Below are positions 1 through 64,000 of a stretch of 64,000 nucleotides of DNA, piece after piece; within the stretch, counting starts at the first letter, position 1, and each line of letters starts with the position of its first letter. Origin of the DNA: Chloroflexus aurantiacus J-10-fl (GTDB lineage: Bacteria > Chloroflexota > Chloroflexia > Chloroflexales > Chloroflexaceae). The stretch lies in NCBI RefSeq assembly GCF_000018865.1, contig NC_010175.1, positions 992,001 to 1,056,000 of the forward strand. Direction: 5' to 3'. The notes below the pieces were generated by a model that saw only the letters and a list, made by a program, of their open reading frames with translations, was not told the DNA's origin and did not search any database. The position numbers and the translations under genes were made by a program.

Positions 1-1115
1 AGCAGACCGACCCGTTACTCAAGCAGTTCATTCAGAACCGCCGCGACGAGATTCAGCGCGCCCTCAGCGATTATGCCGCCCTGCAAGCCGTGCTGACCCG
101 CAACCGCTGGCTTCCCGATCAGCTCTACGATCCGGCAAGCATGAAACGCGCCCTGGCTGACGCACCAGGACTTTCAGAGACCGGACACCGCCTGGTGTCT
201 AGCGCATACCTCGACCGCCTCGTGCTCCTGCGCGCCAGCGAGGGACGACCACTTTCGCTGGAATATGTTATTCGCCGTGCAACCTCACTCGACTGGAACC
301 TGCTCGACCTGTTCTACCAGTTGATGGGCTTTGAGCACTTCAAAGCCATGTTCGACCGTGCCGAACGACAAGGCGACGAAGGCGCAGTAGCCAATCTGGG
401 ACTGCTAACGCAATACCTGGCACGCTTCGTGCAGGAACGTGTCAACATTCTGACCGCTGCCATTCTCAGTGAACACAAATTTTCGGGAATGTTCTTCGGT
501 TCCTTCATCTTCGCTCTCTACCGCCTGGAAGAGGGCGAGCGCGAAGACGAGGAGAATCCCTTCCCACGCGGACGCATTCCCTTTCTGACCATCCACCAGG
601 CCAAAGGATTGGAGTTCCCGGTCGTAGTGCTGGGCAATCTCGATAAACGCGACCACGGTGCTCCTCTCATCGAACGTCTGGTACGCCCCTTATTGTCACG
701 CCCGGCCGGCGAACCACTTGATCGAATGACCGCCTTTGATATTGCCCGCATGTTCTACGTTGCCCTGTCGCGGGCGCAGAATTTGCTCATCCTGGCTCAT
801 TTTTCCGGACGCGGGCAGCGCCAGGACGAAGCGTTCAAACCTATCTTGAACGGTAATCTACCTCGCCTGGCTGATTTCGACCTGAACAGTTTGCCCAACG
901 CTGTCGCAACCGATGAGACGTTGCCCAAAGTGTACTCTTTCACCGCCGATTACCTGCTCTATCAGACATGCCCGCGGCAGTACATGATTTTCCGTAAGTT
1001 CGGTTTCGTTCCTTCTCGTTCGCAAACGATGTTCTTCGGCTCGCTGGTGCATCGCACGATAGAGGATTTGCACCACGAGATCATTCGCCGCCGCAAACTA
1101 ACAGATGGCAGATAG
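1..1115 (+). CDS. UvrD/PcrA-like ATP-dependent DNA helicase, C-terminal part (5' end outside window)
   Basis: The reading frame is open from base 3, so the gene starts upstream of the window and only its C-terminal part is seen. Visible motifs are TIHQAKGLEFPVVVLGN (helicase motif V region of UvrD/AddA proteins) and ARMFYVALSRAQNLLIL (motif VI). After them come YQTCPRQY, with the first Cys of an AddB-type Fe-S cluster, and GSLVHRTIEDLH, the H-x3-E start of a PD-(D/E)XK nuclease. The frame then stops at TAG 1113-1115, before the catalytic nuclease residues, which lie in the next gene. Expected role: unwinding and resecting DNA ends in recombinational repair. The family assignment is secure; whether the stop is natural or a mutation is open. 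Confidence 0.88.
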   Translation, partial: QTDPLLKQFIQNRRDEIQRALSDYAALQAVLTRNRWLPDQLYDPASMKRALADAPGLSETGHRLVSSAYLDRLVLLRASEGRPLSLEYVIRRATSLDWNLLDLFYQLMGFEHFKAMFDRAERQGDEGAVANLGLLTQYLARFVQERVNILTAAILSEHKFSGMFFGSFIFALYRLEEGEREDEENPFPRGRIPFLTIHQAKGLEFPVVVLGNLDKRDHGAPLIERLVRPLLSRPAGEPLDRMTAFDIARMFYVALSRAQNLLILAHFSGRGQRQDEAFKPILNGNLPRLADFDLNSLPNAVATDETLPKVYSFTADYLLYQTCPRQYMIFRKFGFVPSRSQTMFFGSLVHRTIEDLHHEIIRRRKLTDGR

Positions 1116-1144
1116 CAAATGAGCGCTGTTGAAGAAGGAAAGCT

Positions 1145-1963
1145 ATGACCGAAGACCCTTTTAACGATATTGAAGATTTTATTCGGCAGCGTTTTGAGGA
1201 GAACTTCAAGCAACTTTGCCTGGAAAGCGGACATACGCTGACGGCAGACGTGAAAAAGACCGCTCTGGATCAGGTGTTACTTTACTGGCGCAGTATGCGT
1301 AAGATTGCTGAACGCATCACCGATACTGAGGTGCGTCTGAGCCTACCCGGTCAGCGATCACCACAGGGACGCGAGTACACTATCGAAGGCGTGGTAGACA
1401 TCCTGCGCGCCGATGATCAGACCGTGATGTACGACATCAAGACGCATGACGCCGATTATGTGCGTGCCAACCTGGAACTTTACAAGCAGCAGTTGAACGT
1501 CTATGCTCATATCTGGCAGGAGCTGCGCGGTGAAGCGCTCGACGCCATGGCGATCATCGCTACCGCCTTTCCCCACGCCATCAAGGAGGCACTTGAGAAC
1601 CCCGAACCGATGGCCCTGGAAACTGCCCTTCAAGATTGGGAGCCTCTCATTCCCATCGAGTACGACCCGGCATATAAGGACCGCACTGTGCTTGCGTTTG
1701 GCGAGACGGTAGACAGAATCGAAAATGGCGAGTTCTCTCCGCCGCCCCTCGAACGGTTGCAAGAGAACATCCCTGGTATACGGACGCATGAACGCTTCGG
1801 TACGCGGGTATGCCGCAACTGTGACGCCCGTTTTTCGTGCAATTCGTACCGCCAATACGTTCGTGGCACATCGCGTCTCGCTGAACGCCGCATGAGCTAT
1901 TTCACTGACGACCAACCAGACCAGGAAATCTGGCGTACTGCCGGATTGGATGACCTTCCTTAA
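1145..1963 (+). CDS. PD-(D/E)XK nuclease (AddB/RecB-type nuclease domain), second half
   Basis: 272 residues in a different frame from the helicase, 29 bp downstream, with the purine-rich GAAGGAAAG ahead of the ATG. It carries the core of the nuclease fold: EGVVDIL (metal-binding Asp), MYDIKTHD (D-x-K motif) and QLNVYAHIW (Q-L-x-x-Y motif). Near the C terminus, CRNCDARFSC supplies three cysteines of a 4Fe-4S cluster whose first Cys lies in the upstream ORF. The two products together would rebuild one complete nuclease domain, so they probably act as one enzyme or a complex in DNA end processing. Alternatively the pair is a frameshift-damaged single gene. Confidence 0.82.
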   Translation: MTEDPFNDIEDFIRQRFEENFKQLCLESGHTLTADVKKTALDQVLLYWRSMRKIAERITDTEVRLSLPGQRSPQGREYTIEGVVDILRADDQTVMYDIKTHDADYVRANLELYKQQLNVYAHIWQELRGEALDAMAIIATAFPHAIKEALENPEPMALETALQDWEPLIPIEYDPAYKDRTVLAFGETVDRIENGEFSPPPLERLQENIPGIRTHERFGTRVCRNCDARFSCNSYRQYVRGTSRLAERRMSYFTDDQPDQEIWRTAGLDDLP

Positions 1964-2071
1964 TTGGCGAATGAAGCAGGTTTAAAAATGCTCATCTGTT
2001 CTGATTGACACTATGAACGAGGCATGATACAAGGAAAGTGTATCCCCCCTGTTTCTTCGGGAATAGGGCGC

Positions 2072-2101
2072 GAGGCGGTGGTTAACCGCCTCTGCTTTTT
2101 T
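2072..2101 (+). terminator. Rho-independent terminator after the nuclease gene
   Basis: An 8-bp stem (GAGGCGGT, paired through AACCGCCTC) closes a short loop and is followed by TG-C and six T. It lies about 110 bp after the nuclease stop codon, on the right strand to end that transcript. Confidence 0.75.
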
Positions 2102-2167
2102 GAACGATTGGTCATGAGTCTTTTTAGCAAAGCCAAGGTTCGTAGACAGATAATACAACCCACCCCC

Positions 2168-2605
2168 TCACCCAACCTCACCCTGAAACTCCGCCACCCG
2201 CGCACGGAATTCATCACTGACCGGCACACTACGACCGGCAGCGTAGTCATAGGCTACCAGTACCGACTGCCCGGTTGCGATTAAGGCACCATCACCCACA
2301 CGTGCAATAGCATAGTCCATTGTAAAACTCTTACCACCAATCCGGCTCACCCGCACGCCAACCAGTAACTCGTCGCCAAAATGGGCCGGTGCCTTGTAGC
2401 TAATCGTCAATTCGGCCAGAATAATCCCCAACCGGTCGAGTGAACCACCCACCAGACGTTGATAGTACGCGATCCGTGCCGACTCAAAGTAGGTGGCGTA
2501 CACCGCATTATTCACATGGCCCAGTGCATCAAGATCGCGAAACCGCACCTCAATCCGGTAGTGGAAGGGATATTCGGCCAATACAGCCGGTACAGACAGA
2601 TTCAT
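2168..2605 (-). CDS. Acyl-CoA thioesterase, hot-dog fold (YbgC/FadM type)
   Basis: 145 residues from the chosen ATG. The signature RFRDLDALGHVNNAVYATYFE-type segment holds the catalytic Asp of 4-hydroxybenzoyl-CoA thioesterase-like enzymes, which hydrolyse acyl-CoA thioesters in the cytoplasm. The frame is open 99 bp further upstream, but the ATG at 2605 has AAGGAG in front, and the extra N-terminal residues look unlike the family. It is divergent from the response regulator gene. The natural substrate cannot be told from sequence. Confidence 0.85.
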   Translation of the reverse strand: MNLSVPAVLAEYPFHYRIEVRFRDLDALGHVNNAVYATYFESARIAYYQRLVGGSLDRLGIILAELTISYKAPAHFGDELLVGVRVSRIGGKSFTMDYAIARVGDGALIATGQSVLVAYDYAAGRSVPVSDEFRARVAEFQGEVG

Positions 2606-2644
2606 GTCACGCTCCTTAAATATGCAAACCCACTGTCTACTCTC

Positions 2645-2653
2645 TGGTATAAT
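2645..2653 (+). promoter_or_regulatory. Extended -10 promoter for the response regulator
   Basis: TGGTATAAT is an extended -10 (TG-n-TATAAT) 75 bp upstream of the response regulator start. No good -35 is visible 16-18 bp upstream, as is common with extended -10 promoters. Confidence 0.45.
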
Positions 2654-2727
2654 GGCGCTCAACGCGACGCCAATCCACTCTTGTATTATCCCGGCGCAGT
2701 TCATTCAGAACCGGTAAGGACATCGAT

Positions 2728-3099
2728 ATGCCAGCGAATAAGGGTACTATCTTTATTATCGACGACGACCTGGGGCTCCAAAACATTCTCTCCATTGCCC
2801 TGCGCAACGCCGGTTACGATGTTGTGCTGGCCCGCGACGGCCTCGAAGGTCTGCGCATGCTCGAGCACCTCTCACCCAGTCTGGTTATCAGCGACATTAT
2901 GATGCCGAACATGGACGGCGTTGAGACCTTCCAGCGTATTAAGGAACGTCTGCAAGATAATGGCATTCCGATCTTCTTGATCACTGCGCTCAACCGCAAG
3001 CCATGGTTTGCCGATCTTGAGGCTGAAGGCGCAGTGATTATTCAGAAGCCGTTTGAGGTACATCATCTGGTTGAGCTGATTGATCGGACACTGAGCTAA
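2728..3099 (+). CDS. Single-domain response regulator (CheY-like receiver)
   Basis: 123 residues, just one receiver domain. The acidic pocket is D12-D13-D14, the phospho-acceptor is D56 in VISDIMMPNMDG, and the switch residues are T86 (LITAL) and K107 (QKPF). There is no output domain, so it probably works by protein contact, like CheY or a phosphorelay intermediate. No histidine kinase lies nearby. Its 3' end overlaps the convergent HIT gene by 62 bp. The ATG follows GGTAAGGAC. Confidence 0.9.
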   Translation: MPANKGTIFIIDDDLGLQNILSIALRNAGYDVVLARDGLEGLRMLEHLSPSLVISDIMMPNMDGVETFQRIKERLQDNGIPIFLITALNRKPWFADLEAEGAVIIQKPFEVHHLVELIDRTLS

Positions 3100-3589
3100 G
3101 TGCAGCAAAGTGTGGCCGGAGTCGGGCGTAGGTCTCGTCGAGCGCTTCTGGGATCAGTTTTGTATCGCCAATCACCGGCATAAAGTTGGTATCGCCATTC
3201 CAGCGCGGCACGATGTGCATGTGCAGGTGATCGGCGATACCGGCCCCCGCTACTCGCCCCAGGTTCATGCCAAGGTTGAAGCCGTGCGGTGCGTATTCCG
3301 TTTGCAGAATCCCGACACTTTGCTGAGTTATGTAAAATAATTCACTGGCAACTGTTCGATCCAGCGCGGCGAGATCGGCAACATGGAGATAGGGCACTAC
3401 CATCAAGTGCGCCGTGTTGTATGGGTAGAGGTTCATTACCACGAAACAATATTGACCACGGTAGAGCACCAGACGTTCGGCATCATCAGTGCCGTCGGCA
3501 GTTGCCATTGCACAGAACACGCATCCCTCATCCGGCGTCTCACCCCGCTTGATATAGCGCATGCGCCACGGCGTATATTTGATTTCCAT
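3038..3589 (-). CDS. HIT family nucleotide hydrolase/phosphorylase (Ap4A phosphorylase-like)
   Basis: 183 residues. The histidine triad HLHMHIVPRW is present, with an N-terminal CVFC pair likely to bind zinc together with a downstream His. Members act on AMP-linked or dinucleoside polyphosphates such as Ap4A. The start ATG shares its A with the prfB stop (TGATG), and GGGAG lies 5 nt upstream; a GTG three bases earlier is an alternative. It is therefore translationally coupled to prfB. The C-terminal tail, rich in S/D/P, is encoded by DNA that also encodes the end of the response regulator on the other strand. Confidence 0.88.
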   Translation of the reverse strand: MEIKYTPWRMRYIKRGETPDEGCVFCAMATADGTDDAERLVLYRGQYCFVVMNLYPYNTAHLMVVPYLHVADLAALDRTVASELFYITQQSVGILQTEYAPHGFNLGMNLGRVAGAGIADHLHMHIVPRWNGDTNFMPVIGDTKLIPEALDETYARLRPHFAALSSVSDQSAQPDDVPQTASE

Positions 3590-4693
3590 CACGTCTCCCG
3601 CACGTTTGCCCGTAGGAAGGCTTCAATAAACGGATCGATCTCGCCATCGAGCACTGCCTGTACGTTGCTCGTTTCGTAATCGGTGCGATGATCTTTGACC
3701 AGCGTTGAAGGATGGAGGTAATAGGTTCGCATCTGGTTACCAAATGCGGCCTCGCGATATTCACCCCGGAGTCGCGCACGTTCTTCGGCCTGACGCTGCA
3801 ATTCGCGTTCGAGCAGTCGCGCCCGTAACACGCGCATGGCCAGTTCGCGGTTCTGTATCTGCGAACGTTCATTCTGACAGGTAACCACAATTCCGGTTGG
3901 CAGGTGGGTAATGCGTACCGCCGAATCGGTGGTATTCACGCCTTGCCCGCCATGACCCCCACTGCGGAAGACATCAATGCGCAGGTCTTCCGGTTTGATC
4001 TCTACTTCAGGCGCATCATCAACTTCTGGCATCACCTCGACGCGCGCAAAGCTGGTCTGGCGGGTGTGCGCAGCGTTGAACGGCGACAGGCGAATCAGGC
4101 GATGGACACCGGCCTCGGCGCGGGCGTAGCCGTAAGCGTAAGGGCCACGAATCTCGATAGTCGCACTCTTGATTCCTGCCTCTTCGCCTTCGCTCATGTC
4201 GATCAGGTTGACCGTATACCCTCGCCGTTCGGCCCAGCGCGTGTACATGCGCAAAAGCATCGCCGCCCAGTCTTGTGCGTCTGTCCCACCCATGCCGGCC
4301 TGCACCGAAAGAAAGGCATCACGGTCGTCGTAAGGGCCACTAAGCAGGATTTCCAGCTCACGCTGCGCCACTTCACGCTGAATGGCCTGTACTTCAGCGG
4401 CCAGATCGGCGGTCAACGACTCATCACCTTCCAGCTCGGCCAGTTCGATAAGTTCGGCTGCACTGGCGATGCGCCGTTCAAGATCATTCCACGCCGTCAC
4501 CTCTTCTTTCAGGCGGGTGAGCCGTTGCATGATCTCCTGCGCAACGCGCGGTGTATTCCATAGATCGGGATCGGCGGCCCTGGCTTCTAACTGCTCAATT
4601 TCAGCCTGCTTTGCCGCCAGGTCAAAGATGCCCCCGTAAGTCGGTATAGCGCGAACGAACTGTTTCCAGAGTGTCGTGTAAATCGGCTAACAT
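3589..4693 (-). CDS. prfB: Peptide chain release factor 2, with programmed +1 frameshift
   Basis: RF2 recognises UGA/UAA and triggers peptide release. GGQ (SGGHGGQGVNTTDSAV) and the SPF stop-recognition motif (RLSPFNAAHT) are present. A first frame starts at ATG 4693 with GGAG upstream and reads 23 codons to CTT TGA C at 4622-4624. Upstream of the shift is the SD-like run ACGGGGG. Slipping +1 at CTT continues into the main frame, giving about 367 residues, the normal RF2 length; the main frame alone lacks a proper N terminus. Low RF2 therefore promotes its own synthesis. A TATAAT-like -10 lies at 4724-4729. The downstream HIT gene is coupled. Confidence 0.96.
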
Positions 4694-4855
4694 AGCTGCT
4701 CCTTATCTGTATTTGTTGCCCGTATTATAGCAACTCATTCCGTCGGCAATTGCACGATCATCTCAATGGTTGATGATACCCACATTCCCTATGGTACCAT
4801 GGCTTGCCGTGCCGTATAATACAATCACGATTCGGGCCTGGAACGAAGCGAGGCG

Positions 4856-5983
4856 ATGATGCGATATACTAGCTGGGTGCTGGCAGTCATACTGGCACTG
4901 GCAGTCGTGCCGGCACAAGCCCAGAGCAGTGCGCTCTATTTTGTAGCCACCGGTCAGCGGCTCGATGATACCTATGGCTTTCTGTCGGTCTGGCGATCAA
5001 GCGAAGGTGCATTAACGCTCGGTCAGCCTATCAGCGCACCATTGCGCGAAGGCGATCTCACCGTTCAATATTTCGAGCGCGGTCGCCTGGAATTGCATCC
5101 CGCCTATAACAACGCGGTCTTGCGCGGACGAGTAGGTGCCGAGTATATCGCTGCACTGGGCAAATCATTTCCCCCACCCTCCGCCGCCGCTCGCGAAAAC
5201 CCCAATCGTCGCTTTTTCGCCGAGACCGGCTACACCCTTGGCCCACCTTTTCTCGCCTTCTGGGAAGCTCATGGGGCGACCGAGGTGTTTGGGTTGCCGA
5301 TCAGTGAACCGCACTGGGAATACGTCGGTGGGGCTTTGCGGCAAGTGCAGTATTTTGAACGCGCCCGGCTTGAGGTGAATCCACGTCCGGCTACTCCCGA
5401 ACAGGCGATTCAGATCGGCGATTTGGGCCGTGCCCTCGCTCGCTTACGTGGCATCGATCTGCGTCCGGTTCCCGCCGGGAATGCGATACCGGTTGATGCC
5501 AGCGGACAACCACAGGCACCGGCACCAGCTCCGCCGGCACCGGCTCCATCACCAACCCCAGCACCAACTGCCCGACCGGCTGCGGCACCTCCCCCCCAAC
5601 CGGCACTCCGTAGCGGCAAGCTGATCGTTGTCGATCTTAGCGACCAGTGGTTATACGCGGTTGAAGGTGATCGAATCATCTTCGATGCACCGGTCTCAAC
5701 CGGACGTGATGGCTTCAATACACCGGTTGGCACCTTCTTCATTTACGCCAAAGTTCGCGAACAGACCATGCGCGGTTGCGCCGGTGGTGAATGCTGGGTT
5801 GTACCGCGGGTTCCTCATGCCATGTACATTGTTGGCGGTGTCGCTCTGCACGGAACATACTGGCACAACCAGTTTGGCACTGGTGTTCGTCGTAGTCACG
5901 GCTGCGTTAATCTACCGCTCAAAGCGGCGGCATGGCTCTACGAGTGGGCACCGGTCGGTACGCCGGTGGTGGTGCGGCGGTGA
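4856..5983 (+). CDS. L,D-transpeptidase (YkuD domain), exported
   Basis: 375 residues. Residues 1-24 are a signal peptide (ending AQAQS). Two similar repeats containing YFERGRLE and YFERARLE follow (roughly 40-180), perhaps wall-binding. A Pro/Ala-rich linker spans about 215-250, and the YkuD catalytic domain runs to the C terminus with HGTYWHNQFG and SHGCVN; the nucleophile is Cys near residue 350. It cross-links peptidoglycan stems by 3-3 bonds, or attaches proteins, outside the membrane. A TATAAT lies at 4815-4820 without a clear -35. An adjacent second ATG is an alternative start. Confidence 0.92.
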   Translation: MMRYTSWVLAVILALAVVPAQAQSSALYFVATGQRLDDTYGFLSVWRSSEGALTLGQPISAPLREGDLTVQYFERGRLELHPAYNNAVLRGRVGAEYIAALGKSFPPPSAAARENPNRRFFAETGYTLGPPFLAFWEAHGATEVFGLPISEPHWEYVGGALRQVQYFERARLEVNPRPATPEQAIQIGDLGRALARLRGIDLRPVPAGNAIPVDASGQPQAPAPAPPAPAPSPTPAPTARPAAAPPPQPALRSGKLIVVDLSDQWLYAVEGDRIIFDAPVSTGRDGFNTPVGTFFIYAKVREQTMRGCAGGECWVVPRVPHAMYIVGGVALHGTYWHNQFGTGVRRSHGCVNLPLKAAAWLYEWAPVGTPVVVRR

Positions 5984-6219
5984 TGGCCGGAACCTGTTAC
6001 AACCAGTCATCACCATAATCAAGCAACAAACCTGACGTACCGCCGATGGTAGGGAAGATCGGTACTATGTCCTCACCGGATGGTGACTGAGGTGCCTGTT
6101 CTCTTCCAGGTGACACAATGAGAAGTGCGTCTGGGATTCAAGAACCACCCGCCCACACATCCGGCCAATCAGGAGGGGCGACGCCGGAGTTGCCCCTTCT
6201 CCCTGACATCCAACCGACA

Positions 6220-7356
6220 CTATTCCACCCGGATCGTCATCACGGTTTGCCACGCACCAACATTGCCGGCATTGTCAATTGGTTTGACCCGCAAGACGTA
6301 GACGCCGGGTGCCAGTGTGGGCAGTGTCAGCGTTGGTTCAGTAACAAACCACTCACTCTCGCCGGTTGGGTCCGGGCCGAGATAGATGCGATAGCCGGAC
6401 ACACCGGATAAGGCGTCCTCTGCTGCCGGCCAGGTTACCACGGTCGGTTGCGTCTGCACGATGTGTAATTCGGCAGGAGTTACGGTCAGCACCGGCGGCG
6501 AGTAGTCAAAACCAAGCGGCCCATAACTGGCCAGCGTTTGCCGGCCATCAGGTCCCCAGGCCCGCACGTAGAGCGTATGCCAGCCCTCCCCCATATCGGC
6601 CAGCCGTGCATAGCCATCAAATGCGCCGGGGAACATTGGCGTATCGGCGGGAGGTTCCATATTCCACGCCTGACTCAGACCGCCACCACCCCAGGCCACA
6701 CTGAAATCGATCTGATGATCGGCACTGTACCATCCACCCGGCAACGCAGCACTGGTAAAGGTGATGATTGGGTCCTGCAATGCCATTGCGGTCAGGACCT
6801 TGCCCCCGTGCTGATTGCAGCCACCGATCTCCGGCAAATCGTAGCCTTCAGCGAACTTGAGCGGAATGGATTGCCGGCCACTCCAACCGTTCGCACCGGC
6901 TGTGAAGGCGGTGAAATGCAGATGAGGAATGCCGGGTGAACCCCGATCACCGGCATACCCCAACACCTCGCCAACTGCAAAAAACCGACCACGTTCAGTA
7001 GTGACTGGTCGGCTCAGGTGTGTGTACATTGTAAAAAAGTTGTTGCCATGGGAAAGAATGATGGTACCGCTACGAGCTTCCCAGTGCCATAGCGTACCAC
7101 TCGCCGCAGCACGAATTGGTGCATCATACGTCGGACCGTGTACCTGCGCCAGATCAAGGGAATAGCGATCCCAACCATTATGGGTACCGCAGGCATACCC
7201 TTGAATAATCCGCCATGGTTCGCCGGGGGGAGTGGGTAGCACGAGTGAGGGAGCAGCGAAGAGCGGCGTTGGTTGCGCGAGTAGCGAGAGCATTACGGCG
7301 ATCAGCCAGAGTGGTGCGATCAAAGCGCACCGCCGGCACGTCGAATGCATCGGCAT
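6220..7356 (-). CDS. M23 family metallopeptidase, exported
   Basis: 378 residues from the ATG preceded by GGAGGGA. The N terminus is a signal peptide (hydrophobic LIAVMLSLLAQ, cleavage near LFAA). The LytM/M23 zinc site is seen as HNGWDRYSLDL and HLHF, with the catalytic HGNNFFTMYTHL segment between. The C-terminal half (from about residue 220) looks like beta-rich Fn3/Ig-like domains. It probably cuts peptidoglycan cross-bridges or another extracellular substrate. The leader upstream carries two stem-loops. Confidence 0.88.
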   Translation of the reverse strand: MPMHSTCRRCALIAPLWLIAVMLSLLAQPTPLFAAPSLVLPTPPGEPWRIIQGYACGTHNGWDRYSLDLAQVHGPTYDAPIRAAASGTLWHWEARSGTIILSHGNNFFTMYTHLSRPVTTERGRFFAVGEVLGYAGDRGSPGIPHLHFTAFTAGANGWSGRQSIPLKFAEGYDLPEIGGCNQHGGKVLTAMALQDPIITFTSAALPGGWYSADHQIDFSVAWGGGGLSQAWNMEPPADTPMFPGAFDGYARLADMGEGWHTLYVRAWGPDGRQTLASYGPLGFDYSPPVLTVTPAELHIVQTQPTVVTWPAAEDALSGVSGYRIYLGPDPTGESEWFVTEPTLTLPTLAPGVYVLRVKPIDNAGNVGAWQTVMTIRVE

Positions 7357-7440
7357 GCAGTTGTCCCTCCGGGCGTCGCCCAAACAGGGGACGAACGCCA
7401 TTCAACACGGAATCGCATCGTCACAGTGCATGTGACGAGA

Positions 7441-7499
7441 AACAGGACGAGCGTGGTCCTGTTGCGGAGCGCACATTCATACACAACCGGGTGTATGAA
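7441..7499 (-). promoter_or_regulatory. Two stem-loops in the leader of the M23 peptidase gene
   Basis: AACAGGAC/GTCCTGTT (7441-7463, 8-bp perfect stem, 7-nt loop) and TTCATACAC/GTGTATGAA (7476-7499, 9-bp stem, 6-nt loop) sit between the candidate promoter and the start codon. They could be mRNA structures or protein-binding palindromes. Confidence 0.45.
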
Positions 7500-7539
7500 C
7501 ATGAATTTCCCTTATCGCCATTGATACGGGAACGGCAGC

Positions 7540-7568
7540 AACATACCATAAGTCGCTGAGTTGGTCAA
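7540..7568 (-). promoter_or_regulatory. Candidate promoter of the M23 peptidase gene
   Basis: On the minus strand TTGACC and TATGTT are separated by 17 bp. This implies a leader of about 175 nt that contains both stem-loops. Confidence 0.45.
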
Positions 7569-7577
7569 GAGGGGGGA

Positions 7578-7660
7578 GAAAAGTAGGAGATAGGAAAGTA
7601 GGAGATAGGAAAGTAGGAGATAGGAAAGTAGGAGATAGGAAAGTAGGAGATAGAAAAGTA
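7578..7660 (+). repeat. 15-bp tandem repeat, GGAGATAG family
   Basis: About five copies of AAGTAGGAGATAGGA with the last one degenerate. The core GGAGATAG is shared with arrays at 13193-13285 and 25041-25293. The rest of the 576-bp gap 7357-7932 holds only the leader elements listed and a possible extended -10 (TGCTACAAT, about 7890) for the next gene. Confidence 0.9.
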
Positions 7661-7932
7661 AGATGGGGGAAGAGGGGGCTGTACGGTGCAGATCGGGTGT
7701 GAGTGGAAGTGCGTAACTGAGGGCTGGCACCCTTTCTTGTCCTGCAAGGATAAGGAGGGAGAGGGTAGTGCGTAGAGGTGACGTGAGTATTTTTCTGATG
7801 CAGGGGGTTAGCCGGAATGTGGGTATGCGGACCTCTTCGGCGTCAGATGACGGCAACCACTGCCATTTCGGACAACCCACAATGACGTTATGCTACAATG
7901 CAGCAAGTGTGCAGGTAGATAGGGAATGACAC

Positions 7933-8781
7933 ATGGGTATGCAGCAGGTTCACCCTTCTCCAACACCGGTTATTCTAATCATCGGCGCTGCCGATACTGG
8001 CCGGGCGCCGATTGCGGTGGCTTTACTACGTCGTCTGGCTCAGGAACGAGGTCACACGTGGCAGATTGCATCGGCTGGCGTTGTTGGTCACGATGACGAT
8101 CCGCTTCAGCCGGCAGCTCGCGATGCGCTTGCTGTTATGGGTCTGAGCATCGACGACCACGTGGCCCGGTCGTTAACCGATGATCTGGCGCATACTGCTC
8201 ACCTGCTCATCGCAGTCGATAGCGGGATTGCCCGTGTACTGCGCAGTCGCTATCCGCAGGCCACCATTTATTCGCTTGGCGAACTGGCCGGGCGCAGCCG
8301 CGATATTCCCGACCCCGCCGGTATGCAGATCGGCGCCTGGCTGCACTACAGTCGTGAGATGGAACAGTTGCTGAAGGCCGGCTTCGAGCGCATGACAACC
8401 ATACTTAGCGGTAACAATGTGGTTGAAGAGTCACCATCTCTCGCATCACCACCACCGCCGCCACCGCCGCCTCCCTCTGAACGACAAGAAGTCTGCGCCC
8501 GTGCCACCCGTCTCCTCGACGCTATCCAGGCGATGCCCGATGTTATCGACTGGCCGGCTGCACGGGGGCGATTACAGGCGACGCTGGCCGAATTGATTCC
8601 ACTTGCTACCGAACCGACCGATCTGACAATGCTGTACGTCGAGGCACTCAATCGCTGGCTCGACCGGCAAACCTCAACACCTTCGGCAGACCGGATTACA
8701 CGGCTGCGCACAGCTATTGAGCGCGGCCAGCACCCGGTTGGGCAGAGTGAGGTGGCCGATCTGATGCGCTGGCCTGATTGA
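7933..8781 (+). CDS. Low-molecular-weight tyrosine phosphatase-like protein lacking the catalytic Cys
   Basis: 282 residues. Residues 10-155 align by eye with LMW-PTP/arsenate-reductase folds: a strand, a P-loop-like GAADTGRAPIA, DALAVMGLSIDDHVARSL, and the DP-loop segment DIPDPAG. In true enzymes the P-loop reads C-x5-R; here the Cys position is Gly, while the Arg and the DP acid remain. A run of nine Pro (about residues 175-183) links to a helical C-terminal domain of about 95 residues that I do not recognise. It may bind phospho-ligands without hydrolysis. The stop abuts the convergent chrA stop with no gap. Confidence 0.75.
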   Translation: MGMQQVHPSPTPVILIIGAADTGRAPIAVALLRRLAQERGHTWQIASAGVVGHDDDPLQPAARDALAVMGLSIDDHVARSLTDDLAHTAHLLIAVDSGIARVLRSRYPQATIYSLGELAGRSRDIPDPAGMQIGAWLHYSREMEQLLKAGFERMTTILSGNNVVEESPSLASPPPPPPPPPSERQEVCARATRLLDAIQAMPDVIDWPAARGRLQATLAELIPLATEPTDLTMLYVEALNRWLDRQTSTPSADRITRLRTAIERGQHPVGQSEVADLMRWPD

Positions 8782-9966
8782 TTACTGGCCACTCCATCCG
8801 AAACCACCGATCAGTGCGCAGAGGAGCACAACTGCCCACGGTGGTATGCGCCAGAGGTGTAGCGCAGCAAAAGAACCTAGCGCCAGTGCCACATCAAAGG
8901 GGCCACGGATCGCGCTGGTTATCACTGGCTGATACAAGGCTGCCAGCAAAACCCCTACCACGGCTGCATTCACACCAGCCAGAGCGGCCTGCGCATCGGG
9001 CCGGGCGCGTAGGGTTGCCCAAAAGGGTAATGCTGCCCACACCAGCAAAAACGAGGGCAGAAAGATAGCAACGAGGGCCAATATCCCGCCAACCCAACCG
9101 GCGGGGTACGCTGATGCCACTGCGCCCAGATACGCACTAAAACTCAACAATGGGCCTGGTACGGCCTGCGCAGCGCCATAACCGGCGATGAAGGTCTCCG
9201 CACTCATGAAGTCGCCACCAACTACAACCGGCTCCAGAAGCGGCAGCACCACATGCCCACCTCCGAATACCAGAGAGCCGCTACGTACCATACCCGCCAG
9301 CAGAGTCAGCGTTGGATTGCCGCCGAACGAGGTGATGATTAACGAACCGGCCAGTAAGATAGCAAAGAGCAAACCGAACAGCATACCGATACGCGGCATA
9401 ATCGGCGATTTGATGACAGAATTGCTGTTCGTTTGGAACTGGAGCAGGCGCCACCCGATCAGCCCGCCGACCCCAATCACCAGCAATTGCACAAGAGCAT
9501 CTGACCAGATCACGAGGATCACAGCGGCAATAACTGCTATACTTGCCCGCAACCGGTCTGGACAGAGCCGCTGCCCCATCTGCCAGACCGCCTGTGCCAC
9601 CACTGCCACGACCACCACTTTTAAGCCATGCAACCAGCCACTGCCGGCCACATCACCCAACAGCGCAATGCCGTAGGCAAAAGCGATCATGATCAAGGCG
9701 GACGGCAACGTAAATCCCAGCCAGGCTGCTAATCCGCCCAGCAGACCTGCACGTATCGTGCCAATCGCAATCCCTACCTGGCTGCTGGCCGGCCCCGGTA
9801 AAAACTGGCACAGCGCAATCAGGTCGGCATACATTACTTCATCGAGCCAGCGTCGCCGCTCGACCAGATCAGCCCGAAAATAACCTAAATGAGCTACCGG
9901 CCCCCCAAATGACGTCAGACCAAGGCGTAAAAACACCAGGAAAACGGTCAGTGGTGATGTTGACAT
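8782..9966 (-). CDS. chrA: Chromate transporter, two-domain CHR family
   Basis: 394 residues with about ten hydrophobic segments in two homologous halves. The N-terminal signature is GLTSFGGPVAHLGYF with FLPGPASSQ, and the second half repeats it as LVFGGGHVVLPLLEP with QAVPGPLLS. Family members export chromate, though many homologues have unknown substrates. It lies 11 bp after the DNA glycosylase gene on the same strand and is probably co-transcribed with it, which would fit an oxidative-damage or metal-stress unit (inference). Confidence 0.9.
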   Translation of the reverse strand: MSTSPLTVFLVFLRLGLTSFGGPVAHLGYFRADLVERRRWLDEVMYADLIALCQFLPGPASSQVGIAIGTIRAGLLGGLAAWLGFTLPSALIMIAFAYGIALLGDVAGSGWLHGLKVVVVAVVAQAVWQMGQRLCPDRLRASIAVIAAVILVIWSDALVQLLVIGVGGLIGWRLLQFQTNSNSVIKSPIMPRIGMLFGLLFAILLAGSLIITSFGGNPTLTLLAGMVRSGSLVFGGGHVVLPLLEPVVVGGDFMSAETFIAGYGAAQAVPGPLLSFSAYLGAVASAYPAGWVGGILALVAIFLPSFLLVWAALPFWATLRARPDAQAALAGVNAAVVGVLLAALYQPVITSAIRGPFDVALALGSFAALHLWRIPPWAVVLLCALIGGFGWSGQ

Positions 9967-9977
9967 AGCCGCTCACG

Positions 9978-10790
9978 TTAAGACAATTGGCGATGGCCCT
10001 GATACCACGTACACACCGAACGTAATGGACAACCATCGTGGCGATCAAGAAAACTGTTCCGGCCTGGCTGTCGTGAATAGACCCGCCGGGCCGGTGGGCC
10101 ATCGCACCGTGGTCGGCTCAGGCAATAACGAACAGCCAGCTCGTTGAGTTGGGCATGGAAATCGGCCAGTAATCGGGGATCAGACGGCAGCGCAGCCGCA
10201 ATGATGTGTTGAACCTGATGGTAACTGGCTCGATCCCAGGCAATCTCGTCAGGTACCAGGCGCGCAAAAATCCGCCGGGTGTAGGCATCAACCACGAACA
10301 ATGGATGATCGCCGGCATAGAGCATAATCACATCTGCCGTCTCCGGGCCAATGCGCGGCAACGTCAGCAATTCACGGCGCAGCATTGCCGTCGGGCGGCG
10401 CAACATTGCCGCAACATCGCCGTAGCGTTCACTAATCGCACGGGCGAGGGCAATCAATCCAGCAGCTTTCTGACGATAGAAGGCACAGGGATAGATCAAT
10501 TCGGCAACATCGGCGACCGTCGCCTGAGCGAGTGCATGCAAATCAATCAGCCCGGCCCGATAGAGACGCTCAATCGCACCTTCAACCGTCTCCCAGCGCG
10601 TCTGCTGCACCAGCACGGCACCGATCACAATTTCGAGCTGTGGGTTGGAACTTATAATCGGCCACCATGGCTGGTGAGCCTCTGGGCCGTAGAGCACCCC
10701 AAAATGGCTCACCAGCCGCCGGTAGACATCAAGTGGACTGACACGATGCTGCCAGCTCGTCATTGAATCGCTTGGCGTTCCAGGTTGCAC
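9978..10790 (-). CDS. Endonuclease III-like DNA glycosylase (HhH-GPD, Fe-S)
   Basis: 270 residues from a GTG start with GAGGG 7 nt upstream; an ATG nine codons later is possible. The helix-hairpin-helix LPRIGPETAD is followed by VVDAYTRR with the catalytic Asp. Four C-terminal cysteines (YCLSRPRC... CPLRSVC) form the 4Fe-4S loop. It removes damaged or mispaired bases in base excision repair. The early ILVQQTRW-like segment (here VLVQQTRWETVEGA) resembles the archaeal mismatch-glycosylase branch more than classical Nth; the exact substrate is unknown. An unusual insert of about 30 residues splits the Cys loop. Confidence 0.87.
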   Translation of the reverse strand: MQPGTPSDSMTSWQHRVSPLDVYRRLVSHFGVLYGPEAHQPWWPIISSNPQLEIVIGAVLVQQTRWETVEGAIERLYRAGLIDLHALAQATVADVAELIYPCAFYRQKAAGLIALARAISERYGDVAAMLRRPTAMLRRELLTLPRIGPETADVIMLYAGDHPLFVVDAYTRRIFARLVPDEIAWDRASYHQVQHIIAAALPSDPRLLADFHAQLNELAVRYCLSRPRCDGPPARRVYSRQPGRNSFLDRHDGCPLRSVCTWYQGHRQLS

Positions 10791-10843
10791 AACGAATCCC
10801 TCAACGCAATCGACAATGTATCAGCATCGTGCCGGTCTGAACA

Positions 10844-12994
<2,151 letters not shown>

Positions 12995-13192
12995 GATACC
13001 CCCACATCATCATATTGATGAACAATGTCCGCTTGTACTGGTATGATACCAGGAACTCTGTTATCACCGCCATGTTGTCTGACACTTTTCCATGTGCTGC
13101 GCAGCGGGAAATGACGGCTGAGTGCAATTGTAGCCGCTTACGGCAAATTTGTCCACTATGCAACTAATTTTTGGTCGCATGAGTGAGGGAGG

Positions 13193-13285
13193 GGATAGGA
13201 GATAGGAGATAGGAGATAGGAGATAGGAGATAGGAGATAGGAAATAGGAAATAGGAGATAGGAAATAGGAGATAAGAGATAGGAG
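13193..13285 (+). repeat. 7-bp microsatellite GGAGATA
   Basis: About thirteen units of GGAGATA with GGAAATA variants. It is the same motif as in the arrays near 7.6 kb and 25 kb. Confidence 0.93.
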
Positions 13286-13487
13286 GTATTGTCGGTCGCT
13301 TCACGGTATTCTGCTGTATCAGATCAAATCTGGCGTAATAGCGTTCATAAACCGTGTTCCAACGATCACGCTGGCACCACCCCTGAGTGCGGACGTACAG
13401 AACCAGTCTTGCCGTAACACAGTGAGATCACGTTTCGGAGAGGATACCATTTCCGTATAGGATTACCCGTCTCGCATCGTTTGGAGT

Positions 13488-13506
13488 GCGGCAGCCATGC
13501 TGCCGC
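13488..13506. repeat. 19-bp palindrome, copy 1
   Basis: GCGGCAGCCATGCTGCCGC, a perfect 7-bp-stem palindrome. It occurs exactly at eight places in the window, always intergenic (13488, 13722, 16963, 52444, 53887, 54235, 54583, 54931), with conserved flanks TTTGGAGT and GCCAGCCGTGCTC. Confidence 0.85.
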
Positions 13507-13721
13507 GCCAGCCGTGCTCACAATCCGGTGCGCGGTTCAGCGGCTTCTTTACCAGTCAGATCACATCTGGTTTCCTCAACATCATCGCTCGTGCGCACAC
13601 CATCACGCTGCCAGTGACCACGGACACAGAGAACTGCGTTTCTGCTGGCCTCACCGTCGTATGACGTGCCGGCATAGATACCGTCTCCAGCCTGGATTAC
13701 CCGTCTCGCATCGTTTGGCGT

Positions 13722-13740
13722 GCGGCAGCCATGCTGCCGC
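13722..13740. repeat. 19-bp palindrome, copy 2
   Basis: Exact second copy within the duplicated block of this intergenic region. Confidence 0.85.
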
Positions 13741-14110
13741 GCCAGCCGTGCTCTCGATCCGAGGAGATAGGAAATAGGAGATAGAAGGTATTGTCAGTTG
13801 CTTCACGATGTTCTGCTTCATCACCAGTGATCCACAGGTGCGTGTCGGAACGCGGGCCGGGCAGAGCGACACTCCATCTGCACACCGCAGGTGGTACGCA
13901 AGCAATCGCATATCAGAACATCCCATTCGTTTAAAAATGTTATGTCAACTTTAATCCTAAACCAGGATAACCGGCGACAAAACCACCACGCACGTGCTAC
14001 GCTGAACGACCTGGCGGTAAACGAATGTCGCGTGATCTCGGCTCTAACCGAACTGACGTTATAATAGCGACAAACAACGCAATGAACTGGTGAACGCTCA
14101 CCGGATACGT

Positions 14111-16075
14111 ATGAAACATATTCTCTCACCAGGCTGGGTCATCGAACTCCCCAGCGACCATCCAACGGCCCAATTCGCCGCCCATGAATTACGCCAGGCC
14201 ATCCAACGAATGGGTGGCCCGCCACTCCCACTTGTTGGTCAGGCGCACGACCACCGGATCAGCCTGCGTCACGGTGCTGCCGGCGATGGCTTCGTTCGCT
14301 TCGCCGACGAACATGGTCTTGTCTTAGTCGGTGAAGGCCCAACCGGACTACTCTACGCCGTGTACCATCTGCTCGAAAGCTGGGGATGGCTGTGGGTCGG
14401 CCCTGGCGTTACCAACGAGCGAGTACCTTGCCCTGATCAGATCGCCTTACCAGAAGCAACATTCGCCGGGCAACCGGCATTCACCCGCCGGGGTCTGGTC
14501 ATCGGCCACGACATCTTTCTAGCGCAGGCCGAAGCGTGGATTGAGTGGGCAGCACACGCCCGACTCAACACCATCTTCATTCACACTATCGGCGATCAGG
14601 GGATGCCGCTTGGTGCCTGCCGTCTACGCTCGTGGCAACAACAGCGCAACCGCCTCTGGCCATTGATCCGCGAGCGAGGGCTACGGCTGGAAATCGGTGG
14701 TCATCACCTCACCGACGCTCTTCCACGCAAGCGCTTTCGCCGCCAACCGGAACTCTTCCGCTTCAACGGTCGTCGTCGCGTATCTGATGGCAACCCCTGT
14801 CCGACCAACCCTACCACCCAGGCGCTGGTTCGTGAATGGGCACGATCCTTTTTTCTGGCCGAACCCGACGCGGCAGTCTATCACCTCTGGCCGGTTGATC
14901 GTCTGAGCGGCGGCTGGTGCCTGTGCCCACAATGTGCACAGCTCAGCCCTGCCGATCAGTCGTTGTTGCTGGTGAATGTGATGGCCGACGAACTGGCTGC
15001 GATCAATCCGACCGCCCGGATCAGCTTTCTGGCCTACCACGACACCATGGCGCGGCCACAACAGATTGTCCCGGCAGCGAATGTAGAGGCCCTCATTGCG
15101 CCACGCATGCGCTCGTATGCTGCCGGCATTGGCACGTCCACTCACCCGATCAACGGCCCGCTTGCCGAACAAATTGCAGCCATCAGCGAACTATTTCCCG
15201 CCGGAGTCAGCGTCTTCGAGTACTACCTCGATGGGATTCTGTTCAAATCAGCCCTGCCACCTCTTAGCAACACCATTGCTGCCGATCTCCGCACCTATCG
15301 CGACTGGGGCGTAACCGGCGTTCATGCCCTGCTCACCGGCGACCGGCCCTGGCTGGCTCCCGGCCCCAACCCGCACACCTTCGCTGCCCTTGCCTGGAAT
15401 CCCCACCAGGACCCGTCAGCACTTCGTCATCAATACGCCGCGATCCGCTCTCCGGCCAACCCAACCCTGCTTGATCAGGTGTATACAGCGCTTGAAGAGG
15501 CCTGGCAACAGGTGCTCGACATCACCCCGGCAGAGGTTCAACGCCAGCATCCCGGTCGTCGCCGTGACCCGATTTCACAACCACCCCGTGACGTTCTCGA
15601 CGGCTACGATATTCCATCGCCGTACTGCGAACAGCGCCTCTCGATCCTGCATACCGCGCTGGATATTATCGCTACCGGCGAAGCCTTGCTGACACCCAAC
15701 AGTGCCACGCCTGAGTCCTCGGCACTCGCCGCCGATCTGGCCGAATGGACACACAGCAGACTGTTACTACGGTTCCTCGCTGCCCGGCAAGAAGTCGCCG
15801 TCCTCCAGGCCCGGCGGGCGCCACCGGCTCGCCAGCAGCAGGCGCTGGCCGCAGCACGTGAAACCCACGCCGATCTACTCGACTGGGCAGGACGCTACGT
15901 ACCACCGACGGCACGCTCCGGTCACCGCCTGTTCCGCACCATCCTGAAACTGCACCTTGACCATCTTGAGAGCCAGATCGCCCCTCCCTGGCGCCAGGCC
16001 CAAATGCGCTGGCGTCGTTTGCGGGAACTCACCATCATTTTTGCTCAGCTTTGGCGGGGATGGTTATTACGGTAG
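14111..16075 (+). CDS. DUF4838-type protein, glycoside-hydrolase-like
   Basis: 654 residues from ATG 14111; a GTG seven codons earlier is possible. The N-terminal region (HPTAQFAAHELRQAIQRMGG, then GLLYAVYHLLE) resembles the alpha-glucuronidase/GH20 accessory domain. The middle, with LNTIFIHTIGD and WCLCPQCAQLSPADQ, matches the TIM-barrel DUF4838 family, whose members are presumed carbohydrate-active. There is no signal peptide. The C terminus ends in a 178-bp repeat that supplies the stop codon, so the last few residues may be recent. The substrate is unknown. Confidence 0.72.
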   Translation: MKHILSPGWVIELPSDHPTAQFAAHELRQAIQRMGGPPLPLVGQAHDHRISLRHGAAGDGFVRFADEHGLVLVGEGPTGLLYAVYHLLESWGWLWVGPGVTNERVPCPDQIALPEATFAGQPAFTRRGLVIGHDIFLAQAEAWIEWAAHARLNTIFIHTIGDQGMPLGACRLRSWQQQRNRLWPLIRERGLRLEIGGHHLTDALPRKRFRRQPELFRFNGRRRVSDGNPCPTNPTTQALVREWARSFFLAEPDAAVYHLWPVDRLSGGWCLCPQCAQLSPADQSLLLVNVMADELAAINPTARISFLAYHDTMARPQQIVPAANVEALIAPRMRSYAAGIGTSTHPINGPLAEQIAAISELFPAGVSVFEYYLDGILFKSALPPLSNTIAADLRTYRDWGVTGVHALLTGDRPWLAPGPNPHTFAALAWNPHQDPSALRHQYAAIRSPANPTLLDQVYTALEEAWQQVLDITPAEVQRQHPGRRRDPISQPPRDVLDGYDIPSPYCEQRLSILHTALDIIATGEALLTPNSATPESSALAADLAEWTHSRLLLRFLAARQEVAVLQARRAPPARQQQALAAARETHADLLDWAGRYVPPTARSGHRLFRTILKLHLDHLESQIAPPWRQAQMRWRRLRELTIIFAQLWRGWLLR

Positions 16076-16490
16076 CGGATTCAGGTATGCCGCTATAGCA
16101 AGGCCAGATGCTTCCCACCGGCATACCGGTGGAGAGAGAGATTCACATCGATGCCAGCAGGATGCGCGTGCGGCAGCCAAAGGTTCGCTCTCCAACCAAA
16201 CAGCAGCGTAGACTCTGGTGGTAATGGGTGATGGATGATGGTTATGACAGTAGCGGATGCATGCATTCCGCTATAGCAAGGCCAGACCCCTCCCACCGGC
16301 ATGCCGGTGGAGAGTGATTCACATCGATGCCAGCAGAATGCGCGTGCGGCAGCCAAAGGTTCGCTCTCCAACCAAACAGCAGCGTAGACTCTGGTGGTAA
16401 TGGGTGACGGAGGATGATTATTACGGTAGCGGATGCATGTATTCCGCTATAGCAAGGCCAGACCCCTCCCACCGGTATGCAGGTGGAGAG
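16062..16490 (+). repeat. 178-bp tandem repeat, about 2.4 copies
   Basis: Units start at 16062, 16240 and 16416, each with GTAGCGGAT, CGCTATAGCAAGGCCAGA and an inner inverted repeat CCACCGGCATGCCGGTGG. The first unit begins inside the DUF4838 gene and provides its TAG stop. Confidence 0.88.
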
Positions 16491-16551
16491 AGTGTCTATT
16501 GTCGATGCAAGTATAGTGAACAAGCGCCAGTATCCCCTGGGAAAGCCGGGA

Positions 16552-17340
16552 ACGCACGCCTCTGTCGCCCCCATCACCTGCGCACTGGGAGCGCGCGCCT
16601 CCGGCGCGCCTAACCGACCCACGACAGCGAGAGCCATACCACACCGCCGCTTCCCGCCCCAGCGGGGGCTATACATTACCTACAAGTCGCGCTGCGTTAG
16701 GCCGGGCTGCAAGTACTCCCCGTGGCGCAGGCTCCCCGTGGCGCAGGCTTCCAGCCTGCGTGGAGGCATTCCTCTCTACCGCCGTCAGGCGCTGGCCATG
16801 GCCGCTGGTGCGCAGGCACGAACCTGGTACAACCAAACGTCTACGCACAGGTATCGTATGCATGCCTGACCGACTCGATGATCGGCACGAGCACACTCAG
16901 CCCTCCCCCGTGACCAGGATGGGGAACGGTATGCCACGCGCCGGATCGTAAGCACGGCTGGCGCGGCAGCATGGCTGCCGCACTCCAAACCGCGCGACAC
17001 GCGCATAACAAGCGGGTACGGTAATCCATCCAGCACGTGCTGGCACGGCTTGAGCGGTGCACTACCAACGAGCCAGTCGCTCAAAATAGCACCAATAGCG
17101 ATCATACCCGCTGATACGCACCTGGTTGACACCAGTTATGGGTAATGCATAGCCCAGCGGGGACGGGCCGGGGTGGGGACGTGTCTGTATGCTCTGCGAG
17201 CACTCCCCTCCAGTGCCCCCATCACCTGCGCACTGGGAGCGCGCGCCGGAGGCGCGCCCCCAACCGGCCCACGACAGCGGGAGCCATCCGCCACCGCCGC
17301 TTCCCGCCCCCAGCGGGGGCGGGGTAGGGTGGGGGCGTCT
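16552..17340. repeat. Composite dispersed repeats; no gene in 16491-17683
   Basis: It includes a repeat of about 470 bp (16690-17165) that recurs at 53635-54085, with the 19-bp palindrome at 16963-16981. It also has two copies of CATCACCTGCGCACTGGGAG followed by GC-rich palindromes of the GCGCGCCTCCGGCGCGC type (16571 and 17220), and a CGCAGGCTTCCAGCCTGCG hairpin. No supported coding sequence lies here. Confidence 0.75.
16963..16981. repeat. 19-bp palindrome, copy 3
   Basis: Exact copy, reverse orientation of flanks relative to the 13-kb copies. Confidence 0.85.
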
Positions 17341-17504
17341 CACCAATCCAATCACTGCCAGGAGCAGCGCAAGCACAACCCGCACTCCTATCATCACTCT
17401 GCCACCGCACCTGAGTGCGCAGCGTAGCATCGTTTCCGTCCGTGCCCCTTTGCATCACCGACAGCACAATGCTACATTCCACGAACAACACCTCTCGCAG
17501 CCCC

Positions 17505-17533
17505 TTGACTCTGCCTGATACACGTTATATAGT
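17505..17533 (+). promoter_or_regulatory. Candidate promoter of the SBP56 gene
   Basis: TTGACT and TATAGT are spaced by 17 bp, about 150 bp before the start codon. Confidence 0.45.
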
Positions 17534-17683
17534 TCGATTATCGGTAGCAATCCTCTCCATACGACTGACGTTTCAGTCTGTACAAACGCGCCTGGCGCGA
17601 CATTGGTACTGAGTGTCTGTTTAGAAACACATCCCAACCTTATCAACCGTATCAAGACAGCGTAGTCTGCAAAGGAGGTTCGC

Positions 17684-19075
17684 ATGGTCACCTGGCGTCC
17701 AGACCCCACATTCTATCCATCACCACGGATGGCGGTTAAGGCTCCAGCCGAGAAGCTGGCCTATGTGGTGCGTCTCAACCCAATGGCAAACGGCAAGCCC
17801 GATGCAATGTGTGTCGTGGATGTCGATAGTCAGTCGAGTACATTTGGTCAAGTCGTTGGGGTCACCGACATGCCCTACACCGGTGGTGAACTCCACCATT
17901 TTGGCTGGAATGCGTGCAGTTCAATGCTCTGCCCAAATGCACCACATCCCCACGTCGAACGCCGGTATCTGGTTGTGCCGGATATTCGCAGCTCGCATAT
18001 TACCATTCTCGACACAAAGCCCGACCCCACCCAACCGAAAGTAGTGAAAGTTATCGATCCAAATGAACTCGCCGAACGCACCGGGTATGCTCGTCCGCAT
18101 ACTGTTCACTGTGGGCCAGACGGCATCTACATCTCGGCGCTGGGTTCACCAGAGGGTGAAGGACCCGGCGGAATCTTCATCCTCGACCACGACAACCTGG
18201 AAGTGCTTGGACGCTGGGAGATCGACCGTGGCGATCAGTATCTGCATTACGACTTTTGGTGGCACCTCGGTTATGACACCCTGCTGACCAGTGAATGGGG
18301 TACCCCACGTATGGTCGAAAGTGGCGTTCTCGGCGACGAGCTATTGGCCGGCAAGTACGGTCATCGCCTCCACGTATGGGACCTCTACCGCCGCCGTCAT
18401 TTGCAGACCCTTGACCTGGGTGCTGAATATCAAATGGCGCTGGAGTTGCGTCCGGCCCACGACCCAACCAAAGCCTACGGCTTCATGAACTGTGTGGTGA
18501 GCCTGAAAGACCTTTCAGCCTCCATCTGGCTGTGGTACCGCGACAACGGTTCCTGGCACCTGAAGAAGGTGATCGACATTCCCGCCGAACCGGCGTCCGA
18601 AGACCAGCTTCCTCCTATCCTGAAGCCGTTTAAAGCAGTACCACCACTCGTTACCGACATTAACCTGAGTGTCGATGACCGCTTCCTTTATGTATCGTGT
18701 TGGGGCACAGGTGAGTTGCATCAATACGATGTATCTGATCCGTTTAACCCGCGCTTGACCGGCAAAGTGCAAATTGGTGGTATCGTCCGTCGGGCCGGGC
18801 ATCCAGCGACATCTGCCGAACTTAACGGTGGGCCACAAATGGTGGAAATCAGCCGCGATGGCCGACGGGTCTACTTCACCAATTCGCTGTACCGGGCGTG
18901 GGACGAGCAATTTTATCCAGATGGGATCAAGGGCTGGATGGTCAAGGTAGATGTTAATCCCGACGGTGGCATGCAATTCGATCCCAATTTCTTCGTCGAT
19001 TTCGGTGAGCAGCGGGTACACCAAATCCGGCTTCAGGGTGGTGACGCATCGAGCGATTCGTACTGCTTCCCATGA
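17684..19075 (+). CDS. SBP56 family protein (selenium-binding protein / methanethiol oxidase)
   Basis: 463 residues, the usual family length. Seen are the metal/selenium site elements ELHHFGWNACSSMLCP (conserved Cys-containing loop), RPHTVHCGPDG and HYDFWWHLGYD. The family folds as a beta-propeller; characterised members oxidise methanethiol to formaldehyde, H2S and peroxide using copper, while plant and animal forms were named for selenium binding. No signal peptide is visible. A strong AAAGGAGG precedes the ATG. The membrane gene 144 bp downstream is likely co-transcribed. Confidence 0.93.
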   Translation: MVTWRPDPTFYPSPRMAVKAPAEKLAYVVRLNPMANGKPDAMCVVDVDSQSSTFGQVVGVTDMPYTGGELHHFGWNACSSMLCPNAPHPHVERRYLVVPDIRSSHITILDTKPDPTQPKVVKVIDPNELAERTGYARPHTVHCGPDGIYISALGSPEGEGPGGIFILDHDNLEVLGRWEIDRGDQYLHYDFWWHLGYDTLLTSEWGTPRMVESGVLGDELLAGKYGHRLHVWDLYRRRHLQTLDLGAEYQMALELRPAHDPTKAYGFMNCVVSLKDLSASIWLWYRDNGSWHLKKVIDIPAEPASEDQLPPILKPFKAVPPLVTDINLSVDDRFLYVSCWGTGELHQYDVSDPFNPRLTGKVQIGGIVRRAGHPATSAELNGGPQMVEISRDGRRVYFTNSLYRAWDEQFYPDGIKGWMVKVDVNPDGGMQFDPNFFVDFGEQRVHQIRLQGGDASSDSYCFP

Positions 19076-19219
19076 TCTGAATACGCTCCTCACCATCCTC
19101 GTGAGGAACCATTCGTGGCGCAGGCGTGCCGGAGCAAGGCTTCGGCACGCCCAACAAGCGATACGACAACTGGTCGTAGCATCATCCCGTAAAGACATAT
19201 CAGCATAAGGACTCTGCCA

Positions 19220-19894
19220 GTGGATCAGACAACGACCTTGATCTGGATGTCGCTATTTGCGCTGGGCCTGTTTCACGGCATAAACCCCGCGATGGGCTGG
19301 TTGTTTGCCGTTGGGCTGGGATTACAAGAGCAGCGTTTGCAGGCTGTGTTGTATGCCTTCGGCCCGATTGCCCTCGGTCATGCAGCGGCCATTGGCGTGG
19401 CGGCGATTGTCGTCGCCCTTCTGGGGCAAACGCTGCCCACCGACCTCTTGCTGGTGTTGACCGGAGTAGCACTCCTGTTGTTCAGCGGATGGCGGCTGCT
19501 GGTACGTTTTCGCCATCCACGAACCCGTTTCCGGGCCAATTGGTGGCAGCTCGTCTCGTGGTCGTTCCTGATGGCAACGGCCCACGGTGCCGGCCTGATG
19601 GTCGCGCCATTTCTGGCCATGATGACACCGACCTCACATGCGCTACACGCCGGTCACGCTCATCATAGCCCGGCTCTGAGCGAGTCGCTGGGAGTAGCCT
19701 TGCTGGCAACAGGTGTCCATACGGCCGGTATGTTTCTTGCCATGGTTGCGGCAGCACTGGCTGTGTACTGGATCATGGGGCTTGAAGTACTCCGCCGGGC
19801 CTGGATCAATACCGATGTAATCTGGATTGCCGTTCTCACCATTACCGGTGGCATCACGCTGGGGTGGGGATTGTGGGAAATATGGCTGGTGTAA
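19220..19894 (+). CDS. Integral membrane protein, possible NicO/LysE-like transporter
   Basis: 224 residues with about six membrane segments. The first helix carries HGINPAMGWLFAVGLG, and a second conserved His lies in ATAHGAGLMVAPF. A His-rich loop HALHAGHAHHSP follows (about residues 138-150). Repeated membrane His motifs and a His loop recall metal/cobalt exporters and LysE-like proteins, but I cannot name the substrate. It starts with GTG after AAGGA. Its position behind SBP56 suggests transport of copper or a sulfur compound linked to that enzyme (inference). Confidence 0.7.
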   Translation: MDQTTTLIWMSLFALGLFHGINPAMGWLFAVGLGLQEQRLQAVLYAFGPIALGHAAAIGVAAIVVALLGQTLPTDLLLVLTGVALLLFSGWRLLVRFRHPRTRFRANWWQLVSWSFLMATAHGAGLMVAPFLAMMTPTSHALHAGHAHHSPALSESLGVALLATGVHTAGMFLAMVAAALAVYWIMGLEVLRRAWINTDVIWIAVLTITGGITLGWGLWEIWLV

Positions 19895-19998
19895 AGGGGC
19901 AGGACCCGGCAGGTTGAAGAATCGGCAGGTTAAAACCCTGCCTCACGTCGTCAAAGCCTCTTCGAGGCTTGCCTGCCGGCGGGGGTGGGTGTGTTGTT

Positions 19999-20115
19999 CA
20001 GAACTTATTTCATAAAAGCTGTGCTGTCGTGATCCCAGACAGCCGTACAGGTGCGCATTAACGCTTGCCAATCGCGCTGGATTAGTTGCCTTGCCTGCGC
20101 GTCATACGCGGGTCG
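19999..20115 (+). mobile_element. MITE left-end fragment
   Basis: CAGAACTTATTTCATAAAAG matches the left end of the full elements at 28594 and 52326, and the similarity continues through GGATTAGTTGCCTTGC. No right end was found, so it is truncated. Confidence 0.6.
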
Positions 20116-20229
20116 TGCGGTATGGAGTGGGGCACCACGCTACCTCACCAGCCATGCTTCGTGCCAGGCGCGTGTTACGCTGTTGATCCTGCTGGTCGCG
20201 GGGATGCTGTTATCCACCACAGAGGCACA

Positions 20230-20640
20230 GAGAACACAGAGAATGGGTATAAACGGATCACCAATACTTACCGAGCATCCGCGCGTATCCGCCAGCCCCG
20301 CGTCCATACCATGTCCCGTCACGATAACCACGAATACTCAGTGATGCGTAGCGTCAGGTTAGGTATCACCAACCCTGACAGAACCTCCGCGTGTATCCGC
20401 CAAATCCGCGTCCATCCGTGTCCCCTCACGATAACCACGAATACGTAGTGGTGCGGAGCGTCAGGTGACGGATCACCAACACTGACAGAGCATCCGCGCG
20501 TATCCGCCAAATCCGCGTCCATCCGTGTCCCGTCACGATAACCACGAATACGTAACGATGCGTAGCATCAGGTTACGGATCACCAACCCTTACAGAACCT
20601 CCGCGTGTATCCGCCAAATCCGCGTCCATCCGTGTCCCGT
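20230..20640 (-). repeat. 107-bp tandem repeat, four copies
   Basis: Homologous points fall at 20276, 20384, 20491 and 20598. Each unit has the core GTATCCGCCAAATCCGCG then TCCATCCGTGTCCC. Its complement is the CGCGGATGGACGCGG family seen at 50.4-51.0 kb. Confidence 0.88.
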
Positions 20641-20748
20641 TCTGTCGCACGACCGAATCAATACCTCACGCGCTGCCCACAACCTGGCCCATCCCGTGTA
20701 TACTAATGCCGACTGCTATGAGCATTCGGATCATTCGGGTAAGATACG

Positions 20749-21207
20749 ATGATGAATAACAACTTCTTCTCTTTTCAGTACCACGCACTCAAGCCACTGG
20801 CCCGGTGGGGGCTTGGGAGTGTTATCGGTGGCGCAATCCTGTCGCTCATTCCCGGTTTCTGGCGGCACTTTGGGCTTCAGGCCATAAGCTGGGGCGCTAT
20901 TGATTGGCTGCTGGCCGTAGCCGGACGCCGACAGGCACTGCTCAAGGCCGAAGACCTTGCGCTTGGTGATATTGATGAAAACGAAGCTCACGCTGCTGCC
21001 GAACGGTTACGGAATATCTTGCTGATCAACGCCGGTCTCGACCTCCTCTACATTGGGAGTGGTCTGTGGCTCATCCGACAGGCAGGTGAACGCACCGACC
21101 GTCGGGGTATGGGGGCCGGTATTCTGGTTCAAGGTCTCTTTCTCTTGCTCTTCGATAGCATCCTTGCCGCCGAAATCCAACGGCGCTGGATTCCACCATC
21201 ACCATGA
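20749..21207 (+). CDS. Small conserved membrane protein (DUF6992-like)
   Basis: 152 residues with about four hydrophobic segments (LGSVIGGAILSLIPGF, SWGAIDWLLAV, LLINAGLDLLYIGSGLWLI, GILVQGLFLLLFDSIL). The pattern resembles uncharacterised DUF6992 proteins; function unknown. Its stop overlaps the next start (ATGA at 21204), so it is the first gene of a coupled operon with the methyltransferase, acetyltransferase and glycosyltransferase. Confidence 0.75.
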   Translation: MMNNNFFSFQYHALKPLARWGLGSVIGGAILSLIPGFWRHFGLQAISWGAIDWLLAVAGRRQALLKAEDLALGDIDENEAHAAAERLRNILLINAGLDLLYIGSGLWLIRQAGERTDRRGMGAGILVQGLFLLLFDSILAAEIQRRWIPPSP

Positions 21208-22271
21208 TCAACCAACGTATCTTTTCACTGTTACAATGTCCAACCTGCCGGGTACGTCCATTAGTGGTTGAAGCCAACGGTGTGCGTTGCCCGCGCTGTC
21301 AGACGCTCTACCCGTTCTGCGATGGCTATATCGATTTGATGCCACGAGGGGCAGAGTTCGATTACGTATCAAAGTATGTCAGCGACGAAGAGCAACTGGC
21401 TGCCGAACTGGATTACCGGGAGCTGGCACCACCGCTGCTGGCCGCCGGTGTGCGTGATCGCACACTACGCCGACTGATGCGCTGGCAGAAGAACGATATT
21501 GTGCTCGATAACGGGTGTGGCACAGCCAAACATGCGGTCTGGAACGCGAAGTATGTGGGGTTGATGGTCGGTTCCGATCCGGCCACGCTCTTCGCCGATG
21601 AGGCGGTGCGTACCGTCACCCTGGCGAAGGCCGACTCGCGACTGTTGCCGTTCGCCGACAACAGTTTCGATAAGGTGTTTGCGATTGACATTCTCGAACA
21701 CTTTCCGTTACCGGTTATCGATGCCTATCTGGCCGAAACGGCCCGTGTGCTGCGTCCGGGTGGACGGATGCTGGCCTTCTCGAACACTCGCGAGCGGTCG
21801 CCGATCCAACCGCTGATTGATGTCAGCCGCTTCCTGGGGCGTCTCTTTGTCAAAGCTGGCGTGTACGACTTCGAGCGCGAGAAGCTCCGCAAGTCAGACC
21901 ATATCAAAGCCCTGGAGACCTGGGAAGATGTGCTGGCGGCGTTTGAACGTGCCGGTCTGCGACCTGTAAAGGTCATCTTCTGGAATAGCCTGTTCACGAC
22001 TTTTGTCGAACACGTCTTAATGAAACTGGGAGAGGCAGTGATCGGGCGGAATCGGGGACGTTCAGCATCTGAGTCTGTTCCCACCCGAGTCAGTGCCGGT
22101 GCAGCGCGTGAAATTCGGGCCCGCCAGCGGATGCGTAGTCGGCTACGCAAGAAGGGGCCGGTCTATTATGCGTTGCTGGCCGTAACCCTCTTGATGGAAC
22201 TCGATCTCTGGCTGTTTGGCTGGATGCGGTGTGGTAGTTATTTCATTCTGGTTGAAAAGCCACGCTCATGA
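21204..22271 (+). CDS. SAM-dependent methyltransferase with N-terminal zinc ribbon
   Basis: 355 residues. Residues 8-50 form a Trm112-like zinc ribbon with two CPxC pairs (CPTC and CPRC). The class I methyltransferase core follows: VLDNGCGTAKH (motif I, with Asn where Gly-x-Gly is usual), GSDPA, ADSRLLPFADNSFDKVFAIDILEHFP (motifs III-IV). A hydrophobic stretch near residues 320-340 suggests membrane attachment. The target is unknown; lipids, quinones or sugars are typical for this class. It overlaps both neighbours by ATGA. Confidence 0.85.
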   Translation: MINQRIFSLLQCPTCRVRPLVVEANGVRCPRCQTLYPFCDGYIDLMPRGAEFDYVSKYVSDEEQLAAELDYRELAPPLLAAGVRDRTLRRLMRWQKNDIVLDNGCGTAKHAVWNAKYVGLMVGSDPATLFADEAVRTVTLAKADSRLLPFADNSFDKVFAIDILEHFPLPVIDAYLAETARVLRPGGRMLAFSNTRERSPIQPLIDVSRFLGRLFVKAGVYDFEREKLRKSDHIKALETWEDVLAAFERAGLRPVKVIFWNSLFTTFVEHVLMKLGEAVIGRNRGRSASESVPTRVSAGAAREIRARQRMRSRLRKKGPVYYALLAVTLLMELDLWLFGWMRCGSYFILVEKPRS

Positions 22272-23443
22272 TTGACTATCGCGTACTCTCGCCGGCAGAA
22301 TTCGAGCAATTCTGGGCGCTCGATAGTTATGCGTTCGCCCGCCAGTATCACCGTGGTCGCTACACCCCGGCAGTCATTGCTCAACTGCGTGGCCTGTTTG
22401 TTGATGGCGAACTCGTTGCGCAGTTGCAAATCATGCCGTTTCAGATGCAGGCCGGATACGGGGAGCTGGCGGTTGGCGCGATTGGCAGTGTAGCCACCTG
22501 GCCGCAACATCGCCGACGTGGCTACGCCGAACAATTACTGCGCCATGCCTGTGCTGAACTACGCGAACGCGGGGCTGTGCTGGCGCTCCTCTATCCCTTC
22601 CGTCACACGTTCTACCAGCGCCTGGGCTGGGCACTGGCCGGTGAACGTCGACAGGTTCAGGCGTCGCCTGATCATCTGCAATCGTTCGCTGCCGCCCCCG
22701 GCACCTACGTTGCCGCAACCGCTGCCCATATCGCCGAACTCGATACCATCTACCGCGGTGCGCTACGTGGACGGTATGGCCCACTGGTGCGCGATCACGA
22801 CTGGTGGCAGGTGGATGTGCTGCACACCTGGAGTGGTGATCGGTACCATGCTTTTATCTGGCGTGACGAACAGGGACGTGGCCGCTCATACCTGATCTAT
22901 CGTCTCGAACGGAACGAGCAGGGTGATCGGCTGGTGTGCCGTGACATTGTGGCCCTCGATCCGGTCGCCCGCGCCCAGCTCTTCGTCTTCATCGCCCGGC
23001 ATGCCGATCAGATTGTGGCGGCTGAGATACCAACGCCTATCGATGCCCCACTGAATGCGCTGCTGCCGGCACCAGCCCCTACGTCTGTTGTCCCACTCTT
23101 CATGCAGCGCGTGCTCGATACCGCACGCCTGTTGAGCGACTATCCCTTCGCACCGGTTGGCAACGGGCGTCTAACCATCCAGATTAGCGATGACTGGCTT
23201 CCCGACAATGCCGGACGCTATCAGATCGCATTGGATAATGGGCGGGCAGAAGTTACCCGACTGGGGGCCGGTGAGGCCGATCTCGCCTGTACCAGTGCCA
23301 CCCTCAGCCAGCTTCTCAGCCGCTATCTCCGCCCACGCACAGCGGCTGCGTTCGGTCTCCTCGCCGCACCGAACCGGCAGGCATTGACGCTGCTCGAACA
23401 GGCACTCGATGGCCTGCCACCATTCTGCGGTGACTACTGGTGA
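22268..23443 (+). CDS. GNAT N-acetyltransferase, Eis-like
   Basis: 391 residues in the three-part Eis layout: an N-terminal GNAT domain with the acetyl-CoA loop VATWPQHRRRGYAEQLL, a second GNAT-like domain, and a C-terminal sterol-carrier-like domain (RLTIQISDDW...). Eis proteins acetylate amines such as aminoglycosides or lysines at several positions. It starts at an ATGA overlap with the methyltransferase. The native substrate in this operon is unknown. Confidence 0.86.
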   Translation: MIDYRVLSPAEFEQFWALDSYAFARQYHRGRYTPAVIAQLRGLFVDGELVAQLQIMPFQMQAGYGELAVGAIGSVATWPQHRRRGYAEQLLRHACAELRERGAVLALLYPFRHTFYQRLGWALAGERRQVQASPDHLQSFAAAPGTYVAATAAHIAELDTIYRGALRGRYGPLVRDHDWWQVDVLHTWSGDRYHAFIWRDEQGRGRSYLIYRLERNEQGDRLVCRDIVALDPVARAQLFVFIARHADQIVAAEIPTPIDAPLNALLPAPAPTSVVPLFMQRVLDTARLLSDYPFAPVGNGRLTIQISDDWLPDNAGRYQIALDNGRAEVTRLGAGEADLACTSATLSQLLSRYLRPRTAAAFGLLAAPNRQALTLLEQALDGLPPFCGDYW

Positions 23444-24536
23444 ACTGTGTCAACCTGAAATAGCGCTGAGCGCGCAAAAGCTGAGAATTGTCAGTATGCT
23501 ACGACCTCTCTACATCTCGCCATTGGGCCGGGGCGGTGTTGATTTCGGCATTCAGAACATCACCCGTGCCACCCGTCGCGCCGGCCTGGCCTCTGAACTG
23601 CTACGGCTGCCTGAGCTGTACAATTTTCTGCCGATGTTAATTCCCAATATACTGCCCGCCGATGTGGTGCGACGGTTTGATGTCGTCCAGGGCCGATCCC
23701 GCATAGCCTTCAGTCTACGCGGGTACGACCGACCGGTGGTCACCACCGTGCATCACCTGACCACCGATCCCGATCTGCAACCGTACAGTTCATTTGCCCA
23801 GCGCCTCTTCTACCGCCTGGTCGAGTCGCGCTACGACGGGCTTTCCATCGCCTACGCCGATGCAGTGGTTTGCGTCAGCCGTTTTACCCAACGTATGGTC
23901 GAAGCGACCTATGGCCGGCGCGATACCGTTCTCATCTACGATGGCATTGACACCGATGTCTTTGTGCCGCCGCCGGGTATGCAGCGCCGCGACGATGGCC
24001 TGCCGCCGGCAAATGGCCGGATTCGCCTGCTCTTCGTCGGCAATCGTACCCGTCGTAAAGGCTTTGATCTGCTGCCACGGATTATGGATCGGCTGCCTGA
24101 AGACTATGTACTGTATTACACTGGTGGCTTTCAGGGACGCGATACCGGGCCACCCCATCCCCGCATGATCCCAATCGGTTCACCGGATCGGGATGGTCTG
24201 GTGGCCGCCTACCAGAGCTGCGACATTCTACTCTTTCCATCACGGCTAGAGGGTTTTGGGATTGCACCGGCAGAAGCGCTGGCCTGTGGGCGCCCGGTCG
24301 TCACCACCAACGTCGCTGCGTTACCCGAAGTGGTTGACGATGGCGAGAATGGGTTTCTGGTAGCCCGTGATGATGTGGCGGGTTATGCCGAAAAGGTACA
24401 GATTCTCGGTGAAGATGCTGCCCTGCGCCGCCGTTTCGGCGAGCATGGCCGGGCGAAGGTCGTCACTCATTTCGGCTACCGTCCACTCGGTGAGGGCTTT
24501 CGACAGTTGTACGGGCGGTTGTGCGGCAAGGGGTAG
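23409..24536 (+). CDS. Glycosyltransferase family 4 (GT-B)
   Basis: Up to 375 residues. The donor-binding motif EGFGIAPAEALACGRPVV (E-x7-E) and the linker RLLFVGNRTRRKGFDLLPRI are typical of GT4 retaining enzymes; the acceptor-side loop is SPLGRGGVDFG. The start is uncertain: the listed ATG overlaps the previous gene by 35 bp, and ATG 23496 (MLRPLYISP) would trim 29 residues and part of the first strand. It probably adds a sugar to a lipid or surface glycan at the membrane. Confidence 0.86.
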   Translation: MACHHSAVTTGELCQPEIALSAQKLRIVSMLRPLYISPLGRGGVDFGIQNITRATRRAGLASELLRLPELYNFLPMLIPNILPADVVRRFDVVQGRSRIAFSLRGYDRPVVTTVHHLTTDPDLQPYSSFAQRLFYRLVESRYDGLSIAYADAVVCVSRFTQRMVEATYGRRDTVLIYDGIDTDVFVPPPGMQRRDDGLPPANGRIRLLFVGNRTRRKGFDLLPRIMDRLPEDYVLYYTGGFQGRDTGPPHPRMIPIGSPDRDGLVAAYQSCDILLFPSRLEGFGIAPAEALACGRPVVTTNVAALPEVVDDGENGFLVARDDVAGYAEKVQILGEDAALRRRFGEHGRAKVVTHFGYRPLGEGFRQLYGRLCGKG

Positions 24537-25040
24537 AATGCGGACATCACCAGATGCCAGCCGGCTATCATTGTCGTCCTGTGGATTGTGCCATCATCCC
24601 ACACCGGCGTTGGTAGGGGCGCACGGCCGAGCGCCCCTACCGGGCACGGCCAGAGCGATCCCTGTTGGCCCGTGACATAACCGATGTATCGTACCAGCTA
24701 CTGGGTGACGTATGCGTAATGCATAGCACGATGCGGGAAAGGGGAGAACGTTATATTAACTCACAGTTCCTGTCCGTCCCTGAACCTGCTGGGGGCGCAA
24801 GAATGCTGATGCCGTATAGCTCCCGCTGGTTTGGGGTGGCGACACCTCGCGAGACGCAGGCACCGTGCGCTGGTACAGGTGGGGAGCGAGCCGGATGCTC
24901 GCACTCCCAGGGGATACCAGTGCCTGTCCACCACGATGGAGCGCTCAAAGATACAACGAAGGAGTGACGGTAAATAGCGCACGATGACGTGAAACCAGGC
25001 TTGACATCAAATCCAATCTACACCTCGCACACCCCCCTCG
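24537..25040. other. Intergenic region, no gene; one strong hairpin
   Basis: Apart from the hairpin at 24612-24641, I see fragments related to the 54-kb repeat (GCGTAATGCATAGC near 24710, GCACTCCCAGGGGATACCAG near 24900). No coding sequence is supported. Confidence 0.6.
24612..24641. repeat. Hairpin GGTAGGGGCGC... GCGCCCCTACC
   Basis: Perfect 11-bp stem with an 8-nt loop, 75 bp after the glycosyltransferase stop. A related hairpin is at 52965-52995. No T-run follows, so it is more likely a REP-like element than a terminator. Confidence 0.7.
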
Positions 25041-25293
25041 CTCCTATCTTCTCTCTCCTATCTCCTATCTTCTCTCTCCTATCTCCTATCTTCTCTCTCC
25101 TATCTCCTATCTTCTCTCTCCTATCTCCTATCTTCTCTCTCCTATCTCCTATCTTCTCTCTCCTATCTCCTATCTTCTCTCTCCTATCTCCTATCTTCTC
25201 TCTCCTATCTCCTATCTTCTCTCTCCTATCTCCTATCTTCTCTCTCCTATCTCCTATCTTCTCTCTCCTATCTTCTCTCTCCTATCTCCTACC
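25041..25293 (-). repeat. 21-bp tandem repeat, about 11 copies, GGAGATAG family
   Basis: The plus strand reads CTCCTATCTTCTCTCTCCTAT repeatedly; on the minus strand this is GGAGATAG alternating with GAGAGAAGATAG. It begins 12 bp after the lgt stop codon. Because 21 is a multiple of 3 it creates a false long ORF. Confidence 0.95.
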
Positions 25294-25304
25294 TTCTCCC
25301 CCTC

Positions 25305-26201
25305 CTACACCGACTCAGCCCGTGTACCGGCAGTCTGCCCGGCAAAGGGGCGGCGATGGTTCAGGTAGAGAAGGAACGCACACAGCACAATCGTCGTTAC
25401 GCTGACCAGTTGCGCAACCCGAATACTCCCCTCACATTCACCACCGATCCCATTTGCACACAGGCTATCGGTGCGTAAACCTTCAACCCAGAACCGCCCA
25501 ATCGAATAGATGATACCGTACAAAAACAGCAGATCACCCGGATTCAGCCGGCGCTGTTCAGGTGGCGCCAAACGACCGAACCGCCGGTCGAGCCAGAGCA
25601 GAACCCCAACCCCGACCAGATTCCAGATCGACTCGTACAGGAAGGTAGGGTGAAAGAGGGTGGTAATCGGGTACGTAGACAGATCGTTGTAGGGCGGCAA
25701 GCGATATTCCGGATCGATCCGCAACCCGAAGGGCAGATCCGTTGGTCGTCCATACGCTTCCTGGTTGAAGAAGTTTCCCCAGCGTCCGATGCTTTGCGCC
25801 AACAGAAAACCGGGCACACAGACATCGAGCCAATCCCAGTAGGGCAATTTAGCATAGCGCGTGTAGATCACGGTTGAGAGTAATGCGCCGATAATCGCCC
25901 CGTGAATGGCAATTCCGCCAGTTGTCAGGTTCAGCGCACTCCACGGATTCGGTGCGAACCGTTCCCACTCAAATACCACGTAGTAAATGCGTGCTCCCGC
26001 GATGCCAAGGATCAACCCCAGCATCAACTGATTCCAGACGTGATCGGGATGGTAGCCACGGGCAACAGCCCGGCGTGAAGCCAGCATTGCCGCGATCAGG
26101 GCACCGGTCATGATGATGGCACCATACCAGCGCACCACAATCGGAATACCAAACAAGGTAAAGCTAATCAGAAAAGGATCGTCAGGCGGATAGAGAACCA
26201 T
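25305..26201 (-). CDS. lgt: Prolipoprotein diacylglyceryl transferase
   Basis: 298 residues with seven membrane segments. The Lgt signature GRWGNFFNQEAYG and the HGAIIGALL segment with its conserved His are present. It attaches diacylglycerol from phosphatidylglycerol to the lipobox Cys of prolipoproteins; the SH3 protein at 29.5 kb and the TAXI binding protein at 60 kb carry such lipoboxes. Its TAG stop lies in the TAGGAGG run leading into the microsatellite. Confidence 0.96.
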   Translation of the reverse strand: MVLYPPDDPFLISFTLFGIPIVVRWYGAIIMTGALIAAMLASRRAVARGYHPDHVWNQLMLGLILGIAGARIYYVVFEWERFAPNPWSALNLTTGGIAIHGAIIGALLSTVIYTRYAKLPYWDWLDVCVPGFLLAQSIGRWGNFFNQEAYGRPTDLPFGLRIDPEYRLPPYNDLSTYPITTLFHPTFLYESIWNLVGVGVLLWLDRRFGRLAPPEQRRLNPGDLLFLYGIIYSIGRFWVEGLRTDSLCANGIGGECEGSIRVAQLVSVTTIVLCAFLLYLNHRRPFAGQTAGTRAESV

Positions 26202-26344
26202 ATTGCACTCTACTTCCTCTCAGGTTAAATTGCAATCCAGAGCAGATATGACATACGCCCGGCTGCACATCATGTTTGATGAAAAAGAGCAGTACCCACC
26301 GCTAAGGGTGGCTTTCCAACCGCAAGACACGTTCTGCATGCACG

Positions 26345-27109
26345 CTACAGCGACGCGGCGTAGCGCACGGCATTGCGAAAAATCTGCAACCCATCACCCT
26401 CGCGTCGGGCCGGTTCGCGTGTCCAGCGTGGATGCTGGTGGGGCAACACAGCATTTTCGGGGTGCGGCATCAACCCCAGTACATTCCCCTGCGCATTGCA
26501 CAGACCGGCAATCGCGTGTGGTGACCCGTTGGGATTCGCCGGATACCCCTCGCCGACATAGCGAAGTGCTACCAGCCCATTCGCTTCTAATTCGGCCAGG
26601 GTTGCCTCATCCCGAACAGCAATTCGTCCTTCACCATGGGCAACCGGCACTTCAATGGGCTGCTCGATACCCTGCGTAAACCGGCACCGGCTATGCGCTA
26701 CTGCTTCGAGCTGCACCCAGCGACATTCAAACTGCTGCGATTCGTTTGTCGTCAGGGTTACCCGCGGTGACTGCCGCAGCGGGCCAGGTAGTAAGCCTGC
26801 TTTCACCAACACTTGAAAGCCGTTACAGATGCCAATGACGGGCCGGCCATCGGCAACAAAGCGTTCAAGTTCTTCGCCAAGGCGATGGATCAAATCAACT
26901 GCCAGCAAGCGACCGGCACCCAGGTGATCGCCATACGAGAAACCACCCGGAATAATCAGCATTGCATAGTCAGTCAATCGAATTGAGCGCTCGATCAACC
27001 GATTGACGTGAATTCGTTCGGGCTGGGCACCGGCCAGCTCACAGGCCAGCGCCGCATCTGCATCCCGATTAATACCGGGAGCGCGGAGAATGAGTGCTTT
27101 CAGTTCCAC
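26345..27109 (-). CDS. purQ: Phosphoribosylformylglycinamidine synthase, glutaminase subunit
   Basis: 254 residues. The class I amidotransferase features are GFSYGDHLGAGRLLA, the nucleophile loop GICNGFQVLVKAGLLPG, and the His/Glu pair in MPHPENAVLP. It delivers ammonia from glutamine to PurL for FGAM formation in purine synthesis. purS and purL are not here. Its start overlaps the upstream kinase gene by 10 bp, so the two are probably co-translated. Confidence 0.95.
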   Translation of the reverse strand: MELKALILRAPGINRDADAALACELAGAQPERIHVNRLIERSIRLTDYAMLIIPGGFSYGDHLGAGRLLAVDLIHRLGEELERFVADGRPVIGICNGFQVLVKAGLLPGPLRQSPRVTLTTNESQQFECRWVQLEAVAHSRCRFTQGIEQPIEVPVAHGEGRIAVRDEATLAELEANGLVALRYVGEGYPANPNGSPHAIAGLCNAQGNVLGLMPHPENAVLPHQHPRWTREPARREGDGLQIFRNAVRYAASL

Positions 27110-28482
27110 CGAAACTCCATCTCTACCTCACCGATCTTGATCCGATCACCAGCTTGCAGACGCTGCGGCACGTTGGGCAAAATTTGCTTACCGTTAATCT
27201 CCGTCCCATTAGTGCTCTTCTGATCAGTGAGAATATAGTGATCGCCACGTCGTTCGATAATTGCATGCAGGCGGGAAGCAATCCCGCGGTCGTGTTCTGC
27301 CAGATCGATTTCGGGAAAATGGGCCCGTCGCGGATCACGGCGTCCGATCCGGATCGGCGAACGATCTAGCACCACTTCCCAGGTTCGATAGGGAGAGCGC
27401 AGGATCAGACGTGCCGGTGGTTTGCGCAGTGGTGGCTCCGCTACGACGTCTTTGCCAGACAGGGCTGTACCACAACCGGCACAGAACCGTGCCTGCGGTT
27501 TGTTCAGGCGTCCACATTGATCACAAACCACCCCTACGCTCTCACCTGCACCGGGCAACGTTGATGCGGGTGGGGGCACAACCGGCGGTGGCGCTGCCGG
27601 CTTTGTAGGCGGCAGCGGCTGCATCCGGAGCGTCGGATCAACGTATGGCGTCTTCAAGAGCTTATGCAGTGCCTGCTCCATGTCGAGACAACTGGCAAAA
27701 CGTTTATCGCGCTCCAGGCTCATCGCCCGAATCACAATCGCCTCTGTTTCAGGCGAGACCGAGCGATTGATCCTGATGATCTCACCCCGCCGGGGAGGTT
27801 GCAACGGCACCGGTGGAATGGCCGTCAACAGATGCAGCATCGTCGCGCCAAGCGCATACACATCTGAAGCAGCATCGGTCTGCCCACGACCGTATTGCTC
27901 AGGCGGGGCATAACCGGCTGACCCCATCGCAATCGTGTCTTTCGTCTTGCCGGCTTTATGCCGGCGTGCCACCCCAAAATCGATCAACTTCAACACACCG
28001 TCCGGCGTCAGAATCACATTTGCCGGTTTCAGATCGCGGTAGATAATCGGTGGCTGTCGTGTGTGCAAATAGTGCAGAACTCGACAAAGCTGAATCCCAT
28101 ACGCGATAACCTGCTGTTCAAGCATGGGGGCATTCGCTTCACGGAGAATGGCTTCCAGCGTCTTACCGGGAACGAACTCCATAATCATGGTGGGCCGACC
28201 TTCATAGGCAAAGAGGTCGATCACAACCGGTAAGTTGGGGAAGGATAGTGAGCGCAGTAGTTCAGCCTCTTGCAAAAAAAGGTGTTGGGTTTCAGCCAGC
28301 TCTTCATCACTAATGTCGCCAAGCGGCCGCATCTCTTTCAAGGCCCAGATACTGCCGTCACTCACCCGCCGGACACGGTACACTGCTCCCATACCTCCAC
28401 GACCGATGAGGTTGAGCACCGTGTACGCATCATTCGTTCCCCGCACGGTCAGATTGTCTGGAAGTCGATCAGGCATCAGCAT
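27100..28482 (-). CDS. Ser/Thr protein kinase with zinc ribbon and FHA domain
   Basis: 460 residues. The kinase domain (about 15-280) has the glycine loop GRGGMGAVYRV, the Lys in WALKEM, YRDLKPANV and IDFGVARR. A Pro-rich linker leads to a zinc ribbon CDQCGRLNKPQARFCAGCG (about 325-345). The C-terminal FHA domain (about 365-460) shows IRIGRRD, SRLHAII and STNGTEING. No transmembrane segment is present, so it is a soluble Hanks-type kinase that can read phospho-Thr, perhaps its own. The overlap with purQ is unusual context. Confidence 0.93.
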   Translation of the reverse strand: MLMPDRLPDNLTVRGTNDAYTVLNLIGRGGMGAVYRVRRVSDGSIWALKEMRPLGDISDEELAETQHLFLQEAELLRSLSFPNLPVVIDLFAYEGRPTMIMEFVPGKTLEAILREANAPMLEQQVIAYGIQLCRVLHYLHTRQPPIIYRDLKPANVILTPDGVLKLIDFGVARRHKAGKTKDTIAMGSAGYAPPEQYGRGQTDAASDVYALGATMLHLLTAIPPVPLQPPRRGEIIRINRSVSPETEAIVIRAMSLERDKRFASCLDMEQALHKLLKTPYVDPTLRMQPLPPTKPAAPPPVVPPPASTLPGAGESVGVVCDQCGRLNKPQARFCAGCGTALSGKDVVAEPPLRKPPARLILRSPYRTWEVVLDRSPIRIGRRDPRRAHFPEIDLAEHDRGIASRLHAIIERRGDHYILTDQKSTNGTEINGKQILPNVPQRLQAGDRIKIGEVEMEFRWN

Positions 28483-29135
28483 AGCGAACTACCGTAGCTA
28501 TCGTTTCTAGCCAATTATACCACTAGCGCAGACCTCTGGTCTCCCTTCGCCCGCACGAGCGAATTCAGGGACGGGCAGCATATCTGAATCTACCAGAACT
28601 TATTTCACAAAAGCTGTACTATCGTGCTCCCAGACGGTCGCACAGGTGCATGAAGGCTTTCTAATCGCTAACGACAGCGTATCCTGTTTCCAGTCTACTG
28701 GTATGACAGTGAGAAGGGCTGAAGACTATCTCCGATGCCATCACGCATTGGATTGGTTGCCTTGCGCGCTCGTCATCCACGTGTTGCGAAGTTTGGAGTG
28801 CGACGGCTATGCTCACGATCCGGGACGTGGCATGCCGTTGATCCTGCCGGGCACGAGGATGCTGTATGTGCTCGTCACAATTATAGAGTCTGTCAGTAAT
28901 GAATGAGGTAACTTCTCGTAAATATTTTTGAAACAGGCTCTACACTTCTTCAGGACGCCCCACACAGACTTTTGGCCTCCCCGCTCCCGCTGCGTTCAAG
29001 GGTGACAGTTTTATGAACGAACGCAGCTTACGTGCGTGTGATTAGGGGTGATGGCGTTCAGGCCATCTTTACGTTCCATCTTCCGCATACGCTCAACATG
29101 GCTGTTCGTTCCCGAGCACACACTCCGTGCTATCC
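28483..29135. other. Intergenic region with a MITE, no gene
   Basis: The 28594-28942 element occupies half of it. Nothing else is recognisable in 28943-29135. Confidence 0.6.
28594..28942 (+). mobile_element. Candidate MITE, about 350 bp
   Basis: The left end CAGAACTTATTTCACAAAA and the right end TTTTTGAAACAGGCTCTAC are imperfect inverted repeats. The ends and an inner GGATTGGTTGCCTTGC are shared with the elements at 52326 and 19999. It has no transposase gene. Confidence 0.65.
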
Positions 29136-29164
29136 TTGACGAACCGGCCATTGACTGCTATAAT
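29136..29164 (+). promoter_or_regulatory. Promoter of the tRNA-Leu/tRNA-Pro unit
   Basis: TTGACG, a 17-bp spacer and TATAAT end 12 bp before the tRNA-Leu 5' end, a near-consensus sigma-70-type promoter. Confidence 0.82.
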
Positions 29165-29176
29165 CTGCGATGTCGC

Positions 29177-29264
29177 GCCGAAGTGGCGGAATGGCAGACG
29201 CGGCGGTCTCAAAAACCGCTGGGGATCAACCCCCGTGTGGGTTCAAGTCCCACCTTCGGCACCA
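29177..29264 (+). tRNA. tRNA-Leu (anticodon CAA)
   Basis: Acceptor GCCGAAG pairs with CTTCGGC. The anticodon stem GCGGT/ACCGC closes the loop CTCAAAA, giving anticodon CAA (reads UUG). A long variable arm (GGGGATCAACCCCC) marks a class II tRNA, and the T-loop GTTCAAGTC is canonical. The terminal CCA is encoded. Confidence 0.96.
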
Positions 29265-29290
29265 GCGAGAGTTGTCTGGCTCTCACAATA

Positions 29291-29367
29291 CGGGGCGTGG
29301 CTCAGCCTGGTAGAGCGCCGCGTTCGGGTCGCGGAGGTCGGTGGTTCAAATCCACTCGCCCCGACCA
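29291..29367 (+). tRNA. tRNA-Pro (anticodon CGG)
   Basis: Acceptor CGGGGCG pairs with CGCCCCG. The anticodon loop TTCGGGT sits in stem CCGCG/CGCGG (reads CCG). The T-loop GTTCAAATC is canonical and CCA is encoded. It is 26 bp after tRNA-Leu and shares its promoter and the terminator behind it. Confidence 0.96.
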
Positions 29368-29372
29368 AATAC

Positions 29373-29406
29373 AAAGAGCGTCTGTGTCGCCACACAGACG
29401 CTCTTT
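29373..29406 (+). terminator. Terminator of the tRNA unit
   Basis: A perfect 15-bp inverted repeat AAAGAGCGTCTGTGT / ACACAGACGCTCTTT with a 4-nt loop directly follows tRNA-Pro, and the stem itself ends in TTT. Confidence 0.88.
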
Positions 29407-29454
29407 ATCATGCATGTTCCTGCCGGGATTGGTATGATACAGGTAAGAAGTTCG

Positions 29455-29919
29455 ATGATAGCGAGTACGCCTATGAGACAACGAATTTTTTACCTGACCA
29501 GTAGCTGTCTGTGGCTGGGATGCCTCGTTCTCCTCTCGGCCTGTATTGATCTGGCAGCAGCCCTTCCCCCAACTCCCAGCCCCTTCCCGACCATCCCGCG
29601 CTTGCCGACGGTGACACCGGTCACGCCAGAGCCGGTTCGTACATCGGTGATCATCGTGCTGGCCCCATCACCCACGATCACTCCAACCATCAATCCTCTG
29701 CGCGGACGGGTGAGCGTGGAAGCAAACGTGCGGCAAGGCCCGGGCACGTCGTTTCAGGTCATTACCGTTCTCCCCGTCAACACCGAAGTTATCCTGGAGG
29801 GACAACGGGCCAACTGGTATCTGGTGCGCCTCAGTGATGGGCAGAGTGGCTGGATGTCGGCAACAGTGCTTGAAGTTGATCCCGCTATCGCAGCTCAGGT
29901 ACCGGTTGTCACCCCATGA
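29455..29919 (+). CDS. SH3-domain lipoprotein
   Basis: About 154 residues. The signal peptide ends in the lipobox LLSAC, so it is a lipidated exported protein. A Pro/Thr-rich stretch follows (about 35-80), then a bacterial SH3 domain (VSVEANVRQGPGTSFQVI ... GWMSATVLE). Such domains bind peptidoglycan or mediate contacts at the wall. The ATG at 29455 has GGTAAG upstream; ATG 29473 is an alternative. The frame is open further 5' only because it runs through the tRNA region. Confidence 0.82.
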   Translation: MIASTPMRQRIFYLTSSCLWLGCLVLLSACIDLAAALPPTPSPFPTIPRLPTVTPVTPEPVRTSVIIVLAPSPTITPTINPLRGRVSVEANVRQGPGTSFQVITVLPVNTEVILEGQRANWYLVRLSDGQSGWMSATVLEVDPAIAAQVPVVTP

Positions 29920-30021
29920 TTTGCATCAAACAACAATATCTGTCTGAGCAATAGTAGTGGTACCATACTATATGAGACTCGAACTAACCATCCTGGATGG
30001 TTTCAGTAAAGGATAGTTCCT

Positions 30022-31218
30022 ATGCAGCTCTTCAGTACGCTATCACGAACCCGCGAAACCTTCACTGTACCGACCGACCGGCCCGTTACGCTGTATGTTT
30101 GTGGCGTCACCCCTTACGACACTACCCACATGGGTCACGCTCGTACCTTCATTGTCTTTGATGTCCTGGTGCGTTACCTTCAGTGGCAAGGGGCGACCGT
30201 GCGCTACTGTCAGAATGTTACCGATGTTGATGATCCGCTGTTTGAGCGCGCCCGCCGTGATGGCGTGCAATGGGATGAGCTGGCCGAACGTCAGATCAGA
30301 CAACTCCGGGCCGATTGTGCCGACCTGAATATCTTACCCCCAACCTTCTTCCCGCGGGTTAGTGAAGAGGTTGGCACCATGATCCCCATCATCGAGCGAC
30401 TGATCGAGCTGGGTCACGCTTACGTTGTTGATGGCAATGTCTATTTCAGTATTCAAACCGACCCCGACTTTGGTCGCATGGCCCGTATGGGCTATAGCGA
30501 ATTGCTCGCCATCGCCAACCAGAGAGGGAATAACCCGCATGACCCCAATAAACGCGATCCCCTTGACTTTGTGCTCTGGCAGCGTGGCAATCCCGACGAA
30601 CCGAAATGGGAGAGTCCATGGGGGCTGGGGCGACCAGGCTGGCATATCGAGTGTAGTGCAATGTCGCAACGCTACCTGGGTGAGCAGATCGATATTCACG
30701 GCGGTGGAGCTGATCTGATCTTTCCCCACCATTCATGCGAAATTGCCCAGAGTGAATCGGCAACCGGCAAACGGCCCTTTGCCCGCTTCTGGATGCACGT
30801 CGGCCTGGTCTGGCTCGACGGTGAAAAGATGAGTAAGTCGCTAGGGAATCTGGTATTTGCCCGCGATGCCTTACGCGAGCACCATCCCGATGCGATCCGC
30901 TGGTATTTGCTGAGTGAACACTACCGCGAAGATTTTGATTACCGTCGCGATGCCCTCGTGCGCTTCGAGCAATACGCTGCCGATCTGCGGCAGGCGCTGA
31001 GTGTCACCGGCGGCTCGCATAGCCCGCTCGACGTTAGCCGTGGCCGTGAGGACGTCATCGCCGCAATGAACGATGATCTTGACACCCCAACCGTCCTGGC
31101 CGTTCTGCATACGATGGCCGGTATGATCATTGATGGTGCAAAAGAAGGCCGTGATGTGAGTTCAGCTCAGGCAGTAGTACGCGACCTGGCCTTGATGCTG
31201 GGGTTTACACTCCGTTGA
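30022..31218 (+). CDS. cysS: Cysteinyl-tRNA synthetase (short form)
   Basis: 398 residues. Class I signatures are the HIGH variant THMGHA and KMSKSLGN; zinc ligands are in YVCGVTPYD, IECSAMS and HHSCE. It charges tRNA-Cys. The family is usually about 460 residues, and here the C-terminal anticodon-binding region is reduced (end at LMLGFTLR). A MshC-like ligase is the alternative reading, but MshC is an actinobacterial mycothiol enzyme, so CysRS is favoured. AAAGGA precedes the ATG. Confidence 0.9.
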   Translation: MQLFSTLSRTRETFTVPTDRPVTLYVCGVTPYDTTHMGHARTFIVFDVLVRYLQWQGATVRYCQNVTDVDDPLFERARRDGVQWDELAERQIRQLRADCADLNILPPTFFPRVSEEVGTMIPIIERLIELGHAYVVDGNVYFSIQTDPDFGRMARMGYSELLAIANQRGNNPHDPNKRDPLDFVLWQRGNPDEPKWESPWGLGRPGWHIECSAMSQRYLGEQIDIHGGGADLIFPHHSCEIAQSESATGKRPFARFWMHVGLVWLDGEKMSKSLGNLVFARDALREHHPDAIRWYLLSEHYREDFDYRRDALVRFEQYAADLRQALSVTGGSHSPLDVSRGREDVIAAMNDDLDTPTVLAVLHTMAGMIIDGAKEGRDVSSAQAVVRDLALMLGFTLR

Positions 31219-31263
31219 GCAGCGCAGGTAGCGAAGCGACCTGATACAGCATATTTACCGCAC

Positions 31264-31295
31264 AGGGTGGGTGAAGACATTTCTTCACCCACCCT
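31264..31295. terminator. Hairpin between convergent cysS and ftsZ
   Basis: AGGGTGGGTGAAG / CTTCACCCACCCT gives a perfect 13-bp stem. It lies between two convergent genes and could stop transcripts from both sides, though no clear T-run follows on either strand. Confidence 0.55.
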
Positions 31296-31318
31296 TGCTT
31301 CGCGTGCTGTCCATACGC

Positions 31319-32506
31319 TTAACGCTGGCGATTGCGATCACGTCCGCGCAGGAAGGGCGGAATATCGAGATCATCGTTCGTGATCGCCGGTCGTACCGGC
31401 TGCACCGGCGGTGTCGTCGGGGTCTGGGCCGGCTGGCGTGGCCGCTGCTGGGTTACCTGACTGCCAATCTGACCGGTCGCCTGGCCGGTGCTGGTCGCTA
31501 CCGTCGGGTACGAGCGGGTGCGCTGCACATTCGAGCTACGATTGACATCGAAGCCGGTAGCAATGAGGGTAATCTTGATCTCACCGGGCGGGAAGTTTGG
31601 ATCGATCACCGCGCCGATGATGATATTTGCGTCGGGATCGACCTGCTTGGCCACAATATCCGCAGCCTCGTAAACCTCCATAATCCCCAAATCCTCACCA
31701 CCGGTGATGTTGAAGAGCACGCCTTTGGCGCCATCAATACTCACTTCAAGCAATGGGCTGGCAATCGCCTGATTCACGGCATCGAGTGCTCGCGTATCGC
31801 CTTTGCCGAAGCCAACCGCCATCAGCGCCGAACCCTGCTGGGCCATGATGGTCTTAACGTCGGCAAAGTCCACGTTGATCAAGCCACGCTGCGTGATCAA
31901 GTCCGAGATACCCTGAATGCCCTGGCGCAGAACATCATCTGCCATCTGAAACGCCTGCTGGAAGGTCGTATTCTTGCTGGCCGTCTGCAACAGACGGTCG
32001 TTGGGTATCACAATCAGCGTATCAACAACCGGACGCAACTGCTCGATCCCGGCCTCAGCGACCTTTCGGCGATGATTGCCCTCGAAGGTGAAGGGGCGTG
32101 TCACCACACCAACGGTCAACGCACCGAGATCGTGGGCAATCCCGGCAATGATCGGTGATGCACCGGTACCGGTACCGCCACCCATCCCGGCAGCGACGAA
32201 GACCATATCGGCCCCCTTCAACTGCTCGTAGATGTCTTCCTGGTTCTCCTCGGCAGCTTTCTGACCGATAACCGGATTACCACCACTGCCGAGACCACGG
32301 GTCAGTTTATCGCCGATCCGAATCCGCACCGGCGCCAGCGAGTGCATCAGAGCCTGGACATCGGTATTCACCGTGATAAACTCAACTCCCTGTACGCCGG
32401 CAGCAATCATGCGATCAACTGCGTTGCTGCCGCCGCCGCCAACGCCAATGACTTTGATCTGAGCGAAGTCTTCCAACGAGAAGCCATTGCTACTGCGATC
32501 AACCAT
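31319..32506 (-). CDS. ftsZ: Cell division GTPase FtsZ
   Basis: 395 residues. The tubulin signature [10 protein letters not shown], the N-terminal [11 protein letters not shown] and the T7-type loop are present. A disordered Pro/Gln/Thr linker (about 325-375) leads to the conserved C-terminal peptide [12 protein letters not shown], which binds FtsA. It forms the Z-ring at midcell. The ATG follows AAGGAGGG. It is the last gene of the division/wall cluster, 24 bp after ftsA. Confidence 0.98.
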
Positions 32507-32530
32507 GTGTAACCCTCCTTGAACTGGTAG

Positions 32531-33778
32531 TTATGGCAATAATTCGCGCAACCAGCGGCGGAAGCGCTCGTAAAGTGAACTCGTATCATCAGACGAGGAC
32601 TGCTCAGGCGGCCGCCCGCCGTAACGCACTCCCCATCGCAAAAGCCCAACAGCCGTCGCATATGCCGGTGAGTCGAGTGAGTCGGTGAGACCCCCCAACC
32701 CACCCGGAATACCGATTCGTACCGGTAATCCCAGGTCGTCACGCAGAAGATCGTCGAAGCGACTGAGCTGTGCCCCACCTCCAGTCAAGACAATGCCGGC
32801 CGGAAGCATGCCTTCGTATCCGCTCCGACGGGCTTCAGCAACGATCAGCTCAATAAGTTCTTCGGCACGTGCCTGTAGAACCTGTTTCAAGAGATGAGCA
32901 CTGATCTGTTGCTTTTCACCTACCGTCAATGTTTCCGCATCGATGAGATCACTCTCATCACCCGGCGCGGGCGGATTACCGGCGATGGCGCTGCCGTAGC
33001 GCAGTTTCAAATACTCGGCGGTATTCGGCGGCGTATGCAAGACATAAACAATATCGTTGGTGAAGTGCTGCCCACCAACCGGGATTACTCCGGTATGCCA
33101 TACCCCGCCCTGGGCAAAAATGGCGAGATCGGTGGTGGCGCCGCCAATATCGATGAGCATCACGCCACGCTCTTTGTCGTCATCGCTGAGCACCGCTTCG
33201 GCGGCAGCCAGCGGCTGTAAGACCAGATCATCAATCTGCACACCCGCCCGCTCGACGCTCCGGATCAGGTTCTGAATTGCCATCGCCTCGCCGGTGATGA
33301 TGTGTGTCTCCACCTCAAGACGTAGCCCGCTCATCCCAATCGGATCGCGAATCCCATCATTACCATCGATCACATAGGTACGGGGAATGACGTGAATGAT
33401 CTCGCGCTGGGTGGGTAACGCTACCAGTTGCGCTGCTTCCACTGCCCGCGCCACGTCTTGCCGGGTGATCCCGTCGGGATTCTGAACGGCTGCCACTCCC
33501 CGACTGTTAAGTGACGAAATGTGACGACCGGCAACCCCGACAAAGGCGTGGCTGATCCGTAAACCGCTGGCGCGTTCAGCCTTTTCCAGGCTGGCTTCGA
33601 TTGCAGTGGCGGCATCGTCAATATTGACGACCACTCCTTTGTCGATCCCACGGCTGGGCACCATCCCAACACCGAGAATATTCAGCCGTCGTCCATCACC
33701 GATTTGGCCGACGATGGTACAGATTTTACTTGTCCCTACATCTATGCCAACAATGGTGCGTGCCATGGTGCGTGCCAT
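32531..33778 (-). CDS. ftsA: Cell division protein FtsA
   Basis: 415 residues, actin-like ATPase: phosphate-1 GIDVGTSKICTIVG, phosphate-2 LIDIGGATTDLAIF, adenosine motif VLTGGGAQLS. The C terminus LYERFRRWLRELLP is the amphipathic membrane-anchoring helix. It tethers FtsZ to the membrane. The first 12 bases are duplicated (MARTMART), so two adjacent ATG starts exist; the upstream one has GAGGA. Confidence 0.97.
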   Translation of the reverse strand: MARTMARTIVGIDVGTSKICTIVGQIGDGRRLNILGVGMVPSRGIDKGVVVNIDDAATAIEASLEKAERASGLRISHAFVGVAGRHISSLNSRGVAAVQNPDGITRQDVARAVEAAQLVALPTQREIIHVIPRTYVIDGNDGIRDPIGMSGLRLEVETHIITGEAMAIQNLIRSVERAGVQIDDLVLQPLAAAEAVLSDDDKERGVMLIDIGGATTDLAIFAQGGVWHTGVIPVGGQHFTNDIVYVLHTPPNTAEYLKLRYGSAIAGNPPAPGDESDLIDAETLTVGEKQQISAHLLKQVLQARAEELIELIVAEARRSGYEGMLPAGIVLTGGGAQLSRFDDLLRDDLGLPVRIGIPGGLGGLTDSLDSPAYATAVGLLRWGVRYGGRPPEQSSSDDTSSLYERFRRWLRELLP

Positions 33779-33811
33779 AGTGTCCTCGCTGCCTGACCCA
33801 ACGGGTATCGT

Positions 33812-34630
33812 TTATGAGCTGCCGTCAGGACGATACTGATAAAATGGATTGACTGGTCGTAGATCAAGATAGGTAAACGGTGTGCCATCGGCGAGTAAAT
33901 ATGCAAGAATTGTCAATTTACGTTCAAGCCTTTCACTACGGCCAAAAACAATCATTTGATCCTGCGCTGTCCGTACAAAGACCCCTAACCCAAAATCCCA
34001 CCCGATCTGTGCCGGATGTAATCCGATCTGGTTGGGCAGGACAAAAGCCAGTTCACGGGCCAGCGTCAACGCATCGGTATCCAGTCGCATCCCTGGCTCG
34101 ACCGGTAGATTTGAGCTATCGACAATCACTAACTCATCTTCGGCGGGCGGTGTTGCAGCAGCTTCAATAACATATCCCTGCCGATCAACCAGATAATCAA
34201 CCCCGCCGGTTCGCCAGTAAATCGCCGGTTGGCGCTCGACAATCACAATCCGCGCTCGATCAGGTAAACTGAGCGTCAGCCGGGCTTCCTCTACAAACGG
34301 ACTGGTTAACAATGGCGCAACAGCCTGCTCTTCATCAACCAGCCAGATCGGTAGACCCCGCAGTGGAACAGCGGCAACAATGCGCTCCGGGCTTAAAAAC
34401 TCAGCCCCAACAACTTCTACCGTCTGTACCCGAAACCGGCTGCTGAACAGGACGTAGAAGAGCGCAAAACAACTGATGACAAACACGATACCGCTGACAA
34501 TCCGCCCGCTCCGTAAGCCTTCACGCAATCGCCAGCGCCAACCGGGCACGACCGGCTCGGTGCTGTTTCGCCGCATACGCTGACGGCGGGCGACGATTCG
34601 TTCACGAGTATTTGGCGGATTGTATTCCAT
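33812..34630 (-). CDS. ftsQ: Cell division protein FtsQ
   Basis: 272 residues. A basic cytoplasmic tail is followed by one membrane helix (IVSGIVFVISCFALFYVLF, about 44-62), then a POTRA domain (VQTVEVVGAEFLSPERI) and the FtsQ C-terminal beta domain. It links early and late division proteins. The ribosome site GGAGATAGAGGG lies between the ddl stop and this ATG, 12 bp apart. Confidence 0.93.
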   Translation of the reverse strand: MEYNPPNTRERIVARRQRMRRNSTEPVVPGWRWRLREGLRSGRIVSGIVFVISCFALFYVLFSSRFRVQTVEVVGAEFLSPERIVAAVPLRGLPIWLVDEEQAVAPLLTSPFVEEARLTLSLPDRARIVIVERQPAIYWRTGGVDYLVDRQGYVIEAAATPPAEDELVIVDSSNLPVEPGMRLDTDALTLARELAFVLPNQIGLHPAQIGWDFGLGVFVRTAQDQMIVFGRSERLERKLTILAYLLADGTPFTYLDLRPVNPFYQYRPDGSS

Positions 34631-34642
34631 GCCCTCTATCTC

Positions 34643-35713
34643 CTACCGCCTGGCACGCTCCAGTGCCAGATCAACCAGTCGATCCAGCAACTGAGCGTAT
34701 GACAGGCCGCTTGCTGCCCACATTTTGGGGTACATGCTGATCGGGGTAAACCCGGGCATCGTATTCACTTCATTCACCCAAAGTGTGCCCTGATCGCGGT
34801 CGAGCAGAAAATCTACTCGCGCCAGGCCAGCGCCATCAATGGCCTGAAAAGCCCGCATTGCCAGTTCCTGCACCTGCGTGATCTGCGCTGGGCTAAGATC
34901 GGCAGGTACTATCGTCTGCGAACCGCCGTCAATATACTTGGCGTGGTAGTCATACCATTCGCCGGCAGGAATGATCTCGCCGGGAATACTGGCAACGACC
35001 TCATCATTCCCCAACACCGAGATTTCAATTTCGCGTGCCGGGATACCCTGTTCGACGATAAGCCGCCGATCATAGCGAGCCGCTTCGTGGAGACCGGCCA
35101 GCAATTCGGCCCGATCACGAACTTTACTCACTCCTACGCTACTGCCGAGGTTGGCCGGTTTCACAAACATCGGATAGCGCAGGGCAGCCTCAAGCCGGGC
35201 ACACAGGCCAGACTCATCAGCCAGTTCGCTACGACGCACCAACACCCACGGCAACACCGGTAGGCCGGCAGCGGCGAACGCAGCTTTCATCAGACCTTTG
35301 TCCATCCCGACCGCACTGGCCGCCACGCCACACCCGACATACGGCCGACCGGCCAGTTCAAGTAACCCCTGAATAGTGCCATCTTCGCCATACGGGCCAT
35401 GCAAAACCGGGAAGATGACATCAGCCGCAGGTAGCTCCCATCCCGGCGCACCAACGCGCCCAAGCGCATGCACCGGCCCCGCGGCAACCTGCGCCGCACT
35501 GGCCGGCAACCGGGCAGGATCGGCTTCAGCCATCAATTTTGCCAGTGCCCCAGGCCCATGCCACCACTGACCGTCTTTGCCAATACCGATCGCTTCAATC
35601 TGGTAGCGCGCCGGATCAAGATTGCTCATTACGGCGTGGGCTGATACTAATGACACTTCGTGCTCGCCACTTTGCCCACCAAACACGACGGCCACGGTGA
35701 TCGAATCGGTCAT
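34643..35713 (-). CDS. ddl: D-alanine-D-alanine ligase
   Basis: 356 residues, ATP-grasp fold. Motifs: VFGGQSGEHEVSL, HGPYGEDGTIQGLLEL, FVKPANLGSSVGVSK, and the C-terminal VNEVNTMPGFTPISMYPKMW with the Mg ligands. It makes the D-Ala-D-Ala used by MurF. The ATG follows GAGGAGG. Confidence 0.97.
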   Translation of the reverse strand: MTDSITVAVVFGGQSGEHEVSLVSAHAVMSNLDPARYQIEAIGIGKDGQWWHGPGALAKLMAEADPARLPASAAQVAAGPVHALGRVGAPGWELPAADVIFPVLHGPYGEDGTIQGLLELAGRPYVGCGVAASAVGMDKGLMKAAFAAAGLPVLPWVLVRRSELADESGLCARLEAALRYPMFVKPANLGSSVGVSKVRDRAELLAGLHEAARYDRRLIVEQGIPAREIEISVLGNDEVVASIPGEIIPAGEWYDYHAKYIDGGSQTIVPADLSPAQITQVQELAMRAFQAIDGAGLARVDFLLDRDQGTLWVNEVNTMPGFTPISMYPKMWAASGLSYAQLLDRLVDLALERARR

Positions 35714-35856
35714 TTATTGCCTCCTCTACCACACGTATCGATCGGTGAGACGATCGTTATCTACAACAACGAGCATGGCGATCCAATTTTGCTTATTGTT
35801 TCGTTTATACTGATCACTTTTCGGTATTTCATTCACTATTTTGATCATCTCAGCCT

Positions 35857-36750
35857 CTAAATAATCCGCACTTCGAGCTGAAGCGTAATCCCAAATTGAT
35901 CAGCAACTTTTGTGCGAGCCAGATCAATTAACGCCAAAATATCGGCGGCCCGGGCCTGCCCACGATTGATAATGTAATTGGCGTGCAATGTACTAATCTC
36001 TGCATCACCGATCCGTACACCCTTTAGACCGGCAGCCTCGATCAGACGACCGGCAAAATCGCCTGCCGGATTTTTGAAGACACTGCCGCACGAACTACCT
36101 GCCGGTGTCTTCTGTTTGCGTTCGGCAGCAATCGCTTTCATCCGCGCCGTCAATGCCGCCGGATCACCGCGCTGCAAGCGGAAGCGGCCGGCCAGTACCA
36201 GCGGTGGAATCCCGGTATGCAGCAGTTGTTTGAGTACACTCTCGCGATACGTGTATGCCAGATCGTGTACCGACCATTCAACGCATTCGCTACCATTGAG
36301 CAGCAGATCAGCAGTAATGAGCACTTCGGCTACACTCCCGCCATAACAACCGGCATTGCCAACAATTGCGCCACCGACTGCACCGGGCAGCCCCTCGGCC
36401 CACTCCAGACCGGCCCATCCCATTGCCGCCAGCCGCCGGGCCGTTCCGGCCATTGGCGCACCGGCTTCAATCCATACTTCAGCAGTCTCGCCGTGTTCGA
36501 TCAGTTCCCAGCGTTGCCCGCGATACGACGCAATCACGCCGTCAAACCCTTCGTCGCGTACAAGTAAATTCGTTCCGCGACCGATCCAGATCAACGGTAA
36601 CTGTTGCTCTCTGGCCCAGGCCGCCAGCGCAATGGCTTCATCGGGTGTGGCCGGCTCAGCATAATAGCGCGCCGTTCCTCCGGCACGCCACGACGAATGG
36701 CGCGCCATTGGCTCATCGGGGTATAACGTTACCGGTAATGCAACTGGCAT
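35857..36750 (-). CDS. murB: UDP-N-acetylenolpyruvoylglucosamine reductase
   Basis: 297 residues from the ATG preceded by GGAGAG. FAD-binding motif [23 protein letters not shown], and the catalytic Ser in [11 protein letters not shown]. It reduces enolpyruvyl-UDP-GlcNAc to UDP-MurNAc with NADPH. The start is one base after the murC stop, so the two are coupled. A 143-bp A/T-rich gap separates it from ddl. Confidence 0.96.
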
Positions 36751-36751
36751 C

Positions 36752-38176
36752 TCATCTCTCCTCTGACATTGCGCTGCACTGTTCGAGAAACGCTGCTGCC
36801 ACCTGATCACTATCACCGGCCCCTAGGGTCAGCACAACATCACCGGATTGCGCTACCGCAAGCAGTGCGGATGGCGCAAGCGCCGATGGGCCGGCGTAGC
36901 GCGCCGGAATACCGTGTGCAATCAGATGGTCAACCAGCGACTGGGCCAGCGCGACCGGATCGCCCTGCTCACGGGCCGGATAAATATCGCCGACCAGCAC
37001 AACGGCTGCCTCACGAAACGCTGCCGGCCACTGATCCCAGAGGCTGCGCGTACGGCTGAAGGTGTGCGGTTGCAAATAGACGATGAGTCGTCGATCCGGA
37101 TAGCGCTGACGGGCAGCCAGGAGCGTGGCCTGCACCTCGGTTGGGTGATGGGCATAATCGTCAATCACCGTGATCCCACCAACATCACCCCGCCACTCAA
37201 ACCGGCGGCTACTGCCACGATACTCTGCCAGTGCAGTGACGGCTGTACGCAGATCGGCGCCCCATAGCGCAGCCGCTGCCAGTGCTGCGGTTGCATTTCG
37301 TACATTATGTTCACCAGGAATAGCCAGCGTGACTGTCGCGGCCAGCCGTCGTCCGAACGAACGCCGGTCGTAGTACCAGAGATCAAACTGTTGACCGGTA
37401 GCAGTTCCTGTCACCCCACTTGCCGTCCAGTCGAGTGGGGCCAGTCGACAAGAGACCGGATCGGTGGCAATGTGCTCATCGATCCCGTACAGGCGGGCTT
37501 CACTCTGCCCGGCAAGAGCGAGGGCACCGGGATCATCGGCGCAGACCAGTAACCGGCGTGGATCACGCACCTGGCGGGAAAAGGCGGCAAAGGCTGCCGT
37601 GTACTCAGATGGCGTGGGGTAGACATCGGGATGATCCCATTCGACATTGGTAATAATCGCCAGCGCCGGTGTCAGCGCCAGAAAGACCCGGTCGTATTCA
37701 TCGGCTTCGATCACCAGTGGTGCTTCTGGATCGCCCCATTGTGCGCTCCCACCCAGCGCCGGCACATCAGCACCGATCAGAAAACCACACCTGATCCCGG
37801 CACCACGCAACGCCAGCGCTGTCAATGCGGTGGTTGTGGTCTTGCCATGGGTCCCGGCGATAGCAATCACCGGGCGCTGTTCTGACCACAGACGCCACAA
37901 GTCGGCCCGACTCAGGCGAGGGATCCCTGCCGCCGCAGCCGCCTCTAATTCAGGGTGGGTGCCACGAATTGCTGCTGTCGCCAGAACAACATCGGCACCC
38001 TGCACATACGCCGGATCATGACCACGCCAGACCTGTACACCCCGGGCCTGGAGTGCAGCCGTAGCGTGGTTTGCGGTCAAGTCCGAACCGCTCACTGTAT
38101 GACCCTGGTCGAGCAGCAGATGGGCAATCGCGCTCATCCCTGCTCCGGCAATCCCGATGATATGATAGTGACTCAC
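36752..38176 (-). CDS. murC: UDP-N-acetylmuramate-L-alanine ligase
   Basis: 474 residues from a GTG that overlaps the stop of the preceding gene (GTGA). The longer frame would add 62 unlike residues. The N-terminal Rossmann [14 protein letters not shown], the P-loop [13 protein letters not shown] and the DDYAHHPTE motif near the C-terminal domain are present. It adds L-Ala to UDP-MurNAc. Confidence 0.96.
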
Positions 38177-38817
38177 GGTTTCCAAACCTTCGGAAAGTTG
38201 AACAAAATAATCAACCCTAAAATCATGAAGAAGATCGCAATCAGCGATGGTAGCAAAATACTCACGTCGGGCAATACATTCAACAATGTGGCAATCGGCC
38301 CCTCGAGAATGCCACCATTGTTCACAAACTCGCGCCAAAAAACCACTGCGGCGTTCGTCCACAGCAGAGCGATCAGCGCACCGACAAACAAGCCTAATGG
38401 CCGGGCCAATCGCTCTTTGGGTGGGCCTTTCCAGGCCGCTTTACTATCGAAAAACATGCCTAACAGGATCAGTGCAATAAACGCCATCAGCCGAAAGAAG
38501 AGCGGAACCTGAAATCCCGGTGTGATCAACGGATCCAGTGGTGGTACCAGTGAAGGATCATTGCCGATCAGAAAGGCCGCAAATCGTGGTGCATTAACCC
38601 ATATGCGATTGATCAAACCGACAATAAAATCGCCACCCTGAACACAGGTGATATAGGCAATAATCGTCCAGAGTGCCAGGGTCAACAGGTTCCGCATACC
38701 CTGCTGATAGCCGGCATATCCGCCCAACGCCATCAGAATGAGCAAAATGGCCACACCATTCAAATTGAGTGTAATGACCGGCTGCGCAAGCGGGATTATC
38801 ATCCATTGCTCAATCAT
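38173..38817 (-). CDS. Membrane protein in the dcw cluster, CvpA-like
   Basis: 214 residues with four or five membrane segments. The first part, [24 protein letters not shown], has the glycine-rich GY-x2-G pattern of CvpA/colicin V production-type proteins. It overlaps murG by ATGA and murC by GTGA, so it is made in step with wall enzymes. No standard dcw gene corresponds to it. A role at the division site or in precursor transport is inference from position only. Confidence 0.7.
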
Positions 38818-40013
38818 GCTGAACTCCTCGATGCGAGGTCAAGTAGTGCTAAGGCCAACCTTTGCGCCGCATCAGGACGAGCCAGATCACGGCTGCGTGT
38901 TGCCATCTGTTTCCGCTGCTTCTGATCGATCACCAATTGTCGAATTGCGCTCGCCAGTGGCCCCTCTTCAGGCGCTCCGTCACCGAGCATTGCATGATCG
39001 GCCACCTTCAGCGCGGCACCCCGTTGAACCAGATAATCGGCATTCTCATCCTGATGAACATAGGGGTATGGCACCAACACCGCCGGCAGACCGACCGCCG
39101 GCAACTCGGCAAGGGTTGACGCTCCACTCCGACAGACGGTGACATCCGCAGCCACGAGCGCGGCTGTCATACTTTGCGCGTGGCCGCTCTCCAGGTAGGG
39201 GAAGAGCAGGTAGCGTGCACGCAGAGCCGGTTCAAGACGAGCCGCTGCTTCCTCCAGCCAGACCTGATCGCCTTCGCGCCCACAGACGTGAATAATGGTG
39301 CAGAGTGGCAGTAATGTCGGCAGGAGGGCAGCGATTGCCCGATTAATACTACGTGCGCCCCGACTACCACCATATACCAGTAACACTGTTTGATCCGGTG
39401 GAATACCAAATGCGGCCCGTGCCGTTGCCCGATCAGTGGTAAACAATTCATCCCGCACCGGATAGCCGGTCACCAATGCCCGCCGATCCCCCTCACGCAA
39501 GCCCAAGCGTGGTAATGAGTCGCTGACATTGACTGCTGTGAGATCGGCAATCCGGCTGAGCATGCGCACCGCCAGCCCTGGCACAACATCCGGCAGATAG
39601 ATCATCGTCGGTACCCGGCGCAGCTTTGCTGCCACAAAGAGTGGCACACAGACATAGCCACCGGTACCCAGAATAGCCGCCGGTTGCTCGCGAGCCAGTA
39701 AGTGCCCGGCTGCGATCACACCGCGCAGCAATGTGATCAGGGCACGAGTTGCCTGAACCGGCCCTCGACCACGCACCGCTGCTGCCGGTAATGCCCGGAA
39801 AGGCAAACGGCTTTCCCGTGCCACGATGCGCTCTTCCATCCCCCCAACACTCCCCACGTACACGACGTGTGCCTGATCAGCGAGAGCGTGGGCGACTGCC
39901 AGCGCCGGATAGACGTGACCGCCAGTGCCGCCACCCGACAGGATGAGGCGTAATGTCTTTGTCGGCAACGGATGCGACTGAGGTTGTGGTATGTGCGTTT
40001 GACTGATCGACAT
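38814..40013 (-). CDS. murG: UDP-GlcNAc:undecaprenyl-PP-MurNAc-pentapeptide GlcNAc transferase
   Basis: 399 residues, GT28. The lipid-side loop LSGGGTGGHVYPALAV and the donor loops (VYGGSRGARSINRA, CRSGASTLAELPAVG) are clear. It converts lipid I to lipid II on the inner membrane face. The listed ATG overlaps ftsW by 137 bp; a TTG 15 codons later is possible but still overlaps. Confidence 0.96.
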   Translation of the reverse strand: MSISQTHIPQPQSHPLPTKTLRLILSGGGTGGHVYPALAVAHALADQAHVVYVGSVGGMEERIVARESRLPFRALPAAAVRGRGPVQATRALITLLRGVIAAGHLLAREQPAAILGTGGYVCVPLFVAAKLRRVPTMIYLPDVVPGLAVRMLSRIADLTAVNVSDSLPRLGLREGDRRALVTGYPVRDELFTTDRATARAAFGIPPDQTVLLVYGGSRGARSINRAIAALLPTLLPLCTIIHVCGREGDQVWLEEAAARLEPALRARYLLFPYLESGHAQSMTAALVAADVTVCRSGASTLAELPAVGLPAVLVPYPYVHQDENADYLVQRGAALKVADHAMLGDGAPEEGPLASAIRQLVIDQKQRKQMATRSRDLARPDAAQRLALALLDLASRSSA

Positions 40014-41151
40014 GGCGAGAAATATTCAACAGGATACCGGTAGCCATAAGACAACTAATCAACGATGAACTGCCGTATGACAGGAACGGTAGTGTGAGAC
40101 CGGTAAACGGTATCAGCGCTACTGTGACCGCAATATTCACAAACGCCTGAAACACGATCCACGACGTGATACCCACTGCAACCAGGGCGGCAAAGGGAGA
40201 TGGCGCACGCGCAGCAATCCGATACCCACGTACCGCAATAATCACAAAGGCGACGAGGACGGCCAGCGTGCCCAGCAATCCCCACTCTTCACCGATAATT
40301 GCGTAGATTGTATCAGTATGTGGTTGCGGAAGCCAGAGATGCTTTTGCCGGCTCATCCCCACACCCTGCCCGAACAGACCACCACTGCCAAAGGCGTAGA
40401 GTGAATGAATGATCTGATACCCTTCTGTACTGGCCCGCGACCAGGGATCGAGAAAAGCCTGCCAGCGCCCACTGCGAAAGGTGACGATCAGGGCGAAGAA
40501 GGCAACCGATGCCAGCAACGCGGCCCCGGTCACATGCAACAGATTGGCACCGGCAGCAAAGAAAATGGTGCCGCCAATCATCAGAATGATTATCGTGGTG
40601 CCTAAATCCGGCTGCAACATGATCAGACCACAGATAAACCCCAGTATCACTGCAAACGGTACCAGACCATATGCAACATCCCCCAACCGATGACCGCGTC
40701 GCGAGAGCCAGTGGGCGAAGTAGATAATCACGGCCAGCTTGACAAATTCGGCGGGTTGAATACTCAATACCCCCAGCCATCCTTCACCAAAACGTATCCA
40801 CGACCGCGAACCATTCACCTCGGTCATACTGGCCGGTAAGATCAGCACCAGTACCAGCAGCACTAACGCCACTGCCATCAACTGAATCGAGTAGTGTTGC
40901 CAGACCCGATAGTCGATCCGTTGCATGACCCACAGCGCTACCAGCCCTATCACTGCCCCGGTTGCCTGCCGCAACAGGTAGTAGAACGGATTACTGTACA
41001 ACACCGAAGCCTCAACAAAGCTGGCGCTGTAGACCATAATCAGACCAAACGCAGTTAACCCAATCACGGTAGCCAGTAATACCCGGTCTGGCGAGCGATG
41101 TGTGCGGTCAAAGAGCAAATGTGTTGGACGCGATCCATCACTCTTGACCAT
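39877..41151 (-). CDS. ftsW: Lipid II polymerase FtsW (SEDS family)
   Basis: 424 residues from the ATG at 41151 (AGAGGAG upstream). About ten membrane helices, with SEDS landmarks LIMVYSAS, NGSRSWIRFG, QPAEFVKLAVI, QPDLGTTIII, and LTLPFLSYGSSSLI. It polymerises glycan strands with FtsI at the septum. The last 45 or so residues after GILLNISRHV are a polar, Ser/Arg-rich tail encoded in DNA shared with murG. Confidence 0.95.
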   Translation of the reverse strand: MVKSDGSRPTHLLFDRTHRSPDRVLLATVIGLTAFGLIMVYSASFVEASVLYSNPFYYLLRQATGAVIGLVALWVMQRIDYRVWQHYSIQLMAVALVLLVLVLILPASMTEVNGSRSWIRFGEGWLGVLSIQPAEFVKLAVIIYFAHWLSRRGHRLGDVAYGLVPFAVILGFICGLIMLQPDLGTTIIILMIGGTIFFAAGANLLHVTGAALLASVAFFALIVTFRSGRWQAFLDPWSRASTEGYQIIHSLYAFGSGGLFGQGVGMSRQKHLWLPQPHTDTIYAIIGEEWGLLGTLAVLVAFVIIAVRGYRIAARAPSPFAALVAVGITSWIVFQAFVNIAVTVALIPFTGLTLPFLSYGSSSLISCLMATGILLNISRHVDQSNAHTTTSVASVADKDITPHPVGWRHWRSRLSGAGSRPRSR

Positions 41152-41198
41152 ACTCCTCTTCTTTCCTTCACAAAATCCCGACTTCCCAATCAACCACG

Positions 41199-42014
41199 TT
41201 ATGCCGGCGTTACCAGGCGTACCAGGACAATCATCACCAGTGCAATGGCAAACACCCACAACCAGCCCTGCATCGGGAAACGGCGAATGAACAACGGTGG
41301 AAAAAAGCGTAGATCGACAGTCAGTCGAGGGGCGAGGGCAACGCCGATCACAATCCCACTCAGCAATCCACCGAGATGCCCCCAGTTATCGATGACGCCC
41401 TGGGCTGCAAAACCAATCAACAGATTAATCAAGGCAATTGCCACAATGCCACGCACCTGATTTTGACCAAACTCACCCAATACCCGGCGGTTGAGATAGT
41501 AGAACACACCCAGCCCACCAATCAGACCGAAGATTGCCCCGCTCGCTCCCACTGCCGGTGCCGGAGAGAGAGCGTATGACGCGATACTGCCACCGAGTCC
41601 ACTGATCAGATAGAGGGCGAGAAAACGGCCATGGCCATAAAAACGTTCGGTCTCTGGCCCCAGTACCGAGAGCGCATACCCGTTGAAGAAGATATGGATC
41701 AGGTTTGCGTGCAGGAACACAGCGGTCAACAGCCGCCATAGTTCACCATCGGCAATCCGCTCGTTGATCTTCGCCCCCAGGACTGCCAGTACCGGAAATG
41801 CCGGTTGAAAGAACGATCCACTGAGCACACAACTCAGAACGTAGACAATCCCTATCGCCCAGAGCAAACTCTGTGTCACAAACGGACGAGGTGGAGCGGG
41901 GCGGGGTGGAGGTGGAGGAGGTTCTTCCGGCAGATCGGGACGAAGGCCAAACTCGCGCTCGGCTCGACGCAGAAATGCTTCAATATCGTCGGATTCATCA
42001 GGTGGACGGGTCAT
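41199..42014 (-). CDS. Rhomboid family intramembrane serine protease
   Basis: 271 residues from the ATG preceded by GGGGAG; longer frames lack family similarity. A Pro-rich cytoplasmic segment (about 35-50) precedes six membrane helices. The catalytic Ser is in GASGAIFG and the His in NWGHLGG; HIFFNGYALSVLGP holds the HxxxN-type oxyanion residues. It cleaves membrane proteins within the bilayer. It sits between murD and ftsW, overlapping murD by 17 bp, an unusual place; a divisome substrate is conceivable. Confidence 0.92.
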   Translation of the reverse strand: MTRPPDESDDIEAFLRRAEREFGLRPDLPEEPPPPPPRPAPPRPFVTQSLLWAIGIVYVLSCVLSGSFFQPAFPVLAVLGAKINERIADGELWRLLTAVFLHANLIHIFFNGYALSVLGPETERFYGHGRFLALYLISGLGGSIASYALSPAPAVGASGAIFGLIGGLGVFYYLNRRVLGEFGQNQVRGIVAIALINLLIGFAAQGVIDNWGHLGGLLSGIVIGVALAPRLTVDLRFFPPLFIRRFPMQGWLWVFAIALVMIVLVRLVTPA

Positions 42015-43413
42015 ACTTCTGCTCCCCGGCGCGACCGCCAGCCAACTCGCGCACGATCTGGCGAAACGCCTCACCGCGGTGAAACTCATTCCGAAACATG
42101 CCAAAACTGGCACATCCGGGCGAAAGTAAGATTGCACCACCGGGTTGAGCAAGCGAGCGGGCTGTTGCTACCGCGGTGGACAGATCGGCAAAAGGCCCGG
42201 CGAGCGGCAATTGTGGTGCGCACTGGCTCAAGAGTGTCTGCAATCGTGGTGTTGCACTTCCCTGTAACAACACGACTGCCGCAGCACCCTGCGCTATGGT
42301 GTCCGCCAGGTATGCCAGATCAAGGTCTTTATCGGCACCGCCGGCGATCAATACAATCGGCCCCGCAACAGTCGCCAATGCAGCCGCTGTTGCCGATGGA
42401 TTCGTCGCCGTCGTATCATTGATATACCGCACGCCATCAATCGTTGCGACCAGCTCCAGCCGGTGTTCGACCGCCGTCATACTCTGGAGGGCGGCTACGA
42501 TCTCGTGCGGTTCGATCCCAAAATGGTAGGCCAGCGTAGCCGCCGCCAGGGCATTAGCCAGATTGTGGGTGCCAGGTAAGCGCAGATCAGAATGATGCGC
42601 AAGTATCACATCACGATAGCGCAGATACCCATCGGCATCAACCGTTGCATCAGCCGTTGGATCAGAGAGGCTGAAGCTGATGATTCCGCGCCGGCCACGC
42701 CCCCAGGTTTTGGCCTGCTCTGGTGGTAAAACCGCAATCCCATCTTCGTCCTGATGCGCCATGATCTGACGCTTGGCGTTCGCGTAGGCCGCAAACGAGC
42801 CGTGCCAGTTGAGATGGTCAATGCCCAGATTGGTCAGCAGGGCATAATCCGGGCTTAACCCGGCTTCGCCGAGTCGTTCGAGTTGAAAGCTGCTCAGCTC
42901 CAGCACAACCGGTGTCTGCGGCCCGATCTGTGCGAGAGCCTCTAAAGCCGAAATGCGCAAGTTTCCGGCGACAACCGCATCAGGGTAGCGTTGCCGGACC
43001 ATCGCTGCCAGCATCAGGGTCGTGGTCGTCTTCCCTTTCGTGCCGGTCACTCCCAGGATAGGGCCGGGGCAGGCGCGAAAGAAGAGGGTCATCTCGGTTT
43101 CGATGCTGACCCCATGCGACCGGGCGAGCGCCAGCCAGGGTGAGTCGGGGCGCACCGCCGGATTAACTACCAGTAGATCGGCGGCCTGAATATCTTCGGC
43201 CCGATGTTCGCCCAATGTGTAGCGCACCTGCTTCCCAATCTCGGCGGCAAATGCATCAAGTTGGGCTTTCGGTTCGGCCAGCATCTCAGCCGAAGCGAGA
43301 TCGGTTACAGTCACTTCGGCACCATGGCGTAAGAGCCAGCGTGCCACTCCCAGGCCGCCGCCGTGAACCCCAAGCCCCATGACGAGCACCCGTTTTCCTG
43401 CCACCGCTATCAT
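41998..43413 (-). CDS. murD: UDP-N-acetylmuramoyl-L-alanine-D-glutamate ligase
   Basis: 471 residues. N-terminal Rossmann VLVMGLGVHGGG, P-loop GVTGTKGKTTTTLML, and YINDTTATNPSAT for the third domain. It adds D-Glu to the muramyl precursor. The start shares one base with the mraY stop (TAATG). Confidence 0.97.
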   Translation of the reverse strand: MIAVAGKRVLVMGLGVHGGGLGVARWLLRHGAEVTVTDLASAEMLAEPKAQLDAFAAEIGKQVRYTLGEHRAEDIQAADLLVVNPAVRPDSPWLALARSHGVSIETEMTLFFRACPGPILGVTGTKGKTTTTLMLAAMVRQRYPDAVVAGNLRISALEALAQIGPQTPVVLELSSFQLERLGEAGLSPDYALLTNLGIDHLNWHGSFAAYANAKRQIMAHQDEDGIAVLPPEQAKTWGRGRRGIISFSLSDPTADATVDADGYLRYRDVILAHHSDLRLPGTHNLANALAAATLAYHFGIEPHEIVAALQSMTAVEHRLELVATIDGVRYINDTTATNPSATAAALATVAGPIVLIAGGADKDLDLAYLADTIAQGAAAVVLLQGSATPRLQTLLSQCAPQLPLAGPFADLSTAVATARSLAQPGGAILLSPGCASFGMFRNEFHRGEAFRQIVRELAGGRAGEQKYDPST

Positions 43414-44516
43414 TACCGGCTCCCATCACCTTCAATCACAATGATCCCCGGTTGATCGACCTGTAACCCTGTCGCAGGGGGGCCAAAAATCAGCGCCAGC
43501 GAGATACCAACCATTGCGGCCACGGTGCCGATCAAGACAAAGCGCTGCGTCACTTGCGGTTGACTCCAGCCGAGCAATTCAAAATGGTGATGGAGTGGCG
43601 CCATCTTGAAGATACGCCGACCTTCGCCGTACCGCCATTTTGTCCATTTGAAATAGCCGGTCTGAATCATGGTGGATAACGCTTCCACCACAAACACGAT
43701 CCCTATCACCGGTAAGAGTAACCACTGCTGCGATTGTAATGCCACCACAGCCAGGGTCGCACCGAGCGCCAGGGCACCCAGATCACCCATAAACACCTGC
43801 GCCGGATAGGCGTTATACCAGAGAAAGGCAGCGCAGGCACCCACTACGGTGAAACAGAAGGCCATCAGATTGGTCAGGCGCGGCTCGGCGAGAAACGTTA
43901 TCACGCCATACGCCCCAAAGGCGAGCGTCAGATTCCAACCAGCCAGGCTATCGAGACCGTCGGTGATATTGACTGCATTCGAGATAAAGACGATAATCAG
44001 CACTGCAATCGGAATAAACCACAACCCGATATTCACTTCACCGACGAACGGAATCTGAACGAGACCTTCGTGCTCCAGACCATACGGCTGCGGCAGGTAG
44101 AGCGCCAGACTGGCCACGAAAGCAACTGCCATCATAATCCAGAACTTAAAGCGCACCGTAAAGCCGTGCGTCTTTGAACGGGAACCGGTCAGCGACAGCC
44201 AGTCGTCAATCGCACCCAGGACGGCAAAACTCACCATCACGCCCAGAGGCAGCAGCATTGACCAGCGATCAACCAGGTTAAACAGGATCGTCAGGATCAA
44301 CACGGTGCTTACGATCATGATGCCACCCATGGTTGGCGTGCCCACTTTGACCAGATGACTCTGGGGGCCATCCGGTCGGATACGCTTCCCCAATTTATGC
44401 CGGCGCGCAAAGCGTACCCACCACCCACCGATGATCAGGGTCAACACAAACGCTGCCGCAGCAAGCAAGAGGGCACGCGCCATATCCTGAACCAGCACTG
44501 CACGAAGGACGCTCAC
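43413..44516 (-). CDS. mraY: Phospho-MurNAc-pentapeptide transferase
   Basis: 367 residues, about ten membrane helices. The catalytic motifs are AIDDWLSLTGSR, NAVNITDGLDSLAG and MAPLHHHFELLGW. It transfers phospho-MurNAc-pentapeptide to undecaprenyl phosphate, giving lipid I. The GTG start overlaps the murF stop (GTGA). Confidence 0.97.
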   Translation of the reverse strand: MSVLRAVLVQDMARALLLAAAAFVLTLIIGGWWVRFARRHKLGKRIRPDGPQSHLVKVGTPTMGGIMIVSTVLILTILFNLVDRWSMLLPLGVMVSFAVLGAIDDWLSLTGSRSKTHGFTVRFKFWIMMAVAFVASLALYLPQPYGLEHEGLVQIPFVGEVNIGLWFIPIAVLIIVFISNAVNITDGLDSLAGWNLTLAFGAYGVITFLAEPRLTNLMAFCFTVVGACAAFLWYNAYPAQVFMGDLGALALGATLAVVALQSQQWLLLPVIGIVFVVEALSTMIQTGYFKWTKWRYGEGRRIFKMAPLHHHFELLGWSQPQVTQRFVLIGTVAAMVGISLALIFGPPATGLQVDQPGIIVIEGDGSR

Positions 44517-46006
44517 GCAATTTCTCCTGTGTCGTTACGAGTAGTAGCCTGCAAGGCGGCAACAATCGTCTCCATCTGTACGCCGCGCGACCCTTTGATA
44601 AGCAGGTGGTCACCGGGCTGGATGTACCGGTTCAGCAAGTTGATCGCCGCCTCATTATTGTCGCATACCAGAATCTGCTCTGCCGGCATTCCGGCTGAAC
44701 GTGCTGCCTCGGCCATGGTATGCGCCTGTCGCCCAACGGCAACCAGCACATCGGCCATCGTTGCCGCCGCAGCCCCTACCTGCTGATGACCTTCAACGCT
44801 GGCTGCACCCAGTTCGAGCATTTCGCCTAACACGGCAATCCGTCGCCCTTTGGTTTCAGCCAGTACCTGAAGCGCAGCAATAGTCGAAAGTGGTGCCGCG
44901 TTGTAGGTGTCATCGATAATAGTTGTTCCATGCTGACCGGGCACGATACGCAATCGCAATTGTTCACCCGGTTCACGCAACCCTTCGGCAATTGCATCCC
45001 AGTCCAGCCCCAGCACCAGCCCGGCAGCAATGGCTGCCAGCGCTGTATAGGCGTGGTGGCGACCGATCAGTGGTGTGGTCAGGCGATGACTCTGGCCTTC
45101 ATAGCCAACCGTCAACTCGATCCCGTACAATCCATGACTCACCACATCAAGTAAACGCACATCGGCGTTTGGCGCGTAGCCGTAGGTCAGCACCCGAGCA
45201 GCAGTGCGACTCGCCATTGCCGCCACCCGGTGGTCATCGGCATTAAGGATACACCAGCCATCGGCGGGCAACGACTCAGGCAGTTCGGCCTTTGCATTCG
45301 CAATGGCCTCGATACTTCCCAACCGTTCCAGATGCGAAGGGCCAACATTGGTCACAATACCGATCTGGGGGCGGGCAAGCGTCGCCAGAAAGCGAATCTC
45401 ACCCGCCGCCCACATCCCCATCTCGAGCACTGCCACTTGATGGTCGGCAGTCAGCCCGAGTAAGGTTGCCGGTAACGTCACCTCACTATTAAAACTACGT
45501 TGACTTTTTAAGGTACGCAGGCGTCGGCTACAGACCGCCGCCACAACCTCTTTTGTCGAGGTCTTGCCCACACTGCCGGTGATCCCAATCACCGTCGGCG
45601 TGAACATCTGTCGATGGTAGACGGCCACGCGCTGCAAGGCGAAGAGCGGGTCGTCTACAGCGATGAGGAGACATGCGTCAGGCGGAACGGTTGCCAGAGT
45701 CTGAGCCTGCGCCGGTTCGATCAACCGCCAGGGGCGAGCGACTGTATCGAGATTGGATGCCAGCGCAGTCAGTTTTTCTGGTGAAACCAGCGCCGCCGCA
45801 GCACCGCGTGTCACCACATCGGCCAGAAAACGGTGTCCATCGGTGCGTTCGCCGGTTAATGCCACAAAGAGCGATCCCGGCGTTACCTCGCGCGAGTCGG
45901 TTACCACCGGGCCAATCTGAGCATTGGCCCAGGACGGCGGCAGCGTTACCGCCTGTCGTATCACACGAGGTTGTACTCCGTACAATAAATTGTCGAGCCT
46001 GATCAA
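44513..46006 (-). CDS. murF: UDP-MurNAc-tripeptide-D-Ala-D-Ala ligase
   Basis: 497 residues with a TTG start after GGGGAGGG. P-loop GITGSVGKTSTKEVVAAV, followed by LEMGMWAAGEI and DDTYNAAP. It adds D-Ala-D-Ala to the tripeptide. murE, which normally precedes it, is absent here. An extended -10 lies just upstream, so this part of the cluster may have its own promoter. Confidence 0.96.
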   Translation of the reverse strand: MIRLDNLLYGVQPRVIRQAVTLPPSWANAQIGPVVTDSREVTPGSLFVALTGERTDGHRFLADVVTRGAAAALVSPEKLTALASNLDTVARPWRLIEPAQAQTLATVPPDACLLIAVDDPLFALQRVAVYHRQMFTPTVIGITGSVGKTSTKEVVAAVCSRRLRTLKSQRSFNSEVTLPATLLGLTADHQVAVLEMGMWAAGEIRFLATLARPQIGIVTNVGPSHLERLGSIEAIANAKAELPESLPADGWCILNADDHRVAAMASRTAARVLTYGYAPNADVRLLDVVSHGLYGIELTVGYEGQSHRLTTPLIGRHHAYTALAAIAAGLVLGLDWDAIAEGLREPGEQLRLRIVPGQHGTTIIDDTYNAAPLSTIAALQVLAETKGRRIAVLGEMLELGAASVEGHQQVGAAAATMADVLVAVGRQAHTMAEAARSAGMPAEQILVCDNNEAAINLLNRYIQPGDHLLIKGSRGVQMETIVAALQATTRNDTGEIA

Positions 46007-46053
46007 TGTGCCCTCCCCAAGCCGTTGCCGAAACCAACCGTCTTGCGGAGGCC

Positions 46054-46062
46054 ATTATAGCA
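46054..46062 (-). promoter_or_regulatory. Extended -10 promoter before murF
   Basis: TGCTATAAT on the minus strand, 48 bp upstream of the murF start and directly after a 10-bp-stem hairpin. No good -35 is seen. Confidence 0.5.
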
Positions 46063-46072
46063 TCTCCCTTTC

Positions 46073-46098
46073 GCCGACCTCTATCGGTAGAGGTCGGC
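46073..46098 (-). terminator. Hairpin between ftsI and murF
   Basis: GCCGACCTCT / AGAGGTCGGC gives a perfect 10-bp stem with a 6-nt loop. No T-run follows on the minus strand, so it may attenuate or protect mRNA rather than fully terminate. Confidence 0.4.
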
Positions 46099-46148
46099 AC
46101 AAGCTGATAACAAGCTGAAACCCGCCAGATGAACATCTTCCTGCCCCA

Positions 46149-47966
46149 TCACGGTTGCCCTGGACTAACCAGGCTACGATCAGGCGGTATATGCGCGTAG
46201 CGTAACAACTGCTCGACCACGTTGTAATAGACCGGAATAGCAGTAAGTACGCCGAGCGTATCCTTCTTTGGTCGATCAATCTTCACCAGTACGACAAACC
46301 GCGGTTCATCGACCGGGGCAATGCCCAACACCGAGCCAATCGTGTAGACGGGATCGTACCCCCCGCCGGGCAACGGGATCGAGGCCGTTCCCGTTTTGGC
46401 TCCCACCCGATAACCGGGTACAAGCCACTGGTCACTCCAGTTACCGGTGCGCGGCCCCCAAATCACCGGTGCGTAGTGATTCGCCGACTCGACCATCATC
46501 TCGCGCACTGCACGAGCCACGTCTGGGGTCACCGGTCGGGCAACGACTTGTGGCTCCGTGCGGACACATTCATTGTTGCGGCAAATCTGCTGCACCACAT
46601 AAGGCCGCATCATCACCCCATCATTCGCGATGGCACCGGCGGCCTGTACCAACTGCAACGGGGTTACTGAAATCCCCTGACCGTAGGCGTTGGTCAAAAA
46701 GGTGAGCGGACTGTAGCCGGCACTACCATAAAAATTAACAATCCCGCTCTCTTCACCGGCCAGATCGACGCCGGTCGGCTGGCCAAAACCGAAGCGCGTC
46801 AAGACCCGGTAAAAGGTCTCTGGCCCAACCAACTCATTAAATTGCAATGCCGCCACATTGCTCGAATAGTAAATCATCCCGGCCAGCGTCAGCGGGCCGT
46901 GGGGTGCCGCATCAAAATTGCGTAACGTCTGACCGTAGCGTATCACCCAACCCGGATCATCAACCGTCGTCGTTGTCGTCACCACCCCTGAACTGAGGGC
47001 CGCCGCTGCCGTCACCATCTTAAAGGTACTGCCCGGTTCGTAAATCGTACCGATTGCCGGGTTACGTCCATACACCTCTGGTGGATACTCTTGCCAGCGA
47101 TTCGGATCGAAGAATGGCCAGTTGGCCATTGCCAGAATAGCGCCACTACGCGGATCAAGCACGATAATCGTACCGCCATCGGCATTCTGCTCATCGATGG
47201 CCTGCTGTAGCTCTCGTTCCGCCACCTGCTGAATAAATGGATCGATGGTCAACTGCAAATCGGCACCATCTTGCGGTGGCAGCGTGCGGGCCAGGCTGGT
47301 TGCAATCGGGTTGCGATTCGGATCAAACTCACCTTCAATCCGCCCTTCGGTACCACGTAGTAATTGATCGTAGTAGGCTTCGATCCCGCTGACGCCTTCG
47401 CCATTCAGGTTTAATGCACCGACAATCTGAGCCGCAGAGATACCCTGCGGATAGAAACGCATCGGCTCGTAGACCAGCCAGAGACCGGGCAACTCCAGTT
47501 CGGCGACCTGTGCCGCCACTTCTGGTTCAAGCCAGCGCGCCAGACGCACCCACTGCCGATCCGAACGTAACGCCGATAAAATCTGATCTGCCGGCTGATC
47601 AGTCAGGCCGGCAATCAACACTGCAATCTCCGCCTTGCGGGCAGCAGGCACCTGGGGCGGCACAGCAAACAGACTCTGGCGTTCGACATCCATTGCCAGC
47701 ACTGTCCCACTGGCATCGCTAATCTGCCCACGGCGCGGTGCCAGCAAGGTCGGCGTCTCAATTTCCAGCCGCGCCTTACGAGCGAGGTCGTTGCTACGCA
47801 CCACCTGGAGATCAACGAGGCGAACAGCGATGATAATTGTTATCAGAAAACAACTTGCCAGGAGCACCTGCAAGCGCCAGCGCGGTAGTGGCTTGCCTGC
47901 GGGAACCGGCGTCGTTGCTGCCGTCGTTGGCGTTGGCACAGATGAGCGGCGGGTCGTAGTAGCCAT
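46149..47966 (-). CDS. ftsI: Septal penicillin-binding protein (class B transpeptidase)
   Basis: 605 residues. A membrane anchor near residues 31-50 (LLASCFLITIIIAVRLV) is followed by the PBP dimerisation domain and the transpeptidase domain, with SxxK in EPGSTFKMV, SxN in YYSSNVAAL and KTG in GAKTGTAS. It cross-links septal peptidoglycan with FtsW. No PASTA domain is present. It starts 6 bp after ftsL. Confidence 0.95.
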   Translation of the reverse strand: MATTTRRSSVPTPTTAATTPVPAGKPLPRWRLQVLLASCFLITIIIAVRLVDLQVVRSNDLARKARLEIETPTLLAPRRGQISDASGTVLAMDVERQSLFAVPPQVPAARKAEIAVLIAGLTDQPADQILSALRSDRQWVRLARWLEPEVAAQVAELELPGLWLVYEPMRFYPQGISAAQIVGALNLNGEGVSGIEAYYDQLLRGTEGRIEGEFDPNRNPIATSLARTLPPQDGADLQLTIDPFIQQVAERELQQAIDEQNADGGTIIVLDPRSGAILAMANWPFFDPNRWQEYPPEVYGRNPAIGTIYEPGSTFKMVTAAAALSSGVVTTTTTVDDPGWVIRYGQTLRNFDAAPHGPLTLAGMIYYSSNVAALQFNELVGPETFYRVLTRFGFGQPTGVDLAGEESGIVNFYGSAGYSPLTFLTNAYGQGISVTPLQLVQAAGAIANDGVMMRPYVVQQICRNNECVRTEPQVVARPVTPDVARAVREMMVESANHYAPVIWGPRTGNWSDQWLVPGYRVGAKTGTASIPLPGGGYDPVYTIGSVLGIAPVDEPRFVVLVKIDRPKKDTLGVLTAIPVYYNVVEQLLRYAHIPPDRSLVSPGQP

Positions 47967-47972
47967 AGCAGG

Positions 47973-48341
47973 TTACTCATCAAGTGGCGGTAAATCTGGA
48001 ATACGAACATACCGCACCTGATCGGGTGTCGGTGTGCGAAAGCCCAATTCGGTGGCCCGTTTCATGCGCGCTTCAACCGACTGGACACGGGCCATCTGCT
48101 CTTGCAGCCGCGAAAACTCACGATTAAGCTGCACCTGCTGCTGTCGCAAGCCAACCAGCTCATAATTCATGCGGGTCACCAGACCACTCTGCACCAGTGT
48201 CAACAGGCAGAGCAAGCAGAAGATGAGGCTCAACAACAGCATATAGCGTGCTCCATCGAGTCGCAGGTAGCGCGAAAGGTCAACCCGTCGCAACCGCACT
48301 CGGCCCACAATGGCTGGAATGTGTTCAGTTCGTACTGCCAT
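47973..48341 (-). CDS. ftsL: FtsL-like division protein
   Basis: 122 residues. One membrane helix (MLLLSLIFCLLCLLTLVQSG, about 34-53) is followed by a coiled coil (about 60-95, LVGLRQQQVQLNREFSRLQEQ-like heptads) and a short tail. The size, layout and place between rsmH and ftsI fit FtsL, which activates FtsWI with FtsQ and FtsB. FtsL sequence is poorly conserved, so the call relies on context. Confidence 0.8.
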   Translation of the reverse strand: MAVRTEHIPAIVGRVRLRRVDLSRYLRLDGARYMLLLSLIFCLLCLLTLVQSGLVTRMNYELVGLRQQQVQLNREFSRLQEQMARVQSVEARMKRATELGFRTPTPDQVRYVRIPDLPPLDE

Positions 48342-48364
48342 ACCTCTATCCTCTCAATGACCCG

Positions 48365-49270
48365 CTATCCGATCCGGGTAGCAACCCGTAGCTTTGCACT
48401 GCGCGCACGTGGATTGTTTGCCACTTCCGCAGCCGTCGGCACTATCGGCTTCTTCGTTACAATTGTTAGCCGTGGTGTCTCTCCAGATGCTTCGGCCCGC
48501 AGAAACTGCTTCACGATACGATCTTCCAGCGAATGAAAACTGATCACCGCCAATCGACCACCCGGTGCCAATAGATCGACCGCCTGGGGTAGAGTAGCCC
48601 GCAACCGATCAAGCTCCTGGTTTACCGCAATCCGCAGGGCTTGAAACGTGCGGGTTGCCGGATGAATACGACCATGACGCCCACCGACTGCACGCGCAAC
48701 GACCTCGGCCAGTTCTGCCGTGCGTTGAAAGGGTTGAGTTCGCCGATGCTCAACGATTGCCCGTGCAATGCGGCGGGCAGCATGCTCTTCACCATACAAG
48801 AAGATAATGTCGGCCAGTTCACGTTCGCTCAATCTGTTCACCATATCGGCAGCGGTCAAGCCCTGCGTTGGATCAAGCCTCATATCGAGAGGGCCATCTG
48901 CCGTGAACGAAAAGCCGCGTTCAGGCGTATCAAGCTGGTATGACGACACCCCCAGATCGAACAGAATGCCATCAAAAGCGCCAAAACCGGCAGTAGCGGC
49001 AAGCGTTGCTAGATCGGCAAAAGAGCCATGGCAGAGCACGGCCTGTTCGATCAGACCGGCTGCCTGCAAGCGAGCAGCAGTTGCCGCAAGTGCAGCGGGA
49101 TCGGCGTCGATCCCCAGCAACCTGCCACCGGGCTGCGCTGCCTGCAACACCGCCAGCGCGTGCCCCCCACCACCGACAGTTGCATCGAGATACTGCCCGG
49201 CGGGGCGCGGTGCCAGCATCGTCAGCACCTCGGTTAATAGAACCGGTGTATGCTGGAACGTTACCGCCAT
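48365..49270 (-). CDS. rsmH: 16S rRNA (cytosine1402-N4) methyltransferase
   Basis: 301 residues. SAM-binding [15 protein letters not shown], the catalytic region [14 protein letters not shown], and [17 protein letters not shown] are diagnostic. It methylates C1402 in the ribosomal P site. The ATG overlaps the mraZ stop (TGATG on the minus strand); a TTG one codon earlier is possible. Confidence 0.97.
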
Positions 49271-49701
49271 CAAATCCCCAACTTCCGCATCTGTTCATCG
49301 AAGTGTGGCCCCTGACTTTCCAGACGTTGTTGCACCTCACGCCAGCGCTCAGGTGCCCAAACTTCAATAAACGCATCAAGCCCAACCAGCAACACCTGAT
49401 CTGTCAACCCACCGGCTTCACGCAGATTCTGCGGCAACAAAATCCGTCCCTGGCGATCCATCTCCTGTTCCGAAGCACTGGCGAAGAGCAAGCGGCGTAG
49501 CATACGCGCATCTTCATCTACCAGCGACAACGCACTTACCCGCCGGGTCAGATCGTTCCAGTAGGGTAGGGGAAAGATGAGCAGACAACGGTCAAAACCA
49601 CGGGTCACCACCATCCCACCGGCCAGATCGGCACGAAAACGTGCCGGGATGGCCAGGCGTCCCTTCTCGTCGATGGTATGCTCGTATGACCCAAGAAACA
49701 C
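49270..49701 (-). CDS. mraZ: Transcriptional regulator MraZ
   Basis: 143 residues with two MraZ/AbrB-like halves: [20 protein letters not shown] and the second, [19 protein letters not shown] (the D-x-x-GR signature twice). It forms a ring-shaped oligomer that binds TGGGN repeats before its own operon and represses it. A promoter and such repeats lie just upstream. Confidence 0.97.
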
Positions 49702-49739
49702 CGGTTACGACCCTTTTCCGTAAGGAGTGTGGGATTTTC

Positions 49740-49764
49740 TCCCACTTTTCCCCACTTTTCCCCA
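49740..49764 (-). promoter_or_regulatory. MraZ operator: three TGGGN repeats
   Basis: On the minus strand TGGGG, TGGGG and TGGGA are each separated by 5 nt (AAAAG both times), a strict 10-bp period. This is the known arrangement of MraZ boxes. It lies 39-63 bp upstream of mraZ and just after the expected transcription start. Confidence 0.9.
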
Positions 49765-49775
49765 CCTGTCGCCAC

Positions 49776-49804
49776 ATTATAGCCGACTCCTTGCCGCGTT
49801 TCAA
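49776..49804 (-). promoter_or_regulatory. Promoter of the mraZ/dcw operon
   Basis: TTGAAA, a 17-bp spacer and TATAAT on the minus strand. The MraZ boxes begin about 12 bp downstream of the -10, where a bound repressor would block transcription. Confidence 0.85.
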
Positions 49805-49915
49805 GCCAGTAAAGCATCTATTTGCATAACAATTTGATTGAAATTCAGATATATACAGAAGATCGCGTAGAATATTTGAGCGGATCACAGGTAACAATTA
49901 CAAAAAGGGGAACAC

Positions 49916-50407
49916 ATGAGCGAAGCGCACAACGAATTGACCCATCTCGACGCTGCCGGCCATGCTCGCATGGTAGATGTTGGTGATAAGGCCGTCACTG
50001 CTCGTGAAGCGGTGGCCCGTGGCCGGGTGGTGATGCAACCGGAAACACTTGCCCTGATCATGGATGGCAAACTTCCCAAGGGCGATGTGCTGGCCGTAGC
50101 GCGCGTAGCCGGCATTATGGCTGCGAAACGTACTGCCGAATTGATACCACTGTGCCACCTGCTCAATCTGAGTCACGCCAGCGTGCAATTTACCCCTGAT
50201 CCGGCAAGCAATGCCCTGGAAATTGAAGCAACCGTGCGCTGCCAGGGCCAGACCGGGGTCGAAATGGAAGCACTGACCGCTGTCAGTATCGCCGCTTTGA
50301 CGATTTACGATATGTGCAAAGCGGTCGATAAGACTATGCAGATCGACCAGATTCGCCTCATCGCCAAGCGCGGGGGACGGAGTGGCGACTGGCAGCGTCC
50401 ACGGTAA
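49916..50407 (+). CDS. moaC: Cyclic pyranopterin monophosphate synthase
   Basis: 163 residues. MoaC motifs: [18 protein letters not shown], the active-site [13 protein letters not shown] and [24 protein letters not shown]. It turns the MoaA product into cyclic pyranopterin for molybdenum cofactor. AAAAAGGGG precedes the ATG. It is divergent from mraZ, and no other moa gene is near. A repeat array starts within about 30 bp of the stop. Confidence 0.97.
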
Positions 50408-50429
50408 GATGATCCGCGAGAATCTGCGC

Positions 50430-51005
50430 CATCCGCGTATATCCGTGTTGATCATCGATGGAACGCGGATGGACGCGGATCGGGCGGATGGACGCGGATT
50501 GGTGGTAAGGTCATTCGCGGGTATCTGCGGGGGGGCATCGGCGGAACGCGGATGGACGCAGATAGGCGGTAAGGTCATTCGCGGGTATCTGCGGGGGGCA
50601 TCGGCGGAACGCGGATGGACGCGGATTGGGCGGATGGACGCAGATAGGCGGTAAGGTCATTCGCGGGTATCTGCGGGGGGCATCGGCGGAACGCGGATGG
50701 ACGCGGATTGGTGGTAAGGTCATTCGCGGGTATCTGCGGGGGGGCATCGTCGGAACGCGGATGGACGCGGATAGGCGGTAAGGTCATTCGCGGGTATCTG
50801 CGGGGGGGTATCGTCGGAACGCGGATGGACGCGGATTGGGCGGATGGACGCGGATAGGCGGTAAGGTAATTCGCGGGTATCTGCGGGGGGGCATTGTCAG
50901 AACGCGGATGGACGCGGATTAGGCGGATGAACGCGGATAGGCGGTAAGGTAATTCGCGGGTATCTGCGGGGGTGGGCATCGGGGGAACGCGGATGGACGC
51001 GGATA
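50430..51005 (+). repeat. CGCGGATGGACGC tandem array, about seven higher-order units
   Basis: The marker GGTAAGGT recurs at 50506, 50570, 50652, 50715, 50779, 50862 and 50945 (spacings 64, 82, 63, 64, 83, 83). Units differ by one extra 19-bp block of the GGCGGATGGACGCGGATT type. Each unit also has CATTCGCGGGTATCTGCGGG. The same core in reverse forms the array at 20230-20640. No gene lies in 50408-51334. Confidence 0.92.
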
Positions 51006-51268
51006 TGCTGTCAGCACTCATGATCCGTCAATGACCGCACTGATCGTGCGAGTCACCGTTGGATGTCTGTGCAGCGGAGAGGGCGTATCATGCACTGTAT
51101 CTTGCCAGATTTGATACAGCGTCTGCCTGATCTCCCCTATCCCGTTGCACGGTAGAGGGCCGGGGGTGAGAGCGTTCAGCGTATCCCCAGGCCCTATCTT
51201 CCGCACACACTTGCATGTTCCGTCCACCCCTGAACCCATCGCTCCCTGTGGTCTTCTGGATTTCTGGC

Positions 51269-51297
51269 TTGACATTGAACAAATGTTCTGATACAAT
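51269..51297 (+). promoter_or_regulatory. Promoter with LexA/DinR-type box
   Basis: TTGACA (51269-51274), a 17-bp spacer and TACAAT (51292-51297). Between them, GAACAAATGTTC (51277-51288) is a perfect palindrome fitting the Bacillus-type SOS box GAAC-RNRY-GTTC. A bound LexA would cover the promoter. Confidence 0.72.
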
Positions 51298-51334
51298 ACG
51301 GTTCAGCAAAGAGATTACAAGCCGGAGATCAGGT

Positions 51335-51640
51335 ATGCTAAGCTGGAGAATGTTGCGGGAATGGCCCCGCCACCCATCATCCGTTGTCTGGCGACATCCA
51401 CCACGAAGTGACCGGATTACGCTACTCGCGATGCGGTTTGGTTTCCTCCCGGCTACGTTTCAGTACCAAAACAGTATTCACCGGGTTGTCAATGTCCTGC
51501 ACATTCGCGATACCTGTGATCGTCATGGTGAACGGCGTTACTACCGGGTTGCCTGCGCCGATGGTGTTGAACGAACCCTCATTCACGATTTGCGTTCCGG
51601 GAACTGGTACCTCCAGCGCGAGTGGTTTCGTCAGATATGA
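51335..51640 (+). CDS. Small protein with DUF6504-like C-terminal half, putatively SOS-regulated
   Basis: 101 residues from an ATG preceded by CCGGAGATC. The second half (HRVVNVLHIRD ... RYYRVACADGVERTLIHDL ... NWYLQREW) resembles the small beta domain (DUF6504 type) known alone or at the C terminus of Y-family polymerase/ImuB-like proteins; this is judged by eye. The first 45 residues, Arg/Trp-rich, are not recognised. The promoter 40-65 bp upstream contains a LexA-like box, which supports a DNA-damage role. There is no lexA, recA or polymerase gene in the window. Confidence 0.6.
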   Translation: MLSWRMLREWPRHPSSVVWRHPPRSDRITLLAMRFGFLPATFQYQNSIHRVVNVLHIRDTCDRHGERRYYRVACADGVERTLIHDLRSGNWYLQREWFRQI

Positions 51641-52026
51641 GAAGGTTGATCCCGCCACGATTAATCACACCGTTCATTTATAGATGCGCACAGCAGTATT
51701 TTTATGCGTAGCCAGGGTCAATGAAGCGTGCTGCCTGATAATCAGTCATCGCACTGCTTGTTGCAAAGCCAGATGATCGCGAATTCGAGCACATCGTACT
51801 CGTGATCAGCAGGTTAACCGGCGCGACACGCACCGGGCAGCGCGCACGGTCGGTGCAGCAGCATTGCTTCCGCCCGCCAGACAGCGCAACGCCCACATGA
51901 CCGGGCGTGAACGGTTTTCGATCCAGCACGTAATTGCGTCGCGGATGAGCAAAACGACTTCCGGTTGTTGCACTACCGTATCAGGAACCATCTTGCCCAT
52001 CCCAATCTCGAAGGAGACAGCACCGT
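51641..52026. other. 386-bp gap without recognised content
   Basis: I see no gene, repeat or terminator that I can support. A minus-strand frame of 114 codons across it has no recognisable motif and overlaps the next gene. Confidence 0.4.
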
Positions 52027-52329
52027 ATGGCACACGCATCACGTTCTCACACGCCAACACCCGTAACCGAACCTGCACCTGTCCTGTCCACGCCTGAAAC
52101 CGCCTTTCGCCGCCAACCACCATTTCTGATGTGGTACGACGATAACCCAAAAACCCCGGTAGCGCGCAAGATTACCGAAGCGATTGAAGCCTACAAAGCC
52201 CGCTTTCCCGGTGTGCAACCGACTCTGGTGCTGGTCAACGAAGCTGAAGTAACGACTATCGAAGGAATTACTGTGCGGGCAATGCCAACCGTAAGCCGCA
52301 ATACGTACTGGGTGGGGCAGATAGTCTAG
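52027..52329 (+). CDS. Small conserved hypothetical protein, 3' end joined to a MITE
   Basis: 100 residues; AAGGAGA lies 10 nt before the ATG. A polar, Pro/Thr-rich N terminus is followed by a compact part (FLMWYDDNPKTPVARKITEAIE ... TLVLVNEAEVT) with alternating helix and strand. It looks like a family of small uncharacterised proteins with a WYDDNPK motif. The TAG stop is formed by the first bases of the MITE at 52326, so the original C terminus may have been different. Function unknown. Confidence 0.6.
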   Translation: MAHASRSHTPTPVTEPAPVLSTPETAFRRQPPFLMWYDDNPKTPVARKITEAIEAYKARFPGVQPTLVLVNEAEVTTIEGITVRAMPTVSRNTYWVGQIV

Positions 52330-52606
52330 AACTTATTTCATAAAACGCTGTACTGTCGCACTCTAACAACCATCTGCGGTGCTATCACGCGCTGGATTGG
52401 TTGCCTTGCTCGCTCATCATTCGCGTGTCGCGACGTTTGGCGTGCGGCAGCCATGCTGCCGCGCCAGCCGTGCTCACGATCTGGCACGTGTCAGGTCGTT
52501 GACCCGGCTGGTCACGCGAATGCCGGGTGTGCTCGTTATGATTATGGAACCGGTCGGCAACGAATGAGATATCCTCATAGGAGATGTTTTTTGAAACAGG
52601 TTCTAG
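52326..52606 (+). mobile_element. Candidate MITE, 281 bp
   Basis: It starts CTAGAACTTATTTCATAAAA and ends with a tail that, reversed, reads CTAGAACCTGTTTCAAAAAA: 17 of 20 positions match, so these are terminal inverted repeats. CTAG at both edges may be part of the target. It carries an internal copy of the 19-bp palindrome (52444-52462) and no transposase. Confidence 0.7.
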
Positions 52607-53634
52607 TTCAGCGGGGTGGAGAGCACTCATTACCCAGGTTGCTCCCTTTGTCACCACAGAGACACGGAGAACACAGAGGGTGTGGATAATCTGGGTTCCT
52701 ACTGTGAGGCATGACGTAGCGCGTCCATGGGAACTGGTGCGCCCCACATTGTTCATACGGTTACGCCACACGGTGTTGCGGGCACCGTCGTGCTGTTCAC
52801 AGCCTGGCCGTCAGCCTCCGTGGCCTGCCCACAGCATAGGTGGCAACTTGAGGCTCATATCACATCTGATACAGTCCAATGCATGACAGGCGATTCTAGA
52901 CGCACCCTTTCGCCACCTTCTCGTGCGGCAATATGAACAGGCACTGACAATGTCCGTAGGGGCGGGTAGGGGCGGATTCAGAACCCGCCCCTACCTGGCC
53001 TGCCCTGCCATACCTGACGGTGTTGCCGTCTACGGAACCCGCCCGAATTGCACAGGCGACACCTGCGGATCATTGCGAATATGACGGACAGCCATGGATC
53101 ACCGCATATTCGGTGCCAGACAGTGATGCGCAGTGTTACTCAAGATGTGAATACCGACTGATGATGGGAGATTGCACAGAAAAGGAGGACAGACCCAGGA
53201 GCACTGTTGCGCTGTCAGGGTGATGATGAGCAATCGTCTTGGGCTTGTTCTGCTGCCGGCGGTGATATGCGATACGCTCCTGCCAACGCTGGGGTTTAGG
53301 AACGGACGGAGCATCCTATCACGCAAGAGATAGCGCCTGCCGATGCCCTGAACGCCCTCACCCAAGGCCGCGCTCTCACAGCGCGGGGATTGGAAGACGT
53401 ATGAATGGTGCCTGGGGTATGGTACGTCCGTGCGGCAATGCAAGGGCGGATAGAACATGGGAGCGCGGGCAAGCGATAGCCTATGGCGATGCCCTCAACT
53501 TCCTCTTCCCCGGCGCACTACGGAGGAGGAGAAACCGGAAGTTTAATCTATACCTTTCTGATGCGATAGAAGGTATGTCTCCTCTTTTTCTCTCCGCCTC
53601 TGAATCGTTAGCTACGCATTACCCACACGTCACG
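52607..53634. other. 1-kb intergenic region, no supported gene
   Basis: It contains a CACAGAGACACGGAGAACAC element (about 52655-52680), a hairpin GGTAGGGGCGG/CCGCCCCTACC at 52965-52995 and otherwise unrecognised sequence. Several frames exist but none has recognisable motifs or a good ribosome site. Confidence 0.5.
52965..52995. repeat. Hairpin GGTAGGGGCGG / CCGCCCCTACC
   Basis: Perfect 11-bp stem, related to the hairpin at 24612-24641. Confidence 0.7.
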
Positions 53635-54070
53635 CTGCGTTAGGCCGGACTGCAAGCGTCCCCCGTGGCGCAGGCTTCCAGCCTGCGTGCAGGCATCCTC
53701 TCCACCGCCGTCAGGTGTTGGCCGTAACTGCTGGTGCGCAGGCACGAACCTGGGGCAACAACACATCTACGCGCAGGGATCGCATGCATGCCTGACCGAT
53801 GCGATGATCGGCACGATCCCATCCAGCACCCCCGTGATCAGGATGGGGAACGGTATGCCACGCGCCGGATTGTGAGCACGGCTTTTGCGGCAGCATGGCT
53901 GCCGCACTCCAAACCGCGCGACACGCGTATGACAAGCGGGTACGGCAATTCATTCAGCACGTGCCGGCACGACTGGAGCGGCGCACTGCCACTGGACAGT
54001 CACCCAAAACAGCACCTGTGGCGCTCATACCCGCTAATACGCACGTGGTTGACACCAGTTGTGGGTAATG
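53635..54070 (+). repeat. Second copy of the dispersed repeat of about 470 bp
   Basis: From CGTTAGGCCGG onward it matches 16690-17165, including GTGGCGCAGGCTTCCAGCCT, GATCAGGATGGGGAACGGTA, the 19-bp palindrome (53887-53905) and GGTTGACACCAGTT at its end. It runs directly into the 348-bp tandem array. Confidence 0.85.
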
Positions 54071-55115
54071 CATAGCCAGCGGGGGGAGGCCGGGAGGGGG
54101 GCCGTTGCAAACGGTGAGTGAGCCTCTGGCTCGTGCTCGCAGAGGACACTGGCTGTCAGGCGACGTATGGGTAATGGAAAAGTGACCGATGCGGAATCTG
54201 TTGTACCCCGCTCTTAATCGTGAGCACGGCTTTTGCGGCAGCATGGCTGCCGCACTCCAAATCTTGCGCCACGCACATGATGGGCGAGTAAGACAACCCA
54301 TCCAGCACGTGATAACACTGCTGGAGCAGCGCACTGCCACCGGGCAGTCGCCCAAAACAGCACCCATGGCAATCATAACCGCTGATAAGCGCGTGGTTGA
54401 CACCAGTTACAGGTAATGCATAGCCAGCGGGGGAAGGCCGGGAGGGGGGCCGTTGCAAACGGTGAGTGAGCCTCCGGCTCGTGCTCTCAGGGGATACTGG
54501 CTGTCAGGCGACGTATGGGTAATGAAAAAGTGACCGATGCGGAATCCGCTGTACCCCGCACTTAATCATGAGCACGGCTGGCGCGGCAGCATGGCTGCCG
54601 CACTCCAAATCTTGCGCCACGCACATGATGGGCGAGTAAGACAACCCATCCAGCACGTGATAACACTGCTGGAGCAGCGCACTGCCACCGGGCAGTCGCC
54701 CAAAACAGCACCCATGGCAATCATAACCGCTGATAAGCGCGTGGTTGACACCAGTTACAGGTAATGCATAGCCAGCGGGGGGAGGCCGGGAGGGGGGCCG
54801 TTGCAAACGGTGAGTGAGCCTCCGGCTCGTGCTCTCAGGGGATACTGGCTGTCAGGCGACGTATGGGTAATGAAAAAGTGACCGATGCGGAATCCGCTGT
54901 ACCCCGCACTTAATCATGAGCACGGCTGGCGCGGCAGCATGGCTGCCGCACTCCACACCGTGCGCCACGCGCATAACGAGCGGGTACGGCAATCCATCCA
55001 GCACGTGCTGGCACGGCTGGAGCGGTGCCCTGCCACCGGGCCAGTCGCCCACAACAGCACCTATGGCGCTCAGACCCGCTGATACGCATGTGGTTGACAC
55101 CAGTTGTGGGTAATG
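54071..55115 (+). repeat. 348-bp tandem repeat, three full copies
   Basis: The unit boundary CATAGCCAGC occurs at 54071, 54419 and 54767, and the array closes at 55116 (periods 348, 348, 349). Copies 1 and 2 are almost identical; copy 3 diverges in its second half toward the 53.9-kb sequence. Each has one 19-bp palindrome (54235, 54583, 54931). ORFs in it are artefacts. No gene was found up to 55250. Confidence 0.93.
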
Positions 55116-55250
55116 CATAGGAATCGTTAGGGAGACAGATACTGCCAAATCTTAATAGCTGGTGATCGTTAGTTCACGTGTCATCAACGCTATTCCACCA
55201 GACTCAGGCACCACAAAGCCACCACGTTATGAGATAGATCCCATCAACAC

Positions 55251-55514
55251 CTACGACCTTTGCGCATCGAGGTAGGCCAGCCCTTCCTGAGCGTAGGGAT
55301 TATCGGGATCGAGCGCCAGCACATTTTCGAGGGCTACGCGCTGGTCTGCGGGATCATCAACTGCACCACTCAGCCAGAGCCAGGCTTCCGGGATGTTTTC
55401 ATTCAGTTCAACCAGCTCTAGCAGTAATGCCCGTGCCCGCTCTTTATCACCCCGTACCAGCGCCTGTGCGCCCTCGTATAGCAGTTCAGCCTGATGACGA
55501 TCAAGCGGGGTCAT
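55251..55514 (-). CDS. Small TPR-like protein
   Basis: 87 residues from the ATG preceded by AGGAGG, overlapping the xdhC-like stop by 14 bp. Two helix-pair units are seen (AELLYEGAQALVRGDKERARALLLELVELNENIPEAW-type and the second ending LDPDNPYAQEGLAYLDA), a common tetratricopeptide form in Chloroflexota. Function unknown; it probably binds proteins. Confidence 0.78.
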   Translation of the reverse strand: MTPLDRHQAELLYEGAQALVRGDKERARALLLELVELNENIPEAWLWLSGAVDDPADQRVALENVLALDPDNPYAQEGLAYLDAQRS

Positions 55515-56259
55515 TGGTTGATCCTCCTCTCTGGCCGGTCGCGGCTGAGCCACGGCGCGCCACCTGTACTACTTCGGCCAGAATGCTGAGCGCAATTTCT
55601 TCCGGGGTCTTTGCGCCAATCGGCAGCCCAATCGGGCCGTGAATGCGCGCCAGATCGGCGGGAGTAAACCCTTCCGCGGCCAGGCGTTCGAGCCGGCGGG
55701 CATGCGTTTTCGGACTACCCAGAGCGCCGATGTAGCGCGCTGGCGAGCGTAAGGCCACTCGTAATGCCGGATCATCGAGCTTGGGATCGTGGGTCAGCAC
55801 TGCCACGCTGCTGCGGGCATCGAGCCTGCCCTCCAGTGCTTCGTCAGGCCAGGCCAGAATCAGCTCATCAACATGGGCAAACCGCTCGCCGGTAGCAAAT
55901 GCTTCCCGCGCATCAATCACAACCGTGCGGAAGCCAACCACTTTCGCCAGCGCGGCCAGGGCAATACTGATATGTACTCCACCGACCATATACAACGTCG
56001 GTGGCGGCACAAAGCTCTCGACAAAGATGGTTACCTCTGGTGAGAGCGTAACCGTCTGCGTTTCCCCCACCACCAGCAAAGGCAAAGCCGCCTGCACAGC
56101 CTGCGCCGTCAGGCTGGCCTCACCCAAATCACCAATCGTCTGCCCATCGGGCTTGAGGGCCATCTTCGCCCCCACCGGACCACCCGCCAGGACGGTTATC
56201 GTTGCCAGCGGCGTTCCGTTGCGCACCGCCTCACGTACCAGCTCGTAGATTGTGCTCAT
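55501..56259 (-). CDS. XdhC-like protein, Rossmann domain part
   Basis: 252 residues from the ATG preceded by AGGA. The N-terminal part holds a second XdhC/CoxI-like segment (GTPLATITVLAGGPVGAKMALKPDG) and the C-terminal part is the XdhC Rossmann domain (LYMVGGVHISIALAALAKVVGFRTVVIDARE ... ARYIGALGSPKTHARRLERL). XdhC binds sulfurated Mo cofactor and inserts it into xanthine dehydrogenase-type enzymes. It follows the short XdhC gene and precedes the TPR gene in one operon. Confidence 0.88.
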   Translation of the reverse strand: MSTIYELVREAVRNGTPLATITVLAGGPVGAKMALKPDGQTIGDLGEASLTAQAVQAALPLLVVGETQTVTLSPEVTIFVESFVPPPTLYMVGGVHISIALAALAKVVGFRTVVIDAREAFATGERFAHVDELILAWPDEALEGRLDARSSVAVLTHDPKLDDPALRVALRSPARYIGALGSPKTHARRLERLAAEGFTPADLARIHGPIGLPIGAKTPEEIALSILAEVVQVARRGSAATGQRGGSTNDPA

Positions 56260-56285
56260 AGCCATTCCTGTTCCGCGTATGGTCC

Positions 56286-56597
56286 TCAACGCAATGGTTC
56301 GACCAGCACATCAATCGTACCACCGCAGGCCAATCCCACATCCCACGCCGTTTCATCGGCAACACCGAAATGGAGCAGGCGGGACTGGCCGGTTGCAATT
56401 GCTTCCTGGCAGGCATCAAAGACGGCACCTTCAATACAGCCACCACTGACCGAACCGACAATCCCGCCGCCGGATGATACCGCCATCTTGGCACCGACCT
56501 GGCGTGGCGAGGAACCCATTGTGCGCACAACGGTTGCTATTGCCACCTTTTCGCCACGTGCCAGCCAGCGATCTATTGCATCGATAATCTCGTGCAT
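56286..56597 (-). CDS. XdhC/CoxI N-terminal domain protein
   Basis: 103 residues: only the XdhC_CoxI domain, with ATVVRTMGSSPRQVGAKMAV and the Cys-containing GSVSGGCIEGAV and ETAWDVGLACGG. The Cys of GGC is the one thought to hold the cofactor's sulfur. Usually this domain is fused to the Rossmann part; here they are two genes, 26 bp apart. Confidence 0.88.
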   Translation of the reverse strand: MHEIIDAIDRWLARGEKVAIATVVRTMGSSPRQVGAKMAVSSGGGIVGSVSGGCIEGAVFDACQEAIATGQSRLLHFGVADETAWDVGLACGGTIDVLVEPLR

Positions 56598-56917
56598 GAC
56601 TCGCGCTCCTTTTGAACGTCCGGCGCTCTACTAGCTGCCAGAGGTTTCACCACGGGTCAGACCAAAAGGTAAATTGACCCACATCCATGGTAACAAGTGT
56701 CACACGGCGACATCAACTGAAGATACTTGCACTCGGCTCAGAACCGTCCCTTGCCGATCACGAGAGCAATCTCTCAAGATTGAGCCGGAGTAGCACAGGC
56801 CGAAGCCTGTGCTCTCCGTGGAGACCCTCGTACAGTTACCACAATGATCAGGTGTAGAGAGGTCTCACCCGCCCCACAAGCCTGCCTGTATCATCGTGGC
56901 AACCGTGAGCCGATCTT
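56598..56917. other. 320-bp gap with one hairpin
   Basis: The only structure seen is AGCACAGGC-CGAA-GCCTGTGCT at 56792-56813, a 9-bp stem with a 4-nt loop. It could be a repeat or a weak terminator for the TRAP operon; no T-run follows. Confidence 0.55.
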
Positions 56918-59074
56918 CTAATCGGCCATACTCGACCGCACCTCTGCCTGGCGCTGTCGGCGCACATCGTACCACTGCCAGAACCAGACACCGCCAACGA
57001 TCAGCACGCCTATCGCATCCGTCAGCAGGCTGGGCCAGAAACAGAGGAACGTGCCAAACGCGGCGATCACCCACTCCCACCACGTCGTCTTGCGCACCAG
57101 ATAGAACATCGAAACCGCCGAGAAGGCAATCGTGCCGAGGGTCGCCGAGAACCACGACATCGCGACCTTACTCCATTCTACATCGACCAGCGGCTGACCG
57201 CTTTCGCCAATCATCAGAATCTCTGGCGTAAAGGCGAAGAGGAGCGGCATCACGTATAGCAATTTCGCAAATTTAAATGATGTCCACCCCGTCTTCCAGG
57301 GATCGGCCCCGGCAATCGCGGCACCCGCATAAGCAGCCACACAGACCGGCGGCGTGATATTGCTATCCTGGCTAAACCAGTAGACGATCATGTGCGCCGC
57401 CAGGATCGCAACCCCCAAATCATTCAACGCTGGGACGGCAATCACAGCGGTGATCAGGTAAGCTGCGGTTACCGGTACCCCCATGCCCAGAATGAGTGAC
57501 GCGATGCCGATCAGCAGCACCGCAATCAGCAGATTACCACCGCTCAGGCTGACAATGATGTTGGCAAACCGTTGCCCTACTCCGGTCGCGTAAATGGTAC
57601 CGACGATCATCCCGATCACGCCAACGGTGGCGCCGATCACCAGCGTATCACGTACACCCTTCTGGATCGCCTCGTTTATCGTCTTGATCACGCGAACCGT
57701 ACTGCGCAGAAAGGCGTTCACCACCGTCCCACCCTGTGCCGCCGGATTTTTGAAATCGGCCAGGTTTTCCGGCAACAGGTACATCAGGGGGATACACGAG
57801 AGAATCGACCAGAACGCGGCGTAGCCGGGCGAAAACCCTTGTGCAAGCATAAAGATGACGACCAGCAGCGGCAGCGAGAGGTACCATTCGTTCCGAATGA
57901 TCTGCCAGGCCGTCTGTTCGGTTTTGATCCCACTTAACCCGAACTTCTTGGCCTCAAAATGTACCATCGTCAATACCGACAGAAAGTAGAGAATGGCCGG
58001 CACAATTGAGATCGCCACAATCACCGAGTAGGGCGTGTTCGTCAGCTCTGACATCAAGAACGCGCCCGCCCCCATCACCGGCGGCATAAATGCACCGCCA
58101 ATCGACGCCGACGGCTCAATCGCCCCAGCCACATGAGGTCGAAAACCGGCCCGTTTCATCAAGGGAATGGTGAACGTGCCGGTACTGACGGTGTTGGCAA
58201 TTGCGCTCCCGGAAATCGAGCCAAACAGTGCCGACGACAAGACTGCCACTTTTGCCGGACCGCCGGTGCTTCGTCCGGCCAGGGCCAGCGGCAGATCGAT
58301 GAAGAAACGGCTGGCGCCGGCTTTACTGAGAAATGCGCCGAAAAAGATGAACAGAATAACGTAACTGACCAGCACATTGGCCATGACGCCGAATACGCCT
58401 TCCTGATCGAGGAAGAGCACCGTTGCCACCCGTTGCCAGGGCTGGCCACGATGGGCAAAGGTGTCAAGAATCGGAATGTCGTACAGCACAAAGCCGAAGC
58501 GCAGGTAGAGAATGAAAAAGAGGCCGATCAGCGTCATCGACCAGCCCAATACCCGGCGCGCAATCTCCAGTGAGATGATCAGACCGATGACGCTCACTGT
58601 AAAATCGGTCGGATTATACGCGCCGGCCCGCCGTTGCAATGCCGGATAGTTAATGATGAAGTAACCAACAACGATGACCGTGATGACGATCAGCGCCAGA
58701 TCGAGAATTGTCGGCCCGCCGCGTGGCACAATCACTGCGCGCAGCGGCCCCGGCAATCGCTCAGCCAGACCGGACAGCCACGGTTGCAAGGGACTCTTCT
58801 TGCCAACAGCGGGGTACAGCAGCAACACCAGAATATAGGTCAACATCACATAGATTCCGCGTTGCCACTGCACCGGTGCCGGCAGCGTACCGGCGGTGTA
58901 GATATAAAAACCGGCCATGCCGACCGCAATCAGGGTCACAACGATACCCCAAAAGCGACCCAACGACCGGGTTGGTTTCTCTTCCTGTTCGAGATACTCG
59001 CGAACCTTTTCCTGATCGATCTCGTCACTGGTTGGCGTTGCACCGACACTATCAGGTTGTTTCAGATCAGACAT
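56918..59074 (-). CDS. TRAP transporter permease, fused 4TM/12TM (TAXI type)
   Basis: 718 residues from the ATG with AGAGG upstream. An N-terminal DctQ-like 4-helix part is fused to the DctM-like part, with GAFLSKAGASRFFIDLPLAL, SSALFGSISGSAIANTVSTG, GGAFMPPVMGAGAFLMSE and the C-terminal VCVAAYAGAAIAGADPWKTG. TAXI-TRAP systems import organic acids or amino acids with a sodium gradient, using a separate binding protein; that gene lies just upstream but is frameshifted. Confidence 0.93.
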   Translation of the reverse strand: MSDLKQPDSVGATPTSDEIDQEKVREYLEQEEKPTRSLGRFWGIVVTLIAVGMAGFYIYTAGTLPAPVQWQRGIYVMLTYILVLLLYPAVGKKSPLQPWLSGLAERLPGPLRAVIVPRGGPTILDLALIVITVIVVGYFIINYPALQRRAGAYNPTDFTVSVIGLIISLEIARRVLGWSMTLIGLFFILYLRFGFVLYDIPILDTFAHRGQPWQRVATVLFLDQEGVFGVMANVLVSYVILFIFFGAFLSKAGASRFFIDLPLALAGRSTGGPAKVAVLSSALFGSISGSAIANTVSTGTFTIPLMKRAGFRPHVAGAIEPSASIGGAFMPPVMGAGAFLMSELTNTPYSVIVAISIVPAILYFLSVLTMVHFEAKKFGLSGIKTEQTAWQIIRNEWYLSLPLLVVIFMLAQGFSPGYAAFWSILSCIPLMYLLPENLADFKNPAAQGGTVVNAFLRSTVRVIKTINEAIQKGVRDTLVIGATVGVIGMIVGTIYATGVGQRFANIIVSLSGGNLLIAVLLIGIASLILGMGVPVTAAYLITAVIAVPALNDLGVAILAAHMIVYWFSQDSNITPPVCVAAYAGAAIAGADPWKTGWTSFKFAKLLYVMPLLFAFTPEILMIGESGQPLVDVEWSKVAMSWFSATLGTIAFSAVSMFYLVRKTTWWEWVIAAFGTFLCFWPSLLTDAIGVLIVGGVWFWQWYDVRRQRQAEVRSSMAD

Positions 59075-59163
59075 AAGCGCCTCTTTACGTGGTAGTACCA
59101 GAGGGAGCAAACTGCTCCCTCCGGTTCCAGCTCAGCCGCCCCGTTGCTGTTCAATGAAAGAGC

Positions 59164-60203
59164 CTACTTCAATTCGTCGGGAATCTGTACACCCTGCTCA
59201 GTCCAGAACTTTACCGCACCGGGGTGCAACTTATTCGCAATCCCGGTGATACCAACTTCCAGGCCCATCTCATTGGCAGATGGGTGCGCCTCGCGGAGTC
59301 GCTCCAGCCCACCATCGAGGTAGACAGCCTTCAGGGCCTGATACACAATGTCTTCCGGTACATCGGCATTGGCGACCCAAAGCGCTGTATCCTGGAAGCT
59401 CATAACATCGTTTGGCATACCATCGTATGCACCACCGGTCAACGCCCGCTGCGAGTAGAACGGATACTGCTCGAAGAAGCCACCTTCAACGCCGGGGGTG
59501 TAGATATCGATCAGCTTGATCTTGGTGGCGGCTGCGGCTTCACGTACCGATGCGTTCGGGAAACCGGCCAACACCCAGAAGCCATCGAGCTGCCCGTCGG
59601 CCATCGCTGCCGCCGCCTGCGAGTAACCAAGGTACTCGATCTGAATCTTATCGAACAGACCTAGCGCCTTGAAGTAGCGTTCGGCGCTGAGCGCAGCACC
59701 CGAACCGGCATTCCCCAGCGCAATGCGCTTACCAACCAGATCGGCCACCGAGTTAATGCCACTGGCTTCGGTCACAACCAAGTGGGCAACACCACCGTAG
59801 AGCGGGGCCACCGGCATCACTTTGTCGTAGACGGTGGGATCGTCAGGCAACTGTCCCAGCGCCCCCAGAGCCACATCACCCGAATAGACAATCCCAAACT
59901 GCCGATCACCGGCATTGACCGAGCGCAGGTTCTCGGCGGAACCACCGGTACCTTCAGCCGTAATATCTACGCCGGGAACCTTCTCTTTGATGATCAGCGA
60001 GATAACATCGGCATACACCTGGAATACACCACACCAACCGGCCCACCACCAAAAGCGTAGCGCAGAGTCTGTGCGGGAGCAGGCGCAGGTGCTGATTCAC
60101 CGGCAGGTGCAGCCGTCGGCGCCGTTGTCGTCGGCGCACTTCCACAGGCACTGACCAGTAATGCGACCAGTACCAGCGCGATCACACGCATGCGAGAAAC
60201 CAC
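59164..60203 (-). pseudogene. TAXI-family TRAP binding protein, interrupted by a frameshift
   Basis: The N-terminal part starts at GTG 60203 with AGGAGG 7 nt upstream and has a lipoprotein signal ending LLVSAC. It then reaches LRYAFGGGPVGVVYS, and the frame is lost near 60018-60022. The remainder continues in another frame as VYADVISLIIKEKVPGVDI and TGGSAENLR to the normal C terminus. One missing C in the CC run would restore GVVYSQVYADVIS. It may be a real mutation or a base-calling error. If intact it would be a membrane-anchored binding protein feeding the permease. Confidence 0.82.
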
Positions 60204-60316
60204 GTCGTTTCCTCCTTTGTTAGTAAGCAACGGTTGAGCTGACTTCGGATAGAATTGATTATACCTGATCTATCACCACCATGTGAAATGTTTTTTCAAC
60301 AAAGTGAGGTGGGTCC

Positions 60317-61198
60317 TTGACAATTCTTAACCAATGCACACCATTTCGCTGCGACGTGAACGGGGTAACAATTGCCGGCGCTATCGGTGGAAGTGGGCCG
60401 CCGCTGCTGTTGCTGCACGGCTATCCGCAAATGCACGCGATGTGGCATGCAATTGTCCCCTCACTCACCCAACAGTTCACAGTGATCGCTGCCGATCTGC
60501 GTGGCTACGGCGACAGTGCCAAACCTGTTGATGATCCTTCGCACATCACCTACAGTAAGCGGGCAATGGCTGCCGATATGGTGCAGGTGATGGAGCACTT
60601 CGGCTTCACCCGCTTTGCGGTGGTCGGTCACGACCGCGGTGCGCGGGTAACCCATCGAATGTGCCTCGACTACCCGGATCGCATTGAGCGGGCCGCTGTG
60701 CTCGATATCGCCCCCACCCACTACATGTACCTGACCGCCGACCGTGAATTTGCGACGGCCTACTACCACTGGTTCTTCTTGATTCAGCCGGCACCGCTGC
60801 CCGAAACTCTGATCGGCGCCGATCCGGAGTTCTGGTTGCGCAGTAAACTGAAGCATTGGGGCCGAACCCCCACTGCCTTTCGCGATGAGGTCGTGGCTGA
60901 GTACCTGCGCTGTTTTCGCGATCCGGCCACAATTGCTGCCAGTTGTGCCGATTATCGGGCCGCAGCGACTATTGATCTCGAACACGATGAGGCCGACCGT
61001 CGTGCCGGGCGGAAGGTGCAGTGTCCGCTACTGGTGCTCTGGGGAGCCGAGGGTTTTGTCGGCAGAAAGTATGATGTGATCAACGTTTGGCGAGAGTATG
61101 CGCTGGACGTGCAGGGCCACAGCGTGCCCGGCGGTCACTTTCTCCCCGAAGAGGCACCCGCCGAGACCCTGGCCGCATTGCTGGCGTTTTTGACCTGA
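60317..61198 (+). CDS. Alpha/beta hydrolase, haloacetate dehalogenase / epoxide hydrolase type
   Basis: 293 residues from a TTG start with GAGGTGGG upstream. Oxyanion HGYPQ, nucleophile Asp in VVGHDRGARVTHRM, cap Trp/Lys residues (LKHWGRT) and the late His in VPGGHFLPEE match fluoroacetate-dehalogenase-like enzymes, which use an Asp nucleophile. Soluble; the true substrate could be a haloacid or an epoxide. Upstream gap is 113 bp from the divergent TAXI gene. Confidence 0.85.
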   Translation: MTILNQCTPFRCDVNGVTIAGAIGGSGPPLLLLHGYPQMHAMWHAIVPSLTQQFTVIAADLRGYGDSAKPVDDPSHITYSKRAMAADMVQVMEHFGFTRFAVVGHDRGARVTHRMCLDYPDRIERAAVLDIAPTHYMYLTADREFATAYYHWFFLIQPAPLPETLIGADPEFWLRSKLKHWGRTPTAFRDEVVAEYLRCFRDPATIAASCADYRAAATIDLEHDEADRRAGRKVQCPLLVLWGAEGFVGRKYDVINVWREYALDVQGHSVPGGHFLPEEAPAETLAALLAFLT

Positions 61199-61200
61199 CA

Positions 61201-61938
61201 CTACGGCGTTTGCGCTTCAGCCAGAATATCCAGGATGCGATTCACCAGAGCCGTATCAATCTCATCGAGACCATGCGTGAGGCGCTGGCGTCGTCGCTCA
61301 CCCTGCCAGATCTGATGCACTGCCTTGCGAATCCGCCAGCCCTTGCGTTCGAGGTCGTTTAATGCCTGCTCGACATCTGGCCGTTCCCGTTCATCACCAC
61401 GGGCCACCGCGGCAATTGCCTGCAACAAAGGCTCAAACTGCTGCACGGCCTGCCCTGCCGTATCATCGTCATCGGCCAGACTGATCAGCCCGATGGCCGC
61501 GAGGCGATCAATCACCATCTGCTGCTCATCGGGTGGCAAGGCATTTATCGCGAACTGGAGCGCCGCACCGTCTTGCTGCTCAATTGCCCGCCGCACCATC
61601 GGCGGCAGACTGGCAAGAAACTCTGGCGTCAGATCAGCAGCAATATCATCGGCTGCTGCCTGGTGACGTTCGGCAAAATCGGTCAGCCCCAGATCGGCGA
61701 AGATCTCAGCCGCACGAGCCAGGTATGGCCGGGCCAGATCGGGTCGCCCCATGCGACGGAGCGCCCAACCATAATTACCGGTCTGCGCTGCGGCGCTGTA
61801 ATACTCGCCCGCAGCCCAGTAGAGCTTAACCGCCTGATTGAGCAGATCGGTAGCCTGCGGTAAATCGGTGGCGATAAGGGCTTTGCCGCGTGCAATCAAG
61901 GCATCGGCTTCTGCCTTCAACTGTACAGGATTACTCAT
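61201..61938 (-). CDS. TPR-like helical protein of unknown function
   Basis: 245 residues, all helical. The first 100 residues form TPR-type pairs (ALIATDLPQATDLLNQAVKLYWAAGEYYSAA). The rest has acidic helices (ADDDDTAGQAVQQFEPLL) and a basic region (GERRRQRLTHG). It starts 2 bp after the VWA gene, so it is probably its co-translated partner. The convergent hydrolase stop is 2 bp away. Confidence 0.72.
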   Translation of the reverse strand: MSNPVQLKAEADALIARGKALIATDLPQATDLLNQAVKLYWAAGEYYSAAAQTGNYGWALRRMGRPDLARPYLARAAEIFADLGLTDFAERHQAAADDIAADLTPEFLASLPPMVRRAIEQQDGAALQFAINALPPDEQQMVIDRLAAIGLISLADDDDTAGQAVQQFEPLLQAIAAVARGDERERPDVEQALNDLERKGWRIRKAVHQIWQGERRRQRLTHGLDEIDTALVNRILDILAEAQTP

Positions 61939-61940
61939 AA

Positions 61941-63131
61941 TCAGCCTCGCGTGATCGTCATGCGCTGGCGGCGAGCCGGACGTTGCGGGCCGAGGGCAGC
62001 CAGTTTCGCACCGAGCTGCTCTAAGCTGACCAGATTGTGTACCGGCAGAAAATCATCGACAAACGGCAAGGCAGCCTGCATCCCCACCGTTAACGGCTCG
62101 TAGCCAGGGGTGCCGAGCAGCGGATTCAACCAGATCAGGCGGTGACACGAACGTTGCAGCCGATCCATTTCGCGGGCCAGCAATTCCGGATCACCGCGAT
62201 CCCAGCCATCGCTGATCAACAACACCACCGGACTCCGTCCCAATACGCGCCGCCCCCAGCGAAAATTAAACTCTTTGATCGCCTCACCAATGCGAGTACC
62301 GCCGCTCCAATCCACCACATGCTTGCTCACCGCATCAATCGCATCATCAATATCTTTGTGGCGCAACTGCCGGGTAATCCGGGTCAGGCGCGTACCGAAG
62401 ACAAAGGTCTCTACATCACCCAACCCCGCCGAGATAGCATGGGCAAACTGGAGCAGAATGCGCGAATAGCGCTCCATACTACCCGAAATATCGCAGATGA
62501 GCACCAGCGGACGCGGCTCGGTACGGATATGACGCCACGACAACTCAACCGGTTCACCGCCGAAACGCCAGCTCCGCCGCAGGGTACGCCGCATATCCAA
62601 CAGCCGACCGGCCCGATCAGGACGCCTGCGTCGGGTACGCCGCGGTTGAATCCGCCATTCCATCCGCCGGATCAGCTCCTTGCACGCCTGGACCTCTTCC
62701 CAGGTACACTGGGCAAAATCCTTGGTGCGCAATGCCTCGTCACGGCTAAAGGTAAGTTGAATGTCAATCTCTTCCCGTTCCTGACCTTCAGCGGCATCGG
62801 CATCATCGGCAGTAGGCTGGCGGCGCGGTAGACGCAACTGACGGCGCGGAATTTTAACCTGCGGGAGCAGCATCTGCATCATCTCGCGTTCCAGGTCAAT
62901 ACCGAGCGCCTTCTTCCAGAAAAACTCAAAGGCCACATCAAACAACGGCAGGTCTTCGCGGCGCAACACCAGCATACAGCGCATCGTCGCCCGCAAGTCC
63001 TCGCGGCGCAGCAGACCAACGTGCTCAATCGCCTCGATCAGTTCGACAATTTGACCGGGGCTGACGGCGATTCCCATCTCTCGCAAGAGATAGCCAAAAC
63101 TGACAATGTGGGTCAGAATATTTCCGCTCAT
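61941..63131 (-). CDS. VWA domain protein, CoxE-like
   Basis: 396 residues. An N-terminal helical region ends in an acidic stretch (TADDADAAEGQEREEID), then a von Willebrand A domain with the MIDAS motif LICDISGSM and a downstream SDGWDRGDPELL. CoxE-type VWA proteins work with MoxR AAA ATPases to mature metalloenzymes such as CO dehydrogenase. A MoxR gene is not in the window and may lie elsewhere. Confidence 0.87.
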   Translation of the reverse strand: MSGNILTHIVSFGYLLREMGIAVSPGQIVELIEAIEHVGLLRREDLRATMRCMLVLRREDLPLFDVAFEFFWKKALGIDLEREMMQMLLPQVKIPRRQLRLPRRQPTADDADAAEGQEREEIDIQLTFSRDEALRTKDFAQCTWEEVQACKELIRRMEWRIQPRRTRRRRPDRAGRLLDMRRTLRRSWRFGGEPVELSWRHIRTEPRPLVLICDISGSMERYSRILLQFAHAISAGLGDVETFVFGTRLTRITRQLRHKDIDDAIDAVSKHVVDWSGGTRIGEAIKEFNFRWGRRVLGRSPVVLLISDGWDRGDPELLAREMDRLQRSCHRLIWLNPLLGTPGYEPLTVGMQAALPFVDDFLPVHNLVSLEQLGAKLAALGPQRPARRQRMTITRG

Positions 63132-63256
63132 GGAAGGTTTCAGGTTGGCACAGGTAGTGTTATCATCAGTCTACATTCTACCATCACCGCAGGTATGTGT
63201 ACAGGTTGACAGCCATTCGCCGCCTGTTGCCTGCACCATCATTGCTGTCTGGCGGA

Positions 63257-64000
63257 TTATTCCTGCCGACGCTGCTCGCCCCACAGATTGGTGGCAATAC
63301 CGGACAGGATCAGGATCGATCCCAACGCCAGCGACCAGGTGACCGTTTCACCGTAGAACAGCGCACCGATCAGGGCAATGAGCGGTAGCCGCAGAAAATC
63401 GAGCGGTACAACCACAGTCGCATCGGCCAGCCGCAGCGCTCGCGCCATACAGTAGTGCGCCGTCAACGCCGACACGCCAACCACAATCACCCACGGCCAG
63501 CGGGCAGGTGACGGAAGCGTCCAATCGGTCAGTGCCGGGATTAACCCAAGGGGCAACTGGATGAGCGTCATATAGAACAAAATAGCCAGCGGCGTCTCGG
63601 TACTGACCAGCTTCCTGGTCAGCGTATGGGCAGTGGCATAGCCAAATGCCGCCAGCAGCACGGCCAACGCAGCCGGATGAATCATACCGCTACCGGGGCG
63701 CAAGATAATAAACGTACCCGCGATACCAAGGATAACGGCCAGCAGGCGAATGGGCGTCAACCGCTCACCCAACACGACCACTGCCAGCAGCGCCGTCCAC
63801 AACGGAACCGTAAACTCAATCGCGAAGACCTCGGCCAGCGAGATGAAGGCCAGACCGTAAAACCAGCCGTACTGCCCACCAAAATGGGCCAGGTTACGCA
63901 GCAGGTGCAGTGGCAACCGCCGGGTGCGCAATTGTTGTGGGCCACCGTAGCGCATCACCACCAGCCCGACCAGCGGCAACCCGATCAGGCTACGAAAGAA
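63257..64000 (-). CDS. EamA/DMT-type transporter (5' end outside window)
   Basis: The frame stays open to the window edge, so the N terminus is missing. About eight membrane segments remain, with the EamA landmarks EFTVPLWTALLAVVVLGERLTP and, in the second half, PLDFLRLPLIALIGALFYGE. It belongs to the drug/metabolite exporters; substrate unknown. Confidence 0.88.
   Translation of the reverse strand, partial: FFRSLIGLPLVGLVVMRYGGPQQLRTRRLPLHLLRNLAHFGGQYGWFYGLAFISLAEVFAIEFTVPLWTALLAVVVLGERLTPIRLLAVILGIAGTFIILRPGSGMIHPAALAVLLAAFGYATAHTLTRKLVSTETPLAILFYMTLIQLPLGLIPALTDWTLPSPARWPWVIVVGVSALTAHYCMARALRLADATVVVPLDFLRLPLIALIGALFYGETVTWSLALGSILILSGIATNLWGEQRRQE

Follow-up and report, generated by a model that had tools for sequence, protein, structure and literature searches.

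A free-standing ImuB-C-type gene with a LexA-box promoter in Chloroflexus aurantiacus, in a genome with no recognised Y-family or ImuB partner

The 64,000-nucleotide stretch of the Chloroflexus aurantiacus J-10-fl genome analysed here (the window) carries a 101-codon gene that is probably a member of the LexA (SOS) regulon and whose product is a divergent, free-standing ImuB-C domain; the usual polymerase partners were not found in the genome. Free-standing, SOS-controlled ImuB-C proteins are already known from Geobacter and Deinococcus; what appears to be new, as far as the literature searched extends, is a subfamily of orphans that have an SOS-type promoter and conserved residues of their own and for which no polymerase partner was found. 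ImuB-C is normally a part of, or a partner to, error-prone polymerases, and a paper of 2019 describes it as the mutasome's least characterised module (PMC6511836). Where a lineage keeps ImuB-C alone behind an SOS-like promoter and the polymerases are missing, what the domain does can be told apart from what the polymerase does, and such hosts bear on the action of ImuB-C alone and on damage tolerance without translesion polymerases.

The gene, its promoter and its nearest neighbours lie in the window as follows:
49916..50407, + strand, moaC-like gene, the upstream neighbour, in a cluster also found at other orphan loci (see below)
50457..51004, + strand, tandem repeats, about 64-83 nt per unit, separating moaC from the gene
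51269..51274, + strand, -35 hexamer TTGACA, read from the sequence; TTGAC is at the same place in the 25 perfect-box loci
51277..51288, + strand, LexA-type box GAACAAATGTTC inside the promoter spacer, read from the sequence and kept in 25 of 30 loci
51292..51297, + strand, -10 hexamer TACAAT, separated from the -35 by a 17-nt spacer, read from the sequence
51324..51327, + strand, GGAG, the likely ribosome site, 7 nt ahead of the ATG
51335..51640, + strand, orphan ImuB-C/DUF6504-type gene of 101 codons, with its ATG at 51335 and a TGA ending at 51640
52027..52329, + strand, small ORF of 100 aa, by eye like a small ORF downstream of the gene in six other genomes

The preliminary description of this DNA had placed a GAAC-N4-GTTC box in the spacer of a TTGACA/17 nt/TACAAT promoter, followed by a ribosome site and a 101-codon gene, and reading of the sequence confirms each of these elements. 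The consensus for the GAAC-N4-GTTC SOS box has an RNRY centre, and the centre here and in the relatives (mostly A, T or A, A, T) fits it. By itself such a box is weak evidence, since its counts are near expectation or control: the window has one GAACN4GTTC against 0.76 expected, and the host genome, a single contig of 5,258,541 bases, has 51 against 38 for the reversed control pattern. Fifty of those 51 are listed, the window's among them, with one unlisted; when the 49 others were examined a loose -35/box/-10 pattern was seen at just one, which lies inside a 350-codon frame and has a poor -35, TTGCCC.

The description had made its reading depend on the existence of homologues and on conservation of the box in related genomes, and both are found. 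A blast-type search detects homologues of the window protein in 34 of the 61 genomes of the order, its own included. A perfect GAACN4GTTC lies between a TTGAC-type -35 and a TA-type -10 at 25 of 30 homologous loci, the window included (the count covers these 30 loci and leaves out G043, G047, G053, G055 and a second match in G023, which have no locus). Loci L023 and L030 have a one-mismatch box at the same place in the promoter; L015 and L019, whose upstream sequence is complete, lack a box even when one mismatch is allowed, and the upstream sequence of L007 is only 103 nt long. The remainder of the 30 loci, 83,997 nt, contains five boxes. A LexA-type box inside the promoter is thus kept in relatives of different genera, perfect in 25 of 30 loci and with one mismatch in two more.

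The host has one Peptidase_S24 match, and the gene that gives it also gives the LexA DNA-binding match. The promoter of this lexA gene is TTGACA-AAACAAGTGTTC-GTTAGC-TATAAT; its spacer holds a box with one mismatch, and a second such box lies a short way upstream. Among the lexA upstream regions of relatives, 40 of 50 have an imperfect box between -35 and -10 (13 with one mismatch, 27 with two and none perfect), a pattern that occurs in 4 of 5000 random 260-nt pieces of own-genome stretches; the other 10 of the 50 lexA regions of the order show no such box-bearing promoter. Upstream of the host recA there is no perfect box, only two-mismatch sites. Of the genes that the description proposed to check for the box, lexA has an imperfect promoter site, and the two-mismatch sites of recA speak against the reading. 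With the lexA promoters of host and relatives imperfect and that of the small gene perfect, the lexA site appears weakened relative to the small gene's.

In E. coli, strong LexA sites mark tightly repressed genes, and Dehalococcoides, a green non-sulphur relative, reportedly uses the Gram-positive-type LexA box. That the box of the window is a chance palindrome in a constitutive promoter would agree with about one box expected per 64 kb and with the genomic count of 51 against 38 for the reversed pattern; it is rejected as extremely improbable, given the sandwich at 25 of 30 loci and at 1 of 49 other genomic boxes, its one-mismatch versions at two more loci, and the related site in 40 of 50 lexA promoters. 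The position of the box within the promoter, as judged from these sequences, is not due to chance.

We note several other perfect boxes. Two similar membrane-type proteins of about 170 aa have one upstream (G000:C1:793564, L207, and G000:C1:2583611, L222); their FG-GAP matches are below cut-off, and they are possible further SOS genes. At G000:C1:2526084 (L221) a perfect box lies immediately behind a TTGACA-TATAAT promoter, ahead of a protein kinase-domain gene (Pkinase E 2.1e-25), and at L325 (G350:C117) one is found 13 nt before a gene that by eye is FtsK-like, about 1.45 kb upstream of an orphan-type ImuB-C.

Alone, the window protein matches nothing in Pfam or NCBIfam, even with the limit set at E 10, and in a PF20114 search of its genome the sole match is a frame with three stops elsewhere (E 0.12). 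It is tied by blast-type matches, E 2.8e-42 to 0.008, to an orthologue group that does show homology to the DUF6504 profile (PF20114), with 12 of 23 family members matching at a best E of 3.8e-7; the likeness to DUF6504 proposed earlier thus stands for the family and not for the window protein on its own. The proposed relation to the C-terminus of ImuB is also supported, as a profile of the family finds an ImuB C-terminus and split-ImuB cassettes in the phylum. Of 400 genomes of the phylum at least 64 contain a match to this profile, a lower bound with at most 12 candidates scored per genome, and 19 of the matched places were inspected. The domain is fused behind a Y-family domain in G261 (PF00817 E 1.8e-13), and G351 resembles this type of ImuB fusion by eye. 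At nine loci the domain gene lies directly behind a PF00817-matching protein, two of the nine being under cut-off. In G051, of the same order, the gene order is a RecA-like ImuA candidate (PF00154 E 8.2e-26), an ImuB candidate (IMS_C E 7.5e-10), the domain (PF20114 E 1.5e-6, 28.8 bits against a cut-off of 24.2; family profile E 2.8e-6) and DnaE2. Together these matches indicate that the window protein is a divergent free-standing ImuB-C domain. The ImuB-C domain was named in 2013 (PMC3765255). We infer that it is the same as DUF6504; the identity is left at that strength because the name DUF6504 occurs in no paper of the literature searched. No paper in that literature combines ImuB-C and Chloroflexus, and "chloroflexi" does not appear in the main texts of PMC3765255, PMC6511836 and PMC12926913.

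Three close pairs have dN/dS ratios of 0.15, 0.19 and 0.19 (pairs further apart are saturated), values that reject a non-coding ORF and indicate that selection keeps the orphan protein. Four residues, P39, F42, C74 and W91, are invariant in the alignment of 23 orphan sequences; the cysteine at C74 is present also in the linked G084 and is missing from G350. An AlphaFold2 model from a three-sequence alignment is all-beta, with seven strands, no helix and a mean pLDDT of 77; residues 31-90 have a pLDDT of 84-94 per ten-residue block, and residues 1-21 are of low confidence. With this model from a shallow alignment Foldseek gave no PDB match at E 0.001, VIA-align gave a best Z of 5.0 with unrelated proteins, and a sequence search of the PDB with the family profile gave nothing at E 1. 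The lack of a convincing PDB match agrees with the statement in PMC12926913 that ImuB-C is a new fold without a closely related fold in the PDB. A DNA pattern scan found at least 119 stretches in genome contigs, and among the matches listed (80) two are ImuB-C-like, L129 and L130; a search of viral contigs gave 34 pattern matches, none of which was confirmed.

The orphans differ from those ImuB-C domains that we group here as polymerase-linked, which have a Y-family or DnaE2 neighbour or fusion and a WW motif; the gene of the window has neither. In a tree of 40 rows, with groups fixed by hand beforehand and a short domain, 25 orphans lie on one side of a branch with support 100/99, and when the tree was repeated with 36 rows (11 of them Pfam-supported linked rows) the branch between orphan and linked sequences had support 100/100. 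The 15 linked rows and two outside orphans were chosen by hand from the phylum profile matches plus L129; this comparison leaves out the other matches, G357 included, and a third group (L324, L345 and L346). The WW motif is present in 14 of the 15 hand-picked linked rows, of which G084 and L129 are only putatively linked, versus none of 23 orphans. The motif is not strict: among three further cassette copies the one of G035 has WL, and so does the outside orphan G350. The genomes G019, G026 and G035 each carry, besides an orphan, a second copy of the linked type at another place, next to ImuB and DnaE2 matches. With both kinds present in these three the orphan is not simply a relocated cassette copy, and the idea that it is one is rejected by this coexistence and by the two-sided trees. 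The orphans thus appear as a separate ImuB-C subfamily.

We note that the third group, L345 (G009:C178), L346 (G030:C851) and L324 (G071:C399), consists of short DUF6504-like proteins of neither the orphan nor the linked type. At L318 (G126:C284), 7717-7902, an ImuB-C is apparently fused in front of a DnaE2-like polymerase, the DnaE2 part being recognised by eye, and this fusion would support direct contact between the two.

No match to PF00817 (Y family) and none to the G051 ImuB was found in the host genome, in which one DnaE was found, and the same is true of all eight genomes of the genus: no PF00817 match, no G051-ImuB match and one DnaE each. ImuB and DnaE2 in the same genome, the mark of an ImuA-ImuB-DnaE2 mutasome, are accordingly not found in the host. 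These searches covered the Y family, ImuB-like proteins and DnaE. Among the 34 genomes with the orphan gene a Y-family match is absent from 27, and neither a Y-family nor an ImuB-like match is present in 26; 24 have no Y-family protein, ImuB-like protein or recognisable DnaE2, the status of DnaE2 being assigned by hand from frame lengths and contigs. In 21 of those 24 genomes, all with a completeness of 90% or more, a single DnaE was found. A Y-family or ImuB-like protein is present in 8 of 34 genomes with the gene versus 3 of 27 without it, which is no association (Fisher p 0.32). The preliminary description, which connected the DUF6504-like domain with Y-family polymerases and ImuB, saw in the protein a possible tolerance accessory factor; for this genome an accessory role beside ImuB or a Y-family polymerase is rejected, because the PF00817 and G051-ImuB searches found no such protein.

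Other small or free-standing proteins offer partial parallels. In Geobacter a free-standing SOS-controlled ImuB-C is reported in a lexA-imuB-C-polY operon (PMC6511836), and Deinococcus is described as having an SOS-controlled lexA-imuY-imuB-C-dnaE2 operon (PMC8072749). The orphan resembles the free-standing ImuB-C of these and earlier accounts (PMC3765255, PMC6511836, PMC8072749) in its superfamily, as judged by profile, its all-beta structure, its invariant late tryptophan and its SOS control, the last predicted for the orphan from its sequence. Whereas those of Geobacter and Deinococcus are in operons with lexA and a polymerase, the orphan lies next to moaC under a promoter of its own, in a genome without a Y-family match and with one DnaE, and has no WW motif. 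The actinobacterial DnaE2-[ImuB-C] modules of PMC12926913 likewise have ImuB-C without a Y-family partner; they include DnaE2, however, and in the host genome only one DnaE was found. The fused ImuB of the phylum (G261) contains a homologous domain, found by the family profile, and differs from the orphan, which has no polymerase-like part, no partner genes and different conserved residues. UmuD and YolD/YqjX, small SOS partners of Y-family polymerases, are likewise small, SOS-linked and built on beta cores; these are SH3-type barrels, unlike ImuB-C as it is described in PMC12926913.

The gene at 49916..50407 we take, from its sequence, to be moaC. The moaC cluster is upstream of the orphan in 10 of the 18 other orphan loci examined, all in one family (the window was assigned by eye), and beyond moaC, on the opposite strand, are what are presumably cell-wall and division genes; in more distant families the neighbours of the orphan gene differ. 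The earlier statement that the gene sits alone between repeats is right for the window, with its repeats at 50457-51004, and does not extend to four congeners, in which the gene directly follows moaC and the -35 hexamer contains the moaC stop codon. The small ORF at 52027-52329 has an nSTAND6 match at E 0.027, below cut-off, and at 53873-55120 the window has 3.6 tandem copies of a 348-nt unit, with 91% matches. Two of the eight genus genomes, one of them 82% complete, have no orphan match. A broken-looking orphan copy lies behind an intact TTGACA/box/TATAAT promoter at L326 (G037:C2:581864-582031); from this copy and the two genomes without a match it appears that the gene is dispensable for some hosts.

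For the function of the gene we propose that it would be repressed by LexA and induced by DNA damage. LexA bound between the -35 and the -10 would block RNA polymerase, and RecA-stimulated self-cleavage of LexA after damage would lift the repression. The product, predicted to be a small beta protein, would act at stalled forks by binding the replicative DnaE, RecA or both; tolerance would be promoted, or the fork restrained, with no translesion polymerase taking part. In published models linked ImuB-C contacts a RecA-like protein and a DnaE, the latter at its PHP domain (PMC12926913). The single DnaE and/or RecA would be the likeliest partners, as they are the remaining candidates here for such contacts; this choice of partner is a tentative guess by analogy, and the contacts of the linked group may not apply to the orphan since its WW motif is missing. 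A further step, possible and on balance doubtful, is that this ImuB-C subfamily left the mutasome and became an SOS-induced regulator that binds the PHP domain of DnaE, or bridges DnaE to RecA, and so changes the behaviour of the fork at lesions. If true, such bacteria would tolerate damage although they have no dedicated translesion polymerase.

The chief rival to this proposal is an idea of 2013, that ImuB-C is a damage sensor which binds damaged DNA and recruits general repair enzymes without contacting a polymerase. DNA binding by ImuB-C is proposed in PMC3765255, where solo ImuB-C is listed with Ku/ligase, SplB-like photolyase or SRAP genes, and the host genome, in which no family-Y or DnaE2 translesion polymerase was found, is the kind of setting that would suit a sensor. 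The modelling of PMC12926913 describes contacts of ImuB-C with DnaE2 and ImuA, however, a frame in the phylum (G126, by eye) joins ImuB-C to a DnaE2-like polymerase, and no repair-like gene was seen by eye among the clusters common to at least three neighbourhoods, so that we regard a sensor as unlikely here. An ordinary mutasome part that serves an unrecognised error-prone polymerase, of family B or A for example, is a less probable reading still: free-standing ImuB-C is described beside DinB, DnaE2 or UmuC (PMC3765255, PMC6511836, PMC12926913), and our polymerase searches covered the Y family, ImuB-like proteins and DnaE, but Y-family matches are missing in 27 of 34 gene-bearing genomes, Y-family and ImuB-like matches are both missing in 26, and the gene is not associated with either (8 of 34 vs 3 of 27, Fisher p 0.32). 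A functionless leftover of a lost mutasome, kept for a time under its SOS promoter, would account for the two genus genomes without a match and for the broken-looking G037 copy with its intact promoter; the dN/dS of 0.15-0.19 in three close pairs, the four residues invariant in 23 sequences, the conserved promoter and the three genomes with an orphan plus a separate cassette copy all argue against it and make it very improbable.
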